Shown: piece by piece, positions 1-64,000 of the stretch
How positions within the stretch are numbered: the first letter of the stretch is position 1
Layout of the letters: the number at the start of each line of letters is the position of its first letter
Source of the DNA: Gammaproteobacteria bacterium
GTDB taxonomy: Bacteria; Pseudomonadota; Gammaproteobacteria; HTCC5015
NCBI GenBank assembly: GCA_013817245.1
Contig: JACDDA010000006.1
Span: 1 to 64,000 of the forward strand
Reading direction: 5' to 3'
Length of the DNA: 64,000 nucleotides
Position numbers and translations under genes: made by a program
The notes under the pieces: generated by a model
Databases searched by the model: none
What the model was told of the DNA's origin: nothing
Seen by the model: the letters and a program-made list of their open reading frames with translations, nothing else

Positions 1-1916
1 TTTAGCTTTTCCCAGAAAAGTCTTGCGCCAAGTTCGGTCCAGTGATTTTGATCAAAATACATAAAATCTCCATCAACATAAAACTGACAGCCATCCAAAC
101 AAAAAACTTCATTCACATCAACATAAATAACATCTAAATCTTGCGACAAAAGCTTAAGGTGCTTTACATCAACAGACCTTATCAATTTGATATTATCAAG
201 AAAAGAATTCATGCCAACAAAAGACTTATATTCTTTCGTTATAACATTAATTGACACCCAGTCTGAGCCTAAAATAGGCTTAGGGCCGAAAAAAATAATT
301 TTAATATTTGGATTTACAGCTTTAATTTCTGCTAAATTTTTTCTATAGTTTTGAAGCTCGTTTAGCGATGCCAAATCCTTCATCCAATATGACGAGTATA
401 CAAGAATATCGGCGTTCTTTAAGTCCCGCGAAATCATTAGCTTATCAAATGCATTTTTGCAATATTTGGCGCTTTCTGAGTGCTCGCTCTTTGCAACATT
501 AAAAGCCGTGCAACGAGGATCGGTTTGATAAATTTTCACACCAATCCTATTGTCATTTCGTATAGATTTATATATATCGAACCCCTGACTATCTCCATAA
601 ACTAGAACTTTAATTGAAGCATCTTCAAAATTCTTTTCCAAGCTTCCTGCCCAATACTTAGCGCGCTCGACCTTAATAGCTTGCTCATCCATAACAATAT
701 TGGATTTATTTGGCTCGTACCTAAAAGCCAAGCCTCCTTTATTATATGTATAATAACCAAGACATCCTAAAACAATCATTAACATCAAGAGCAAAACTAT
801 CTTGGTTTTATTGTTCTTATTTAAACGCATAGGCATTTCAATAAACCTATATGTCAACCAAGCCAAAACTATGGATAAAATTACCGTGCTAATACGAAGC
901 GCCCGGCTAGGAGTCTCCCCCTCCACAATCCTAACAAAAGACAGTAATGGCCAATGCCATAAATACAAGGGGAAACTTATTAGCCCAAACCAAACCATCA
1001 ATCGATTGGATAACACCGTACTATTAAACCAAGCTTGGGGCCCTGCAAAAATAATAAATACCGCCCCCAGCACAGGTATAACAGCCCAAGCGCCAGGAAA
1101 ATTTAAATTTTTATTGATGAAAAAAAATCCGCAAAAAAGCAAAAACACACCAAGAAAAGAAAATGAATTAGAAAGAATTTTTTTATAGAACCCTTCTTTC
1201 TCAGATGCAATAGAGGAAAACAGCTCGTTCATTTCAACCGAACTAAAACTAACTTTTTTATAAATATTAAACCACGCCAATAAACTACCGCATAACAATT
1301 CCCAAAACCGAGTCTGCGGAAAATAAAAAGTCGCTATACTATTCTCATTCACACCCTGAAGATTAAGATAAAATGATAGGCACGCAAAAATTATTGAGGT
1401 AATTAAAAGGCTAAATTTACTTTTCCATGCAATCCACAACAACAAGGGCCATACAATATAAAACTGCTCTTCAATTGCCAAGCTCCACAAATGCAATAGT
1501 GGTTTCGTTTCAGCAGAGTTATCAAAATAATTAGCTTCATTCCACAAGACAACATTAGAAACAAAACTCGCGCCAGCAGCAACATGCTTGCCTAGCTGTT
1601 TATATTCTTCAGCAATTAATATAAACCACCCAATAGCATAACTTGCAATTAATATCATTATAAGAGAAGGAAAAATACGCTTGATGCGTCGCGTATAAAA
1701 CTCTAGGAAACTGAACATTCCCTTGTCTAAATTTTCGAAAATAATTGTTGAAATTAGATATCCCGATATAACAAAAAAAATATCAACGCCTGTAAAACCG
1801 CCCTTAACCCAATCAGGAAAAGCGTGGAAAGCAACAACTGAAAGAATCGCGACTGCCCTTAAACCATCTATATCAGAACGATATTTTGGAGAGCTGTAAG
1901 TCAAAGAATACGACAT
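1..1916 (-). CDS. OafA/YrhL-type O-acyltransferase with C-terminal SGNH domain (3' end outside window)
   Basis: Reading leftwards from an ATG at 1916 there is one uninterrupted frame to base 1, about 638 residues, which is nearly the full length usual for this family. The N-terminal half is a multi-pass acyltransferase-3 domain: it opens with YRSDIDGLRAVAILSVVAFH and GVDIFFVISGYLIS, the family's R-(X)10-H region. The C-terminal part is a periplasmic SGNH esterase-like domain with the nucleophile motif YGDSQG (codons near 440) and the catalytic Asp/His pair in FDQNHWTELGA at the very end. Such proteins transfer acetyl or other acyl groups to O-antigen or other envelope glycans; the acceptor here is unknown. 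The gene is markedly more AT-rich than its neighbours, which suggests horizontal acquisition, as is common for surface-glycan genes. The last few codons and stop lie off the window. Confidence 0.9.
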   Translation of the reverse strand, partial: MSYSLTYSSPKYRSDIDGLRAVAILSVVAFHAFPDWVKGGFTGVDIFFVISGYLISTIIFENLDKGMFSFLEFYTRRIKRIFPSLIMILIASYAIGWFILIAEEYKQLGKHVAAGASFVSNVVLWNEANYFDNSAETKPLLHLWSLAIEEQFYIVWPLLLWIAWKSKFSLLITSIIFACLSFYLNLQGVNENSIATFYFPQTRFWELLCGSLLAWFNIYKKVSFSSVEMNELFSSIASEKEGFYKKILSNSFSFLGVFLLFCGFFFINKNLNFPGAWAVIPVLGAVFIIFAGPQAWFNSTVLSNRLMVWFGLISFPLYLWHWPLLSFVRIVEGETPSRALRISTVILSIVLAWLTYRFIEMPMRLNKNNKTKIVLLLMLMIVLGCLGYYTYNKGGLAFRYEPNKSNIVMDEQAIKVERAKYWAGSLEKNFEDASIKVLVYGDSQGFDIYKSIRNDNRIGVKIYQTDPRCTAFNVAKSEHSESAKYCKNAFDKLMISRDLKNADILVYSSYWMKDLASLNELQNYRKNLAEIKAVNPNIKIIFFGPKPILGSDWVSINVITKEYKSFVGMNSFLDNIKLIRSVDVKHLKLLSQDLDVIYVDVNEVFCLDGCQFYVDGDFMYFDQNHWTELGARLFWEKL

Positions 1917-2031
1917 TAAAAAACCAACCTAAAATTTATGGATTTAAACATTACACCCTCTCTTTTTTCTTAAACAAAATCTAATTCATCATACAAAACC
2001 AATAATTATTAATAAAAACAATTTTCCACTT

Positions 2032-3609
2032 TTACTCCCACTCAATCGTCGCGGGTGGTTTGCCCGATATGTCATACACCACACGTGAAATGCCATCGAC
2101 TTCATTGATGATACGACGCGAGGCTTCATCTAATAATTCATACGGCAGATGCGCCCAATGTGCTGTCATGAAATCTACAGTTTGTACTGCACGTAAACTG
2201 ACGACGTAATCATATTTGCGGCCATCGCCCATGACGCCGACTGATTTTACGGGCAAAAATACAGTGAAGGCTTGTGAGACTTTTTCGTACCAGCCGGTTT
2301 CGCGCAGGATGCTGATAAAAATATCATCCGCTTTGCGCAATACATCGGCGTATTCTTTTTTTACTTCGCCCAAGATGCGCACGCCGAGACCAGGCCCGGG
2401 GAATGGGTGGCGATAGACCATTTCATAAGGTAAGCCAAGTTCTAAACCCACTTTGCGTACTTCGTCTTTAAATAATTCGCGTAACGGTTCGATGAGTTTT
2501 AATTTCATATCAGCAGGCAGGCCGCCGACGTTATGATGCGATTTGATGACGTGCGCTTTGCCAGTTTTTGAACCAGCAGATTCGATCACGTCTGGATAAA
2601 TAGTGCCTTGTGCTAACCACTGGGCATTTTGTATTTTGCGCGATTCTTCTTCAAAAATTCTGATAAACAATGTGCCGATGACTTTGCGTTTTGCTTCAGG
2701 ATCGCTAACACCTTTTAAGCCATCTAAGAAACGTTGTTCTGCGTCGACGCGAATAACGCGGATGCCCATGTGTTTAGCAAACGTGGCCATCACTTGATCG
2801 CCTTCGTTTAAACGCAATAAGCCATTATCAACAAATACACAGGTGAGTTGGTCGCCAATGGCTTTGTGTAATAAGGCCGCGACCACAGATGAATCTACGC
2901 CACCGGATAAACCCAGTATCACGGGATCTTTGCCGACTTGTGCGCGCACGCTTTCGATATTCGCATCAATAATATTACTGGCGGTCCATTGCGCGGAACA
3001 AAAACAAATTTCGCGCACGAAGCGTTCGATGATGCGTTGACCTTGCAAGGTGTGCGTAACTTCAGGATGAAATTGTAAACCGTAAAAACCACGGCCTTCA
3101 TCGGCCATGCCGGCAATCGGTGCGCTGCTGGTGCTCGCAATAATTTTAAAATTTTCGGGGAGCTTGGTGACTTTGTCACCGTGACTCATCCACACATCTA
3201 AGGTTGCGCTGCCATCTGCGTGCGTTTTATCTTCGATGCTGTGCAACAAGCGTGAGTGTTCATTAATTTTTACTTCGGCATATCCAAATTCGCGTTGACC
3301 TGACGCTGATACTTGACCGCCTAATTGTGCGGCCATGGTTTGCATGCCGTAACAAATACCTAACACGGGCACGCCTAATTCAAACACGATATTTGGTGCG
3401 CGAAATTCTGCGTTTAAATTAACGGATTCGGGGCCACCCGATAAAATAATGCCGTTAGGTTTAAAGGCTTTGATAGCATCGCTGCTGCAATCAAACGCAT
3501 AAATTTCTGAATACACGCCAACTTCGCGCACACGCCGTGCGATAAGCTGGGTGTATTGCGAACCGAAATCCAGAATGAGAATTTTCTGGGCATGAATATC
3601 ACGACTCAT
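2032..3609 (-). CDS. guaA: GMP synthase (glutamine-hydrolysing)
   Basis: Converts XMP to GMP using glutamine and ATP, the last step of guanine nucleotide synthesis in the cytoplasm. At 525 residues it has the usual bacterial length. The N-terminal class I glutaminase domain shows the nucleophile cysteine in [12 protein letters not shown] and the catalytic His-Glu in [10 protein letters not shown]. The central ATP pyrophosphatase domain has the PP-loop [15 protein letters not shown], and the C-terminal dimerisation domain ends in KPPATIEWE, as in other GuaA proteins. It lies 31 bp downstream of guaB on the same strand, so the two form the standard guaBA operon. The intergenic stretch between its stop and the acyltransferase gene is AT-rich and shows no clear terminator. 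Confidence 0.98.
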
Positions 3610-3640
3610 TTTATTTTTTTATCCAGCAACAGCGCAGTGA

Positions 3641-5181
<1,541 letters not shown>

Positions 5182-5243
5182 GCGCATATACTAGCGCCTG
5201 CGAATTTATCCTGACGCGGTCACAGCTGGAAAACCACACTCTC

Positions 5244-6614
5244 ATGAACGAAATATCCTCCAACACATTTGGCAACGCCCCACGCGACACCGTTTATAGC
5301 GTTTCCGAGCTAAATCAAGCGGTGAATCAGCTGTTGACCCAGGCTTTGCCGCTGGTGTGGGTGGAAGGTGAAATTTCCAATTTGGCGCGGCCTGGCTCCG
5401 GTCATTGGTATTTTTCGCTAAAAGACGCCGACGCGCAGGTCAAAGCGGCGATGTTTCGCAACCGCAATATGTATTGCCGCCATGTGCCGGAAAATGGCCA
5501 ACGCGTGCGAATTCGGGCGCGCGTAGGTTTGTATGAACCGCGCGGGGAATATCAGCTGGTGGCCGAACACATGGAAACCGCTGGCGAAGGCGATTTGCAA
5601 CACGCCTTTGAACGCTTAAAACAACAACTGGCGACCGAAGGTTTATTCAACCCCGATAACAAACTGGAAATTCCCGTTAGCCCGCGTTGCGTGGGAGTTA
5701 TCACCTCGCCCACCGGCGCGGCCATTCGTGACGTATTAAGCGTCTTAAAACGCCGCTGTCCGTTGCTGGAAGTCATCATCTATCCGGTGGTTGTGCAAGG
5801 CGCAGAAGCGCCAGGCAGTATCGCCCGCGCCTTAACTATTGCCGCCTCTCGCGATGAATGCGAGGTTTTATTATTAGTCCGCGGCGGTGGCTCATTAGAA
5901 GACTTGCAGGCGTTTAACACCGAAGTAGTCGCCCGCACCCTCGCCGCCTGCCCGATTCCGGTGGTAAGTGGCGTGGGGCATGAAACCGATTTTACGATTG
6001 CGGATTTTGTGGCGGATTTACGCGCTGCCACGCCCTCAGCTGCTGCTGAATTGGTGAGCCCGAATAGCGCGGTATGGTTACGGGATTTACGCAATCTGCG
6101 TTTACGCTTAGCCGAGGCCTTAGATACGCAACTATATGATCAGCAACGGGAATTGCAGTATTTGCAACGTCGTTTAGGCGTGCAACATCCCGAACAACGC
6201 TTAGCTCGACATCAACAACGCATGGATGATCTACAGCAACGACTCCAACGGGTACGCCTGCAAATCATGCAACGCGCACAGCTGCAGGTACAGCATTTAC
6301 ACAATCGCCTGCAACAACAAGCGCCCGCCAACCGTTTACAACAACATCGCTTGCGACTCGCTAACAGTTATGAACGTTTACAATTTCGCATACGTCACTA
6401 TTTACAGCAGCAACAGCAACAACTCGCTTTGTTAAATCGCAGTTTAAACAGCATCAGTCCTTTAAAAACACTGGAACGAGGTTATGCGATTGTGACGGAT
6501 CCGTTACAAAATCGTACGGTGCAAGACGCACAACAAACGCATGCACAACAACAGCTGCGCATTCGTTTAGCCCGTGGTGAACTGCAAGTGCGTGTGGAAA
6601 AAAACAGCGATTAA
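5244..6614 (+). CDS. xseA: Exodeoxyribonuclease VII large subunit
   Basis: Large subunit of the XseA/XseB nuclease that degrades single-stranded DNA to short oligonucleotides. I chose the ATG at 5244 (MNEISSNTFG), giving 456 residues, the same length as E. coli XseA; the frame is open further upstream to 5175 but that part looks unrelated. The N-terminal OB fold contains WVEGEISNLARPGSGHWYFSLKD, and the catalytic region has GVITSPTGAAIRD, RGGGSLEDLQAFN and SGVGHETDFTIADFVADLRA with ATPSAAAELVSP. The C-terminal third is an extremely Gln/Arg/Leu-rich helical segment, as expected for the long coiled coil that carries the small subunits. xseB is not next to it. Divergent from guaBA, a common arrangement. 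Confidence 0.96.
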   Translation: MNEISSNTFGNAPRDTVYSVSELNQAVNQLLTQALPLVWVEGEISNLARPGSGHWYFSLKDADAQVKAAMFRNRNMYCRHVPENGQRVRIRARVGLYEPRGEYQLVAEHMETAGEGDLQHAFERLKQQLATEGLFNPDNKLEIPVSPRCVGVITSPTGAAIRDVLSVLKRRCPLLEVIIYPVVVQGAEAPGSIARALTIAASRDECEVLLLVRGGGSLEDLQAFNTEVVARTLAACPIPVVSGVGHETDFTIADFVADLRAATPSAAAELVSPNSAVWLRDLRNLRLRLAEALDTQLYDQQRELQYLQRRLGVQHPEQRLARHQQRMDDLQQRLQRVRLQIMQRAQLQVQHLHNRLQQQAPANRLQQHRLRLANSYERLQFRIRHYLQQQQQQLALLNRSLNSISPLKTLERGYAIVTDPLQNRTVQDAQQTHAQQQLRIRLARGELQVRVEKNSD

Positions 6615-6756
6615 ATACAAGACCGCGTCTAGCCCACGCATAGCACACTAGTTAATTATGCGAAACGACCGCGCCAAGACCACTAGGCTATTGAACCCAA
6701 CCGATGATTGCGCTCTAATAGCCACCCTTTTTTGCAAATCTGGACAGGGTTAGGAC

Positions 6757-7524
6757 ATGGCAGCCAAAAAGAAACCGGTGAAAAAAACCACCGCCAAAAC
6801 GACCCCCGTGAAAAAAACTGCGGTTACTAAAAAAGTGGCAGCGCCTAAAGCGGCCGCCAAACCTGTGAGCAAAAAAACGCCCGCTAAAATTACAGCCAAG
6901 CCCACTGCGAAAACGGCAAAACCCGTCGCTAAGCCGGTGGCACAAAAAGTCGCGCCTATTAAAATAGCGCCCACTCCCATTGCAACCCAAAAGAAACCTA
7001 GCGTGAGCAAAGACACTATCGCGACCACCAAAACTGTTGAAAAGAAACCATCTGCTACTAGTTCCGTTAAGCGCAAAACCGGCGCACGTGCGAATGGCTC
7101 TAACGATGTTTCACAATTAATCGACTTCACTCCTTATGAAATCAAAAAGGGTGAAGACTATATGAACAAAACTCAGTACGAACATTTCCGTCAAATTTTA
7201 TTGAATTGGCAACGTAGCTTAATGGAAGAAGTAGATCGCACAGTGGGTCACATGAAAGATGACGCGATGAATTTTCCGGATCCCAATGATCGCGCTACTC
7301 AAGAAGAAGAATTTAGTTTGGAATTACGCGCACGTGATCGTGAACGTAAATTAATTAAAAAAATTGAAGAGTCTATAACCGCCATCAATAGTGAAGAATA
7401 TGGTTATTGCAACGCCTGCGGCATCGAAATCGGTATACGTCGTTTGGAAGCACGACCAACCGCAAGCATGTGTATTGATTGCAAAACGTTAGACGAAATG
7501 AAAGAAAAACAAACACGCGCTTAA
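6757..7524 (+). CDS. dksA: DksA transcription factor with long Lys/Ala/Pro-rich N-terminal tail
   Basis: DksA binds the RNA polymerase secondary channel and, with ppGpp, controls rRNA, tRNA and amino-acid genes. The core starts at about residue 136 (MNKTQYEHFR) and is very close to E. coli DksA: coiled-coil tip FPDPNDRATQ with the DxxDxA residues, then EEEFSLELRARDRERKLIKKI, and a four-cysteine zinc site at C218, C221, C239 and C242. The first ~118 residues are a low-complexity Lys/Ala/Thr/Pro tail resembling histone H1 C-termini. The ATG at 6757 follows TTAGGAC, and the tail stays open and in frame, so I favour the long form; an internal start at 7162 would give a plain DksA. Extended DksA proteins of this type occur in Xanthomonadales. 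gluQ follows, the classic dksA-gluQ pair. Confidence 0.95.
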   Translation: MAAKKKPVKKTTAKTTPVKKTAVTKKVAAPKAAAKPVSKKTPAKITAKPTAKTAKPVAKPVAQKVAPIKIAPTPIATQKKPSVSKDTIATTKTVEKKPSATSSVKRKTGARANGSNDVSQLIDFTPYEIKKGEDYMNKTQYEHFRQILLNWQRSLMEEVDRTVGHMKDDAMNFPDPNDRATQEEEFSLELRARDRERKLIKKIEESITAINSEEYGYCNACGIEIGIRRLEARPTASMCIDCKTLDEMKEKQTRA

Positions 7525-7534
7525 ATCTTAAACC

Positions 7535-7564
7535 TGCATCATGCGTTTTAAAGCGCATGATGCA
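7535..7564 (+). terminator. Hairpin after dksA
   Basis: An 11-bp perfect stem (TGCATCATGCG / CGCATGATGCA) around an 8-nt loop begins 10 bases after the dksA stop codon. The following TCTTAGTTCTTTCC is only moderately T-rich, so it may be a partial terminator that reduces read-through into gluQ. In E. coli gluQ expression is limited by a terminator between dksA and gluQ. Confidence 0.7.
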
Positions 7565-7611
7565 TCTTAGTTCTTTCCCTGCTGCATTTAACTCATTCCT
7601 CGGCGCAACGT

Positions 7612-8490
7612 ATGTACATCGGACGTTTTGCTCCTACTCCCAGCGGCCCTCTTCATTTTGGTTCTTTGATTACCGCCGTAGCGAGTTATTTAGACGCTAA
7701 AGCACAAGGCGGACAATGGTTAGTGCGGATCGAAGATATAGACACGCCACGGGTTATGCGCGGCGCGGCCGATGATATTTTACGCACCTTAGAAAGGTTT
7801 GGTTTGCACTGGGATGGAACCGTCATTTATCAAAGCCAACGACTAGATGTTTATCGTAATGCATTAAATCAATTAGCCGCACACAGCTATCCCTGTAGTT
7901 GTTCACGTCAAGAGTTACATGACCATTGTAAAATGGGACGTTATGGCCCTATTTACTCGGGCACATGTCGCACCCAAGCCCAACATCCAGCCCGCGAAAT
8001 GGCGATACGTTTGCGCACGCACAATACCGCTATTTATTGTAGCGATGCAATTCAAGACGCTTATGCGCAATGTTTAGAAAGTGAGATCGGTGATTTTAAT
8101 TTATTGCGCCGCGATGGTTATTACAGTTATCACTTAGCCGTGGTCGTTGATGATGCCGCGCAACATATTAGTCATGTTGTACGCGGTTATGATTTATTAG
8201 ATTCAACTCCACGACAAATTTATTTACAGCAATGTTTAGGCTATAACACACCACACTACGCACATGTGCCGATTGCACTCGATGAGCAAGGTCAAAAATT
8301 GAGCAAACAAAATCATGCGGCGGCACTTAACAATAAACATATTTTGCAACAATTATTAGCTGCGTTGGTTTTTTTAGGCCAACCTACAATAGAATTTAAT
8401 ACACCCAAAAGCATCTTAGAAAATGCTATTAAATCTTGGCGCATAGCGACTGTGCCGCAACGCACACAAATGATGCCTATTAAATACTAA
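7612..8490 (+). CDS. gluQ: Glutamyl-Q tRNA(Asp) synthetase
   Basis: Attaches glutamate to the queuosine base at position 34 of tRNA(Asp); it is a truncated glutamyl-tRNA synthetase lacking the anticodon-binding domain. The 292-residue length fits. The HIGH-like motif is in FAPTPSGPLHFGSLITAV, the KMSKS-like motif in DEQGQKLSKQNHA, and a zinc-binding cluster is visible (PCSCSRQ..., then Y and C in YSGTCR). Also called YadB or GluQRS. It follows dksA after a hairpin. The presence of queH at 59.9 kb shows that the organism makes queuosine, the substrate of this enzyme. Confidence 0.95.
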   Translation: MYIGRFAPTPSGPLHFGSLITAVASYLDAKAQGGQWLVRIEDIDTPRVMRGAADDILRTLERFGLHWDGTVIYQSQRLDVYRNALNQLAAHSYPCSCSRQELHDHCKMGRYGPIYSGTCRTQAQHPAREMAIRLRTHNTAIYCSDAIQDAYAQCLESEIGDFNLLRRDGYYSYHLAVVVDDAAQHISHVVRGYDLLDSTPRQIYLQQCLGYNTPHYAHVPIALDEQGQKLSKQNHAAALNNKHILQQLLAALVFLGQPTIEFNTPKSILENAIKSWRIATVPQRTQMMPIKY

Positions 8491-8631
8491 TTCAAATAAT
8501 TGACTTGCGCCTAGCGTCTACGCAACAGATAATAGATCTATAGTTGGCTTGTAATTTTTTACCGTTATTTGCAGCAGTATTTTTTGCGATTATTATTTAA
8601 ATAACATTTGATCAACAAGGATATTGTCCTC

Positions 8632-9258
8632 ATGAAACCCATACGCCTAATGCATCGTTTATTATCGCCTTTATTAAAATTCGCATTAATATTCGGCAGC
8701 TTATTGTTTTTAAATGCCTGCACACACGCATTAAAGCCAGTTGTGTTATATGACGACAACATTGCCTTTGATCAATATAAAAGTTTTGCATGGGCTTCAG
8801 ATAAGCCTTATAGCGTGGCTACCGACTCTACCACTACCATGAGCCCGATGTTGCTCAAAAAAATTCAAAATAGTATCGAAGAAAAATTAATAGCGAAGGG
8901 TTATGCCAAAACTAACACGGAAGCCAATCCTGCCATAATAGTGTCGTTTACTGTGGGCTCACGCGATAAAATTCAGATCGATACTTATCCTAACGGGTTT
9001 TTTTATGGCGCACGTAGTTCTCGTAATCGTAGCGGTAGCGGTTATGGTTTTTGGGGGAATAATATTGTAGATGCTTACAGTTATCGCGAAGGTACTTTAA
9101 CCATTGATATATTTGACGCGCAAAGCAAAGAACCTATTTGGAGCGGTGCTGTTTCAAAAAAATTATATGGCGATGTGCAAAACAGAGCTGATGCAATTAT
9201 TAACGATGTAGTGAATACTATTTTAACGCCATTTCCACCTCAACCTAAAACCAAATAA
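8632..9258 (+). CDS. DUF4136-family lipoprotein
   Basis: About 208 residues from the ATG at 8632 (MKPIRLMHRL); an in-frame TTG at 8608 and an ATG at 8650 are alternatives. A hydrophobic signal segment ends in the lipobox LNAC (cleavage before Cys), so the mature protein should be lipid-anchored. After the signal come FDQYKSFAW and a C-terminal region with GTLTIDIFDAQSKEPIWSG and NDVVNTILTPFPP, which match the DUF4136 pattern of a small periplasmic or outer-membrane domain. Function of the family is not established. It sits between gluQ and rlmM on the same strand, with 10 bp to rlmM, so it is probably co-transcribed with the latter. Confidence 0.8.
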   Translation: MKPIRLMHRLLSPLLKFALIFGSLLFLNACTHALKPVVLYDDNIAFDQYKSFAWASDKPYSVATDSTTTMSPMLLKKIQNSIEEKLIAKGYAKTNTEANPAIIVSFTVGSRDKIQIDTYPNGFFYGARSSRNRSGSGYGFWGNNIVDAYSYREGTLTIDIFDAQSKEPIWSGAVSKKLYGDVQNRADAIINDVVNTILTPFPPQPKTK

Positions 9259-9268
9259 GTTAACTCCC

Positions 9269-10321
9269 TTGAATCATCATTTATTTCTACACTGCCGCGC
9301 AGGCTTCGAAAAAGAATGCGCGGCAGAAATCACTGAACTTGCTGCGGGTCATAATATTAATGGTTACGCCAAAACCAGTGACAACCAAGCCTATGTATTA
9401 TTCATCATCAATAGTGCAGCTGATGGCATCACGCTATTAGAAAAATTACCTTTCACTAAAGTATGTTTTACGCGTCAATGGTTTGTAGGCTTGCATCAAG
9501 CCACTGAATTATTAGTCACAGATCGCGTCAGCAGCATCTTAGCGATTGCAGAACAATTGCCCGCCGTTAATGAAGTGTTTGTAGAAACGTTTGACACGAA
9601 TGATGGCAAAGAATTATCCACACTCGCTCGCAAACTCAACGGTCCTATTTTAGGTGCATTGCAAAAAACCGCTAACTGGCAAAGCAATGCGCTGTATCGT
9701 TTACACGTAGTGCTTATTAATGGCACCAGCGCTTGGATAGGTGTGAGTTTGCGCGACAATAGCAGTGAATGGCCGATGGGCATTCCGCGTTTACGTTTAG
9801 CTCATGCCGCGCCTAGTCGATCCGCCTTAAAACTTGAAGAAGCCTGGCATTTATTTATACCGGATAAAGAACGCACACGCCGTTTGAGTGCAAAACATCG
9901 TGCTGTTGATTTAGGTGCTGCGCCAGGCGGTTGGTCATGGCAATTAACGCAACTGGGCATGCATGTGATCGCGGTTGATAACGGCCCTTTGCAAGCCGCG
10001 TTATTAGAAAGCGGTAAAGTTATTCATATACGTCACGATGCATTTCGTTTTCAACCCGAAAAACCTGTGCATTGGTTAGTCTGCGACATGGTTGAACAAC
10101 CTAATCGCGTGGCAGAGTTGATGGCACAATGGTTTGTTAATCAATGGTGTCAAGAAGCTATCTTTAATTTAAAATTACCGATGAAAAAACGTTACCTTGC
10201 ATTGCAAGATGCACTCGAACGAATTCATCGCATTACTCGGACGGCGCGTTTACGTTTAGAGATAAATTACAAACAGCTGTATCACGATCGTGAAGAAGTC
10301 ACCGTCTACGCCCGTTATTAA
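9269..10321 (+). CDS. rlmM: 23S rRNA 2'-O-ribose methyltransferase RlmM (C2498)
   Basis: Methylates the ribose of C2498 in 23S rRNA using S-adenosylmethionine. The start is a TTG at 9269, chosen because the sequence from there ([20 protein letters not shown]) aligns with the conserved N-terminus of E. coli RlmM and no ATG or GTG fits. The C-terminal Rossmann-like domain has the SAM motif [18 protein letters not shown] and [10 protein letters not shown], with lysines in [10 protein letters not shown]. 350 residues, the usual size. Located 14 bp before acs. Confidence 0.95.
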
Positions 10322-10335
10322 CACAAGGGAACAAT

Positions 10336-12315
10336 ATGGCTGATCATCTAGATTCTGTTTTAATAGAAAATCGACGTTTCCCGCCCGCAAAAAACTTTAG
10401 TCAACACGCAACTTTAAAAAATACTGATGTTGCCGCATTGAAACAGCAAGCTGAAACTGATTTTATTGGTTTTTGGGATCAACTTGCTACTCGTCATTTA
10501 GATTGGCAAACACCCTACACCCGCGTTTTAGATGATAGTCGTGCGCCATTTTATGAATGGTTTACAGGTGGCAAAATCAATGTCAGCGCCAATTGTTTGG
10601 ATCGTCATTTAAAAACACGCGGCGATAAAACCGCGATTATTTTTGAAGGTGAGCCTGGCGATATACGCAAACTCACTTATCGCGAACTACATCGTGAAGT
10701 CAGTCAATTTGCGAATGTTTTAATCTCATTAGGCATACAGCTGGGCGATCGCGTTGTCATTTATATGCCGATGGTGCCAGAAGCTGTTATTGCTATGCAG
10801 GCTTGTGCGCGTATTGGCGCGATTCATTCAGTAGTATTCGGCGGATTTTCTGCCGAGTCACTTAAAGATCGTATTGAAAATGCCGGCGCAAAATTATTAA
10901 TTACGGCTGATGGCGGCCATCGCGGCGGCAAAATTATTCCTTTAAAAGAAACGACGGACAAAGCGTTAGCCGCGGGCTGCGCGACTATTGAAAATGTCGT
11001 GGTATTGCAACGTACGCATAACAACGTTTCCATGCACGCGCAGCGTGATCACCAACATCATCATTGGTGGCATACATTGATGCAATCCGCTGCAACGGAA
11101 TGCGCACCCGTGTGGGTTGATAGTGAGCATCCCTTATTTTTACTTTACACCTCAGGTTCAACCGGCAAACCTAAAGGCATTCAACACAGTAGCGCCGGTT
11201 ATTTACTGTGGTCTTTATTAACTAATCTATGGGTATTTGATTTAAAAGATACCGATATTTTTTGGTGTACTGCCGATGTCGGCTGGATTACGGGTCATAG
11301 TTATGTCACGTATGGTCCACTGGCAGCGGGTGCAACGATTGTTATGTATGAAGGTGCACCCACTATTCCAGATGCCGGTCGTTTTTGGAAAATTTGCCAA
11401 GATCATCACGTGAGTATTTTTTATACTGCGCCCACCGCCTTGCGTGCATTAATGAAATTGGGTGATGACATTCCTGCGCAATATGATTTATCAAAGTTAC
11501 GTTTACTCGGCAGTGTCGGTGAACCGATTAATCCGGAAGCATGGATGTGGTATCACAACATCATTGGTCATGAGCGTTGTCCGATTGTAGATACATGGTG
11601 GCAAACAGAAACCGGCGCACATATGTTAGCGCCTGTCCCGGGTGTGACGACTACTAAGCCTGGTTCTTGCACACAAGCATTGCCCGGTATTTTTGCAGCT
11701 GTAGTCGATGATCACGGTGAAAGAATTACTCACGCAAATCAAGGTGGTTATCTTGTTATCACTAAACCATGGCCGGGCATGTTGCGAAATATATGGGGCG
11801 ACTCACAACGTTATATCGATACCTATTGGAATAAATTTTCGCAACAATATTATGTTGCGGGTGATAGCGCGCGTTGTGATGCTGATGGCGATTTTTGGAT
11901 CATGGGACGGATTGATGATGTGGTGAATGTATCCGGTCATCGCTTAGGCACGATGGAAATAGAATCTGCATTAGTTGCACATGCAGAAATTTCCGAAGCC
12001 GCCGTGGTGAGTTTCCCACACGATATTAAAGGCGAAGCCATTTTTGCTTTTGTTGTTCCGCGTAACGGTAGACCAAAAGGTGCTGCACGTTTGGCATTAG
12101 AAAAAGATTTGCAACAATGGGTTACTGAACAAATTGGTGCGCTGGCTAAACCCGAGGTTATTCGTTTTGCGGATAATTTACCCAAAACTCGTTCTGGGAA
12201 AATCATGCGGCGTTTACTCCGCACCATTGCACGCGACGAGCCCATTACCCAAGATATATCAACATTAGAAAACCCCGCTATTCTTGAACAATTAACCACG
12301 ATTGACCACGATTAA
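10336..12315 (+). CDS. acs: Acetyl-CoA synthetase (AMP-forming)
   Basis: Activates acetate to acetyl-CoA through an acetyl-AMP intermediate, allowing acetate assimilation. 659 residues, standard for Acs. Motifs seen: [15 protein letters not shown], the P-loop-like [60 protein letters not shown], and the C-terminal [14 protein letters not shown] whose lysine is the acetylation/regulatory site in other Acs enzymes. The start has a good ribosome site (AAGGGA). The alpha/beta hydrolase yheT begins 6 bp after the stop, suggesting co-transcription. Confidence 0.97.
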
Positions 12316-12321
12316 ATAGGT

Positions 12322-13284
12322 ATGTCAGTTTTTTTTAAAGCACCCTGGTGGCTAACCAACGGTCACGCACAAACATTATGGGCTAGCAAAATTCGCGCAC
12401 GCCCTGTCCTCAGCACTCATCGCGAACGCTGGGAATTAAATGATGGCGATTTTTTAGATTTAGATTTTACTGATGTCGCCAATGCCACTGCAGACACACC
12501 CGTCGTATTAGTTTTGCATGGCCTGGCAGGTTCGATTGATTCAAAATATGCCAGCAGCATTTTACAAACTTTACAACAACACGGTTATCGCGGTGTATTG
12601 ATGCATTTTCGCAGTTGCTCCGGTGAAGCGAATCGCTTACCGCGCAGTTATCATTCCGGCGAGACTACCGATCCACGTTATGTGATTCAACAATTACAAC
12701 ACCGTTTTCCACAAGCACCATTAGCCGCGATTGGTTATTCTTTAGGCGGGAATGTTTTGCTGAAATTATTAGGCGAACAGGCAGTGAGTGGTTTGCAAAC
12801 TGCTATTGCAATTTCGGTACCCTTTGAATTAGCTAGTTGCGCTAATCGTTTGAATCGTGGATTTTCAAAATTTTATCGTGATTATTTATTACGCGGCATG
12901 AAAAAAAGTTTGCGGCTCAAATTAAAAACCGTGGCTTTACCCATTGATCATAAAGCTGCGTTGCGTTGTCGAGATTTTTGGGAATTTGATAATTTAGTCA
13001 CCGCACCTTTGCATGGTTTTCGTGACGTGCATGATTATTATGCACAATCGAGTTCACGTGCTTATATCCCCAATATTCAAACGCCTACTTTAATTTTGCA
13101 TGCGCTGGACGATCCTTTCATGACTCACGATTGCATCCCCACCGCAGCGGAATTACCCGCCTGCGTACAACTAGAATTAAGCGACCACGGCGGTCATGTG
13201 GGTTTTCGTCAACATCAGGGTTATTGGTTAGAAACGCGCATCTTGCACCATCTGCAAAATACTTTACCTTTATCCATAGCTTGA
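12322..13284 (+). CDS. yheT: YheT-family alpha/beta hydrolase
   Basis: 320 residues with the alpha/beta hydrolase fold. It begins with the family's PWWLTNGHAQTLWASKI, has LVLHGLAGSIDSKY (oxyanion region), a nucleophile elbow AIGYSLGGNVLLKLL (Ser in GYSLGG), an acid in LHALDDPFM and the catalytic His in LSDHGGHVGF. Members are putative esterases/lipases of unknown physiological substrate. Six bp behind acs. Confidence 0.92.
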   Translation: MSVFFKAPWWLTNGHAQTLWASKIRARPVLSTHRERWELNDGDFLDLDFTDVANATADTPVVLVLHGLAGSIDSKYASSILQTLQQHGYRGVLMHFRSCSGEANRLPRSYHSGETTDPRYVIQQLQHRFPQAPLAAIGYSLGGNVLLKLLGEQAVSGLQTAIAISVPFELASCANRLNRGFSKFYRDYLLRGMKKSLRLKLKTVALPIDHKAALRCRDFWEFDNLVTAPLHGFRDVHDYYAQSSSRAYIPNIQTPTLILHALDDPFMTHDCIPTAAELPACVQLELSDHGGHVGFRQHQGYWLETRILHHLQNTLPLSIA

Positions 13285-13386
13285 TTATTCAACAAATAAA
13301 ATCTTTATTACGCTCAACTTTTCGCGCCGACGACCGCTAATTACTGTGCAGGTTCTACCGATCGTCAAATGCACAAGGAATGTGAC

Positions 13387-13632
13387 ATGCGCACCAAAAA
13401 AACACAAAGGAACGACCACGGGCATGTGACGGAAAGCACTAAGGATAAACTGCTGCTACTCATGGAAAAGCGCCGCAAGCAGCAACGGCGTAAGGACGCG
13501 CTCCGTTACATGTGGACGATCGGTGGCCTGCTCACTATCACTATGCCGCTCGCACTACAATTATCAACCTTATTTCTTATGGCCTTGTTTACCGTGCTGA
13601 CACTGGATGATGTGGTCATCAATAACGAATAA
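13387..13632 (+). CDS. Small membrane protein, unknown
   Basis: About 81 residues from the ATG at 13387 (MRTKKTQRND); an upstream in-frame ATG at 13369 is possible. The first half is strongly charged, with a Lys/Arg-rich stretch (KRRKQQRRKD), and the second half is hydrophobic (about residues 42-75), enough for one or two membrane passes, followed by acidic LDDVVINNE. No family recognised. Real coding status is likely but not certain: it sits in an otherwise empty gap between yheT and the rhomboid gene and has a plausible start. Confidence 0.5.
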   Translation: MRTKKTQRNDHGHVTESTKDKLLLLMEKRRKQQRRKDALRYMWTIGGLLTITMPLALQLSTLFLMALFTVLTLDDVVINNE

Positions 13633-13711
13633 TGTTTTAACGCTTACCGACTACACACAGAGCACAATGCTTAGTTTATAGTGCGCCATCCTTTGTTTTC
13701 GAAGACCGCTA

Positions 13712-14440
13712 ATGATTCCGTTGCACGATGACAATCCCACACGACGCCGTCCCTGGATAACGTGGTTAATTATTATTAGTTGTATCGCCGCGTTTTTGTG
13801 GCAATTATCTGCTGCACAACATAGCCAAGCCATTATCATGGCGCTCGGCGTAAAACCTGCTCATGTGTTGCATGATTTTATGCATTCCACTTGGTTTCCC
13901 ACCGAAAATTATTTTTTCCCAGCGTGGCTTACGCTGTTCACATCGCAATTTTTGCATGGCGGTTGGTTACATTTAATCGGCAATATGTGGTTTTTATTTA
14001 TTTTCGGCAACAACATCGAAGATGCCATGGGACACGGCCGTTTCATTATTTTTTATTTACTCTGCGGTGCACTAGCCGCACTGACTCAAGTATGGTTTAA
14101 CCCACAATCACTATTACCTATGATTGGTGCTAGCGGTGCCATCTCCGGCGTTTTGGGTGCTTATTTATTACTCTATCCACGCTCACAAGTATTAGTCGCT
14201 ATTCCATTAGGTATTTTTATTCATACCACCCGCATAGCAGCGGGCTTAGTGTTGATGTTTTGGTTTGTATTTCAATTGATTAATTCTTGGTTAGAAGCCT
14301 GGTTGAGTACCGCGCCGCCTAATACTGAAGGGGGTGTTGCGTGGGCCGCTCACATTGGCGGGTTTGTGGCGGGCATGTTATTAATTCCGCTATTTAAACA
14401 TCGCAAGGTACGATTTTTTAATCCTGCGCGTCGACGTTAA
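13712..14440 (+). CDS. Rhomboid-family intramembrane serine protease
   Basis: 242 residues with six or seven hydrophobic segments. The catalytic serine lies in MIGASGAISGVLGAYLL (GASGA motif) and the catalytic histidine in WAAHIGGFVAGM. The loop HGGWLHLIGNMWFLFIFG supplies the conserved HxxxxN region. Rhomboids cleave transmembrane segments of other membrane proteins; the substrate here is unknown. It resembles the longer-loop rhomboids of many proteobacteria rather than E. coli GlpG. Confidence 0.93.
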   Translation: MIPLHDDNPTRRRPWITWLIIISCIAAFLWQLSAAQHSQAIIMALGVKPAHVLHDFMHSTWFPTENYFFPAWLTLFTSQFLHGGWLHLIGNMWFLFIFGNNIEDAMGHGRFIIFYLLCGALAALTQVWFNPQSLLPMIGASGAISGVLGAYLLLYPRSQVLVAIPLGIFIHTTRIAAGLVLMFWFVFQLINSWLEAWLSTAPPNTEGGVAWAAHIGGFVAGMLLIPLFKHRKVRFFNPARRR

Positions 14441-14455
14441 GCGCGCAACATGTCT

Positions 14456-14701
14456 TTAAGCAAAAATATCTAAGATAGAACCTATCGCATTATTTTCTGC
14501 TTGCACGGCTTTGGCGGACACCGCGACTTGTAATTCATGCATTTTCAAATCCACTAAATGCACTGCGCTATCGGCGGCACTACTTTGCTGATCGGTAGTA
14601 CCCGTACGCGCTACCGCTTCGGCGGTATCACGTAAACCGCGCAGACCCTCACGGATCCCCTGTAAACCTGCATTTTGTAAACCACTGATTTCCACGTTCA
14701 C
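14456..14701 (-). CDS. Small orphan protein resembling the C-terminal helix of flagellar rod/hook proteins
   Basis: 81 residues, MNVEISGLQNAGLQ at the start and DLKMHELQVAVSAKAVQAEN at the end. The heptad-like C-terminal helix resembles the conserved C-terminus of flagellar rod and hook proteins, and similar small stand-alone proteins exist in pseudomonads. No flagellar gene is present elsewhere in the window, so its function cannot be inferred from neighbours. Start ATG at 14701 follows a GAGT-like ribosome site. It converges with the rhomboid gene, 15 bp apart. Confidence 0.7.
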   Translation of the reverse strand: MNVEISGLQNAGLQGIREGLRGLRDTAEAVARTGTTDQQSSAADSAVHLVDLKMHELQVAVSAKAVQAENNAIGSILDIFA

Positions 14702-14798
14702 TCCTAGTTCTCATGCTAGTCCGTTGCGACACTGAAAACGCTTATGAGTTACTTAGCGGCTCTATCTATAAAAACTTTAGACACTAATAGAAGAAATA

Positions 14799-15737
14799 TT
14801 AATTAGATCTGCGTGTTTTATCGGGTTGTTGCGGTACACCCAGATGTGCGTCACCGCGCTGCTGCGCCAATTGCACTTGTCGATAACGTTCAGCGGCACT
14901 GGCTTTTTGTTCTTCTGTAAAAGTCGCATAACAATGTGGACAAGAAATACCCGGACGATAATGTACAGATTGTTTATCTTGTTCATCGATCGGATGACGG
15001 CACGCATGACACTGATCATAAGAACCCATTTCTAAATCATGACCCACTGCAACACGCTGATCAAACACAAAACATTCGCCTTGCCACAAACTTTCTGCGG
15101 CCGGAACGTCTTCCAAGTATTTTAAAATGCCGCCTTTAAGATGATAAACCTCTTTAAAACCTTGTTTTAGTAAATACGCCGTGGCTTTTTCACAACGAAT
15201 TCCTCCGGTGCAGTACATGGCGACTTTAGTATGTTTATTAGGATCTAAATGCGTCGCAACGTATTCGGGAAATTCACGAAAATTAGTGGTTTCCGGATCT
15301 ACTGCATTTTTAAATTGGCCGATGCTAATTTCATAACGATTGCGAGTATCAATTAATGTTACATCCGGCTGACTAATAAGCTGATTCCAATCCGCGGCTT
15401 CAACATACGCGCCCACCATTTCGCCAGGGCGAATATCTTCCACGCCCATCGTGACAATTTCGCGTTTAAGTTTAACTTTCATGCGATGAAAAGGCGGGAT
15501 GTCGTGCAAAGACTCTTTAGGTTCTAAATCGACCAAACGTGCGTCATTACGCAAATACTTTAAAACCTGATCTATATCTTCGCGAAAGCCCGCAATCGTT
15601 CCATTGATACCTTCTTCTGCTAATAACAAAGTGCCTTTGATATTATGCTGCAGGCATATTTTCAAAATGGCTGCACGCAGCTCGACATAATCAGGTAATT
15701 GGACAAACTTATATAATGCGACAACAACAATTTTCAT
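14799..15737 (-). CDS. trhO: tRNA uridine 34 5-hydroxylase (rhodanese family)
   Basis: TrhO (YceA) hydroxylates uridine 34 of certain tRNAs with molecular oxygen, the first step to cmo5U/mcmo5U. I start at the ATG at 15737 ([17 protein letters not shown]), giving 312 residues; the frame is open further upstream but overlaps the sbcB start and is not conserved in character. The N-terminal domain has [17 protein letters not shown]. The rhodanese domain has the active-site cysteine in [19 protein letters not shown]-terminal four-cysteine cluster ([16 protein letters not shown]) may bind zinc. Confidence 0.94.
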
Positions 15738-15811
15738 AGGCAGCAGGATAGGGTTAAAAGTAACTAGACCGTATAATGCAGCAATTATAACGCATACAGG
15801 ATGATTTCGCC

Positions 15812-17278
15812 GTGTCCACTCCTCCCAGTTTTTATTGGCATGACTACGAAACATTTGGCATTTCACCGGCTCGCGATCAACCTGCGCAATTTGCTGGCGT
15901 GCGCACTGATTTAGATTTTAATATTATTGATGAACCTCATACCTGGTACTGTAAACCCACACCAGATCGCTTGCCGCAAGCAGAAGCGTGTCTTTTAACG
16001 GGCATTACACCGCAAATGGCCTTGGAAAAAGGTGTGGCAGAAAAGCGCTTCGCCGATCATATTCATGGCCAATTAAATCAACCAGGCACGTGCGCCTTGG
16101 GTTACAACAGCATTCGCTTTGACGATGAAGTCACACGTCATTTGTTTTATCGAAATTTTATTGATCCCTACGCACGCGAATGGCAACACGGTAATTCACG
16201 TTGGGATTTATTAGACATGGCGCGTATGTGTTACGCCTTACGTCCGGAAGGTATTGAATGGCCACAGCATCCCGATGGCGCACCCAGTTTTAAATTACAA
16301 GATTTAACTAACGCTAATAATATTAGTCACACCGCTGCGCATGATGCGCTTTCGGATGTCTATGCAACCATTGGCTTAGCGCGTTTAATTAAACAGCAAC
16401 AACCGCGTTTATTTGATTATTTATTTCGCTTACGACAACGTCAAGAAGTCAGCAAAATTTTAAATCCACAACAAGCACAGATACTATTACATACCAGCGG
16501 GATGATTCCCGCACAATTTGCTTGCACGAGTTTATTTGTCCCGTTAGCCACGCACGCGCAAAATCGTAATGCGGTGATCGCTTATGATTTACGTTATGCG
16601 CCCGATGCATTATTAGAACTCGACATAGACGAAATTAAGCAGTGCGTATTTACTAAACAGAATGAATTACCAGAAAACATGGAACGTATTCATTTAAAAC
16701 TTATCCATCTGAATAAAAGCCCCGCGCTGGCACCACTGACCACATGGAATGAAAGCAGCGCGACAAGAATTCAATTAACTATCGAAACTGCTGAAAAACA
16801 TTTAAAAAGTTTATTGACGCGCCGAGATTTAGCTCAAATATTACCCTTAGTATTTGAAAATAATTTTTCAGATGACGAAAAATCTGACACGCCTGACCCA
16901 GAACTAATGTTATATCGCGGAGGGTTTTTCAGTAATGAAGATCGAGCCCGCATGCAAAAAATTCGCAGCCTTGCTCCCGAAAAGCTCGCTGGACTGACAC
17001 CCGCATTTGAAGATGCGCGTTTATTCGAATTATTTTTCAGATATCGCGCGCGTAATTATCCAGATACTTTAAATACCGAAGAGCAACAACGGTGGCAACA
17101 ATATTGCGCAGAAAAATTATTGGATAAAAAAAATGGCGATGGCCTATCAGCGCTAGAGGCTTACCAGAAAACCTTAGCTGAGTTACAGATTCAATATGAC
17201 AAAGATTCACGCGCTCAAACTATTTTGAAGGCACTACAAACCTATCCACAACAACTAGGCATTAAAGGAATCGACTAA
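15812..17278 (+). CDS. sbcB: Exodeoxyribonuclease I
   Basis: 3'-5' single-strand exonuclease acting in recombination and mismatch repair. 488 residues from a GTG at 15812 ([16 protein letters not shown]). The DEDDh exonuclease residues are visible: DYETFG, then [19 protein letters not shown], and [14 protein letters not shown]. The rest carries the SH3-like and helical extension of ExoI, with a [12 protein letters not shown] segment and a C-terminal helical region. Divergent from trhO with about 74 bp between the starts. Confidence 0.95.
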
Positions 17279-17287
17279 TTTGATTCT

Positions 17288-17782
17288 TTAACATTTAGGT
17301 AAATTAGCAGCATCAAACCAAAAACGACAGGTTTTATCCAACATATCATAAAAATCCATCAGGCTAACGGGTTTACGAATGAAGGCATTTGCACCGGCCG
17401 AATAGCAATAATTAACATCTCGATCGTCCACTGACGTAGTTAATACAATCACCGGAATGCATTTTAAACGTTCATCTGTTTTAACCCGACGCAGAAATTC
17501 GCGGCCATCTGTACCAGGCATATTCAGATCAACAAATATCAACGCGGGTAATCGTTCATGCTCTACTGGATTACTCTTGCTGTGCCCTAATGACTCTAAT
17601 GCTTTTTCACAGTCTAGGAAGGGCGATATTTCATTTTTTGCACCCACACGCCGAAATGCACGTACAAAGGCTTCATGATCTTCGACACTATCATCAACCA
17701 CCATTACCGAACGAGCTTCAATTAATGCGCTCACGTTTTTAATTTCCTGCATGCGTGAAATAAAATGTGCTGCCTTTTCCAT
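17288..17782 (-). CDS. Single-domain response regulator, Rcp1-like
   Basis: 164 residues from the ATG at 17782, which has a GGTGGAG ribosome site; an ATG at 17752 is the alternative. It is a receiver domain only: acidic pair D30/D31 (VVDDSVED), phospho-acceptor D85 in FVDLNMPGTDGREFL, T115/T116 and K137 in FIRKP. The loop before D85 and the C-terminus (DMLDKTCRFWFDAANLP) resemble the Rcp1 class that partners phytochrome and related kinases in cyanobacteria and other bacteria. There is no output domain, so it probably acts by protein contact. Its start overlaps the 3' end of the upstream kinase gene by 44 bp, implying translational coupling and a cognate pair. Confidence 0.93.
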   Translation of the reverse strand: MEKAAHFISRMQEIKNVSALIEARSVMVVDDSVEDHEAFVRAFRRVGAKNEISPFLDCEKALESLGHSKSNPVEHERLPALIFVDLNMPGTDGREFLRRVKTDERLKCIPVIVLTTSVDDRDVNYCYSAGANAFIRKPVSLMDFYDMLDKTCRFWFDAANLPKC

Positions 17783-18929
17783 AAGTTGACTCCACCCAAA
17801 TGTAACCACCGTGTTGCTCGATCATGCGTTTCACCATTGCCAGACCGATTCCACTCCCTTGTTGATCCACGTTGCTTGCCGATAAACGTTTGAACATTTC
17901 AAATATGACGGTTAAATGTTCTGACTTGATACCGATACCATTATCTTTAACATAAACAATTTTGCAAGTAGTTCTCACACCTGCCGGAATAATGCCGCTT
18001 TTCTTGATTAACTGCTCGACACTTAACAGCCCAATTTCAATACGTTTATCTAATTTATCATTATATTTAATCGCGTTACCTACCAGATTACGCAACACTT
18101 CAGCTAAATACACGGGATCCGTTTTTAACGTTACGTCTGTGCTGACTTTGCTAATGAGCTGCGTACCTTCTAATTCAATACACAGCAATGCTAACACTTC
18201 ATCCAATACTGCTTTAACATTTACCTCTGCAAGCTCTGTCTTATTAGCAGATATGCGAGAATATTCTAGTAAAGAAGCAATCATCTCGTCTAATTTATGT
18301 GTCAGTTCCACTAATACAGTGAGCTTCTTTAATCCGGGCTCATCTAACTGTGAACCATAATCTTCCAACAAAATCTGCGCATACGTATTCATTCCACGTA
18401 ATGGTCCTCGTAAATCATGCGAAGCTAAGTGCGCAAATCGCTCTAAATCAACGTTCACTCGTTGTAACGCTGCGGTTCTTTCTGAAATACGTTGTTCAAG
18501 CTCGTTATTAAGTTGCTGCAAGCTCGCTTGCGCATTTAATAGTTCGTTATTTTTTTGTTCGAGGGTGGCTTGGCTAGGTATGGCTAACAATTTCGGCATG
18601 AGCGGCCACAATATCAGCGCTGTAACAATCGACACACATGCGGTGATTGCTTTTAACCAACCTTCTAAATAATAATAGCCATGCCAAACATTAAGTACAC
18701 CCACCAGATGCGTAGTACCACACGCAAAAATAAATACGGCGAACAATACAAACAAAAGATTAAAACGCAAATCAGTGCGTTTCTTAACTAAATAAATTAA
18801 AGCAACAGGAATGGTGTAATAAGCGAGAGCAATAAATATATCTGATAAGACATGCAGCCATAACAAGTCGGGGCGCCACAAGAAACAATGACCATGCGGC
18901 ATAAAGTCATGATTGAGAAGATAATCCAT
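17739..18929 (-). CDS. Sensor histidine kinase with ethylene-receptor-type membrane domain
   Basis: 396 residues. Residues about 20-112 form three transmembrane helices that resemble the ethylene-binding domain of plant ETR1 and cyanobacterial SynEtr1: LSDIFIALAYYTIPVALIYLVKK, then FIFACGTTHLVG. The residues known to matter in ETR1 (Asp25, Tyr32, Ile35, Pro36, Ile62, and the copper ligands Cys65 and His69) correspond to D30, Y37, I40, P41, I67, C70 and H74, all present. A coiled coil (about 120-160) leads to a HisKA domain with H171 in FAHLASHDLRGPLRG. The HATPase region has NLVGNAIKYND, VKDNGIGI and GSGIGLAMVKRMIEQHGG. The likely role is membrane sensing of a small hydrophobic ligand through Cu(I), possibly ethylene; that is inference. 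The partner is the overlapping receiver protein. Confidence 0.92.
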   Translation of the reverse strand: MDYLLNHDFMPHGHCFLWRPDLLWLHVLSDIFIALAYYTIPVALIYLVKKRTDLRFNLLFVLFAVFIFACGTTHLVGVLNVWHGYYYLEGWLKAITACVSIVTALILWPLMPKLLAIPSQATLEQKNNELLNAQASLQQLNNELEQRISERTAALQRVNVDLERFAHLASHDLRGPLRGMNTYAQILLEDYGSQLDEPGLKKLTVLVELTHKLDEMIASLLEYSRISANKTELAEVNVKAVLDEVLALLCIELEGTQLISKVSTDVTLKTDPVYLAEVLRNLVGNAIKYNDKLDKRIEIGLLSVEQLIKKSGIIPAGVRTTCKIVYVKDNGIGIKSEHLTVIFEMFKRLSASNVDQQGSGIGLAMVKRMIEQHGGYIWVESTYGKGSTFYFTHAGN

Positions 18930-19117
18930 ACTCGCTAGCTCCCTCTAAAATATTATTATTGCGAAATCGTTTCATTCTCAATGGCATGGTATTTTTAACA
19001 GAGTTCCCCACTGTAATACAAGCCTTACTAAGTTCTTATAGTGGTATTTTTACGTTCTCATTCCTGTGCTGTAAGGTTATAGTCGATGTCATTCTTATTC
19101 ACTGCGAAAATCCTCCA

Positions 19118-19567
19118 TTGACTACAGACACTTTAATTTGTTTAGGTTGGCGCGAATGGGTTGCCCTGCCCGAACTCGGTATTACCCGTATCAAAGCAAA
19201 ATTAGACAGTGGCGCGCGCACCTCCGCATTACACGCGTTTGAAATTACGCCTTTCGAGCAAAATAATGTGCGCAAAGTGCGTTTTCATTTGCAGCCCAAT
19301 CCACGCAAAATAGACATTATTCAAACCTGCGAAGCATTAATTGTGGATCAACGCGAAGTCACTGATTCCGGTGGACATCGTGAACTACGCTGGGTCATAC
19401 AAACGCCTATCGTCATCGGCAATCACAGCTATCCAATCGACATTACACTGACCAGCCGCGCGAGCATGCGGTTTCGTATGTTGCTGGGGCGGACGGCATT
19501 TAGTGGGCGTTATTTAATTGATGTATCTCGATCTTATATTGCAGGCAAACCACCGTTAGCGTTGTAG
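19118..19567 (+). CDS. Retropepsin-like 'ATP-dependent zinc protease' family protein (RimB-like, PF05618)
   Basis: The domain runs LGWREWVALPELGI, IKAKLDSGARTSALHA (the aspartyl-protease-like D-S/T-G motif), then RTAFSGRYLIDVSRSYI at the end. About 149 residues from a TTG at 19118, just before the conserved region; the frame is open upstream to 18959 but the extra 53 residues are unlike the family, so the exact start is uncertain and no strong ribosome site is seen. In pseudomonads a member of this family, RimB, is encoded with RimK and affects S6 modification. Here rimK follows about 1 kb downstream, which fits the same module. Confidence 0.87.
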   Translation: MTTDTLICLGWREWVALPELGITRIKAKLDSGARTSALHAFEITPFEQNNVRKVRFHLQPNPRKIDIIQTCEALIVDQREVTDSGGHRELRWVIQTPIVIGNHSYPIDITLTSRASMRFRMLLGRTAFSGRYLIDVSRSYIAGKPPLAL

Positions 19568-19586
19568 TTCACCTAACGCTAGACAT

Positions 19587-19606
19587 AAAAAAACCCGCTA
19601 CGCGGG
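19587..19606 (-). terminator. Rho-independent terminator (leftward)
   Basis: On the minus strand a CCCGC/GCGGG stem with a 3-nt loop is followed directly by seven T residues (19587-19593 read as A on the plus strand). It lies 6 bp after the stop of the small leftward remnant at 19613-19735, and 20 bp from the end of the convergent protease gene. Confidence 0.75.
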
Positions 19607-19612
19607 CAGAGT

Positions 19613-19735
19613 TTATTGAGCTTTAACAGCGGTGGGTGTGATGACCAGGTTAAGCGCGGTTTGTTGACGACAGGCTTCATAAACTGCTTCATAGTCCTCC
19701 GCCTGCGCCAATAAACGGGGGCACAATAAAACCTC
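19613..19735 (-). pseudogene. 3' remnant of an unidentified gene
   Basis: A 40-codon leftward frame lies between a TGA (19736-19738) and a TAA (19613-19615) and reads ...CPRLLAQAEDYEAVYEACRQ...VITPTAVKAQ. It has protein-like composition and is followed at once by a good leftward terminator, as the end of a real gene would be, but no adequate start or upstream coding extension exists. I read it as the surviving tail of a decayed gene; a 37-residue peptide from the in-frame TTG at 19724 is possible but less likely. Identity unknown. Confidence 0.4.
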
Positions 19736-19797
19736 TCACCCTGCTGTTTTCATTACTATCTACTTTAGGCATTCCAGCCTATCAAGCAAAACAGGTA

Positions 19798-20118
19798 TTA
19801 GTGCGTCTCAGTATTTTCCAAATCCTCAAACCCACTAAAATCTTCAAAATTCTCACCAATGTTAGCTTCCAAATTCTTTTGTTCTTTAAGTAATTCAATA
19901 AGACGACGACGATAACAAGCGTCTCCTTTTAAATGATCGATATTTTCTTTCAAGCCTTCCGTATTCAAACTGCGCTTCACGCCGCCGCCTTCTACACTAG
20001 CGACGCGTAAAACGGTTTCAAACACATTATCAAAGACTTTTTCTAAGGCTTGATTAGGAGGACGTACCTCAACTACCGCATCATCAAAAGTAGGTTCATC
20101 AATACTGTCGTTTATCAT
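19798..20118 (-). CDS. Acidic hypothetical protein
   Basis: 106 residues from an ATG at 20118 with a plausible GGAGA ribosome site. The sequence is rich in Asp/Glu/Asn, begins MINDSIDEPTFDDAVVEVRPP, has a helical centre (LEKVFDNVFETVLRVAS, then YRRRLIELLKEQKNLEANIG) and ends DLENTETH. No signal peptide, membrane segment or recognised family. It sits between the RimB-like protease and rimK but on the opposite strand, so it is probably an insertion into that module rather than part of it. Confidence 0.6.
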   Translation of the reverse strand: MINDSIDEPTFDDAVVEVRPPNQALEKVFDNVFETVLRVASVEGGGVKRSLNTEGLKENIDHLKGDACYRRRLIELLKEQKNLEANIGENFEDFSGFEDLENTETH

Positions 20119-20600
20119 GGATCAAATTCTCTCCGTAAGCAGATGGGAACTGTTGCCCATAAAGGCGCTTTATATGCGACTCACGGGCCACTGTAAATCA
20201 AATTCTTTACAATCCGACGAACCTCGGCATTGCCGTGGATTACCCTGAAGTTCCGGGGCTCGCAAATAGTTCCATTACTGTCATATTCTTAATAAATCTC
20301 ATAAAAACACCCGACAAATACTTAAGAATAAAGATAGCCCACTCTACGAACATAAGCAGTCTAGCCTGCGACCCAGACCCATTATTACACCGGCTTATTA
20401 CAGTGGCGCCTGCCCTGCCGATATCCAGAAACTAAAATACGGGTATTACCAATGTCATATTTCTATCATGCAACACTTCTCAGAAAAACGACTTAGCATC
20501 AATTTTTACTGACTGCAGCCGCGCGGTTATACTAGCTCCGTATCAACACCCTCAGCTCAGTTGATATTTATTATCACCCGCTCACCTTGTCAGGATTTAT
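20119..20600. other. Gene-free stretch upstream of rimK
   Basis: About 480 bp without a convincing gene. A 66-codon frame at 20235-20435 has poor composition and no ribosome site. The rimK leader is at the right end (AGGA 10 bases before the ATG). The base pattern of the left part could be degraded coding sequence, but I cannot assign it. Confidence 0.5.
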
Positions 20601-21506
20601 ATGCGTATCGCTATTCTCTCTCGTAACAGCCGCCTCTATTCGACGCGGCGTTTAGTTGAAGCAGCCCAACAACGAGGGCATGAAATTCGCGTTATTGATC
20701 ATTTACGTTGTTTCATGGACATTACTTCCGATGATCCGACGATTCATTATAAAAATGAAGAGCTGCGTGATTATGACGCGGTGATTCCACGCATTGGTGC
20801 ATCGGTTACTTTTTATGGTACGGCTGTAGTGCGTCAATTTGAAATGATGGGCGTTTATTGCGTTAATGAATCCGTGGCGATTACGCGCGCGCGCGACAAA
20901 TTACGCTCTTTGCAATTACTCGCTCGCAAAGGCGTAGGCATTCCGGCTACCGCTTTTGCGCATTCACCCGATGATATCCCGGGTTTAATTCGTGAAGTCG
21001 GTGGCGCGCCCTTAGTCATTAAATTACTCGAAGGTACGCAAGGCATTGGTGTGGTATTAGCCGAAACACATAATGCTGCTGAAAGCGTGATTCAAGCATT
21101 TATGGGATTAGATGCCAATATTTTAGTCCAGGAATTTATTCACGAAGCCGATGGTGCGGATATTCGCTGTCTCGTCGTAGGCGGAAAAGTAATCGCTGCG
21201 ATGCAACGTCAAGCTGCCGCCGGTGAGTTTCGTTCGAATTTACATCGCGGTGGCAGCGCGCAACTCGTTAAATTGACTGCGCAAGAACGCGCCGTCGCGG
21301 TAGAAGCTGCAAAAATTATGGGTTTGAATGTGTGTGGTGTCGATATGTTACGTTCATCACGTGGCCCCTTAATCATGGAAGTGAATTCATCGCCGGGCTT
21401 ACGGGGCATTGAACAAGCGACCAATAAAGATATCGCCGGCATGATCATTGAATTTATTGAACAACATGCCAAACCAAATAACACGCGTACACGCGGCAAA
21501 GGCTAA
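20601..21506 (+). CDS. rimK: Ribosomal protein S6--L-glutamate ligase
   Basis: ATP-grasp enzyme that adds glutamate residues to the C-terminus of ribosomal protein S6. 301 residues, the size of E. coli RimK (300). Opens [25 protein letters not shown]-binding loop [15 protein letters not shown]; acceptor/metal region [16 protein letters not shown]. The AstE-like gene starts 5 bp after the stop, so the two are co-transcribed. Confidence 0.97.
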
Positions 21507-21511
21507 GTTAG

Positions 21512-22558
21512 ATGAGTCATGACATCACGATTAATGGCAAACAATTTTCCGCACATACTCAAGGCATTGTCGAATTACCGATACCCAATTTTTACACATC
21601 GCAAACCCCATTAGGTTTAGCAGTACATGTCATCAATGGTAAACACGCAGGGCCGCGCTTGTTTATTAGCGCCGCGATTCATGGCGATGAACTTCATGGT
21701 GTAGAAATTATTCGTCGCATCATGCGCCATGAAGCCATGCAACAATTAGTGGGCACGGTTGTCGCAGTACCGATTGTGAATATTTTTGGCATCATTCAAC
21801 GTTCGCGTTATTTGCCCGACCATCGTGATTTAAATCGTTCTTTCCCCGGTTCATCACACGGTTCTTTGGCTTCACGTTTAGCCCATATCTTTATGCAAGA
21901 AATTGTTAGCAAATGTACTCACGGTATTGATATTCACACGGGTGCACATCACCGCGTCAATCTACCGCAAATTCGCGCCAACATAGATGACCCAGAAACC
22001 AAACGTTTAGCCTGCGCGTTTGGTGCGCCGGTGGTTATTAAATCTACTTTGCGTGATGGTTCTTTACGCCAAGCAGCGCGTGAACTAGGCATTCCTACTT
22101 TACTTTATGAATCCGGCGAAGCATTACGTTTTGATGAAGCGGGAATTTGCCTGGGTGTAGAAGGGATTTTATCGGTCATGCGCGCACTGAACATGTTACC
22201 CACGAACAATATACCAACCAAAATAATAGAACCTTTCATTGCACGTTCTAGTCATTGGGAACGCGCACAACAAAGTGGCATTATGCGAAATGTTGCGGCT
22301 TTAGGTTTAAAAGTAGAAAGCGGTACCGAATTAGGTATCATCGCCAACCCTACGGATTTATTTTCAAACACCGATTGTCCCGTACGCTGCGATCGTGAAG
22401 GACTCATTATTGGTCGAACTAATTTACCTTTAGTAAATGAGGGGGATGCAATCTTTCATATCGCGCATCTTGAAGAAGCTGAGTCCAATCAATTTAACAA
22501 TGCATCGTCACAAACAATGGAAATACCTTCAATCGCCGAACCACCTGCAACGGGCTGA
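21512..22558 (+). CDS. Succinylglutamate desuccinylase/aspartoacylase-family protein
   Basis: 348 residues of the M14-like zinc deacylase family. Zinc ligands are expected in AAIHGDELHGVEIIRR and at the histidine of DIHTGAHH; the catalytic glutamate in LLYESGEALRFD. The middle (YLPDHRDLNRSFPG) matches the family's substrate-binding Arg/Asn segment. The C-terminal domain is a beta-rich biotinyl-like fold (SGTELGIIANPTDL...EGDAIFHIA). Its constant association with rimK in marine gammaproteobacteria suggests a role linked to S6 glutamylation or N-acyl-glutamate turnover; the substrate is not known. It ends 2 bp from the convergent tamB. Confidence 0.92.
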   Translation: MSHDITINGKQFSAHTQGIVELPIPNFYTSQTPLGLAVHVINGKHAGPRLFISAAIHGDELHGVEIIRRIMRHEAMQQLVGTVVAVPIVNIFGIIQRSRYLPDHRDLNRSFPGSSHGSLASRLAHIFMQEIVSKCTHGIDIHTGAHHRVNLPQIRANIDDPETKRLACAFGAPVVIKSTLRDGSLRQAARELGIPTLLYESGEALRFDEAGICLGVEGILSVMRALNMLPTNNIPTKIIEPFIARSSHWERAQQSGIMRNVAALGLKVESGTELGIIANPTDLFSNTDCPVRCDREGLIIGRTNLPLVNEGDAIFHIAHLEEAESNQFNNASSQTMEIPSIAEPPATG

Positions 22559-22560
22559 TA

Positions 22561-25500
22561 TTAATCACGTTCAATTTGATACAATAAATCTAAACTGCTG
22601 CGATAACCTGTTTCTACTTCAATACGCCAATTTTTATCGAGCGTGTAATGCACACCCCAAGAGGCTAACTGATCAAACAAACCCACACTGTATTGCACAT
22701 ACAGCGCTGGCGTGATGTATTTACCAATTAGTAATGCGGACTCTTTTCGATTTTCGTCCGTGTCTACGGACAAATGATCGATTTTAAAAGTATCACTCAT
22801 GCCTTCACGTAAATTTTCACTTTGTAATAAACCCAATGATGCCACCGCTGCCCACATACTATTTGTATCCGTTTCCGTTGCAGTGCTTAAAGGTTTACCT
22901 AATACCAACAAACTCAACGCCTCACTATCAGACACGGCCGGCTCAGAAAAAACTCGACTTTTAGGATCACGCAACGTTCCGGTCACTACCAAACCGACGC
23001 GATAATCATCCACTGTGCGCGTTGCTGTCACATCTAAACCCGGATTATCCAAAGGACCTTGAAAAATAAAACGCCCTTGTTCAATCGTCAGTTTTTGACC
23101 ATAGGCTTGATATTGACCTTCCTTTAAACGAATCTCGCCACTTGCACGTGTTTTTTTACCCGGCTGATCATAAATATTCATCTGACCTTCTAAATTCGCC
23201 AACACACCAAAACCAAGGAATTGAATTTCTTCACCCAAGGTAATTTCCAAATCACTCGTGAGCGCAATATTATCTTGAGATTTTGTACTGACTGATTGAT
23301 TAACAATCACTTCATCCGCACTGCGACGAATCGCTTTTTTAGGCAGCTCACGCGGTTCAATCTTAGCGCGCGGAATATCAACTTTGCCTTGCAAATTCAC
23401 TTGATGAGTAATGCCCTGACTACGCCAATCAACTTGTAATTCCGGTGAAGCCCATAATTTTAATTGTTCGGTATCAAATACTTTTAAATTTTTCCCAGAC
23501 AAGGCAGCATTCAAACGCCAGTCTTGCCAATCATTTGCAATTAGATCGCCGCGCAAATGACCATAACCATCGCTTTTAAAAACCATTTCCATATGCAGCC
23601 GCCCATTGCCTTTATGCTCCAACTGCAATTCAATGTCTTCTAACACAACACCCATAGAAGCTAAACCAAAACGTCCTTTATGCCAATAAGCACCGCCTAA
23701 TAAGGTCGGCTTACTCAGTGTGCCGACTACACTTAAATCAATATTTAATTGTCCCGCTATTGCATCAATTTGCGCATCCAAACCTTCTAACCATGCAACA
23801 TCATTAGATTTTATTTTAATGCGTGCATTGACTGGACTGTTGTCATCACAACACTTTTGCACTTGCCCTAACATGTCGCCTTCCCAAATACCGGGAATGT
23901 TTAACTGTCCTTGAAATTCACTGAGTTGTGAGTCGTGCTTAAATTGCCAATGACCACGTTGCCAAGGATAGCGATATACGTCTTTTTTGTTTTCCGGATT
24001 AAAAAGTACTAAGCCATCTGCTACATCAATCTCACCCGAAAACATGGGTTGCGCATTTTTTATATTGCCGCGAAATACAGCACTCGCATTACCTTCTACT
24101 TGTAATCGCGATGACAACCAATCTGCTAACACACGATGCACTGCAAAGTTTTGTACCTCACCGCTAAACTCTGCATTTTTTAAATTACCTTGCAGATTGA
24201 CACGCGACGTTGCAGTTTGCGAAGCCCAAGGTAAACTAATCGGCATCAAGGTATCATCTAGCCATTGCCAATCAACTTCCTCGCTTAGCTGCCACGACCC
24301 CAACAGCGGCACGCTAATATTCCACGCTAAGATACGCCCCGACCAATCACTGTCCTGCACTTGTTTAGCGCTAAATGTAACCTCTGTATTAATATTTTCT
24401 TTTTGTGCAATAAGATGTCCCCGCCAATCATTCCATTGACCGATCCAATCAATATTGAGCGAATCCACAACAAAATCTTGTATGTGCAGCTTTTTAAGAG
24501 ATATGACAGCTTGATTTTTATAATGCGGCTCAGTTTCAGAAAAGCGCGGATCAATTTTTATATAACCTTCATCTATATAAAACTGTTCATAACGAAAATT
24601 TTTAATTTGCACATCGGCTTGCACATCAAACGCCGGCCAACGACCTTTCCAATAACCGTGGCCAATGATACTGCCCGCCAAGCTTGGCCAAAAATTTTCT
24701 AAAGCCGGTGCATTAATATGCCAAATTGCATAACTATCCGCCTGCCATTGCGATGGAGTAAATGCTGCATTGATATTAATATCATTAACACCATCATTCA
24801 TTCTAAAACCCGGACTATGTAATGCACCTTGCCGCCAATACACTTGCCCGTCAGCAAAAAAAGCATGGCCTCGCCAAGTACCGACCCAATTAACCAGCTC
24901 AACTCCCCATTCAGCTTTTTGCCAAGTAGTGCCACGCCAATGCACGCGACCACCACCTGATAATTGCCCTTGCCAGTCTTTATTAAACATAGCAGGTGTT
25001 AATTTCACAAATCGATAACGCGATGTAATGGCGTGCTGCTGCCAATTCCATTCACCTTGCAAATCCAACCAACCATCATTAATGTCAGCACGCAAATCAA
25101 CTTGGCTTAATTTATTCGCATCTACAATTGCATGTCGTAAATTTAAATTAATAAGCGGATAAGCAGCATATTGAATGGCGGTTTTGCTGGATAACTCATA
25201 AGTCGGCCACGTGCCTCGTAAATGCAAATGACCTGATCCAATATTTATATCTTGCCACTTGAATGCCGGCCAACGCGTATTTAATGCAGTTTGTAATAAC
25301 GGCGTTTCAAATGCGCCGGTGGTTAACCAACCCGTGGTATGGCCCATAATCGGTTGTTGCCAGGTCTGATCAACTTTCAAACGAGCGACGTCGCCTTGCA
25401 CTGCAACGACACCGCCCAAAGTGTAGTCTTGGATTGGACCTTGCCAATGCAGAACACCTTGCAATGGCAAATGATCTTTTAGCAGCAAACGTGCAGTAGC

Positions 25501-26028
25501 AACTAATTGCCAACCGTCAAAGACGACATTTAATTTTTCAATATCTAAATAATTATTCTGCGCAGTAACCGCAAGATCAACATCCGAAAATTCAAACTGG
25601 GTGTTAAGCAGATGAAATTCCATTAGCTTTAATTGCGCCTGTTGTATGCTCATTTTAAAAGGAAAACGCACATCAATAGGTGAATCAGGAGAATCGTCTT
25701 TAAGCGTTTCTGTATAAGTCATGCGCTTAGCTACGATCGTAGAAGCGGTTAATACGCGAGCGCGTAAATCTGCCAGCTTTAAAGCAATTAAGCCATCATA
25801 AAAAGCGATTTTAAAAGTATCTGAGGTATAACTTATTTCTTTAAAAACTAAACCATCTTCAAATAACTTGCCGCTTTCTGGAATAATTATTAAATTTGGA
25901 GCTAAGGTTGAATTCATGACGTAAACAAAAAAACGCGTGCCTGATTCAGAGCGCAAAAAACCTACACAAATTAACAATAAAATGCAGAGTATTACCAAGG
26001 TTATGGCTAAACGCCGCAGCCATTTCAT
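22561..26028 (-). CDS. tamB: Translocation and assembly module protein TamB
   Basis: 1155 residues: an N-terminal inner-membrane anchor (about residues 8-27), then a very long beta-taco periplasmic body, and the conserved C-terminal DUF490 domain with LSLLVLGKPLS, ALLIGKYITPALYVQYSVGLFD and a closing YRSSLDLLYQIERD. TamB spans the periplasm and works with TamA, taking part in outer-membrane protein assembly and in moving phospholipids to the outer membrane. The ATG at 26028 overlaps the tamA stop by 4 bp (translational coupling). E. coli TamB is about 1260 residues, so this one is slightly shorter. Confidence 0.96.
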   Translation of the reverse strand: MKWLRRLAITLVILCILLLICVGFLRSESGTRFFVYVMNSTLAPNLIIIPESGKLFEDGLVFKEISYTSDTFKIAFYDGLIALKLADLRARVLTASTIVAKRMTYTETLKDDSPDSPIDVRFPFKMSIQQAQLKLMEFHLLNTQFEFSDVDLAVTAQNNYLDIEKLNVVFDGWQLVATARLLLKDHLPLQGVLHWQGPIQDYTLGGVVAVQGDVARLKVDQTWQQPIMGHTTGWLTTGAFETPLLQTALNTRWPAFKWQDINIGSGHLHLRGTWPTYELSSKTAIQYAAYPLINLNLRHAIVDANKLSQVDLRADINDGWLDLQGEWNWQQHAITSRYRFVKLTPAMFNKDWQGQLSGGGRVHWRGTTWQKAEWGVELVNWVGTWRGHAFFADGQVYWRQGALHSPGFRMNDGVNDININAAFTPSQWQADSYAIWHINAPALENFWPSLAGSIIGHGYWKGRWPAFDVQADVQIKNFRYEQFYIDEGYIKIDPRFSETEPHYKNQAVISLKKLHIQDFVVDSLNIDWIGQWNDWRGHLIAQKENINTEVTFSAKQVQDSDWSGRILAWNISVPLLGSWQLSEEVDWQWLDDTLMPISLPWASQTATSRVNLQGNLKNAEFSGEVQNFAVHRVLADWLSSRLQVEGNASAVFRGNIKNAQPMFSGEIDVADGLVLFNPENKKDVYRYPWQRGHWQFKHDSQLSEFQGQLNIPGIWEGDMLGQVQKCCDDNSPVNARIKIKSNDVAWLEGLDAQIDAIAGQLNIDLSVVGTLSKPTLLGGAYWHKGRFGLASMGVVLEDIELQLEHKGNGRLHMEMVFKSDGYGHLRGDLIANDWQDWRLNAALSGKNLKVFDTEQLKLWASPELQVDWRSQGITHQVNLQGKVDIPRAKIEPRELPKKAIRRSADEVIVNQSVSTKSQDNIALTSDLEITLGEEIQFLGFGVLANLEGQMNIYDQPGKKTRASGEIRLKEGQYQAYGQKLTIEQGRFIFQGPLDNPGLDVTATRTVDDYRVGLVVTGTLRDPKSRVFSEPAVSDSEALSLLVLGKPLSTATETDTNSMWAAVASLGLLQSENLREGMSDTFKIDHLSVDTDENRKESALLIGKYITPALYVQYSVGLFDQLASWGVHYTLDKNWRIEVETGYRSSLDLLYQIERD

Positions 26029-27788
26029 AAATCCACACCTAAACTTAAGTGGATACGATAATCACTGGCGGATGGGTCATCATAAGGAAAAGCAATATCC
26101 AGACGTACTGGCGCGATTACGGTATACCAACGTACGCCAACACCGACACTTTTTTTAACATCAACTAATTCTTCATTAAAAGCATTACCCGCATCAGTAA
26201 ACACGGCCACGCCCCAGGTTTCTACAAAACGCCAATCATATTCTAAACTGGCAGTCGCTAAATTTTTCCCACCTATTATTTCGCCCTCATCATTTAAGGG
26301 GCCTAAACTTTGATATGCGTAACCGCGCACACTCGAGTCACCACCCGCATAAAAACGAATGGATGCGGGCAATGCATTTACATCTTCAATACTAATTGCA
26401 CCTAAAGTTAAACGGCCCAATATACGCCCCGCCAAAAGTGGCCGAATTATTCGCGCATTTGGCCGCACTTCAAAAAAGCTTACATCAGATAAAAAATCTT
26501 CATGCGCGCCGCGTACATCTAAAGAAAAATAATGCCCCCGCTTGGGATACAAAGAGCTTAATGATTCACTCCATGTCCAATTAATACCTGGCATCAGCAA
26601 ATCCACATTGCGTTCTTCTTGATCTGCCACAATATAAGTTTCTCGCTGAAAACTAATTGAGCGCGTCACTAATAATGTGTCATGTCGGCGATTGGTCCAA
26701 TCTACCCCCAAAGAATAAGTTTGATGCTCTTCCGTATCGGTATTTTGAGTTTGAAACCCAGCTTTTATATTAAAAATATCATCGGATGGATCTTCTAACG
26801 GAATTTTGTAAACACCATTAATTTCACTTAATACTTTCGACAATAATAATTCACTCGAAAACTGATGACCTTGTTTATTTAACCAATACCTATCATAACC
26901 AAGTTTGCCACGCACGCCTGTATCGGTAGCAATGCCGGCGCCTACGGAATAATTATTCCGCGCACGAGGTGAAAGCTTAATGTTAACCGGGATAAATTGA
27001 TCAACCACTTGTTCAGTAGGTGCCGTAACATTCATCGTATTAAAATACCGAGCATTGCTTAGATTGCGGCGCAGATCGATTAATTTTTCTGCTTCAAAAT
27101 AATCACCTTTTTTAAATTTAATAAAACGTCGAACAAAGTCTTCATCCAAAAAATTATTTTGAATCTCTAATGTAATATCACCAAAATAAGCTCGTGCACC
27201 CGCCTCATAAACAATGGTTATGCTAGCTTGATTTTTTTCAATGTCGATGCGTAATTCGTTTTTTACAAACCGTGCGTTGAGATAGCCCCGCTGCGCAGAT
27301 AAAGTGAGCAATTCGGATTTCACAAATTCATAATTTGCATGATTAACTGGATCACCTACATGCAAGGGGAAGTTTTTTAATAAGGCATCAAATTCCGGAT
27401 CAATTAATTTTTCGCTGTCAGCAATGCGCCACAATTGTATATCGAGCACAGCAATTTTCATTTGCTCGCCTGGAATAACGTCGATGGTCAGTTCCCAGCA
27501 TTTATTATTATTAATAACGGTAGGAGTAAAACTTGCGCGGTAATATCCTAAGGCTTCAGCTGCATTGCGCAGTTGTGTATTCAGTTCCGCAAACCATAAA
27601 CGTTGCCGACCTTGATTGCGCTCGCAACTACGATCTTCTACGTTAAGATAAGTGCGAATATTTTCTTCTAATTTAGCATCTGCGCCATCAATATCTAATT
27701 CTGGCTGCACTGCAGCTAACGCTGAACCAAACCACAACAGAGTGAGGAGCGTAACACTGAATCGAAACAATCCGCACAACCTAGACAA
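26025..27788 (-). CDS. tamA: Outer-membrane assembly protein TamA (Omp85 family)
   Basis: 587 residues with a signal peptide (LFRFSVTLLTLLWFGSALA), three POTRA domains (about residues 25-270) and a 16-strand Omp85 barrel. The Omp85 signature appears as GGDSSVRGYAYQSLGP, and the chain ends with aromatic/hydrophobic HLSLGVDL, a typical barrel terminus. Operon with tamB (4-bp overlap). The start ATG at 27788 follows GAGGAGTAG, a clear ribosome site. Confidence 0.96.
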   Translation of the reverse strand: MSRLCGLFRFSVTLLTLLWFGSALAAVQPELDIDGADAKLEENIRTYLNVEDRSCERNQGRQRLWFAELNTQLRNAAEALGYYRASFTPTVINNNKCWELTIDVIPGEQMKIAVLDIQLWRIADSEKLIDPEFDALLKNFPLHVGDPVNHANYEFVKSELLTLSAQRGYLNARFVKNELRIDIEKNQASITIVYEAGARAYFGDITLEIQNNFLDEDFVRRFIKFKKGDYFEAEKLIDLRRNLSNARYFNTMNVTAPTEQVVDQFIPVNIKLSPRARNNYSVGAGIATDTGVRGKLGYDRYWLNKQGHQFSSELLLSKVLSEINGVYKIPLEDPSDDIFNIKAGFQTQNTDTEEHQTYSLGVDWTNRRHDTLLVTRSISFQRETYIVADQEERNVDLLMPGINWTWSESLSSLYPKRGHYFSLDVRGAHEDFLSDVSFFEVRPNARIIRPLLAGRILGRLTLGAISIEDVNALPASIRFYAGGDSSVRGYAYQSLGPLNDEGEIIGGKNLATASLEYDWRFVETWGVAVFTDAGNAFNEELVDVKKSVGVGVRWYTVIAPVRLDIAFPYDDPSASDYRIHLSLGVDL

Positions 27789-27804
27789 GAATACTACTCC
27801 TCAG

Positions 27805-27830
27805 AACCATGACTTCATCAAGTCATGGTT
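27805..27830. other. Perfect hairpin between terC-like gene and tamA
   Basis: AACCATGACTT-CATC-AAGTCATGGTT is an 11-bp perfect stem with a 4-nt loop, 16 bp upstream of the tamA start. There is no T-run on its 3' side in the leftward direction, so it is not a standard terminator; it could be an RNA-processing, attenuation or stability element in a terC-tamAB transcript. Confidence 0.6.
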
Positions 27831-27848
27831 TATCGGTAAAAAAATGCG

Positions 27849-28574
27849 CTATTCTTTTTGTCTATTATTACGGGCATGAATCCGCGAATTCAGTGCTTCA
27901 ACCAACATAGAGAAAGCCATAGCGAAATAAATATAGCCTTTAGGAACGTGAATACCAAAGCCTTCTACCATCAGCATCATGCCTATTAAGAGCAAAAAGC
28001 TTAGGGCTAACATACGCACAGTTGGATGACGATCGATGAAGTGACTGATCGGCCCTGAAGCCGCCATCATAACTAAGACCGCAATAATAACTGCGGCCAC
28101 CATCACTTCAATATCATTAGCCAAGGCAATCGCGGTAATAATAGAATCTAATGAAAAGACTAAATCGATGACGGCAATTTGCACCATAATCCAAAAAAAA
28201 CTTTTCACTGGTTTAAATTTAGGATTGGCGTCAGTTTTAGTGCCTTCTAATTCTTCATGAATCTCTAAGGTGCTTTTAGTCAATAAAAATAAGCCACCAA
28301 AAATTAAAACCAGATCTCGCAAATTAAAATCTTCACCTAATACAAAAAACAAAGGTTCATTAATCGCCATCAACCACGTTAATGCCAGCAATAAGCCAAC
28401 GCGCAAGCCCATGGCTAAACCTAAACCGGCGATCCGCGCTACTTTACGACGCTCAACGGGTAATTTGTTAACTAAAATAGCGACAAAAATAATGTTATCA
28501 ATGCCGAGCACGATCTCCAATAACGTCAACGTAGCAAAGGCAATCCATACCTCTGGCTGTAATAAAAGTTCCAT
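27849..28574 (-). CDS. TerC-family integral membrane protein
   Basis: 241 residues, about seven transmembrane helices, with the acidic family motifs LLEIVLGIDNIIFVAIL and AVIDLVFSLDSIITAIAL (Glu/Asp within the membrane, likely metal binding). TerC-family proteins are linked to manganese export and tellurite resistance; this one is the plain YgdQ/TerC type without CBS domains, so the ion is not certain. The ATG at 28574 has a GAGGATATTCA leader. It is the gene upstream of tamA on the same strand. Confidence 0.92.
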   Translation of the reverse strand: MELLLQPEVWIAFATLTLLEIVLGIDNIIFVAILVNKLPVERRKVARIAGLGLAMGLRVGLLLALTWLMAINEPLFFVLGEDFNLRDLVLIFGGLFLLTKSTLEIHEELEGTKTDANPKFKPVKSFFWIMVQIAVIDLVFSLDSIITAIALANDIEVMVAAVIIAVLVMMAASGPISHFIDRHPTVRMLALSFLLLIGMMLMVEGFGIHVPKGYIYFAMAFSMLVEALNSRIHARNNRQKE

Positions 28575-28697
28575 TGAATATCCTCAAAGATTAGGTCGGC
28601 AAAACAGTGCTTTTATTCACTATAACAAGCGCTGCTGAGGGTGCTTAAACCAAGCACAAAATGCAAGCTTATTATAAAAAAATACCACGGATTCTGG

Positions 28698-30059
28698 CTA
28701 TTGCACCCATACCGTTTTTATGTTGACGAATTCACGGATGCCTTGCACAGATAATTCACGACCATAACCCGATGCTTTGATGCCACCAAAAGGCAAATGC
28801 GGATCACTTTTTACCATCGCATTGACATAAGCATTACCACTTTCTAACTGTAACGCTAATTTTTCACCGCGCGCCACATCTCGCGTCCAAACACTCGCCC
28901 CTAAACCATAACTAGAGTCATTGGCGATGCGTAATGCGGCAGCTTCATCAGTCACACGTATAATACTCGCAACCGGACCAAATAACTCTTCACGATAAGC
29001 ACGCATGGTAGGCATCACGCCATCTAGGATTGAGGCAGGATAAAAACAACTGTTATTAGTTTTTACGCAACCCAATACCGCCCGCGCACCTTTTTGCAAA
29101 GCATCTTCTACTTGCGCATGTAACTCATCAACCAAATCCGGACGCGCCATCGGCGCTAAGCTGGTTTGTACATCACGAGGATCACCTGCGCGTAAACGCT
29201 GCGCTTTATCCGCAAACAACTGCACAAATTTTTCAGCAATGTCGTTCACTACAATAAAACGTTTAGCAGCAATACAACTCTGACCCGCATTATTAAAACG
29301 CGCCGCAATGGCAATAGTGCTCGCCATCTCAAGATCAGCATCAGCCAATACAATAAAAGGATCCGATCCACCTAATTCTAATACCGATTTTTTTAAATGG
29401 GCGCCGGCTAATTGCGCGACTTGGCGGCCAGCTGCTTCGCTACCCGTTAAAGTTACCGCATGCACACGCGCATCTTCAATTAAACGCGGTATGTCTTTAC
29501 TGGCAATCAACGCGCTAATAAACACATGTTCTGGCAAACCGGCTTGTTTAAAAACATCCGCAATTGCTAAAGCACACTGCGGCACATTCGAAGCATGTTT
29601 TAAAATAACGGTATTACCTGCAGCTAATGCGGGCGCAGCAAAACGAAATAATTGCCAGAACGGAAAATTCCACGGCATGATGCCTAAAACAGTCCCCAGC
29701 GGTTGATAACTTACATAACTATGAGTGGCGCGTGTACTGATAGATTCCGGTGCTAAAAATGTTGCTGCATGCTCGACATAATAATCACAAACCAACGCGC
29801 ATTTTTCAATTTCCGCCTGCGCCTCACTCATCAACTTGCCCATTTCTTGACTAATTAACGCCGCATATTCATCGCGCCGGCTGATTAAAATACTGGATGC
29901 CTTGCGCAAAATAGCAACACGCTGCTCTAAACTGTGCTGCGCCCACGCGGCGCGAGCCAGAGGGATCTGTTGCAGCGCGTGTTCAATCTCAGCAACTGAC
30001 CACGCCGCAAAACGCGCTAAGGTTTCACCCGTAAAAGGATTTATCGATACCATTGTCAT
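28698..30059 (-). CDS. sad: Succinate-semialdehyde dehydrogenase, Sad/YneI type
   Basis: NAD(P)-dependent aldehyde dehydrogenase of about 453 residues, very close to E. coli Sad (YneI) along its length: INPFTGETL, PLGTVLGIMPWNFPFWQ, LELGGSDPFIVLADADLE (catalytic Glu), NNAGQSCIAAKRFIV (catalytic Cys), FGPVASIIRV and FGGIKASGYGRELS. It turns succinate semialdehyde into succinate. Starts possible at 30065 (TTG), 30059 and 30053 (ATG); I took 30059. The start lies against the stop of the DUF502 gene, so the two are coupled. Confidence 0.93.
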   Translation of the reverse strand: MTMVSINPFTGETLARFAAWSVAEIEHALQQIPLARAAWAQHSLEQRVAILRKASSILISRRDEYAALISQEMGKLMSEAQAEIEKCALVCDYYVEHAATFLAPESISTRATHSYVSYQPLGTVLGIMPWNFPFWQLFRFAAPALAAGNTVILKHASNVPQCALAIADVFKQAGLPEHVFISALIASKDIPRLIEDARVHAVTLTGSEAAGRQVAQLAGAHLKKSVLELGGSDPFIVLADADLEMASTIAIAARFNNAGQSCIAAKRFIVVNDIAEKFVQLFADKAQRLRAGDPRDVQTSLAPMARPDLVDELHAQVEDALQKGARAVLGCVKTNNSCFYPASILDGVMPTMRAYREELFGPVASIIRVTDEAAALRIANDSSYGLGASVWTRDVARGEKLALQLESGNAYVNAMVKSDPHLPFGGIKASGYGRELSVQGIREFVNIKTVWVQ

Positions 30060-30061
30060 AA

Positions 30062-30610
30062 TCAAATATTCGCAGTCAGAACCATGCGCATCGCTTTATC
30101 CATCGGAATATCCAACGCTTCAATACGATCCGCCGTCGTATATAAAGTATAACCACCAATCTGATAACTCATCGGCGTATAGACCGCAATATAATCGTGG
30201 TTGTTTAACAATACGGATTGCTTGGTAATGAAACCCATAATTTTTATATCGTCGGTTATTTTTACTAAGACGACTTGTTGTAAATTTTTTTTCGAATCAT
30301 TATAGATAAATTTAATAAAATCTTGCGCGGCGCTATACACTGATTTTACTAACGGAATTCGCTCAATCAAACTTTCGCCCCAACCTACCAAAATTTTAAC
30401 CAAATAAGCGTTGATGGTTAGACCGACCATAAATATTAACGCTATCGCTAATACCACGCCCATACCGGGCACATACCAATTAACCGGCAGCAGCCAGCGA
30501 ATCATACCGCCCAAAAAATTCTCAGCTGCCGTTAGTAACCACGCAATCACCACAACGGTAAGCGAGATCGGCAAGACTGTGATGAGGCCACGTAAAAATG
30601 TTTTACGCAT
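30062..30610 (-). CDS. DUF502-family membrane protein
   Basis: 182 residues with two N-terminal transmembrane helices (about residues 7-28 and 50-72) and a soluble C-terminal domain (IPLVKSVYSAAQDFIKF, GFITKQS, VYTPMSYQIGGYTLYT), which is the DUF502 pattern. The biochemical function of this widespread family is not established. Its stop codon overlaps the start region of sad. Confidence 0.9.
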   Translation of the reverse strand: MRKTFLRGLITVLPISLTVVVIAWLLTAAENFLGGMIRWLLPVNWYVPGMGVVLAIALIFMVGLTINAYLVKILVGWGESLIERIPLVKSVYSAAQDFIKFIYNDSKKNLQQVVLVKITDDIKIMGFITKQSVLLNNHDYIAVYTPMSYQIGGYTLYTTADRIEALDIPMDKAMRMVLTANI

Positions 30611-30650
30611 AATACAAAATACTCTCGCTTAATTAAAAAATTATAAAAAA

Positions 30651-30676
30651 AAGAGCCGGTTAAATAACCGGCTCTT
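30651..30676 (-). terminator. Rho-independent terminator of the OmpA-family gene
   Basis: AAGAGCCGGTT-AAAT-AACCGGCTCTT is an 11-bp perfect stem with a 4-nt loop, followed in the leftward direction by about eight T residues. It lies 24 bp beyond the stop of the OmpA-family gene at 30700 and insulates it from the DUF502 gene. Confidence 0.9.
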
Positions 30677-30699
30677 GATGCAGAACCGTAATAGAAATA

Positions 30700-31362
30700 T
30701 TACTTCGCAGCGATAGGCTCTAACGTTAACTCTACACGACGATTTTGTGCACGACCTTCAGCCGTATCATTACTAGCAATCGGATGAGTTTTACCAAAAC
30801 CGCTCGCTAATACACGTTGCACGTCAACGCCGGTACGTACCAATTGATCGCCTACTGCACGCGCACGTGATTCAGACAATAATTGATTGTATTGATCACC
30901 ACCGGTGTTATCAGTATGACCCGTCACTACAATCAAGGTCTTGTTGTATTCTTTCAATACTTCTACAACAGAAGCTAATACTGGTACAACATCCGCTTTT
31001 AAATTCGATTGATTACTATCAAACGTCACATTACCAGGCATATTCAAAATCAAAGTGTCGCCGTTACGAGTAACGCTAACACCGGTATTTTGTAATTTTT
31101 GACGTAATTTACTTTCTTGCACATCCATGTAATAACCTACACCACCACCTGTTGCACCGCCAATCGCTGCGCCTTTTAATAAACGATCTTTACGTTGCTT
31201 TTTATTATCTGCAGTAGCTGCACCTAAAATCGCGCCAGTGGCCGCGCCAATCATAGCGCCACTAGCCGCTTTTGAGGTTTGTGATTCTCCAGTATAAGGA
31301 TTAACAGTGGCGCAACCCGCCGCGAACAGAGCAGTAACAGCAACAATAGCGTATTTAGACAT
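30700..31362 (-). CDS. YiaD-like OmpA-family lipoprotein
   Basis: 220 residues from the ATG at 31362 (GGGAG ribosome site 8 bases before). A lipoprotein signal ends in AAGCAT (Cys acylation). It is followed by a glycine-zipper segment (GAMIGAATGAILGAATAD, GAAIGGATGGGVGYYMD), which can insert in membranes, and a C-terminal OmpA peptidoglycan-binding domain with VTGHTDNTGGDQYN, LSESRARAVGDQLV and AQNRRVELTLEP. It probably tethers the outer membrane to peptidoglycan. Monocistronic, with its own terminator. Confidence 0.94.
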   Translation of the reverse strand: MSKYAIVAVTALFAAGCATVNPYTGESQTSKAASGAMIGAATGAILGAATADNKKQRKDRLLKGAAIGGATGGGVGYYMDVQESKLRQKLQNTGVSVTRNGDTLILNMPGNVTFDSNQSNLKADVVPVLASVVEVLKEYNKTLIVVTGHTDNTGGDQYNQLLSESRARAVGDQLVRTGVDVQRVLASGFGKTHPIASNDTAEGRAQNRRVELTLEPIAAK

Positions 31363-31840
31363 AGAGAAAACTCCCAATTAAAATTTACAATTAAATAAGA
31401 TTCGTTTCGCCACCAAAACTTTAGAGCAACACTCCGAAGTGGTCATAGCAACGCGGCTCATTATAGGGCAGCGCAGCGCATTGGGCAGTGTTTCGCTAGT
31501 AAAATTCCCGTCAATCGCAGATTTAAAGCGGCAAATCGTTGCCTTAAGGGCAAATCTTGACCATTTTTGCATTTTCAGACAGCTCATCGCCCTATCCTGT
31601 AAATGTGCACTATATAAAGTATGGGTGTTAATGCATGACCGATGCGAGTGTTCATCCGACTATCGCGGACCAAATCGTCAACTAATTACTTTTGTTATGC
31701 ATCTAATTCCCTGCAAGCGATTGCTGCTGTCAAAAATTCCATGGCACAGGGCTTGCATTTACTCTTGCATATATTAGGTAAAGACAATACGCATGTGTCG
31801 ACCTGCTGTCTGCACACGTAAGATGATAAGGAGTCGCGTT
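31363..31840. other. Divergent intergenic region between the OmpA-family gene and prkA
   Basis: About 480 bp without a convincing gene; short frames here have poor composition. It must hold the leftward promoter of the OmpA-family gene and the rightward promoter of prkA-yeaH-spoVR. The prkA ribosome site AAGGAG is at 31828-31833. I see no strong structured RNA. Confidence 0.6.
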
Positions 31841-33763
31841 ATGTCCATTTTCAAACAATATCAAGCTCGCTTCGCAGCCGCACGCGAAGACGAATATAGC
31901 ATTCAAGAATATCTCGCATTGTGTAAAGCCGACCACAGTGTTTACGCCAGCCCCGCCGAACGCATGTTAATGGCGATTGGTAATCCCGAATTAGTGGATA
32001 CTCGTCATGACACTCGCTTGAGTCGTATTTTCGCCAATAAAATAATTAAAATTTATCCTGCATTTCGCGAATTTTATGGCATGGAAGAAACCATTGAAAA
32101 TATCGTGTCGCATTTTCGGCATGCTGCGCAAGGCTTAGAAGAAAAGAAACAAATTATTTATTTGTTAGGCCCAGTAGGTGGCGGCAAATCGTCTTTAGCA
32201 GAAACATTAAAACGCTTAATGGAAAAACATCCTATTTATGCCATCAAAGGCTCACCAATTAATGAATCACCCTTAAATTTATTTTCGCCACTAGAAGATG
32301 CTGACTTATTAGAAGAGGACTATGGTATTTCGCGGCGTTACTTAACGGGTTTAATTTCACCATGGGCGATTAAACGTTTACATGAATTTAATGGCGACAT
32401 CACTCAATTCCGCGTCGTTAAATTAAAGCCATCGGTGCTCGAACAAGTGGCGATTGCCAAAACCGAACCCGGCGATGAAAACAATCAAGATATCTCCTCA
32501 TTGGTTGGAAAAATTGATATTCGCAAGCTAGAAGAATTTTCGCAAAATGATCCGGACTCTTATTCTTTTTCTGGCGGTCTTTGCAAAGCTAATCAAGGTT
32601 TACTCGAATTTGTGGAAATGTTCAAAGCACCAATTAAAGTATTGCATCCTTTATTAACCGCAACCCAAGAAGGCAACTACATGGGTACGGAAGGATTATC
32701 CGCAATTCCTTTCGACGGCATTATTTTGGCGCACTCGAATGAATCCGAATGGCAAGCTTTTAAACACAATCGCAATAATGAAGCTTTTTTAGATCGTATT
32801 AGCGTCGTCAAAGTGCCTTATTGCTTGCGTGTGTCAGATGAAATAAAAATTTATGAAAAATTATTACAACACAGCAGCCTATCAAAAGCCGCATGTGCGC
32901 CGGACACCTTAAAAATGATGGCGCAGTTTTCCGTGTTATCGCGGTTAAAAGAAGCAGAAAATTCTAGCATTGAATCAAAAATGCGCGTCTATGATGGCGA
33001 ATCGTTAAAAGATGTTGATCCGAAAGCCAAGTCTTATCAAGAGTATCGTGACTATGCCGGCCCTGATGAAGGCATGTCAGGTTTATCGACCCGATTCGCA
33101 TTTAAAATATTGTCACGCGTATTCAACTACGATCATCAAGAAATTGCCGCCAATCCTGTGCATTTATTACATGTGTTAGAACAACAAATTGAACAAGAAC
33201 AATTTCAAGCGGATATTCAAGAACGTTACATTTCGCATATCAAAGGCATTCTAGCGCCGCATTATGCAGAATTTATCGGCAAAGAAATTCAAACAGCGTA
33301 TCTAGAGTCTTATTCTGAATATGGCCAAAACATTTTTGATCGTTACGTCACTTATGCGGATTATTGGATTCAAGACGAAGAATACCGAGATCAAGATACT
33401 GGCGAAGTATTTGATCGCTCCGCTTTAAATGATGAATTAGAAAAAATCGAAAAGCCCGCCAAAATCAGCAACCCAAAAGATTTTCGCAATGAGATTGTTA
33501 ACTTTGTATTACGTGCACGCTCCCATAACAATGGCAAAAACCCTAACTGGACTAGCTACGAAAAACTTCGCGAAGTAATAGAAAAGAAAATGTTTTCTAA
33601 TACAGAAGATTTACTGCCTGTTATTTCTTTTAATGCCAAGTCAACTACAGATGACAAGCGTAAGCACGAAGATTTTGTTAATCGTATGGTGCAAAAAGGT
33701 TATACCGACAAACAAGTAAGACTGCTTTGTGAATGGTATTTACGCGTCCGCAAAGCCTCTTAA
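31841..33763 (+). CDS. prkA: PrkA serine protein kinase / AAA+ protein
   Basis: 640 residues from the ATG at 31841 with AAGGAG upstream; the open frame continues to 31793 but the conserved start is MSIFKQYQARFAAAREDEYS. The N-terminal AAA+ domain has Walker A GPVGGGKSSL and a kinase-like C-terminal domain follows. The E. coli homologue (YeaG) is induced by nitrogen starvation and acid, and works with YeaH. First gene of the prkA-yeaH-spoVR operon. Confidence 0.95.
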   Translation: MSIFKQYQARFAAAREDEYSIQEYLALCKADHSVYASPAERMLMAIGNPELVDTRHDTRLSRIFANKIIKIYPAFREFYGMEETIENIVSHFRHAAQGLEEKKQIIYLLGPVGGGKSSLAETLKRLMEKHPIYAIKGSPINESPLNLFSPLEDADLLEEDYGISRRYLTGLISPWAIKRLHEFNGDITQFRVVKLKPSVLEQVAIAKTEPGDENNQDISSLVGKIDIRKLEEFSQNDPDSYSFSGGLCKANQGLLEFVEMFKAPIKVLHPLLTATQEGNYMGTEGLSAIPFDGIILAHSNESEWQAFKHNRNNEAFLDRISVVKVPYCLRVSDEIKIYEKLLQHSSLSKAACAPDTLKMMAQFSVLSRLKEAENSSIESKMRVYDGESLKDVDPKAKSYQEYRDYAGPDEGMSGLSTRFAFKILSRVFNYDHQEIAANPVHLLHVLEQQIEQEQFQADIQERYISHIKGILAPHYAEFIGKEIQTAYLESYSEYGQNIFDRYVTYADYWIQDEEYRDQDTGEVFDRSALNDELEKIEKPAKISNPKDFRNEIVNFVLRARSHNNGKNPNWTSYEKLREVIEKKMFSNTEDLLPVISFNAKSTTDDKRKHEDFVNRMVQKGYTDKQVRLLCEWYLRVRKAS

Positions 33764-33787
33764 GCTCTGCTAATCTAGGATAGGCGT

Positions 33788-35059
33788 ATGACTCAGATCA
33801 TAGATCGTCGCCTCAACGGCAAAAATAAAAGTGTCGTTAATCGCCAACGCTTTATCAAACGCTTTCGCGGTCAAATTAAAAAAGCGGTAGATAAAGCTTT
33901 AAATGAACGCAGCATCACCGATATTGAACGTGGTGAAAAAATTGATATCCCTAACAAAGACATTAGCGAACCCATTTTTCATCACGGCAAAGGTGGCCGA
34001 CGTGAAATTGTGCAACCCGGCAATAAAGAATTTATCACCGGCGACACACTCCCTAAACCACAAGGTGGTCAAGGCGAAGGTCAAGGGCAGGGACAAGCCA
34101 GCAATCAAGGTGAAGGCGAAGATTCGTTTGTTTTTGAATTAAGCCGTGATGAATTTTTAGAATTCTTTTTTGAAGATCTCGCCCTGCCCGATTTAATTAA
34201 AACCCAACTCGCACAAATCATGGACTATAAATCGGTGCGCGCGGGCTACACCAAATACGGCGTACCATCCAATATTAATATTAATCGCACTATGCGCGGC
34301 GCGTTAGCACGGCGCATCGCCGTGCGCGGTCCTTACAAACGTCGACTTGAAGAAATTGAAGTGGAGCTAGAAAGTTTGGATGCGTATAATCCAATACACG
34401 CTGCGCAACGCGACAAACTGGAAACGGAAAAAGCCATTTTGCAACGTAAACTCGCACGTATTCCGTTTATTGATGAATTTGATTTGCGTTACAACAATCG
34501 CATTCGTCAACCTAAACCTATTACTCAAGCCGTCATGTTTTGTCTGATGGACGTCTCCGGCTCAATGACGCAAGCACGCAAAGACATGGCCAAACGCTTT
34601 TTTAGTTTGCTCTATCTTTTTTTAAATCGTAATTACGAACACATCGACGTAGTATTTATTCGTCACCACACGACAGCTACCGAAGTCGATGAAAACGAAT
34701 TTTTTTATTCTCGCGAAAGCGGCGGCACGGTTGTATCCAGCGCCTTAGAATTAATGCAAAAAATCATGCAAGAACGTTACTCTACTAGTGAATGGAATAT
34801 TTATGCGGCACAAGCCTCTGATGGCGACAATTGGGACGACGACTCCGGTAATTGCCGTGAAATCTTAGCCAAGAAAATTTTACCCTTTACGCAATATTAC
34901 GCGTATATCGAAATCACCGGACGCGATGGCCAAAAACTTTGGCAAGAATATGAAACCTTAAGCCAGCAGCAAGAACACTTTTGCATGCGTCGCATTGAAG
35001 ACCCTGCTGATATTTATCCAGTATTTCGCGAGTTATTTAAACGTCGCGAGGCCGCTTAA
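33788..35059 (+). CDS. yeaH: YeaH/DUF444 von Willebrand-like protein
   Basis: 423 residues. The N-terminal part is charged (FIKRFRGQIKKAVDKALNER) with a Gly/Gln-rich linker (GGQGEGQGQGQ, about residues 96-112); the C-terminal part is a VWA-type domain with the MIDAS-like CLMDVSGSMTQARK. This is the middle gene of the stress operon, between prkA and spoVR, and the known partner of PrkA/YeaG in E. coli starvation responses. Confidence 0.94.
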   Translation: MTQIIDRRLNGKNKSVVNRQRFIKRFRGQIKKAVDKALNERSITDIERGEKIDIPNKDISEPIFHHGKGGRREIVQPGNKEFITGDTLPKPQGGQGEGQGQGQASNQGEGEDSFVFELSRDEFLEFFFEDLALPDLIKTQLAQIMDYKSVRAGYTKYGVPSNININRTMRGALARRIAVRGPYKRRLEEIEVELESLDAYNPIHAAQRDKLETEKAILQRKLARIPFIDEFDLRYNNRIRQPKPITQAVMFCLMDVSGSMTQARKDMAKRFFSLLYLFLNRNYEHIDVVFIRHHTTATEVDENEFFYSRESGGTVVSSALELMQKIMQERYSTSEWNIYAAQASDGDNWDDDSGNCREILAKKILPFTQYYAYIEITGRDGQKLWQEYETLSQQQEHFCMRRIEDPADIYPVFRELFKRREAA

Positions 35060-35060
35060 C

Positions 35061-36566
35061 ATGTCAACGCCGCGTAATTTAATTTCAACAAGTTCAGAAT
35101 GGACGTTTGAATTAATCGAACGTTACGACCAAGAAATTGGGTCGATTGCCAAAGAATATGGTTTAAGCACTTACCCTAATCAAATAGAAGTCATTAGCGC
35201 CGAACAAATGATGGATGCTTATGCTTCCGTTGGTATGCCCGTCGGTTACAATCACTGGTCGTTTGGCAAAAAATTCTTAAACACCGAACATCACTATAAG
35301 CGCGGCCAAATGGGCTTGGCTTATGAAATCGTCATCAACTCCGATCCATGTATCGTGTACTTGATGGAAGAAAACAGCATGACCATGCAAGCCTTAACGA
35401 TTGCGCATGCTGCGTATGGCCATAACTCTTTTTTTAAAAATAATTATTTATTCCAAACCTGGACAAATGCCGACGCGATTGTCGATTATTTATTATTCGC
35501 CAAAAATTACATCACCGAATGCGAACAACGGCACGGCCAACAAACCGTCGAATTATTTTTAGATTCTTGTCATGCCCTAATGAACTATGGAGTGGATCGT
35601 TACAAACGCCCACCCAAACTTTCAACTCAAAAAGAAGTGCTGCGTCAAAAAGAACGTGAAGCTTATTTACAAACGCAAGTGAATGAACTGTGGCGCACGA
35701 TTCCTAAACTAGACAAAACGGCTGGCGTACAAACAGCTACGCATTTTCCTTCAGAGCCACAAGAAAATATTTTATATTTCATTGAGAAAAATGCGCCGCT
35801 GCTAGAACCATGGCAACGCGAAATCGTGCGCATCACGCGTAAAATCGCCCAATACTTTTATCCACAACGTCAAACCCAAGTTATGAACGAAGGCTGGGCC
35901 TGTTTTTGGCATTACACACTACTCAATAATTTGTACGACGCAGGCAAAGTCAGCGATGGCTTCATGCTCGAATTTTTACAATCACATACCGGTGTAATTG
36001 CTCAACCCGCATTTAATAGTCCCTACTTTAACGGCATCAATCCCTATGCCTTAGGTTACGGCATGATGACCGACATTCGTCGTATCTGTGAAAAACCCGA
36101 AGCCGAAGATTACAAATGGTTTCCGAATATTGCCGGCAAAGATTGGAATAGCACACTCGACTTTGCCATGCGTAACTTCAAAGACGAAAGCTTCATCGCA
36201 CAATATCTATCACCGCGCTTAATTCGCGAATTAAAATTATTCTGCGTCTTAGATGACGACGAACAAGAGGAATACCACATCTCCGCGATTCACAACGACC
36301 AAGGATATGTACACGTTCGTCAAGCCTTAGTAGAACAATACAATCTCGGCAGCCAAGAACCGGATATTCAAGTTTACAACGTCAATGTAAAAGGTGATCG
36401 CTCACTCACCTTACGTCACACCCAACACAACCGCCGACCACTCAGCGACTCCACCGAAGAAGTGTTAAAACACGTGCATCGCTTGTGGGGATTTCCCGTA
36501 CGATTGGAATCTACTAATGATAAAAATGAAATAACGGCGACGTTTAATGTGGGTGAATCTTTATAA
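35061..36566 (+). CDS. SpoVR/YcgB family protein
   Basis: 501 residues from the ATG at 35061, immediately after the yeaH stop. It shows the family's landmark regions: HWSFGKKFLNTEHHYKRG, GLAYEIVINSDPCIVYLMEEN, VMNEGWACFWHYTLLN and INPYALGYGMMTDIRR. Metal-binding residues are likely within the MNEGWACFWHY and AYGHNSFF segments. SpoVR was named for spore cortex formation in Bacillus, but in gammaproteobacteria it is a companion of PrkA and YeaH in starvation or stress; its biochemical role is unknown. Confidence 0.94.
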   Translation: MSTPRNLISTSSEWTFELIERYDQEIGSIAKEYGLSTYPNQIEVISAEQMMDAYASVGMPVGYNHWSFGKKFLNTEHHYKRGQMGLAYEIVINSDPCIVYLMEENSMTMQALTIAHAAYGHNSFFKNNYLFQTWTNADAIVDYLLFAKNYITECEQRHGQQTVELFLDSCHALMNYGVDRYKRPPKLSTQKEVLRQKEREAYLQTQVNELWRTIPKLDKTAGVQTATHFPSEPQENILYFIEKNAPLLEPWQREIVRITRKIAQYFYPQRQTQVMNEGWACFWHYTLLNNLYDAGKVSDGFMLEFLQSHTGVIAQPAFNSPYFNGINPYALGYGMMTDIRRICEKPEAEDYKWFPNIAGKDWNSTLDFAMRNFKDESFIAQYLSPRLIRELKLFCVLDDDEQEEYHISAIHNDQGYVHVRQALVEQYNLGSQEPDIQVYNVNVKGDRSLTLRHTQHNRRPLSDSTEEVLKHVHRLWGFPVRLESTNDKNEITATFNVGESL

Positions 36567-36720
36567 AAACGTGCTGGGCACATTTTATTTCGTGTTCTAT
36601 AAGTTCATAAGCGTTTCAATTATAGCTGCGCGCATTTTTCGTAGGGTAGGCACGTGAGTCCACGCGATAAAATATATTTTCTATAAAAGCATTTTATTAG
36701 CCGGTTGCGCACCGGCGGGC

Positions 36721-36752
36721 GGTTACTTTCTTGTCGCGACAAGAAAGTAACC
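36721..36752. repeat. 32-bp perfect palindrome
   Basis: The two halves, GGTTACTTTCTTGTCG and CGACAAGAAAGTAACC, are exact reverse complements. It forms the left border of the hairpin array. A related pair, GGTGACTTTTTG (37189-37200) and CAAAAGTTAC (37258-37267), marks the right border, with another hairpin between its halves. Confidence 0.95.
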
Positions 36753-36768
36753 AAAGAAGCGCCTCCCC

Positions 36769-36921
36769 ATGGCTCGCTGCGCGTAAATATTACGCGCAGT
36801 TCCCGTCGCGTTTGATCTGTTGTTGCGGGTCGTCACGACGCGACATCCCTGTCGCGGCGTGACTAAAACAAACATCCTGTTTGTTTTTCCCGACAACCGC
36901 TCAAATGCTCGGCGAGCCATG
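36769..36921. repeat. Left branched module of the hairpin array
   Basis: Outer stem CATGGCTCGC (36769-36778) pairs with GCGAGCCATG (36912-36921). Inside are the hairpin 36777-36799, which shares two bases with the outer stem, then a weaker stem (GTTGTTGCGGG near 36820 with CCCGACAAC near 36889) enclosing two hairpins with loop cores ACATCCCTGT (36832-36863) and ACATCCTGT (36865-36887). The result is a branched, cloverleaf-like fold. Confidence 0.75.
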
Positions 36922-37028
36922 AGGGGTATTTACTTTGTTCTGTTTTTGAAGCACATCAATCTTAGAAAACGTTTTAAGTTTGGCGGATCCTAAACGAAGG
37001 GATAATGCCCGTTATGGTGTGCCGAGCT

Positions 37029-37122
37029 GTGTTTAAGGGGTAGCGACACATGAACAGGGATGTTCATGTGAGCCGATCGCAACAGGATGTTGCGTTGAGG
37101 CGACGCGTTAACCCTTAAACAC
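37029..37122. repeat. Right branched module of the hairpin array
   Basis: Outer stem GTGTTTAAGGG (37029-37039) pairs perfectly with CCCTTAAACAC (37112-37122). It encloses two hairpins with loop cores ACAGGGATGT (37047-37070, 10-bp stem) and ACAGGATGT (37078-37094, 7-bp stem). The loops are the reverse complements of those in the left module, so the two modules face each other. Confidence 0.8.
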
Positions 37123-37347
37123 GACGAGGGAATGCTTGAATGGAATCGCATTCCATTCAAGTGCACAACATTCGGGCAAGTATTTTTTGGTGACTTTTTG
37201 TTACGACAGGCAGATTTTTGCTCCTGCAAAATCTGCATTCATGCCATCCATGCCAATCAAAAGTTACTCGCTGTAGTCGCGCAGCGACGAGCGAAACGCT
37301 TCTGTTCTAATACCAAGCATATTGGATATCATTACATTCAATCCAAC

Positions 37348-38316
37348 TTACAACCACCCCACTTTCTTAAACCGCCAAAATAAATACACATCAATGGATA
37401 TCATGATACCCATTACCAAAGGATAACCCCAATACCACTCCAATTCCGGCATGTGATTAAAGTTCATGCCATAGATACCTGCAATCATCGTCGGAACACC
37501 AATAATCGCTGCCCATGCAGCTAATTTTTTATTAACTTCACTTTCACCTAATGCGATTAATGAAAGGTTGACTTGAATCGCAGTGAGCAACATATCGCGA
37601 ATACCGTCGATAGATTGATTGATACGATATAAATGATCGTAAATATCACGGAAATATTCTTGTGTATCCATACACACTTGTGGCACACGTCCACCGTATA
37701 ATTTTCCAGCAGCTTCCATCAACGGAAAGGTCGCGTGTTTTAAAATCGTGAGCTTTTGTTTTAAGGCGTATAACGCTTCAATATTGGTACGTGCATTACC
37801 ACTATTAAAAATATCAGCTTCAATGCTATCAAGTTCTTCTTCTAAACCATCCAGCACGGGGAAATACCGATCCACTACAGTATCCATTAATACATAGAAT
37901 ACAAAGCCGGCACCAAATTTCAACAAATGAGGTTCGCGTTCGCAGCGTGCGCGCACATCGCTAAAACCTCTATGGGTACGACTACGAATGGAGAGCACAT
38001 AATTTAAGCCGACAAAAACATCAACTTCGCCAACATATAATTCACCGCTTTCTTCTACTTCTACGGTTTGCATTACCGCGAAAACAGAATCACCGTACTC
38101 TTCAATTTTTGCACGTTGATGTCCATGCCGCGCATCTTCTACCGCCAATTCGTGCAAGTCGAATTCTTCCTGCATTTGCAACAATTCAGTGTCCGTTGCA
38201 TCGGCTAAAGCAACCCAAACAAAGGTATTCGGTTGATCTAAATAATCGCTAATTTCTTCAGGCGAAATATCCGCCAATTTAAATCCATCACGATAAGCAA
38301 CGCAGTTGACTAACAT
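37348..38316 (-). CDS. corA: CorA-type magnesium/cobalt transporter
   Basis: 322 residues. A large cytoplasmic N-terminal domain with the family segments FDLHELAVEDARHGHQRAK and PLMEAAGKLYGG is followed by two C-terminal transmembrane helices joined by the selectivity motif YGMNF. CorA channels form pentamers in the inner membrane and carry Mg2+ and also Co2+/Ni2+. It converges on the hairpin array. Confidence 0.95.
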   Translation of the reverse strand: MLVNCVAYRDGFKLADISPEEISDYLDQPNTFVWVALADATDTELLQMQEEFDLHELAVEDARHGHQRAKIEEYGDSVFAVMQTVEVEESGELYVGEVDVFVGLNYVLSIRSRTHRGFSDVRARCEREPHLLKFGAGFVFYVLMDTVVDRYFPVLDGLEEELDSIEADIFNSGNARTNIEALYALKQKLTILKHATFPLMEAAGKLYGGRVPQVCMDTQEYFRDIYDHLYRINQSIDGIRDMLLTAIQVNLSLIALGESEVNKKLAAWAAIIGVPTMIAGIYGMNFNHMPELEWYWGYPLVMGIMISIDVYLFWRFKKVGWL

Positions 38317-38365
38317 ATTCGTTTCCTTATGATCCGTCGGTAATTTGTCGACTGCGATTTAAATT

Positions 38366-39364
38366 TTAATGGGTGTTAAACGCTTGCAAGATTTTTTGCA
38401 CTTCACTGCTTGGCATGCGCGGTCCAAAATGAGTGACTAATTGTGCAGAGGCACGCACTGCTAAATCGCCCGCTTGTTGCACGCTCATGCCTTGTGTTAC
38501 ACCATATAAATACGCGCCTGCAAACATATCGCCCGCACCTACAGTATCAACCGCTTTAACGGTGTGCGGTGCAATCGCAAGCAATTGTTGGCCATCGTAA
38601 ATGACGGCGCCCTCTTTACCGCGCGTAATCACAAATTGTTTAGCGAGCGTTTTTAAATGCACGATCGCTTGATTAATATCGACGCTGTCAGCCATGCCTA
38701 AAGCTTCTGCTTCGTTGGCAAACAATAAATCCACTGGGCCGCCCATCATATCGAGCAGACCTGCTTTGAAAAATTTCACCATGTTGGGATCAGATAAAGA
38801 AAACGCGGTTTTAACTTGTGCTGCTCGCGCAATGCTACGCGCTTCGATCGCCGCGTTACGCGTGCTGTCACCTGTCACCAGATAACCTTCTATATATAGA
38901 TATTGCGCGTCACGAATCGCAGCCGGCGCTAATTGTGCAATTGAAAACTCTGCAGAAGCTCCTAAGAAAGTATACATAGTACGATCCGCATCGGGCGTTA
39001 CAAAAACCAAACAAGTGCCAGTGACACCTTCGTTTTGTTTTGCTGAATCAATATTGGTTACTACACCCGCGTCTTGCAAATCTTTTACATAAAAATGTCC
39101 CAGTGCATCATTGGCAACACGACAAGAATAATATGCACTGCCGCCAAACTGGCTGACGGCAATAATTGAATTTGCGGCGGAACCCCCACTGCCTTTTTTA
39201 AGTTCTTTGCCGGTCAGCTGCGTAATAATATGTTGTTGTTGCGCTTGCTCAACCAGTGTCATCACGCCTTTTTCAACACCTAATGCCTGTAGTTGAATTT
39301 CGGTAACTTGATACTCCACATCGACCAATGCATTACCTAAACCATATACATCATAACGACTCAT
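38366..39364 (-). CDS. PfkB-family nucleoside/sugar kinase, adenosine-kinase-like
   Basis: 332 residues of the ribokinase/PfkB fold. Opening MSRYDVYGLGNALVDVEYQV, the glycine motif GSGGSAANSI and the C-terminal signature DTVGAGDMFAGAYLYG (catalytic Asp) are present. The closest described match in style is the bacterial adenosine kinase/inosine-guanosine kinase group, but substrate cannot be fixed from sequence alone. It sits upstream of corA and downstream of yadH on the same strand. Confidence 0.88.
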   Translation of the reverse strand: MSRYDVYGLGNALVDVEYQVTEIQLQALGVEKGVMTLVEQAQQQHIITQLTGKELKKGSGGSAANSIIAVSQFGGSAYYSCRVANDALGHFYVKDLQDAGVVTNIDSAKQNEGVTGTCLVFVTPDADRTMYTFLGASAEFSIAQLAPAAIRDAQYLYIEGYLVTGDSTRNAAIEARSIARAAQVKTAFSLSDPNMVKFFKAGLLDMMGGPVDLLFANEAEALGMADSVDINQAIVHLKTLAKQFVITRGKEGAVIYDGQQLLAIAPHTVKAVDTVGAGDMFAGAYLYGVTQGMSVQQAGDLAVRASAQLVTHFGPRMPSSEVQKILQAFNTH

Positions 39365-39400
39365 TTTTTTATCCTAACAATATGAAAACTATAATTAAAC

Positions 39401-40174
39401 TTAGTGACGAATGCCTTTACCACGATTCAAACACCACATGGCCAAACAGAAAAAACCTACTACAACGATGCTGATAATGACTAAGGACAATGCAGGATCG
39501 ATATCCGAAACGCCCAGAATGCCGTAACGAAAGCCATTCACCATATATAAAATCGGATTAGCAAAAGACACATTGCGCCAAAAATCCGGCAGCATATTGA
39601 CTGAATAAAAAACGCCGCCCAAGTAAGTGAGCGGGGTCAATACAAAGGTCGGAATAATATTTACTTCATCAAAACTATTTGCGAATAAACCATTTAATAA
39701 ACCCGCCAGTGAAAACAAAATGGAAGTCAGCAAAACAATGCTCATGGTTAATACGATATGCTCAAGATGTAAATCTGTGAAAAACAAAGCCACCACGGTC
39801 ACGACAAATCCCACACACAGACCACGCGCAACACCGCCCGCTACATAACCCGCCACGATGATGTAATTAGGCATAGGCGACACCAGCATTTCTTCAATCG
39901 CTTTGGCAAACTTAGCGCCATAAAATGACGAAACGACATTCGAATAAGAATTAGTAATCACTGACATCATAATTAAACCAGGCACGATGTATTGCATGTA
40001 ACTAAAACCTTCGATTTCGCCAATGCGTCCACCGATCAAAGTGCCAAAAATTAAAAAATATAACACCGTGGTAATAACAGGCGGCAAAATAGTTTGCGAC
40101 CAGATACGCAGAAACCGTTTTATTTCTTTATAAAAGATTGTCTGGAATGCAACAAATTGTTCTTGTGGATTCAT
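39401..40174 (-). CDS. yadH: ABC-2 type permease, YadH
   Basis: 257 residues, six transmembrane helices, with the family stretches ILPPVITTVLYFLIFGTLIG, FSYMQYIVPGLIMMSVITNSY and PTFVLTPLTYLGGVFYS, matching E. coli YadH closely. It forms an inner-membrane exporter with the ATPase encoded just upstream, whose stop overlaps this start by 4 bp. Natural substrate unknown. Confidence 0.95.
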   Translation of the reverse strand: MNPQEQFVAFQTIFYKEIKRFLRIWSQTILPPVITTVLYFLIFGTLIGGRIGEIEGFSYMQYIVPGLIMMSVITNSYSNVVSSFYGAKFAKAIEEMLVSPMPNYIIVAGYVAGGVARGLCVGFVVTVVALFFTDLHLEHIVLTMSIVLLTSILFSLAGLLNGLFANSFDEVNIIPTFVLTPLTYLGGVFYSVNMLPDFWRNVSFANPILYMVNGFRYGILGVSDIDPALSLVIISIVVVGFFCLAMWCLNRGKGIRH

Positions 40175-41109
40175 GATGCCAAGCTCATTTTAGGTTTTGT
40201 ATCGCTGGTTAATCGTAGAAATAATTCTTCAAGTCGATTGGTTTTATTGCGCATGCTCGCGATATGAATACCGGCGACTGATAGCGCCGCAAATACCGTG
40301 TTTAAATCTTGTTGTTTGTTAATTTCGACTTCTAAAGTGGTTTCATCGACTTGCTGTAACACAAACCCTGCAATAGACGGCAGTTGGGTTATCGCTTCAC
40401 GGGTATACAACACAAATGTTTCTGCATTTAATTTACCTAATAAATTCCTCACGCTAGTATTTTCTACCAACAGGCCGTGATCAATAATGGCGACATTGCG
40501 GCATAAATTTTCTGCTTCTTCTAAATAATGCGTCGTCAAAATAATAGTGGTGCCTTGTTTATTAATGCGCGTCAAAAAATCCCACATGCTGCGCCGCAGT
40601 TCAATATCAACACCCGCCGTAGGCTCGTCCAAAATTAATAATTTAGGTTGATGCACTAAAGCCCGCGCAATCATTAAACGCCGCTTCATACCACCGGATA
40701 AAAAACGGGCGGGGCCATTGCGTTTATCCCACAAACTTAATTCTTTTAAATAATATTCCGCATGTTCGCGAGCGACAGAGCGCGATAAGCCGTAATAACC
40801 GGCTTGATTCAGCACAATATCAATCGGCTTCTCAAACATATTAAAATTAAATTCTTGTGGCACCAGCCCAATCATTTTTTTTGCTAGTGATGGTTCACTG
40901 TCAATATCATGACCAAACACGCTAACTTTGCCGGCGGTTTTGTTTACTAATGAAGTAATAATGCCGATGGTGGTGGATTTGCCCGCGCCATTAGGGCCCA
41001 GCAGTGCAAAAAAATCACCTTGTGGAATTTCTAAGTCGATGCCTTTTAGTGCTTCAAACTGATTGCCATAGGTTTTTTTCAAACCGCTGATACTTAATGC
41101 CAAGGTCAT
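40171..41109 (-). CDS. yadG: ABC transporter ATPase, YadG
   Basis: 312 residues from the ATG at 41109, which has AGGAG nine bases upstream; an ATG at 41136 is also in frame. Walker A GPNGAGKSTTIGIITSLVNK, signature FLSGGMKRRLMIARAL, Walker B LLILDEPTAGVDIELRRSMW and the switch histidine in LTTHYLEEAE. It follows E. coli YadG closely, including the C-terminal MRNKTNRLEELFLRLT. Partner of yadH. Confidence 0.95.
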   Translation of the reverse strand: MTLALSISGLKKTYGNQFEALKGIDLEIPQGDFFALLGPNGAGKSTTIGIITSLVNKTAGKVSVFGHDIDSEPSLAKKMIGLVPQEFNFNMFEKPIDIVLNQAGYYGLSRSVAREHAEYYLKELSLWDKRNGPARFLSGGMKRRLMIARALVHQPKLLILDEPTAGVDIELRRSMWDFLTRINKQGTTIILTTHYLEEAENLCRNVAIIDHGLLVENTSVRNLLGKLNAETFVLYTREAITQLPSIAGFVLQQVDETTLEVEINKQQDLNTVFAALSVAGIHIASMRNKTNRLEELFLRLTSDTKPKMSLAS

Positions 41110-41405
41110 GGGGTGATTCTCCTGCGAAGCTGGCATTATAGCGGTTTGAGCAGGATCTGTGTCTGGCGACTGAAAAGATCAGACCATGATTTACGCTAGC
41201 TCACTTTTAGTAACGGCTATCTTTATTATGCGGCGCTAAAAAAAAATTCTGGCGGGCAATCTTGAACTCTGCCAACCAAATTATATCTATAACGACGCTT
41301 GATTTATAACGACGCTGATCTATGCCGATGCTGGCCTGCCCGCTTACCTCGGGACAGAAAAGCCTTTACACTTTCGCAGCCTACTAATAACCAACGGAAT
41401 GTCTT
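41110..41405. other. Divergent intergenic region with a degenerate triplet repeat
   Basis: About 300 bp between yadG and moxR with no gene. Near 41288-41330 a motif of about 16 bp occurs three times in degenerate form (TATAACGACGCT, TATAACGACGCT, TATGCCGATGCT). Nothing else recognised; the promoters of both operons must lie here. Confidence 0.55.
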
Positions 41406-42368
41406 ATGTCTTTGCATCAACAGTTTCAATCTTTGCAACAATTTGTCGCTTCCGAAATCTTAGGCCAAGAACTATTAGTTAATCGTTTGCTGATCGCGGT
41501 CTTAGCCGATGGCCATTTATTAGTCGAAGGTGCGCCCGGTTTAGCAAAAACACGCGCCATCAAAACCTTAAGCGCCGGCATTGAAGCCGATTTTCACCGT
41601 GTGCAATTTACCCCCGATTTGTTACCCGCCGATTTAACCGGCACCGATATTTACCGCCCGCAAGATGGCAGCTTTCAATTTCAAGCAGGACCTTTATTTC
41701 ATAATTTATTACTCGCGGATGAAATTAATCGTGCACCCGCAAAAGTTCAATCCGCTTTACTCGAAGCCATGGGCGAACGCCAAATCACCGTCGGCGCTAA
41801 AACGTATCCATTACCGAAATTATTTTTAGTTATGGCAACCCAAAATCCATTAGAACAAGAAGGCACGTATCCTTTACCGGAAGCTCAATTAGATCGTTTT
41901 TTATTACATGTGCGCATTGGTTATCCAGAAGCAAGCACCGAACGCGCTATTTTAGCGTTAGCACGCCGCGAAGCTGTCAGCGAAATCAGCAGTGTCATTA
42001 AGCCACGTTTATCACAGGCCAATTTACTCGCCGCACGCAAAGCCATCATGACGGTGCATATGGCAGAAAATGTTGAAGACTATTTATTAGAACTGGTGTT
42101 AGCAACTCGCACTCCCGATAGTTACGGTGCTGATTTAGCAAACTGTTTGCAATATGGCGCAAGTCCACGTGGCACGATTGCTTTAGATCGTTGCGCACGT
42201 GCACATGCGTGGTTAGCTGGTCGTGATTACGTTACACCGGATGACATTCAACAATTAGCACCCGATGTTTTACGACATCGCATCGGGATTAGCTTCGAAG
42301 CAGAAGCGGATGGCAAAACCACGGATACTATTATTACGCAATTGTTACAACGCGTACCTGCGCCTTAA
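41406..42368 (+). CDS. MoxR-family AAA+ ATPase
   Basis: 320 residues. Walker A VEGAPGLAKTRAIKTL, Walker B LLLADEINRAPAKVQSALLEAMGERQ, sensor motif FLVMATQNPLEQEGTYPLPEAQLDRFLL, and a C-terminal lid domain with a helix-rich end (DYVTPDDIQQLAPDVLRHRI). MoxR ATPases act as chaperones for partner proteins with VWA domains, often during metalloenzyme or envelope maturation. First gene of the bat operon. A DUF58 gene follows 34 bp after its stop. Confidence 0.95.
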   Translation: MSLHQQFQSLQQFVASEILGQELLVNRLLIAVLADGHLLVEGAPGLAKTRAIKTLSAGIEADFHRVQFTPDLLPADLTGTDIYRPQDGSFQFQAGPLFHNLLLADEINRAPAKVQSALLEAMGERQITVGAKTYPLPKLFLVMATQNPLEQEGTYPLPEAQLDRFLLHVRIGYPEASTERAILALARREAVSEISSVIKPRLSQANLLAARKAIMTVHMAENVEDYLLELVLATRTPDSYGADLANCLQYGASPRGTIALDRCARAHAWLAGRDYVTPDDIQQLAPDVLRHRIGISFEAEADGKTTDTIITQLLQRVPAP

Positions 42369-42402
42369 TTTTTATTTCGTGACCATTAATATACAAGCTC
42401 CT

Positions 42403-43314
42403 ATGCAAACTTCTATTCAATTAGACACGGATGGCATTACCAGCATTCATGCGACGCAGCTGATTCAAGCGGCTGACCATGTACGTTATTGGCATCGGCA
42501 ACCGTTGCGCGCTAGCGCATCACAAAATGGCGCGTATCTGTCACGCATTAAAGGTCGCGGTATGGAGTTTGAAGAATCGCGGCCGTATCAACCCGGTGAT
42601 GATGTACGCGCACTCGATTGGAAAGTGATGGCGCGCAGTGGCCGGGCGCACACCAAAGTGTTTCGCGAAGAACGCGAGCAACCGATACTGTTGTGGGTAG
42701 ATTTGCGTGACAACATGCACTTTGCAACACGTCGCCGTTTTAAATCAGTTGCCGCTGCCGAATTAGCCGCAATGTTAGCGTGGGCTACGCATTTTCAAGG
42801 TGATCGTTTAGGCGCTTTGCTATTTAATAATCATCAACATATGGAAATAAAACCGCGTGCTGGACGCAGCGCAGTATTACAATTTATAAATCGCTTAGTT
42901 GCATTAGATAATGAACCCATCACCAACATGCACCACTCTAACGGCGATAACATTAGCAATGCACTACGACGCTTGCAAAATGTCGCGCCTACCGGCAGTC
43001 GTATTTATTTACTCAGCGATTTTTATGAATTTAATGCACAACACAAACCTTTATTAGCGCGTTTGTGCGCACATGCGGATGTCACCGCGATTCAAATATT
43101 AGATCCGATCGAACGCGGCGAATTACCCGCCGGTCGTTATCGTGTCACTGACGGTAATCGTCAAGCCGAATTTGTCAGCGCCTCGGAAAAAGTATTAGCG
43201 CCTTATCAAAATATTGCGGCGCTTAGCAAACAATTAGGCTTGAGCTTTTTACAAATCAGCACCGAAGATGATGCTGCGCAAATGTTAAGGCCTTTTTGGC
43301 AAGGTTATCGTTAA
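42403..43314 (+). CDS. DUF58-family protein
   Basis: 303 residues from the ATG at 42403 (MQTSIQLDTDG); the frame is open upstream into moxR but the extra part is not family-like. Signature segments: GRGMEFEESRPYQPGDDVRALDWKVMARS and EERE...LLWVDLRDNM, a VWA-like core. It is the usual companion of MoxR ATPases and has no membrane helices here. Its stop codon overlaps the next start (TAATG). Confidence 0.9.
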   Translation: MQTSIQLDTDGITSIHATQLIQAADHVRYWHRQPLRASASQNGAYLSRIKGRGMEFEESRPYQPGDDVRALDWKVMARSGRAHTKVFREEREQPILLWVDLRDNMHFATRRRFKSVAAAELAAMLAWATHFQGDRLGALLFNNHQHMEIKPRAGRSAVLQFINRLVALDNEPITNMHHSNGDNISNALRRLQNVAPTGSRIYLLSDFYEFNAQHKPLLARLCAHADVTAIQILDPIERGELPAGRYRVTDGNRQAEFVSASEKVLAPYQNIAALSKQLGLSFLQISTEDDAAQMLRPFWQGYR

Positions 43315-43844
43315 TGAATTCAACTTTAGCGATTCGTGATATTCATACACCCACTGATGTTTCGTTTTGGCCGCTCGCACCTGTTTGGTGGGTATTATTA
43401 ATTTTGTGCGCATTATTAATTGCCTATTTTATTTATAAATGGTGGCAACGCCGTCATCGCTTACAAGCTTTGTCGTTAAATGATTTACGCCTGCAATACG
43501 CTGAACATCAAGATGCTACCCGTTTAGTACAACAACTATCCGCCTGGCTGCGTCAGCAATTAATGCTTCGCAATGCTACCGCTGCGCAATTAACTAATAC
43601 AGCTTTTGCAAAAGCCTTAGATGCAGCGAGTGGCGCTGATTTATTTAAGCAAGCGGATATTCTACAACTCGCGTATCAACCCAATATTCGCAAGGAGCAA
43701 GCAGAACACTTTTTATTACTGTGTGAACAATGGCAACAACTTGTAGACTCGACCGCACAGCATAAAAAAACTAAAAACAAAAAAAACCCAAACAAACACT
43801 CGAATAAACACATAAACAAGGATCAACGTCATGTTGACGATTGA
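43314..43844 (+). CDS. DUF4381-family membrane protein
   Basis: 176 residues from the ATG at 43314, one base overlapping the preceding stop. One transmembrane helix (about residues 23-45, APVWWVLLILCALLIAYFIYKWW) follows a short conserved lead (MNSTLAIRDIHTPTDVSFWPLA), then a helical cytoplasmic domain and a Lys/Asn-rich tail (KKTKNKKNPNKHSNKH). DUF4381 proteins are standard members of MoxR/Bat operons; function unknown. The C-terminus overlaps batA by 14 bp. Confidence 0.88.
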   Translation: MNSTLAIRDIHTPTDVSFWPLAPVWWVLLILCALLIAYFIYKWWQRRHRLQALSLNDLRLQYAEHQDATRLVQQLSAWLRQQLMLRNATAAQLTNTAFAKALDAASGADLFKQADILQLAYQPNIRKEQAEHFLLLCEQWQQLVDSTAQHKKTKNKKNPNKHSNKHINKDQRHVDD

Positions 43845-44820
43845 ATGGCCTTGGGTGTTTTGTTTAACCCCATTACCCTTATTAGCGTATTACTTATTAC
43901 CTAGCCAAGCGCGCAATGAGCAAGCGTTAAAAGTTCCCTTTTTTAATGCGCTCACCAACCACCAACTACTTAAAACACCTGCGCGTGCAAATTGGTTATT
44001 AATTCTTGCAACACTGGCGTGGTTGGGTTTGTTAAGTGCTTTAGCACGCCCTATGTGGATTGGTGACGAAATTGAATTGCCGATTACGGGTCGTGATCTT
44101 TTGTTAGCGGTGGATTTATCTAACAGCATGTCTGAAGAAGATTTTGTCTTAGGTAATCGCACCGTGCCACGCTTAGCCGCCGCCAAAGCAGTGGCGGCCG
44201 ATTTTATTAAACGTCGCGAAGGTGATCGCATCGGTTTAATTTTGTTTGGTGAACAAGCTTATTTGCAAGCACCGCTTACTTTTGATCGTCTCACCGTAAC
44301 CCAACTACTCGATGAAGCCGCTTTAGGTTTAGCGGGTCCCAGCACCGCTATTGGTGATGCTATTGGATTAGGCGTAAAACGTTTACGCGCCGCAGATGTA
44401 AAAGATAAAGTGTTAATTTTAATGACCGATGGCGCTAACACGGCCGGCATGTTATCGCCACAAAAAGCCGCTGAACTTGCGCAACAAGCAGGCGTTACTA
44501 TTTATAGTGTGGGCATTGGTTCCGATAGCGCTATGCGTCAATCATTGTTTGGCATGGTATTACAAAAAACCAATACTGATATAGATGAAAAAACTTTGAC
44601 TGACATTGCTAACACTACGGGCGGCCGTTATTTTCGCGCACGCGATACGGCGGAGTTAGAAAAAATTTATGCCATTATCGATCAGTTAGAACCTGCCGCA
44701 CAAAACAAAACCGTGTATCGACCTCAAGATACTTTATTTCGCTGGCCTTTATTATTTGCCCTCACCTGTTGCGCATTAATTATGTTCATACAATTAATCA
44801 GCGGCTGGGTAAAACGATGA
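43831..44820 (+). CDS. batA: BatA-like VWA-domain membrane protein
   Basis: 329 residues with two transmembrane helices near the N-terminus (about 8-25, 55-75), one at the C-terminus (about 305-325), and a periplasmic or cytoplasmic VWA domain between. The MIDAS motif is visible as DLSNSMSEEDF, with TFDRLTVTQLL and LMTDGANTAGM completing the site. Member of the Bat (Bacteroides aerotolerance) group. The stop overlaps the start of the next gene by 4 bp (ATGA). Confidence 0.92.
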   Translation: MLTIEWPWVFCLTPLPLLAYYLLPSQARNEQALKVPFFNALTNHQLLKTPARANWLLILATLAWLGLLSALARPMWIGDEIELPITGRDLLLAVDLSNSMSEEDFVLGNRTVPRLAAAKAVAADFIKRREGDRIGLILFGEQAYLQAPLTFDRLTVTQLLDEAALGLAGPSTAIGDAIGLGVKRLRAADVKDKVLILMTDGANTAGMLSPQKAAELAQQAGVTIYSVGIGSDSAMRQSLFGMVLQKTNTDIDEKTLTDIANTTGGRYFRARDTAELEKIYAIIDQLEPAAQNKTVYRPQDTLFRWPLLFALTCCALIMFIQLISGWVKR

Positions 44821-46721
44821 ATAGCATAATGAACTTAGCGCAATTAAACAGTTTGCATTGGCAACAGCCATGGTGGCTGCTTGCGATACCTATTTTATGG
44901 ATCATCATTTGTTTGTGGTGGTTCAATCATTTACCCAAAAGCTTATGGCGTGAATGGGTGTCGCCCGAATTACAAAAACATGTATTAAAAGGCAACAGTA
45001 GCAATAATCAACGCTGGCCTTTATATATGTTGTTATTTGCAAGCTTCGTAATTTCTGCGGCACTTGCAGGTCCAGCGTGGGTGAAATTACCGCAACCGGT
45101 TTACCAAAATCGCGCAGCCTTGGTCGTCGTATTAGACTTATCACGTTCAATGCTGGCGCAAGACGTAAAACCTTCACGTTTAATTCGCGCAAAAATGAAA
45201 CTCACCGATTTATTGCGTCAACGTCGTGAAGGTCAAACGGCTTTGTTAGTGTATGCCGCCCAAAGTTATGCAGTAACACCGCTGACGACGGATACGGCTA
45301 CCATCTTGGCGCATTTAGAAACTTTAGATCCAAGCATCATGCCGGCACAAGGCAGTCGACCCGATCTTGCGCTTCAACAAGCGATAAACTTATTACACAA
45401 CAGCGGCATACAACAGGGTCAAGTCTTACTTATCACCGATGGCATTGAACACGATATCGATGACAGTATTGCCGCAGTACGTGCAGCGGGACATCGTATG
45501 TCTATACTCGGTATCGGCACTGAAGATGGTGCGCCTATTCCTGATATCGGCGGTGGCTTTTTAAGAGAACGCAATGGCGGTATTATTGTTGCGCGTTTAA
45601 ACAGCGACAATTTAAAATCTCTAGCTCGCGCAGGTGATGGTTCTTATCACGCGCTGACGCTAGACGATAGCGATCTTAATCACGTATTAAGCGATGCGCG
45701 TTTACCTGATGAAAAAAATTCAACAAAAATTGATCGTCAAGTCGATCGCTGGCGTGATGAAGGTCCCTGGTTATTGTGGTTAGTGTTGCCGCTGGCTTTA
45801 TTTGCATTTCGACGTGGCGCTTTAACTTTATGTTTGCTGGCATGTTTGTTATTGCCTACACCTGACAGCTATGCGGCAGAAATGTCTGATTGGAAAAATA
45901 TTTTCCGCAATCAAGATCAACGCGCGCTTAATGCTTATCAAGCACAACAATATCAAGACGCAGCAAAAACGTTTAATGATAAAAATTGGCAAGGCAGCGC
46001 TTATTATCGCGCAGGTGATTACCAACAAGCGCAACAAGCGTGGTCGCAACACGACACTGCCGATAGCTGGTACAACCAAGGCAATGCTTGGGTAAAATTA
46101 GGTGAGCTTGAAAAAGCGCGCAGCGCTTACAAAAAAGCATTGCAACATGACCCCAAACACACAGACGCTAAATATAATTTTGCGCTATTAGATCAAGAAC
46201 AAAACAAATCAGACTCACCTTCTTCTGACTCATCAGATCAGTCACAAGAGAGTGATGATCAAAACCAATCCGGTGATAAAGGTGAATCATCGCAAGATCA
46301 ATCTGACTCATCCAGTAATAAATCTCAAAATCAATCCAACAATCAATCACCAGATCAATCTAAAGATAAAACTGATCAACAAAAATCGGATTCATCAGAC
46401 CAGCAAAACAAAAACTCTAAAGATGCTAATGAAAAGGCCAAACAAGATGCGGCTAATGCGCAAGACATGCCGCGCGCTAATGAACCACCCAAGCCTGAAA
46501 AAGATAATTCTGCCGCTGAACAGAGCCCAGCACAGCAGCAAGAAACTAACAAAAAACCCAACGCTATGGGTAGCAATGATGAATCTAACAGCGAACAAGA
46601 AAAAAATATGGAACAATGGCTGCAACGTGTGCCTGATGATCCAGGCGGTTTGTTACGACGTAAATTTTTATATCAATATAAACAACGTGATGAAGATACA
46701 ACGGAAGCACAGCAATGGTGA
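44817..46721 (+). CDS. batB: BatB-like VWA protein fused to BatC-like TPR and a low-complexity tail
   Basis: 634 residues from the ATG at 44817. N-terminal membrane helices, then a VWA domain with DLSRSMLAQDVKPSRL (MIDAS) and LLITDGIEHDIDDS, a further transmembrane segment (about residues 318-350), a TPR block (about 370-455: NAYQAQQYQDAAKTF, SWYNQGNAWVKLGELEKARSAYKKALQHDPKHTDAKYN), and a 130-residue tail of Ser/Gln/Asp/Asn/Lys (about 460-595) before a conserved end (MEQWLQRVPDDPGGLLRRKFLYQY). In Bacteroidetes BatB and BatC are separate; here they are one polypeptide. The TPR probably recruits partners. Confidence 0.92.
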   Translation: MNSIMNLAQLNSLHWQQPWWLLAIPILWIIICLWWFNHLPKSLWREWVSPELQKHVLKGNSSNNQRWPLYMLLFASFVISAALAGPAWVKLPQPVYQNRAALVVVLDLSRSMLAQDVKPSRLIRAKMKLTDLLRQRREGQTALLVYAAQSYAVTPLTTDTATILAHLETLDPSIMPAQGSRPDLALQQAINLLHNSGIQQGQVLLITDGIEHDIDDSIAAVRAAGHRMSILGIGTEDGAPIPDIGGGFLRERNGGIIVARLNSDNLKSLARAGDGSYHALTLDDSDLNHVLSDARLPDEKNSTKIDRQVDRWRDEGPWLLWLVLPLALFAFRRGALTLCLLACLLLPTPDSYAAEMSDWKNIFRNQDQRALNAYQAQQYQDAAKTFNDKNWQGSAYYRAGDYQQAQQAWSQHDTADSWYNQGNAWVKLGELEKARSAYKKALQHDPKHTDAKYNFALLDQEQNKSDSPSSDSSDQSQESDDQNQSGDKGESSQDQSDSSSNKSQNQSNNQSPDQSKDKTDQQKSDSSDQQNKNSKDANEKAKQDAANAQDMPRANEPPKPEKDNSAAEQSPAQQQETNKKPNAMGSNDESNSEQEKNMEQWLQRVPDDPGGLLRRKFLYQYKQRDEDTTEAQQW

Positions 46722-48481
46722 GATACACAGTTAAATATTTATTAGGCTTTATCTTACTGTTGGCAACACTCGCTCAAGCGGCTGAAATTAACGTCAGCGC
46801 GGATCGAGACGAGTTATACGCCAGTGAAGCCTTTCAATTAATTTTTGAAGTTAAAGGTGCAGCCAGTGGCAAGCCTGACTTTTCACCACTCAAAAAATAT
46901 TTTGATATTTTAGCGACTGGTCAATCCAGTAGTTTTCAATGGATTAACGGCGAAACCACCCAAACTAAAACGTACAATCTCACCGTTTTAGCCGGACGTA
47001 CGGGCAGCATTACCGTACCTGCTATAACATTTGGTAATGATAAAAGTCCTAGCATTACATTAAACATTCAAGCGGGCGCTTCAAAAGCCGCACCCAATGC
47101 GGGCTTTGTTGATCCTAACAGTAATGCTCAAAGCAATAACGTCACCACTGCCAGTAATGTTTTTTTAGAAGCCAGCGTTGATAATAAAAATCCTTATGTG
47201 CAACAACAGGTGCTTTATACCTTGCGTGTATTTCGCGCCACTACTATCAACGGCCAACTGACAAATCCAATTGCCAATGACACCTTGGTGCAATATTTAG
47301 GCAATGACAAAGAATACGAACAATTACGCAACAACACGCGTTACTTAGTTACCGAGCGTCGTTTTGTTTTATTTCCACAAAGCACCGGCACGATTGAAAT
47401 TCCACCCGTCACGTTAACGGGACAAATGGTTGCGGTGCGCCAACGTTCTGCTTATTTTGATCCTTTTGGCCAAAGCACCCAAGCCATTCGCTTAAGTAGC
47501 AATGCAATTAAATTAAATGTGCTAGCAGCACTTGCTAACCAAAATCCTTGGTTGCCCGCAGAAAAAATATCATTAGATGAACATTGGTCAATTGATCCAC
47601 CGATTTTTAAAGTAGGCGAACCCATCACTCGCACTATCACGCTGAACGCGCGCGGTTTAATGGCCGCTCAATTACCGAGTTTAACCAGCGTGTTGTCTGA
47701 CGATTTCAAAACGTATCCAGACCAAGCCAAACTTAATAATAAAAATCGTGACAATGGTGTCACCGGTACGCGCACTGAAAGTTTGGCCTTAGTACCATTA
47801 ACAGCCGGCGAATTTACGTTACCTGCAATCAGCGTCACGTGGTGGAACAGCAGTAGTAAACAAACCGAAACTTCAACAATACCCGCACGCACTATTGTGG
47901 TAGCGGCCGCTGCTAATGCTATTAACAATGATGCAACTCCGATTGCAGCAACGCCTACACCGGTGAAAAATACTGATCAACGTTGGAAAATTGCTAGCAT
48001 TGCTTTTGCGGTGTTATGGCTTGTCACGATCATTGGGTTTTACCGATTTTATTGGGCTCGTCGCAGTACCGCGCAACAAAATGACACGTCATCGCCCTAC
48101 GTTTTTAAATCTGGTAATGATCGTGATGCGTGGCGTCGTTTACAACAAGCGTGTACTCGTCATGACGCGGAACAAACGTATCATCGTTTGTTGCAATGGG
48201 CAGCCGCACGTTGGCCGCATGAGAACATTACGAATTTGGAACAATTACAAACACAGCTTCAAGATCCAGCGGTGCATTCTGCTTTTGATGAATTACAAGC
48301 CGCACGTTTTGGTGCGCAACAAGCGTCATGGCAAGGTAAGACATTGTGGCAAGCATTAGAAGAATGGGCAAAAAACACAGCGGTCGAGGAAAAATTAAAT
48401 AAAACCAAAGAAACCGAACCCCATTTATATAAATTAGCGAAGCCGCGCCAATCTAAACAAAAACAACCTAAAGAAAAATAG
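46715..48481 (+). CDS. batD: BatD-like envelope protein
   Basis: 588 residues: a cleavable signal peptide (FILLLATLAQAAE), repeated beta-sandwich domains (ADRDELYASEAFQLIFEV, VDNKNPYVQQQVLYTLRVFR), and one C-terminal transmembrane helix (about residues 428-450, WKIASIAFAVLWLVTIIGFYRFYW) followed by a helical cytoplasmic tail ending Lys/Gln-rich. This is the BatD architecture. The start overlaps the batB stop by 7 bp. The operon ends here, convergent with the DUF2889 gene. Confidence 0.93.
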   Translation: MVRYTVKYLLGFILLLATLAQAAEINVSADRDELYASEAFQLIFEVKGAASGKPDFSPLKKYFDILATGQSSSFQWINGETTQTKTYNLTVLAGRTGSITVPAITFGNDKSPSITLNIQAGASKAAPNAGFVDPNSNAQSNNVTTASNVFLEASVDNKNPYVQQQVLYTLRVFRATTINGQLTNPIANDTLVQYLGNDKEYEQLRNNTRYLVTERRFVLFPQSTGTIEIPPVTLTGQMVAVRQRSAYFDPFGQSTQAIRLSSNAIKLNVLAALANQNPWLPAEKISLDEHWSIDPPIFKVGEPITRTITLNARGLMAAQLPSLTSVLSDDFKTYPDQAKLNNKNRDNGVTGTRTESLALVPLTAGEFTLPAISVTWWNSSSKQTETSTIPARTIVVAAAANAINNDATPIAATPTPVKNTDQRWKIASIAFAVLWLVTIIGFYRFYWARRSTAQQNDTSSPYVFKSGNDRDAWRRLQQACTRHDAEQTYHRLLQWAAARWPHENITNLEQLQTQLQDPAVHSAFDELQAARFGAQQASWQGKTLWQALEEWAKNTAVEEKLNKTKETEPHLYKLAKPRQSKQKQPKEK

Positions 48482-48498
48482 AAGGCTATTTAAAATAA

Positions 48499-49065
48499 TT
48501 AAGCCGGTGGCTTATAAAACAAGGGATAAAACGTTTTTACTACCGCGCTATCTTCAGCATACGCATGACAGGTTTTTAAAACCATAGGTCTACGTTCGGG
48601 ATCTTCCCACGCTTGCCGCTGCGCTTCTGTCATATAACGTTTACGTGCGGCTAATGTTTGATATGCAGCGGTTGCAATCGGTCGTAATAATTCCCCTAAG
48701 TGCGTGCAACCTTTGATACCGCCGAGTTTTTCTTTAATGATACGCGTCCAGCCGGGGCCTATGCGTACACCAATCAATTGTTGATACGCGGGTGTAATGT
48801 CCGCACACATCTCAAACGGTGAAAACTCGGTAGATGCTTGCGCATCATGAATTAACATTTCATCGTCAATGGTGACACGCAACCACATTTCATGCACGGG
48901 CTCGCCAGCCACAACATCACCGCGCCAACGATTCGGGAAAGGATAAGTTTTAGTATCAACAAGATGACCTTCGATATCCCATAAGCCATCATGCCGACGA
49001 TAACCATGACATTCGACGCGACGAGTGTGCAGGGCTTCGCGTTCTACGGGAGGTGTTAAGGGCAT
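48499..49065 (-). CDS. DUF2889-family protein
   Basis: 188 residues: RVECHGYRRHDGLWDIEGHLVDTK near the start, then HEMWLRVTIDDEMLIHDAQASTEFSPFEMC and GCTHLGELL. The histidines and cysteines of GIKGCTHLGE and FSPFEMCADI are conserved in the family and could form a metal site. Function is not established. A DUF465 gene lies 12 bp upstream on the same strand. Confidence 0.88.
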   Translation of the reverse strand: MPLTPPVEREALHTRRVECHGYRRHDGLWDIEGHLVDTKTYPFPNRWRGDVVAGEPVHEMWLRVTIDDEMLIHDAQASTEFSPFEMCADITPAYQQLIGVRIGPGWTRIIKEKLGGIKGCTHLGELLRPIATAAYQTLAARKRYMTEAQRQAWEDPERRPMVLKTCHAYAEDSAVVKTFYPLFYKPPA

Positions 49066-49077
49066 ATGAATAGTGTG

Positions 49078-49275
49078 TTACGCAAGATAATCAGGAATGA
49101 GCTTACTTTCTAAGCGCGCAATAGTATCTTTAAGATAGAGTTTTTTCTTTTTAAGACGTTGCAGCTGCAAATGATCCATGCTGATATTTTCTACCAGGCG
49201 TGCAATCACAGCATCGAGCTCTTGATGCTCAATGTGAAGCTTTTGTAACTGTTCGCGAATGTCAGAGTCCATCAT
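49078..49275 (-). CDS. YdcH/DUF465 small coiled-coil protein
   Basis: 65 residues that are almost entirely helical: LQKLHIEHQELDAVIARL, then LQRLKKKKLYLKDTIARLESKLIP. This is the DUF465 pattern (central KKKKLxLKDxI motif). Members are small, charged coiled-coil proteins of unknown function. Start at 49275 or 49272 (MM). It pairs with the DUF2889 gene. Confidence 0.88.
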   Translation of the reverse strand: MMDSDIREQLQKLHIEHQELDAVIARLVENISMDHLQLQRLKKKKLYLKDTIARLESKLIPDYLA

Positions 49276-49522
49276 AGCGGCAATAGTATAGTGTTTTCAT
49301 ACACGATATTCAGCGTAATCCCCAAATGCTGCTTATTAAACGTTGCGGATGAGATTTTATTCACGCTCTCTTGGTACATCCGACGTTATCTCTTTATAAT
49401 CAGCTCGCCAATCGCCACGGTGAAATATCTTTGGTAAGCATTGGCAGTCGTTGTGCTGCATTGATGTTGCTCAACCCTGTGAACAAGACGCTCGCGTCCC
49501 TATTTCTTGGCCATTATCGACT

Positions 49523-50881
49523 ATGACGATCAAAATTAAACGCGGTCTAGATTTGCCTCTGAGCGGTATGCCAGAACAGCGTATCTATCCTGCCCCTACT
49601 ATCAATAGTGTTGCGGTTTTAGGTGCAGATTATCTCGGCATGAAACCTACGTTGCTGGTCTCAGAAGGTGAACAGGTAAAACTCGGGCAAGTATTATTTA
49701 CCGATAAAAAATATCCGGCCATTAAATTCACTGCACCGGCCAGTGGCATAGTGAAAAAAATCCAGCGCGGGGCACAGCGCGTGTTGCAAGCGGTGATCAT
49801 CGAATGTGATCATCAAAGTGTTAATGCTATTGAATTTACCCGCTTTTCTGCAGCGGAACTCAACACGCTGACGCGCCCACAAGTTGAAGCTTTATTATTA
49901 GACAGTGGTTTATGGACGGCGCTGCGCACGCGTCCTTATAGCAAAACGCCTCTCCCCGGCAGCGACGCGGATGCGATTTTTGTGACCGCTATCGACACCA
50001 ATCCCGGTGCAGCAGATCCGCAACTCATCATTGCCGAACAATCTGAAGCGTTTACTCATGGCTTAACTATTCTCAGCAAACTGACTACTGGCACCGTGTA
50101 TGTTTGCAGCAGCACGACACCGTTAACCGTTCCTGAGCATGAACGCATCGTCAATGAGCAATTTGCAGGGCCGCATCCTGCCGGTTTGGTCGGTACCCAT
50201 ATTCATTTCTTAGCGCCGGTCAGTGCGACCAGTACTGTGTGGCATTTGGACTATCAAGACGTTATCGCGATCGGAAAATTATTTGCAACGGGTTACTTGT
50301 GGACTGAACGCATCGTCGCCCTAGGTGGCCCACAAGTGCAAAAACCACGTTTACTGCGCACGCAATTAGGCGCCAATATCAACGAATTAACCCAGCAACA
50401 GTTGCATCTGGGCGAAACCCGTTTAGTGTCGGGCTCTATTCTAAGTGGCCGGATGGCCGTTAATTGGGCGGGGTATTTAGGACGTTTTCATTTACAAATC
50501 AGTGCCTTAGCCGAAGGTCGCGAACGCGAGTTTTTGGGTTGGATCAAACCCGGCCCCCGGCGTTTTTCTGCAATCCGCGCTTTTGCCGCACACCTTGTGG
50601 CACTTTTGAGCAAACCGAATTTTGTGCTCAATACCTCTACCAATGGCAGCCCGCGGGCCATGGTGCCGATTGGTAATTATGAAAAAGTGATGCCGTTAGA
50701 TATTTTACCGACGCAATTACTCCGCGCGCTGGTCGTTCAAGACAGTGACACCGCGCAAGCCTTGGGTTGCTTAGAATTGGATGAAGAAGATTTAGCCTTA
50801 TGCAGCTTTGTGTCTTCATCAAAATATCATTATGGCGTGGCGTTACGCGCTAATCTGAATCAAATAGAACAAGAAGGCTAA
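49523..50881 (+). CDS. nqrA: Na+-translocating NADH:quinone reductase subunit A
   Basis: 452 residues from the ATG at 49523 ([19 protein letters not shown]), the normal NqrA start; an open frame begins at 49451 but the extra residues are not conserved. Peripheral cytoplasmic subunit without redox cofactor that contributes to the quinone-binding area. Landmarks are [50 protein letters not shown] and [19 protein letters not shown]. The whole order A-B-C-D-E-F that follows excludes the related Rnf complex. Confidence 0.97.
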
Positions 50882-50884
50882 CCG

Positions 50885-52162
50885 ATGACCATGCATTCTT
50901 CTTCATCCCACTCTTCTAACCAGCCTTCTAACAAACCCTCTAAATTGCGCAAGCTGCTGGATAGTATTCATCCGCATGTGGATAAAGGTGGCAAATGGCA
51001 TAAGTGGTACCCACTCTATGAAGCCATTGATACTTTTTTATACACCCCAGCCGATGTCACGCGCCAAGCACCCCATGCACGCGATGCCATTGATTTAAAA
51101 CGGATTATGACTTTTGTCTGGCTAGCCGCATGGCCGTGTGCATTTATGGCGTGCTGGAATACGGGCCTACAAAATAATCTCGCCATGGCACAACTGGGGT
51201 TGGAACACGCCAGTGGCTGGCGCGGTGATATTTTGAGTCTATTGGCCAGTGTTGGCGTGGGCTACAACCCTCAAAGCTTCGTCGACAATTTTATTCACGG
51301 TGCGCTGTATTTCTTACCCATATATATAGTGACATTCGCCGTCGGCGGATGTTGGGAGGTCTTATTCGCCACCGTACGTCGTCATGAAATCAATGAAGGC
51401 TTTTTTGTCACGTCGATTTTATTTGCCTTAACGCTGCCGGCCACTACGCCGTTATGGCAAGTAGCGATGGGCATTAGTTTTGGTGTGGTGTTAGCCAAAG
51501 AAGTGTTTGGTGGTACCGGCAAAAACTTTCTTAATCCCGCGCTGGCTGGCCGGGCATTTTTATATTTTGCATATCCGGCCTATCAATCTGGCGATGCAGT
51601 TTGGGTGGCAGTAGATGGTTTCAGCGGCGCCACCGCATTAGGCATCGCCAAATTACAAGGACTGACGGGTGTTCAACAACATATAACGTGGTGGGATGCG
51701 TTCATTGGTTTTATTCCGGGCTCGATGGGCGAAACGTCTACGTTAGCCTGCTTAATTGGCGGCGCGTTTTTGGTTTATACCGGTATCGCGTCGTATCGAA
51801 TTATTTTAGGCGTCATGCTGGGCATGATCACAACAGTTTTATTTTTTAATTGGATTGGCAGCGCAAGCAATCCGATGTTTGCGATGCCGTGGTATTGGCA
51901 TTTAGTCATTGGCGGTTACGCGTTCGGAATGATTTATATGGCAACCGATCCGGTCAGTGCCGCAATGACCAATACAGGTCGCTGGATTTTCGGTGCCTTG
52001 ATTGGTTTTATGTGCATCATGATACGCGTTATTAATCCTGCGTATCCCGAAGGCATGATGCTCGCGATTTTATTCGCTAATTTATTTGCCCCTTCAATTG
52101 ATCATTTTGTGGTGCGCGCTAACATTCGCCGCCGCCAACAACGTACCACTATTAAAGCGTGA
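50885..52162 (+). CDS. nqrB: Na+-translocating NADH:quinone reductase subunit B
   Basis: 425 residues, about ten transmembrane helices. FMN is attached covalently to the threonine of [14 protein letters not shown] (the SGAT motif), and a riboflavin-binding and Na+-conducting core is expected in this subunit. Also seen: [23 protein letters not shown] and [11 protein letters not shown]. The first 20 residues are unusually rich in Ser/Asn/Lys/Pro. It starts 3 bp after nqrA. Confidence 0.97.
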
Positions 52163-52183
52163 TATTGCTAAACAGGACATTGC

Positions 52184-53008
52184 ATGGCTAATTCAAATGA
52201 CAGCACCGCTAGAACACTGGGCGTTGCGCTAATTCTGTGTTTGGTTTGCTCCGTGGTCGTCGCCAGTGCGGCGGTACTGCTCAAGCCATTACAACAAAAA
52301 AATAAATTACTCGATAAACAAAAAAATATTTTGTCCGTCGCGAATTTATTAAATCAAGGCAAAAGTGTTGATGCGCTGTTTGCTGAATACGTCGAAGCAA
52401 AAGTTGTTGATCTAAAAACCGGCGAATATGTTGATACTGTAGATCCCAATACGTTTGATCCGCGCAAACAAGCCAAAGATCCTGCTCATAATATTCACTT
52501 AACGCCAGCGCAAGACATTGCCAACATCAAAAATACACCTGCACAAACAGTGGTATATCTAATTCGCAATGCTCAAGGTGAATTAACCAATATCATCTTA
52601 CCCATTTCTGGTTACGGCTTATGGTCAACGTTGCATGGCTTTCTCGCGCTCGAAGCTGATCTGCATACTATTTATGGCATTAGTTTTTACGAACATGCTG
52701 AAACACCGGGCTTAGGTGGCGAAGTGGATAACCCCACATGGAAAGCTTTATGGCGCGGCAAACAAGCCTTTGATGCAAATAACCAACCCGCAATTCGTGT
52801 TATTAAAGGAACAGTTGATGCACAAACATCCGATGCAACACACAAAGTGGATGGTCTTGCTGGCGCAACCATCACCAGTTTGGGCGTTTCCAATTTAGTG
52901 AAATTTTGGTTAGGCGAACAAGGTTTTGGACCTTATCTGCACCGCTTAAAAAATGCTCAAGCTATTCCCACCACCGCTGCTATTAACACGCAGGAGCAAA
53001 TCTTATGA
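52184..53008 (+). CDS. nqrC: Na+-translocating NADH:quinone reductase subunit C
   Basis: 274 residues with an N-terminal membrane helix ([22 protein letters not shown]) and a periplasmic FMN-binding domain; covalent FMN is carried by the threonine of [17 protein letters not shown]. The region [15 protein letters not shown] is conserved. Its last codons overlap the nqrD start by 4 bp (ATGA). Confidence 0.97.
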
Positions 53009-53667
53009 GTGATTCTGTAAACAAAGTTATTTTTGAACCGTTAGTTAAAAATAATCCGATTACTTTACAAGTACTCGGCATTTGTTCTGCATTAGCGGTT
53101 ACCAGCTCATTAGATACCGCTATTACAATGAGTATCGGCTTAACCTTAGTCACCGCCTTCTCTAGTTTTTTCATCAGCTTAATTCGCCATCATATTCCGA
53201 GCAGTATCCGTATTATTGTGCAACTCACCATCATTGCCTCGCTGGTTATTGTGGTAGATCAATTTTTACGCGCTTATGCCTACGCACTGAGCAAAGAACT
53301 TTCGGTCTTCGTCGGTTTGATTATCACTAACTGCATTGTGTTAGGTCGAGCAGAAGGTTACGCGATGAAAAATGGCCCCATTCTTAGTTTTTGGGATGGC
53401 ATTGGTAATGGTTTGGGTTATAGCTTAATTTTGCTATCGGTCGGTGTCGTTCGCGAGTTATTAGGTTCGGGTAGTTTATTAAACTATCCTATTTTGCCGC
53501 TCGCATCCGCTGGTGGTTGGTTTCATCCTGTTGGTTTAATGTTATTGCCACCTAGCGCATTTTTTATTATTGGTTTATTTATTTGGGGTTTACGTACTTA
53601 CAAACCCGAACAAGTAGAAGCGCAAGATTATCGCATTCACAATGACACATCGCAGGAGCACGCATAA
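53005..53667 (+). CDS. nqrD: Na+-translocating NADH:quinone reductase subunit D
   Basis: 220 residues, about six transmembrane helices. Conserved segments: [23 protein letters not shown] and [25 protein letters not shown], whose two cysteines (in GICSAL and TNCIVLGR) are the positions that, with NqrE, hold the intramembrane iron centre. Directly followed by nqrE with no gap. Confidence 0.97.
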
Positions 53668-54276
53668 ATGGAAGCGCATTTAAGTTTGTTACTGCGTGCC
53701 GTGTTTGTCGAAAACATGGCCTTATCTTTCTTTTTAGGCATGTGTACCTTTTTAGCTGTCTCGAAAAAAATTGGCACTGCCATCGGCTTAGGAATTGCGG
53801 TCGTCGTCGTGCAATCAATTACCGTGCCGATAAATAATTTATTATTTCAATTTGTATTAAAAGATGGTGCATTAGCTTGGGCAGGATTATCCCAAACAGA
53901 CTTAAGTTTTCTTGGCTTAATCAGTTACATGGGCGTGATCGCGGCCATAGTACAAATTTTAGAAATGATTTTAGATCGTTTCTTCCCAGCACTTTATAAC
54001 TCCTTAGGAATTTTCTTGCCGTTGATTAGTGTTAATTGCGCAATCTTAGGCGGTTCATTATTTATGGTAGAACGTGATTACAGTTTTGATCAAAGTTTAG
54101 TGTATGGTTTTGGCAGCGGCTTAGGTTGGGCATTGGCGATTGTGTCTTTAGCGGGTATACGCGAAAAACTAAAATACAGCGACATCCCTTCTGGTTTACA
54201 AGGTTTAGGTATCACTTTTATCACCGCAGGTTTAATGGCCATGGCATTCATGTCATTCTCTGGTGTGCAACTATAA
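53668..54276 (+). CDS. nqrE: Na+-translocating NADH:quinone reductase subunit E
   Basis: 202 residues, six transmembrane helices, paralogous to NqrD in inverted topology. Cysteines in [12 protein letters not shown] and [18 protein letters not shown] correspond to the conserved iron ligands shared with NqrD. The start follows the nqrD stop at once. The gap to nqrF is 48 bp and contains the AAGGAA ribosome site. Confidence 0.97.
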
Positions 54277-54324
54277 ATCGTCTATGTATTTGCCATACAT
54301 GATTGAGTTTTTTAAGGAATTCAA

Positions 54325-55545
54325 ATGTTAGACATCGGTTTGGGCGTTAGTTTTTTCACGATTATTATCATCGGTTTAGTCGGTGTGATTTTACTCGCCA
54401 AAGCACGGCTGGTTTCTACCGGCACGGTTAAAGTTAAAATTAATGGCGAAAAAACCATTGAAACACCGGTCGGCGGCAAACTGATGGGCGCACTTGCTGA
54501 TGCTGGTTTATACGTGGCCTCTGCATGCGGCGGTGGCGGCACTTGCGGTCAATGTCGCGTTAAAGTGTTTGAAGGTGGCGGTGCAATTTTACCTACCGAA
54601 CTCAATCACATCAGCAAACGCGAAGCGCGTGAATGTAATCGTTTGTCTTGCCAAATCACCGTTAAGCAAGACATGGATATTCAAGTGCCAGAAGAAGTAT
54701 TCGGCATCAAAAAATGGCAATGCAAAGTTCGTTCTAATGACAATGTTGCAACCTTCATCAAAGAATTAGTTTTGGAATTACCCGCAGGCGAACATGTTAA
54801 TTTCCGCGCCGGTGGTTACATCCAAATTGAATCTCCGCCGCATCATGTAAAATTTGCTGACTTCAATGTTAAAACCCGTTTTCGTGAAGACTGGGATCGC
54901 TTCAATATGTGGCGCTACGAATCGGTATGCAAAGAACCGGTGATGCGAGCTTATTCAATGGCGAGTTATCCGGAAGAACACGGCATCATCATGTTAAACG
55001 TGCGTATCGCTACCCCACCACCCGGCACCAACGATATTCCACCAGGCAAAATGTCGTCGTATGTTTTTGATTTAAAACCTGGCGCAGACGTCACCATCGC
55101 AGGGCCATTCGGTGATTTCTTTGCGCGTGAAACCGAAGCAGAAATGATTTTCATCGGCGGCGGTGCCGGCATGGCTCCAATGCGCTCGCATATTTTTGAT
55201 CAACTACGTCGCATCAAAACCAAACGTAAAATTACTTTCTGGTATGGCGCACGCAGCAAAAAAGAAATGTTTTATGTCGAAGACTTTGACATGCTGGCAG
55301 CAGAAAATCCTAACTTCACCTGGCACGTCGCGTTATCGGACGCCTTACCAGAAGATCATTGGACTGGGCACAAAGGCTTTATTCATAACGTCTTATATGA
55401 AAAATATTTAAAAAACCATTCGGCACCGGAAGACGCAGAATATTACATGTGTGGTCCACCGGTGATGAACGCCGCCTGCATTCGCATGTTGTTAGACTTA
55501 GGTGTTGAACGCGAAAATATTATGCTTGATGATTTCGGTGGCTAA
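54325..55545 (+). CDS. nqrF: Na+-translocating NADH:quinone reductase subunit F
   Basis: 406 residues. N-terminal membrane helix (about 3-24); ferredoxin-type 2Fe-2S domain with cysteines in [16 protein letters not shown] and RLSCQI; then an FAD-binding domain with [13 protein letters not shown] and a NADH-binding domain with [19 protein letters not shown] and [14 protein letters not shown]. It takes electrons from NADH. Ends before apbE, which starts within its last codons. Confidence 0.97.
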
Positions 55546-56623
55546 ACCAAGGCATCGTGTACGCCGTACACTGAAAACATTTTTTTGTAGCTTACAACAG
55601 CACTGTGTGAATATTTTTTTATGGCTGAATGTTGCATGCGTAACTCTACTCTTAAGTGCTTGCCAACCTACACAACCGCTGGTGTTAAGTGGCCCAACCA
55701 TGGGCACCACGTATCACATTACGATTGCTCAACCACCCGCTAATCTCGATCAAGCGGCATTACAAAAAGATATTGAGGCCATTCTACAAAGAATTGATTT
55801 CTTAATGTCGACCTATCGCCAAGACTCTGTATTAAGTAAATTTAACAACAGTCACAGTACACAATGGCAAACTATTCCAGCTGATTTATTTGAAATTATT
55901 CATACCGCGAAAACTATTAGTGCTAAAAGCAACGGCGCATTTGATATTACCGTCGGGCCCTTAGTAAATTTATGGGGCTTTGGTGCCGCGCAAACAATTG
56001 TTAAACCACCCGCCGAACATTTAATTCAGAATTTAAAAAAACGCATCGGTTATCAAAAATTATTATTACAAAATAATCCACCGGCCCTACGTAAAATCGA
56101 GCCCACTTTATATCTTGATTTATCCGGCATCGCCTCCGGTTATGCAGTCGATAAAATTGCGGCGCATTTAGAAACAGTGCAAATACACAATTACATGGTT
56201 GAAGTAGGCGGTGAATTGCGCGTTGCTGGTCGCAATCCGCAACAACAAGCCTGGCAAATTGCGATTGAAAAACCGCTGGCGCTCACTCGCGAAATTGAAA
56301 CTATCATTGCAGTTACCCGTACTGCGGTGAATACTTCGGGCGACTATCGCACTTATTTTGAATATGAAAGCCGCCGTTATTCACATACCATCGATCCTGC
56401 TACCGGTTATCCCATTAACCATAATTTAGCATCGGTGACTGTCTTACATGAAAGCTGCACTTGGGCAGACGGCTGGGCCACGGCACTGATGGTGCTCGGC
56501 CCCAAAGCCGGTTTAGCGGTTGCCGAACAAGAAAAACTTGCAGCATTGTTTATAATTAAGCAGGATGGTGGCTTCATTGAACAACGTAGCAGCACTTATA
56601 ACCACTATCTAGCAACACATTAA
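55529..56623 (+). CDS. apbE: FAD:protein FMN transferase
   Basis: ApbE attaches FMN to the threonines of NqrB and NqrC using FAD. Conserved: [82 protein letters not shown] and [19 protein letters not shown] lipoprotein-like signal ends in LLLSACQP, so the protein is probably anchored outside. Start uncertain: ATG 55502 or 55529 or GTG 55607 are all in frame; 55529 keeps a basic n-region before the hydrophobic core and overlaps nqrF by 17 bp. Cofactor insertion explains its place in the operon. Confidence 0.94.
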
Positions 56624-56652
56624 ATAGTTAACACCCACACTATTAGGTCAAC

Positions 56653-56889
56653 ATGAATTTATTTTTCGCCAGTTTTGTCATCATTGGGCTTGCTGTGATA
56701 GGCATGGCCATTGGTGTCATTATCAGTGATCGCCGCATCAAAGGCAGTTGTGGCGGATTAAATACCATTGAAGGTTTAGAAAGTGCGTGTGATATTTGCG
56801 AAACTCCTTGCGAACGTCGACGCAAAGCACTTGCGCAACAAACCACTAACTCCGACTCTATTCGTGAGGTACCCATCAAATGGAATTAA
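56653..56889 (+). CDS. nqrM: Na+-NQR maturation protein NqrM
   Basis: 78 residues. One N-terminal transmembrane helix (FFASFVIIGLAVIGMAIGVII) and four conserved cysteines in GSCGGL and SACDICETPCERRRK. NqrM (DUF539) is needed to deliver iron to the NqrD/NqrE centre in other bacteria. Its stop overlaps the next start by 10 bp, so it is coupled to the CBS gene. Confidence 0.95.
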   Translation: MNLFFASFVIIGLAVIGMAIGVIISDRRIKGSCGGLNTIEGLESACDICETPCERRRKALAQQTTNSDSIREVPIKWN

Positions 56890-57275
56890 TGGACATTACC
56901 GTACGTGACTACATGGCAACACAATTAGTAACTTTTTCACCCGACATGGAAATCATGGCCGCGATGCGCACGCTCATCGACAAAAATATTTCCGGTGCTT
57001 GCGTCTTAGATGCCACCGGTAACATTGTCGGCATTTTGTCAGAAAAAGATTGTATGCGCGTGGCGCTCGGTGCCAGTTATCACGGCGACAAAGCTGGCTT
57101 AGTCAAAGAATATATGTCACCGCAGGTGGAAACAGTTGATGTGGATACGGGGATCATTGAAATTGCAACTTTGTTTTATAACAAACAATATCGCCGTTAT
57201 CCGGTACTAGATCAGGGCAAACTGGTCGGCCAAATTAGTCGCCGCGATGTATTAAAAGCCTTAAATAAATTTTAA
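56880..57275 (+). CDS. Stand-alone CBS-domain pair protein
   Basis: 131 residues consisting of two CBS domains: DYMATQLVTFSPDMEIMAAMRTLIDKNISGACVLD and EYMSPQVETVDVDTGIIEIATLF ending RRYPVLDQGKLVGQISRRDVLKAL. CBS pairs bind adenine nucleotides such as AMP, ADP, ATP or SAM and usually regulate a partner. Here it is overlapped by nqrM at the end of the nqr operon, so control of respiration by cell energy state is a natural guess, not a finding. Confidence 0.9.
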   Translation: MELMDITVRDYMATQLVTFSPDMEIMAAMRTLIDKNISGACVLDATGNIVGILSEKDCMRVALGASYHGDKAGLVKEYMSPQVETVDVDTGIIEIATLFYNKQYRRYPVLDQGKLVGQISRRDVLKALNKF

Positions 57276-57322
57276 CGTTTACCATCGACCGCAACTACAT
57301 GCACTCCGCTTCTGATACCGCT

Positions 57323-58108
57323 ATGCAACTTATTGATATTGGCGCTAATTTAACCCATGAATCATTTCAAGTTGATTTAAACGAAGTATTAACACGTGCA
57401 CGCGCCCAACATGTCAGTGCATTTATTATCACCGGCGCATCATTGCCCGGCAGTCAAGCTGCTTTAGCGCTCGCTCAACAACACGATGATTTATTTGCCA
57501 CCGCCGGTTTACATCCGCATGAAGCGCAACATTTTTCACGCACTACCCTCGCGCAATTACAAGAATTAGCAAAAGACCCTAAAGTTGTTGCATTAGGTGA
57601 ATGCGGCTTAGATTACAACCGCGATTTTTCACCACGCGATCAACAACGTTATGCGTTCGAAGCCCAATTAGAATTAGCCTGCAAATTAGCGAAACCGGTT
57701 TTTTTACACGAACGCGATGCACACGATGATTTTGCAAAAATCCTCGAGCGTTATAAAAAAGATTTAGTCGATTACGTAGTGCATTGTTTTACCGGCGTAG
57801 AATCACAGCTGCAAACGTATTTAGAGTTAGAAGCGTACATTGGCATTACGGGTTGGATTTGTGATGATCGACGCGGTCATCATTTACATGAGTTTATTCA
57901 GCAAGTACCGGCTGATCGTTTAATGATAGAAACCGACGCACCGTATTTATTACCGCGTGATTTAAAACCAAAACCCAAATCACGACGCAATGAACCCATG
58001 CATTTATTACACATTTGCAATACGGTAGCCCGGTTAGTCAACAAAACACCGTTGCAAGTGGCGAATGAAACCACCGCTACGGCGCAACATTTTTTTAGAT
58101 TACCTTAA
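57323..58108 (+). CDS. tatD: TatD-family metal-dependent deoxyribonuclease
   Basis: 261 residues from the ATG at 57323 (MQLIDIGANLTHESF); the frame is open to 57299. Compared with the family: Asp-type first motif IDIGANL in place of HxH, as in E. coli TatD itself, LGECGLDYNRDFSPRDQQ, FLHERDAHDDF, VHCFTG and IETDAPYLLPRDL. TatD is a 3'-5' exonuclease and was linked to DNA repair; it is not part of Tat transport. A terminator-like hairpin follows at 58171. Confidence 0.94.
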   Translation: MQLIDIGANLTHESFQVDLNEVLTRARAQHVSAFIITGASLPGSQAALALAQQHDDLFATAGLHPHEAQHFSRTTLAQLQELAKDPKVVALGECGLDYNRDFSPRDQQRYAFEAQLELACKLAKPVFLHERDAHDDFAKILERYKKDLVDYVVHCFTGVESQLQTYLELEAYIGITGWICDDRRGHHLHEFIQQVPADRLMIETDAPYLLPRDLKPKPKSRRNEPMHLLHICNTVARLVNKTPLQVANETTATAQHFFRLP

Positions 58109-58170
58109 ACAACATCAGTCATGGTGTGGTAACTTCAAAAAGGTTTTACATTTAGTTAAAATAAAAACAA

Positions 58171-58194
58171 CAAAGCCCTCTATGTGGGGTTTTG
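58171..58194 (+). terminator. Terminator-like hairpin after tatD
   Basis: CAAAGCCC (58171-58178) pairs with GGGTTTTG (58187-58194) through seven Watson-Crick pairs and one G-U, with loop TCTATGTG; the 3' arm runs into a T-rich GTGTTT. It begins 63 bp after the tatD stop and probably ends the nqr-tatD transcript. Confidence 0.6.
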
Positions 58195-58357
58195 TGTTTA
58201 GAGATTGAATTAGAAAACCCCAATACCGTAGGCTTGCGGCATAATGAAAAGCAAAATCAAAACGTTTCCTTATTTTTGAAAGGAAGTGATTCTGCCTTTA
58301 ATATGTTGCACTACGCCAGATGAGATTACTGTCGCTCACTTACAAGGGAGCTTTCAC

Positions 58358-58891
58358 ATGACGAAACAATTTTTACGTTGCACCATCTTATGTCTCGTTG
58401 CTTACTGTAGTTGGGCATTCTCGTTCGACACTCATTGCAAAGATGAGGCACTGGTCATCTTCAACTGTCACCTCGAAAATTCCAATAAAGTCGTTTCCGT
58501 TTGCAAAATCGGAACAGAAAACTCAGATGAGCAAGAACAATACCTTCAATACACCTTCGGCAACATTGGCAAAGCCGAATTAGTCTTCCCAAAAAAGAAC
58601 CATATCAAGAACAGTCAGTTTTCCTTCGACAGACAATACGGCAAAGAAGCGGGCTATCTTGAATACAATCTTACATTTTACGTTGGAAGCAATAAGTACG
58701 AAGTTTATTGGACAGAGGTGAGCAAAATTGACGGGGTTCCACGAGAAGAAGTAGAGATATCAAGTGGCGTTGGTGTATTTACAAGTGCTGGCAAGCGCAT
58801 CAACCTCCAGTGCAGTAAAGATGTTACCCAAAACCTTGAGTCTGCAAATACGATATTTGTACGTAATGTCGACTGGGCGAATGAACAGTAA
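58358..58891 (+). CDS. Small secreted protein, unknown
   Basis: 177 residues from the ATG at 58358 with AAGGGAG upstream. A signal peptide (TILCLVAYCSWAFS) precedes a mature domain with four cysteines (C27, C37, C49, C152), probably disulphide-bonded, and a beta-rich pattern (YLEYNLTFYVGSNKYEVYW). No family recognised. Codon use differs from the neighbours: Phe TTC is more common than TTT (6 against 5) and Leu uses CTT/CTC more than TTA (7 against 3), while adjacent genes favour TTT and TTA. That points to recent acquisition. It stands alone between tatD and the inositol-monophosphatase-family gene. Confidence 0.75.
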   Translation: MTKQFLRCTILCLVAYCSWAFSFDTHCKDEALVIFNCHLENSNKVVSVCKIGTENSDEQEQYLQYTFGNIGKAELVFPKKNHIKNSQFSFDRQYGKEAGYLEYNLTFYVGSNKYEVYWTEVSKIDGVPREEVEISSGVGVFTSAGKRINLQCSKDVTQNLESANTIFVRNVDWANEQ

Positions 58892-58973
58892 GCCTTTGCG
58901 CTGAACGCTAAAATAAGAGAACGCTTTCGCTTTTAAACTTTAACAACAGTAGTTATCGTTTGAATCCGCTAAT

Positions 58974-59750
58974 TCAAACCGGTTTAAAATTTAACCGCGC
59001 CAACACTTCACGATGTAACGCGACGCTATTACTACTTAATACACTGCGCGTAGCTAAATTCAACGCTTGACCTTCAAGATCGGTAAACACGCCACCGGCT
59101 TCTTTTATAATTACGCTGAGCGCGGCAATGTCTAAAATATTCACATCTGATTCAACGACTAAATCAATTTTGCCCGCTGCTAATAAATGGTAATGCAAAA
59201 AATCGCCATAACCGCGAATGCGATGCACTTGATTAATTAATTGACCTAAACGTCCCCAACTGGGCGATCGCGCTAAGGTTGCGATGTTGCCGGTTGATAG
59301 TGTTGCGTTCTTAATCGCGCGTACGTCACTGACGCGAATCGGCGCACCATTTAAATAAGCGCCTGTGCCCTTTTCGGCCCACGCCATTTCGCCAAAGGCA
59401 GGCGCATTTGACACGCCTAAAATTAATTCACCTTTGTGCATCAATGCAATCTGCGTAGAAAACATCGGATAACGACGCACAAAACTTTTAGTGCCATCAA
59501 TGGGATCAATCAACCATAAATAATCCGCCTGCATATTTTCTTGGCCGGTTTCTTCACCGTAAAAACCATGATCGGGGAACGCCGCATGAATGATGGACTT
59601 GATGACTTTTTCCGATTCAACATCGGCAATCGTCACGGGGCTTTGATCGGATTTGATCGTCACTTGTAAATTCGATTGATAATAATGATTGATCACTTGC
59701 TGTGCCGCGCGCGCGGCGGCAATTGCGGTGCTCAAAAAAAGACTGGCCAT
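58974..59750 (-). CDS. Inositol-monophosphatase-family phosphatase, HisN/CysQ-like
   Basis: 258 residues from the ATG at 59750 (GAGGA ribosome site); a GTG six codons upstream is also in frame. The lithium-sensitive phosphatase motifs are present: GFYGEETG, LWLIDPIDGTKSFVRRYPMFST and VESDVNILDIAALSVIIKEAGG. The residues are those that bind two or three Mg2+ ions. The overall sequence is most like histidinol-phosphatase HisN of the IMPase superfamily, but no his genes are nearby and CysQ or inositol-type activity cannot be excluded. Confidence 0.88.
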   Translation of the reverse strand: MASLFLSTAIAAARAAQQVINHYYQSNLQVTIKSDQSPVTIADVESEKVIKSIIHAAFPDHGFYGEETGQENMQADYLWLIDPIDGTKSFVRRYPMFSTQIALMHKGELILGVSNAPAFGEMAWAEKGTGAYLNGAPIRVSDVRAIKNATLSTGNIATLARSPSWGRLGQLINQVHRIRGYGDFLHYHLLAAGKIDLVVESDVNILDIAALSVIIKEAGGVFTDLEGQALNLATRSVLSSNSVALHREVLARLNFKPV

Positions 59751-59892
59751 GAAACGGTCCTCGGACACGAAATAATCGGATGGGGCGCATTATGCCTCAA
59801 AAAAGCCTATAAAAAGACCTCATCGGACTGGCATCTAAGCTTGGGCCTGACTAAACTTGCCGTTCTTGTCTTGCAACCCAAACGATAATCCC

Positions 59893-60606
59893 ATGAGCAA
59901 TAACAATCCTTATTCACTGGACAACTACGAACGCCCTCACTTGATTCCGCCGAATGGCGAAACCAATGTGTTACTGCATTCTTGTTGCGCTCCGTGTGCT
60001 GGTGAAGTCATGGATGCCATGCGTGCGGCGGGCTTGCAATTAACCATTTTTTTCTACAATCCAAACATTCACCCCAGCGCAGAATATGAATTGCGCAAAC
60101 AAGAAAATATTCGTTACGCCGAACGTTTTGATATTCCGTTTATTGATGCCGATTACGACACCGATAATTGGTTCGAACGCGTCAAAGGTTTGGAATGGGA
60201 ACCCGAACGCGGCGAGCGCTGCACGGCTTGTTTTGATATGCGTTTTGAACGTACCGCTTTATATGCGCATGAACATGGTTTCAAAGTATTCACCAGCAGT
60301 TTAGGAATTTCACGTTGGAAAGATATGAATCAAATTAATGGCAGCGGTGAACGTGCTGCCGTGCGTTATCCATTGCTGGATTATTGGACTTATAACTGGC
60401 GCAAAGACGGCGGCGCGCAACGCATGATTGAGTTGTCGAAACGTGAGCAGTTTTATCAACAAGAATATTGCGGCTGCATTTATTCTTTGCGCGACACCAA
60501 CAAATGGCGCAAAGAAAATGATCGTGACATTATTGCGCGGGGCGTGAAGTTTTATGGCAAAGAAGAATTAATTAGCGCAGTTGAACCAGCAGAACAGTCA
60601 TCCTAG
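59893..60606 (+). CDS. queH: Epoxyqueuosine reductase QueH
   Basis: 237 residues from the ATG at 59893 ([20 protein letters not shown]); the frame is open to 59857. It catalyses the last step of queuosine synthesis in tRNA and is the non-orthologous replacement of QueG. Cysteine motifs for the iron-sulfur and iron site are seen: [22 protein letters not shown] and [13 protein letters not shown]. Also [17 protein letters not shown] and [15 protein letters not shown]. Stand-alone between two leftward genes. Confidence 0.95.
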
Positions 60607-60676
60607 TATTGCGATAACAGCGTTGTGATAACAGAACAGCGCTGTCATCCATCACCACAGCGCTATTCGAGATTAT

Positions 60677-61588
60677 TTATTTAAAGCCCCAACCCGTCCA
60701 ACCACCCAAGGTCATCAAGGCAATACCCACCAACCATACAACTAAGGTGCGTAATACTAAGCCACGTGCAGCACGCACCCAGTACAAAGTTTCTTCATCG
60801 GTGGTTTCATCATCTAACACAATGTCTTCAACTTCATGTTGCATAGCAGCAGCGCCAGTTTTGGCTAACAAGCGCTCATTTTGTTGATGCCAATCTTGAT
60901 CACCGACACGCGCACGCCGCCAGCCATCAACAGCATCTTCAAAACTACCGGCCAAGAAAAAGCCCATGGCCGTGATGCGCGCAGGAATCCAACCCAATAA
61001 GCCAAAAATCTTTTGCGCCGCTGCTTGTAAATTACTTTGTTCACGACGCGCTTCATGCATGATGGCCGCGCTCACGCGGAACAACAAAGCACCGGCTGGC
61101 CCTAATACCAAATACCAAAACAACACGCCAAAAATGCGCGTGTTGCATTCTCTAAATACGGCTAATGCAATCGCACGATCTTGTTCCAACAAAGAATCAG
61201 GCACACTTTTGCCTAATAATATTTCGCCCACGCTGCGCGTACGATTAACATCAACACGTTCACGCGCATATAAATAGTCATCGACTAATTCATTAAAAAT
61301 TTCCGGCCCTAAACAGTAGGTCACCACGACCACGCCCAACACTAAGGCAAACAAACCATACGCTAATAAACCAAACCACGCCCACAGCGTAATTTGGATC
61401 ACCAACATAGTAATAAATATAGGCAATAAGAGTGCGAGCACGGCGCCAATACCATTGCGTTTTTTACGGGGAATAAAACTGAACACAAAACGACGATACC
61501 CACCCAGCCAAGCTAAGCGACGTAAATGTTGGTAATGCCCTAAACCTCGCTCCAACAGGAGGCTAAGCACGATCACGATCAGATTCAT
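60677..61588 (-). CDS. ampE: AmpE-family regulatory membrane protein
   Basis: 303 residues, four or more transmembrane helices. The start MNLIVIVLSLLLERGLGHYQHLRR and the central YARERVDVNRTRSVGEILLGKSVPDSLLEQDR match AmpE; the C-terminus is hydrophobic (LRTLVVWLVGIALMTLGGW). In enterobacteria AmpE is co-expressed with AmpD and was linked to sensing of cell-wall damage and beta-lactamase induction. It follows ampD, 65 bp away, on the same strand. No ampC or ampR in the window. Confidence 0.9.
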   Translation of the reverse strand: MNLIVIVLSLLLERGLGHYQHLRRLAWLGGYRRFVFSFIPRKKRNGIGAVLALLLPIFITMLVIQITLWAWFGLLAYGLFALVLGVVVVTYCLGPEIFNELVDDYLYARERVDVNRTRSVGEILLGKSVPDSLLEQDRAIALAVFRECNTRIFGVLFWYLVLGPAGALLFRVSAAIMHEARREQSNLQAAAQKIFGLLGWIPARITAMGFFLAGSFEDAVDGWRRARVGDQDWHQQNERLLAKTGAAAMQHEVEDIVLDDETTDEETLYWVRAARGLVLRTLVVWLVGIALMTLGGWTGWGFK

Positions 61589-61653
61589 GATAAGTCCTAA
61601 AAAAACGCTAAGACAACCGGCACGAAGACCGGGATTTGCAATAGGGCGCTACC

Positions 61654-62238
61654 TTAAACAGCTTGGCGACGGCCTGCAAGTCCTAGCTGAAATCTGGTCC
61701 AATCAAAGGCCTCACCCGGATCGGTTTTGCGACCCGGCGCAATATCTGAATGGCCGGTAATGCCGGTAAAACTTAAACTGGGATAGCGTTTTATCAAGCT
61801 GTCGACGACAGCGACGAGTTGCGTATATTGAACGTCTTCATACGGCAGCGTATCGGTACCTTCCAACTCAATGCCGATCGAAAAATCATTGCAGCGCTCA
61901 CGACCTTGATAATTCGACTTGCCGGCATGCCAAGCACGCCGATCAAACGCCACGTATTGGACGATTTCGCCGCTACGCCGAATCAATAAATGCGACGACA
62001 CTTCTAAACCCCGCAGCTCGGCAAAACTCGGATGCGCGTTAAAATCCAATTGATTGGTAAATAATTGATCAATATAAGGACTACCAAATACCCCTGCCGG
62101 CAGGCTGATGTTGTGTAAAACAATCAAATCCATCTCACACGCCAAGCCCGTGTGCGGCCGCGGCCGCAGATCGGCATTCGGCGATTCGACTCGCCGTGCA
62201 CCTTGCAACCAATGATCATCTGTTATGGAAAACATCAA
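61654..62238 (-). CDS. ampD: 1,6-anhydro-N-acetylmuramyl-L-alanine amidase
   Basis: 194 residues. Zinc amidase of the amidase_2 type: His in LIVLHNISLP, the WHAGKSNYQGRERCNDFSIGIELEG segment, and GHSDIAPGRKTDPGEAFDW carrying the second His, the catalytic Lys and the Asp ligand. It removes the peptide from recycled anhydro-muropeptides in the cytoplasm. ATG 62238 or 62235. Divergent from rep; ampE is downstream. Confidence 0.95.
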   Translation of the reverse strand: MMFSITDDHWLQGARRVESPNADLRPRPHTGLACEMDLIVLHNISLPAGVFGSPYIDQLFTNQLDFNAHPSFAELRGLEVSSHLLIRRSGEIVQYVAFDRRAWHAGKSNYQGRERCNDFSIGIELEGTDTLPYEDVQYTQLVAVVDSLIKRYPSLSFTGITGHSDIAPGRKTDPGEAFDWTRFQLGLAGRRQAV

Positions 62239-62319
62239 GCCCTATCTCCACCTGTCATTTTAAGTCACTCTAAAAATCAAGCGTGTGATTTTCACCACCA
62301 TCAGTACAATGCCCACGCG

Positions 62320-64000
62320 ATGAGCAGCCTCAATCCCCAACAACACGCCGCAGTACAAACCACCGACCAGCATTTATTGGTGCTTGCGGGTGCGGGCAGC
62401 GGTAAAACCCGCGTCATCACCGAAAAAATCGCCCACCTTATTAATGATAGGCAGATTGATCCGGCGCGCATTGTCGCTGTGACCTTCACCAACAAAGCCG
62501 CGCATGAAATGCGCCAGCGAATTAGTAAACGTCTTAGCGGTAAAACGCCCAAAGGCCTCAGCATTTCGACGTTCCATACCTTGGGTCTGACTATTCTACA
62601 ACGCGAATACAAACCTGCGGGTTATAAAGCGCGCTTCAGTATTTTTGACGCGACCGACGCACAAACCATTTTGCAAGAACTCATCAAAGAAAGTCACGAA
62701 GGTTATATCGGCGATGCACAAAATGCCTGCTGGGCGATTTCACGTTTAAAAAATGATCTGATTTTTCCCGAAGCCGCACTGGTCGACGCCGCCGATGCAC
62801 AAGCCATGTCGCTGGCAAAACTCTATGCCCGTTATCAACGTCAATTAGTCGCGTATAACGCGGTGGATTTTGATGACTTATTATTGCAACCGGTGCGCGT
62901 GTTGCGCGAACAAGGCGAAGTATTGGATCGCTGGCAAGGCAGCATTCGGCATTTATTAGTTGATGAATACCAAGATACCAACGCCGTGCAATACGCATTA
63001 GTGCAATTACTGATCGGCCCCTACGCAAAACTCACCGCCGTCGGTGATGACGATCAATCCATCTACGCATGGCGTGGTGCGCGCCCGGAAAATCTCCAAC
63101 GTTTAACGGAAGATTATCCCGATTTAAAAATTATCAAACTCGAACAAAACTATCGTTCGATGGGACGCATTTTAAAATGCGCCAATCACGTCATCGCCAA
63201 CAATCCACACACCTTTGAGAAAAAACTCTGGAGTGAATTAGGTTACGGTGATCCCATTCGCGTGTTACCCAACGCCACAGCAGATGAAGAAGCCGAACGT
63301 GTCATCAGCGAAATTTTGCATTTAAAATTTCAAACACGCTGCCGCAATCGCGACATCGCCATTTTGTATCGCGGCAATCATCAATCACGGCCGTTTGAAG
63401 CTTGCTTACGCTTGCATGATTTACCTTACAAAGTCAGCGGCGGCACGGCCTTTTTTGAACGCGCAGAAATCAAAGACATCATCGCGTATTTGCGCATCAT
63501 TACTAACCCCGATGACGATGCTGCATTTTTGCGCGTCATCAACACACCGCGTCGCGAAATCGGCGCGGGTACTTTAGAAAAACTCGGCCATTTTTCTCGT
63601 GAGTTACACAGCTCACTCGGCGTTGCGGCAGAACACAACGGTGCGCGTCATGTATTAGGCAGCGCCGCGTATGGGCGCCTGGCGGGCTTCACCGATAGCA
63701 TTCGTGAATTTCGTTTAGCCACTGAACACCAAGATGCGCATAAATTAATTTGTCGACTAGTGGAAGACATTGAATACAGCGATTGGTTATTGAGCGTATC
63801 GAAAGACAAACCCACCGCCGAAGCGCGCATGAAAAACGTGCAAGACTTATTAGACTGGATCCACAATCTTTGCAAACGCGCAGACGAACCTTTAACACTA
63901 GAAGCCTTGGTGAATAAATTATCGTTGATGGACATCATCGAACGTAACGAACAAACCCAAGATGAAGATTCCGTACAACTCATGACGCTGCATGCGGCTA
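62320..64000 (+). CDS. rep: ATP-dependent DNA helicase Rep (5' part, runs off the window)
   Basis: 560 codons from the ATG at 62320 to the right edge, about 83% of a 670-residue Rep. SF1A helicase motifs: Walker A LVLAGAGSGKTRVITEKIAHL, Ia VTFTNKAAHEMRQRIS, II LLVDEYQDTNAVQ, III VGDDDQSIYAWRGARPENL, IV IIKLEQNYRSMGRIL and V-region YRGNHQSRPFE. The match to E. coli Rep (not UvrD) is clear, for example GLSISTFHTLGLTIL and FAR-like VKF regions, and RVINTPRREIGAGTLEKLG. It helps replication forks pass protein blocks. No strong ribosome site before the chosen ATG. Confidence 0.95.
   Translation, partial: MSSLNPQQHAAVQTTDQHLLVLAGAGSGKTRVITEKIAHLINDRQIDPARIVAVTFTNKAAHEMRQRISKRLSGKTPKGLSISTFHTLGLTILQREYKPAGYKARFSIFDATDAQTILQELIKESHEGYIGDAQNACWAISRLKNDLIFPEAALVDAADAQAMSLAKLYARYQRQLVAYNAVDFDDLLLQPVRVLREQGEVLDRWQGSIRHLLVDEYQDTNAVQYALVQLLIGPYAKLTAVGDDDQSIYAWRGARPENLQRLTEDYPDLKIIKLEQNYRSMGRILKCANHVIANNPHTFEKKLWSELGYGDPIRVLPNATADEEAERVISEILHLKFQTRCRNRDIAILYRGNHQSRPFEACLRLHDLPYKVSGGTAFFERAEIKDIIAYLRIITNPDDDAAFLRVINTPRREIGAGTLEKLGHFSRELHSSLGVAAEHNGARHVLGSAAYGRLAGFTDSIREFRLATEHQDAHKLICRLVEDIEYSDWLLSVSKDKPTAEARMKNVQDLLDWIHNLCKRADEPLTLEALVNKLSLMDIIERNEQTQDEDSVQLMTLHAA

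Follow-up and report, generated by a model that had tools for sequence, protein, structure and literature searches.

The ethylene receptor family consists of dimeric kinases in which a Cys and a His in helix 2 hold Cu(I), and it is the copper that binds ethylene. Putative ethylene receptors with diverse outputs have been described in many proteobacteria (PMC7700396, PMC11819568). In Azospirillum brasilense, AzoEtr1, for which ethylene binding is proven, carries an N-terminal ethylene-binding domain (EBD) with seven key residues and a PHGxC motif, followed by a histidine kinase, and the 3´ end of its gene overlaps the gene for a stand-alone receiver, AzoRR-etr1 (PMC11819568). Similarly, SynEtr1 (UirS, Slr1212) of Synechocystis combines an EBD with a histidine kinase that signals to a response regulator (PMC6682694, PMC5812497).

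The 64-kb stretch of gammaproteobacterial DNA analyzed here (hereafter, the window) encodes a kinase of the same general construction, which adds a good example to a family already described and is not without precedent. It differs from each of the described receptors. AzoEtr1 is ~525 aa long and has a PAS domain, whereas the kinase here is 396 aa and has none; the kinase sequences also differ, and the AzoEtr1 receiver, judged by eye from its sequence, is not of the Rcp type found here. Given the PAS domain and the other receiver type, the biology of AzoEtr1 need not transfer. SynEtr1 has a cyanobacteriochrome light-sensing domain that is absent here. Plant ETR1 and ERS1 have in common with this kinase the seven residues, K91 and a kinase-type C-terminus, but both the GAF domain and the fused receiver are missing here, a single N-terminal Cys within PHGxC stands against the plant Cys4/Cys6 pair, and canonical bacterial His-Asp output is to be expected.

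A compact EBD kinase and an overlapping response regulator gene

A single minus-strand gene fills positions 17739 to 18929 (read from 18929 to 17739), while the plus strand of this interval has many stop codons. The first-pass annotation had read an EBD-bearing histidine kinase at these positions without stating the strand, and we confirm this reading. The gene starts with ATG, with a purine-rich GAGGGAG ~12 nt upstream; a scan for promoters farther upstream gave one 10/12 match (18981-18952), in a region that overall did not score above chance. Pfam recognizes only three domains in the 396-aa protein. The EBD (residues 1-119; 18573..18929, minus strand) matches PF25487, ETR1_N, over residues 22-117 (E=1.4e-37, 128.3 bits against a cut-off of 27), and this is the sole membrane family matched, so the membership in the ethylene receptor family proposed earlier stands. 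HisKA follows at residues 162-228 (18246..18446, minus strand), with the phospho-acceptor H171 assigned by motif within ASHDLRGPL, and HATPase_c occupies residues 271-392 (17754..18119, minus strand). The 44-residue linker between the EBD and HisKA leaves no room for the GAF or PAS domains that the earlier annotation had also found to be lacking, and the Pfam scan of the protein detected no PAS, GAF or PHY chromophore-binding light-sensing domain. Among solved structures, the kinase half is most similar to bacteriophytochrome histidine kinases (PDB 9ys3, E=7.2e-42). The description of this protein as a minimal sensor is apt for its compact EBD-HisKA-HATPase layout, but the layout is not unique: nine complete kinases of 370-420 aa are found among the best 80 of at least 563 relatives, and such kinases thus occur in at least nine named loci.

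Overlooked in the first pass was a stand-alone Rcp-type response regulator encoded directly downstream (17288..17782, minus strand; Response_reg E=1.7e-15 by Pfam). Its likeliest start is the ATG at 17782, preceded by GGTGGAG, with the ORF open to a GTG at 17809. From this ATG, the regulator ORF overlaps the 3´ end of the co-oriented kinase gene by 44 nt. In the PDB it is closest to RcpB, a phytochrome response regulator (1k66, E=3.5e-26); other Rcp-type and CheY-like regulators come next. The presence of this regulator indicates that the kinase belongs to a two-component pair, which by sequence looks like a phytochrome-type kinase with its Rcp regulator, the EBD taking the place of the light-sensing part. 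Same-strand receiver genes lie directly 3´ of an EBD gene at ten other loci from several phyla among the matches listed (L049, L073, L083, L084, L086, L089, L099, L110, L111 and L119). As the whole genome has 47 receiver matches, 46 of them above the cut-off, the regulator is assumed to be the cognate partner on the basis of adjacency. One of the ten loci, L073 from a Pseudomonadales MAG, encodes an EBD histidine kinase of 418 aa with the same minimal layout and a receiver gene directly 3´; there, the receiver gene is followed by a REC-GGDEF gene, which is missing from the window. The L073 order of kinase, receiver and REC-GGDEF suggests, rather than shows, an output through c-di-GMP.

The copper site and the PHGxC motif

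In an alignment with the ETR1 N-terminus, D30, Y37, I40, P41, I67, C70 and H74 correspond to ETR1 D25, Y32, I35, P36, I62, C65 and H69 with a constant offset of +5, the 26-residue spacing from P41 to I67 is identical to that from P36 to I62, and K93 aligns with ETR1 K91. All seven residues are therefore present with the numbering and the ETR1-like spacing given in the first-pass annotation. An AlphaFold2 model of the EBD built from 81 sequences (mean pLDDT 90.9) has three long helices, predicted at residues 20-50 (18780..18872, with D30, Y37, I40 and P41), 57-83 (18681..18761, with I67, C70 and H74, the putative Cu(I) site) and 86-115 (18585..18674, with K93), all encoded on the minus strand. 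C70 and H74 had been expected to face each other across helices; instead, both are on the second predicted helix, four residues or one turn apart. In a published model, ETR1 C65 and H69 are likewise both on TM2, buried in the dimer interface (PMC6586836). With both residues on one helix, as in known receptors, an across-helices arrangement cannot serve to discriminate. No solved structure in the PDB resembles the EBD by sequence, and a fold search of the PDB with the EBD model gave nothing significant (best E 0.74), so structure gives no independent confirmation of the family.

Immediately N-terminal of the first helix is a PHGxC motif (P11, H12, G13, H14 and C15; 18885..18899, minus strand). 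The extended pattern P-H-G-x-C-x-x-W precedes helix 1 in nearly all bacterial EBDs examined. The association of this motif with the copper site was counted solely in 61 EBDs, all from Pseudomonadota, collected with the Pfam profile, whose matches begin after the motif; the EBDs from named genomes were left out because they had been fetched using PHGxC. H12 and C15 are both present in 48 of the 61 domains: 47 of the 50 with intact C70 and H74, compared with one of the 11 in which either ligand is lost (Fisher p=3.3e-8, a value that ignores relatedness and the general decay of degenerate copies). When columns with a conservation of at least 85% among the intact domains were ranked by their drop in the others, H12 came third after I67 and C70, and C15 equaled Y37, while G13, D30, K93 and W82 dropped only slightly. 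Several of the 11 domains are interrelated or highly diverged, and a tree-based control, limited to three independent pairs on supported branches, was concordant on nearly every pairing and not significant. Since homologues without C70 or H74 tend to drop I67, Y37, H12 and C15, the conservation of these residues here indicates a working site. The EBDs without copper ligands, most of which also lack H12, C15 or both, are at L013, L014, L040, L041, L043, L144, L145, L147, L148, L151 and L152.

For cyanobacterial receptors, the single N-terminal Cys has been suggested to substitute for the plant disulfide (PMC6682694). This offers an alternative account of C15 and leaves H12 unexplained. A bolder proposal, which we consider possible but doubtful, is that PHGxC is an additional functional element beyond the seven residues, its His and Cys helping to load, hold or redox-gate Cu(I), and that gammaproteobacterial EBDs are wired to c-di-GMP, through EBD-GGDEF fusions or Rcp-type regulators, so that ethylene acts as a cue for biofilm formation or motility in waters distant from plants. 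The co-loss lends itself to a simple mutational test of what may be an unrecognized part of the copper site.

Relatives and distribution of the domain

The EBD gene is the only one in its own genome. An EBD kinase is not exceptional for a gammaproteobacterium: among sampled genomes, 11 of 369 from the class have an EBD above the Pfam cut-off, as do 27 of 398 from the phylum and 20 of 289 from another class in that phylum. The organism's own family gave no match in the three genomes sampled, two of which are only 63% and 73% complete. Exonuclease I, which is also encoded in the window, is conserved in two of these same-family relatives and in one further genome from the class, and no kinase-regulator pair was found in the stretches around it in these three, one of the stretches being shortened by a contig end.

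The best 80 of the at least 563 relatives in named genomes come from Pseudomonadota, Bdellovibrionota, Myxococcota, Acidobacteriota, Verrucomicrobiota, Nitrospinota and Cyanobacteriota. Twenty of these 80 are short EBD-GGDEF proteins of marine or aquatic Gammaproteobacteria, including Alteromonas, Rheinheimera, Halieaceae and Methylophaga (L053, L055-L058, L060-L063, L065, L066, L074, L075, L078, L080, L088, L095, L102, L116 and L123), the GGDEF domain being recognized by Pfam in L053 and by motif in the remainder. Their EBDs are very similar to the one described here, but the output part fused to them is a diguanylate cyclase and not a kinase. The tree check proposed in the first pass placed our EBD inside the bacterial ethylene-binding domains. 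In this tree, the GGDEF group, plus one clearly misplaced long branch, is set off with an SH-aLRT value of 98, and the EBD of 17739..18929 and that of L073 attach beside it, on the other side of the branch, with no exact sister resolved. The kinase described here also suggests that gammaproteobacteria make use of an ethylene-type sensor.

EBD proteins without a recognized output domain also occur in the same class: L010 (198 aa) keeps all key residues, and L005 (133 aa) keeps the PHG, the Cys and the His and has lost D30. Two IMG/VR contigs classed as viral likewise encode EBD proteins that lack a kinase (L127:4743-5552 and L128:4971-5393; ETR1_N E=9e-30 and 5.3e-14), with PHGxC and the Cys/His pair retained and with neighbors that match phage families (replication initiation, an SNF2-type helicase and a metallophosphoesterase). 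A virus-borne ethylene- or copper-binding domain, if true, would be unusual. A literature search, largely of papers open to read without subscription and made with terms other than the motif, returned nothing on EBD-GGDEF proteins or PHGxC, an absence that is weak evidence for their novelty. The PHGxC pattern, the EBD-GGDEF clade and the viral domain-only proteins are more original than the receptor itself.

Ligand, signaling and output

We think it likely that the kinase and regulator form a copper-dependent ethylene-sensing pair, with ligand binding, and ethylene as the ligand, inferred from the family. Each monomer would hold one Cu(I) in its three-helix domain, at C70 and H74 of helix 2 and near D30 and Y37 of helix 1, and ethylene or another small alkene would reach the copper from inside the membrane. 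The dimer could then relay the change through the coiled coil of helix 3 to the kinase part (HisKA/HATPase), which would autophosphorylate at H171 and presumably hand the phosphate on to the Rcp-type regulator encoded next to it. As proposed for SynEtr1 and AzoEtr1, binding of ethylene probably reduces autophosphorylation, and by the same analogy the output probably involves motility, attachment to surfaces or c-di-GMP. The same genome encodes a Cu(I) P-type ATPase in full, which we count in favor of copper and ethylene, and contains 20 GGDEF matches. Such a compact and experimentally convenient kinase, with its own regulator, could be useful for examining how kinase output responds to ethylene binding.

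It is also conceivable, though in our judgment unlikely, that the ETR-family fold and copper site serve another natural signal, such as Cu(I) itself, CO or a different alkene, or else a signal that arises when the copper/thiol site is oxidized. The organism has no recognized ethylene source, and its genome lacks ACC deaminase and hence shows no sign of plant association by that marker; H12 and C15 behave as extra metal- or thiol-related residues; and the domain extends across Bdellovibrionota, Acidobacteriota, Verrucomicrobiota and Cyanobacteriota, many of them without an obvious plant link. However, SynEtr1 and AzoEtr1 have the same residues and both bind ethylene (PMC6682694, PMC11819568), and abiotic ethylene from sunlit organic matter has been suggested (PMC5812497). 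A degenerate, ligand-blind domain that merely anchors the kinase in the membrane does have precedent in the 11 of 61 sampled homologues without C70, H74 or both; as every critical position is kept here, unlike in those 11, and this copy shares 63% identity with the nearest relative from the named genomes (alignment A2), we regard this as very improbable. Finally, chance resemblance of an unrelated three-helix membrane domain to ETR1, in whose favor we found nothing beyond the EBD fold having no match among solved structures, is already refuted by the strength of the match to the curated ETR1_N family, the lack of a match to any other membrane family and the absence of ETR1_N matches from all 14 named control genomes.

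We also noted several features elsewhere in the window. Two TwoAYGGAY RNA motifs, each slightly above the Rfam gathering score, are on opposite strands (36801-36915, minus, and 37041-37119, plus), with a SpoVR gene to one side and a CorA gene to the other. PrkA, DUF444 and SpoVR proteins form a conserved stress-related trio whose role is obscure, and a cluster of these three genes, PrkA being a kinase, is present at 31793-36566 (plus strand). Genes for a MoxR-type AAA protein and VWA/TPR proteins at 41406-46721 (plus strand) make up a typical MoxR-VWA cluster, and the gene content further includes, in keeping with a gammaproteobacterium, exonuclease I, RlmM, TamA/TamB and DksA.
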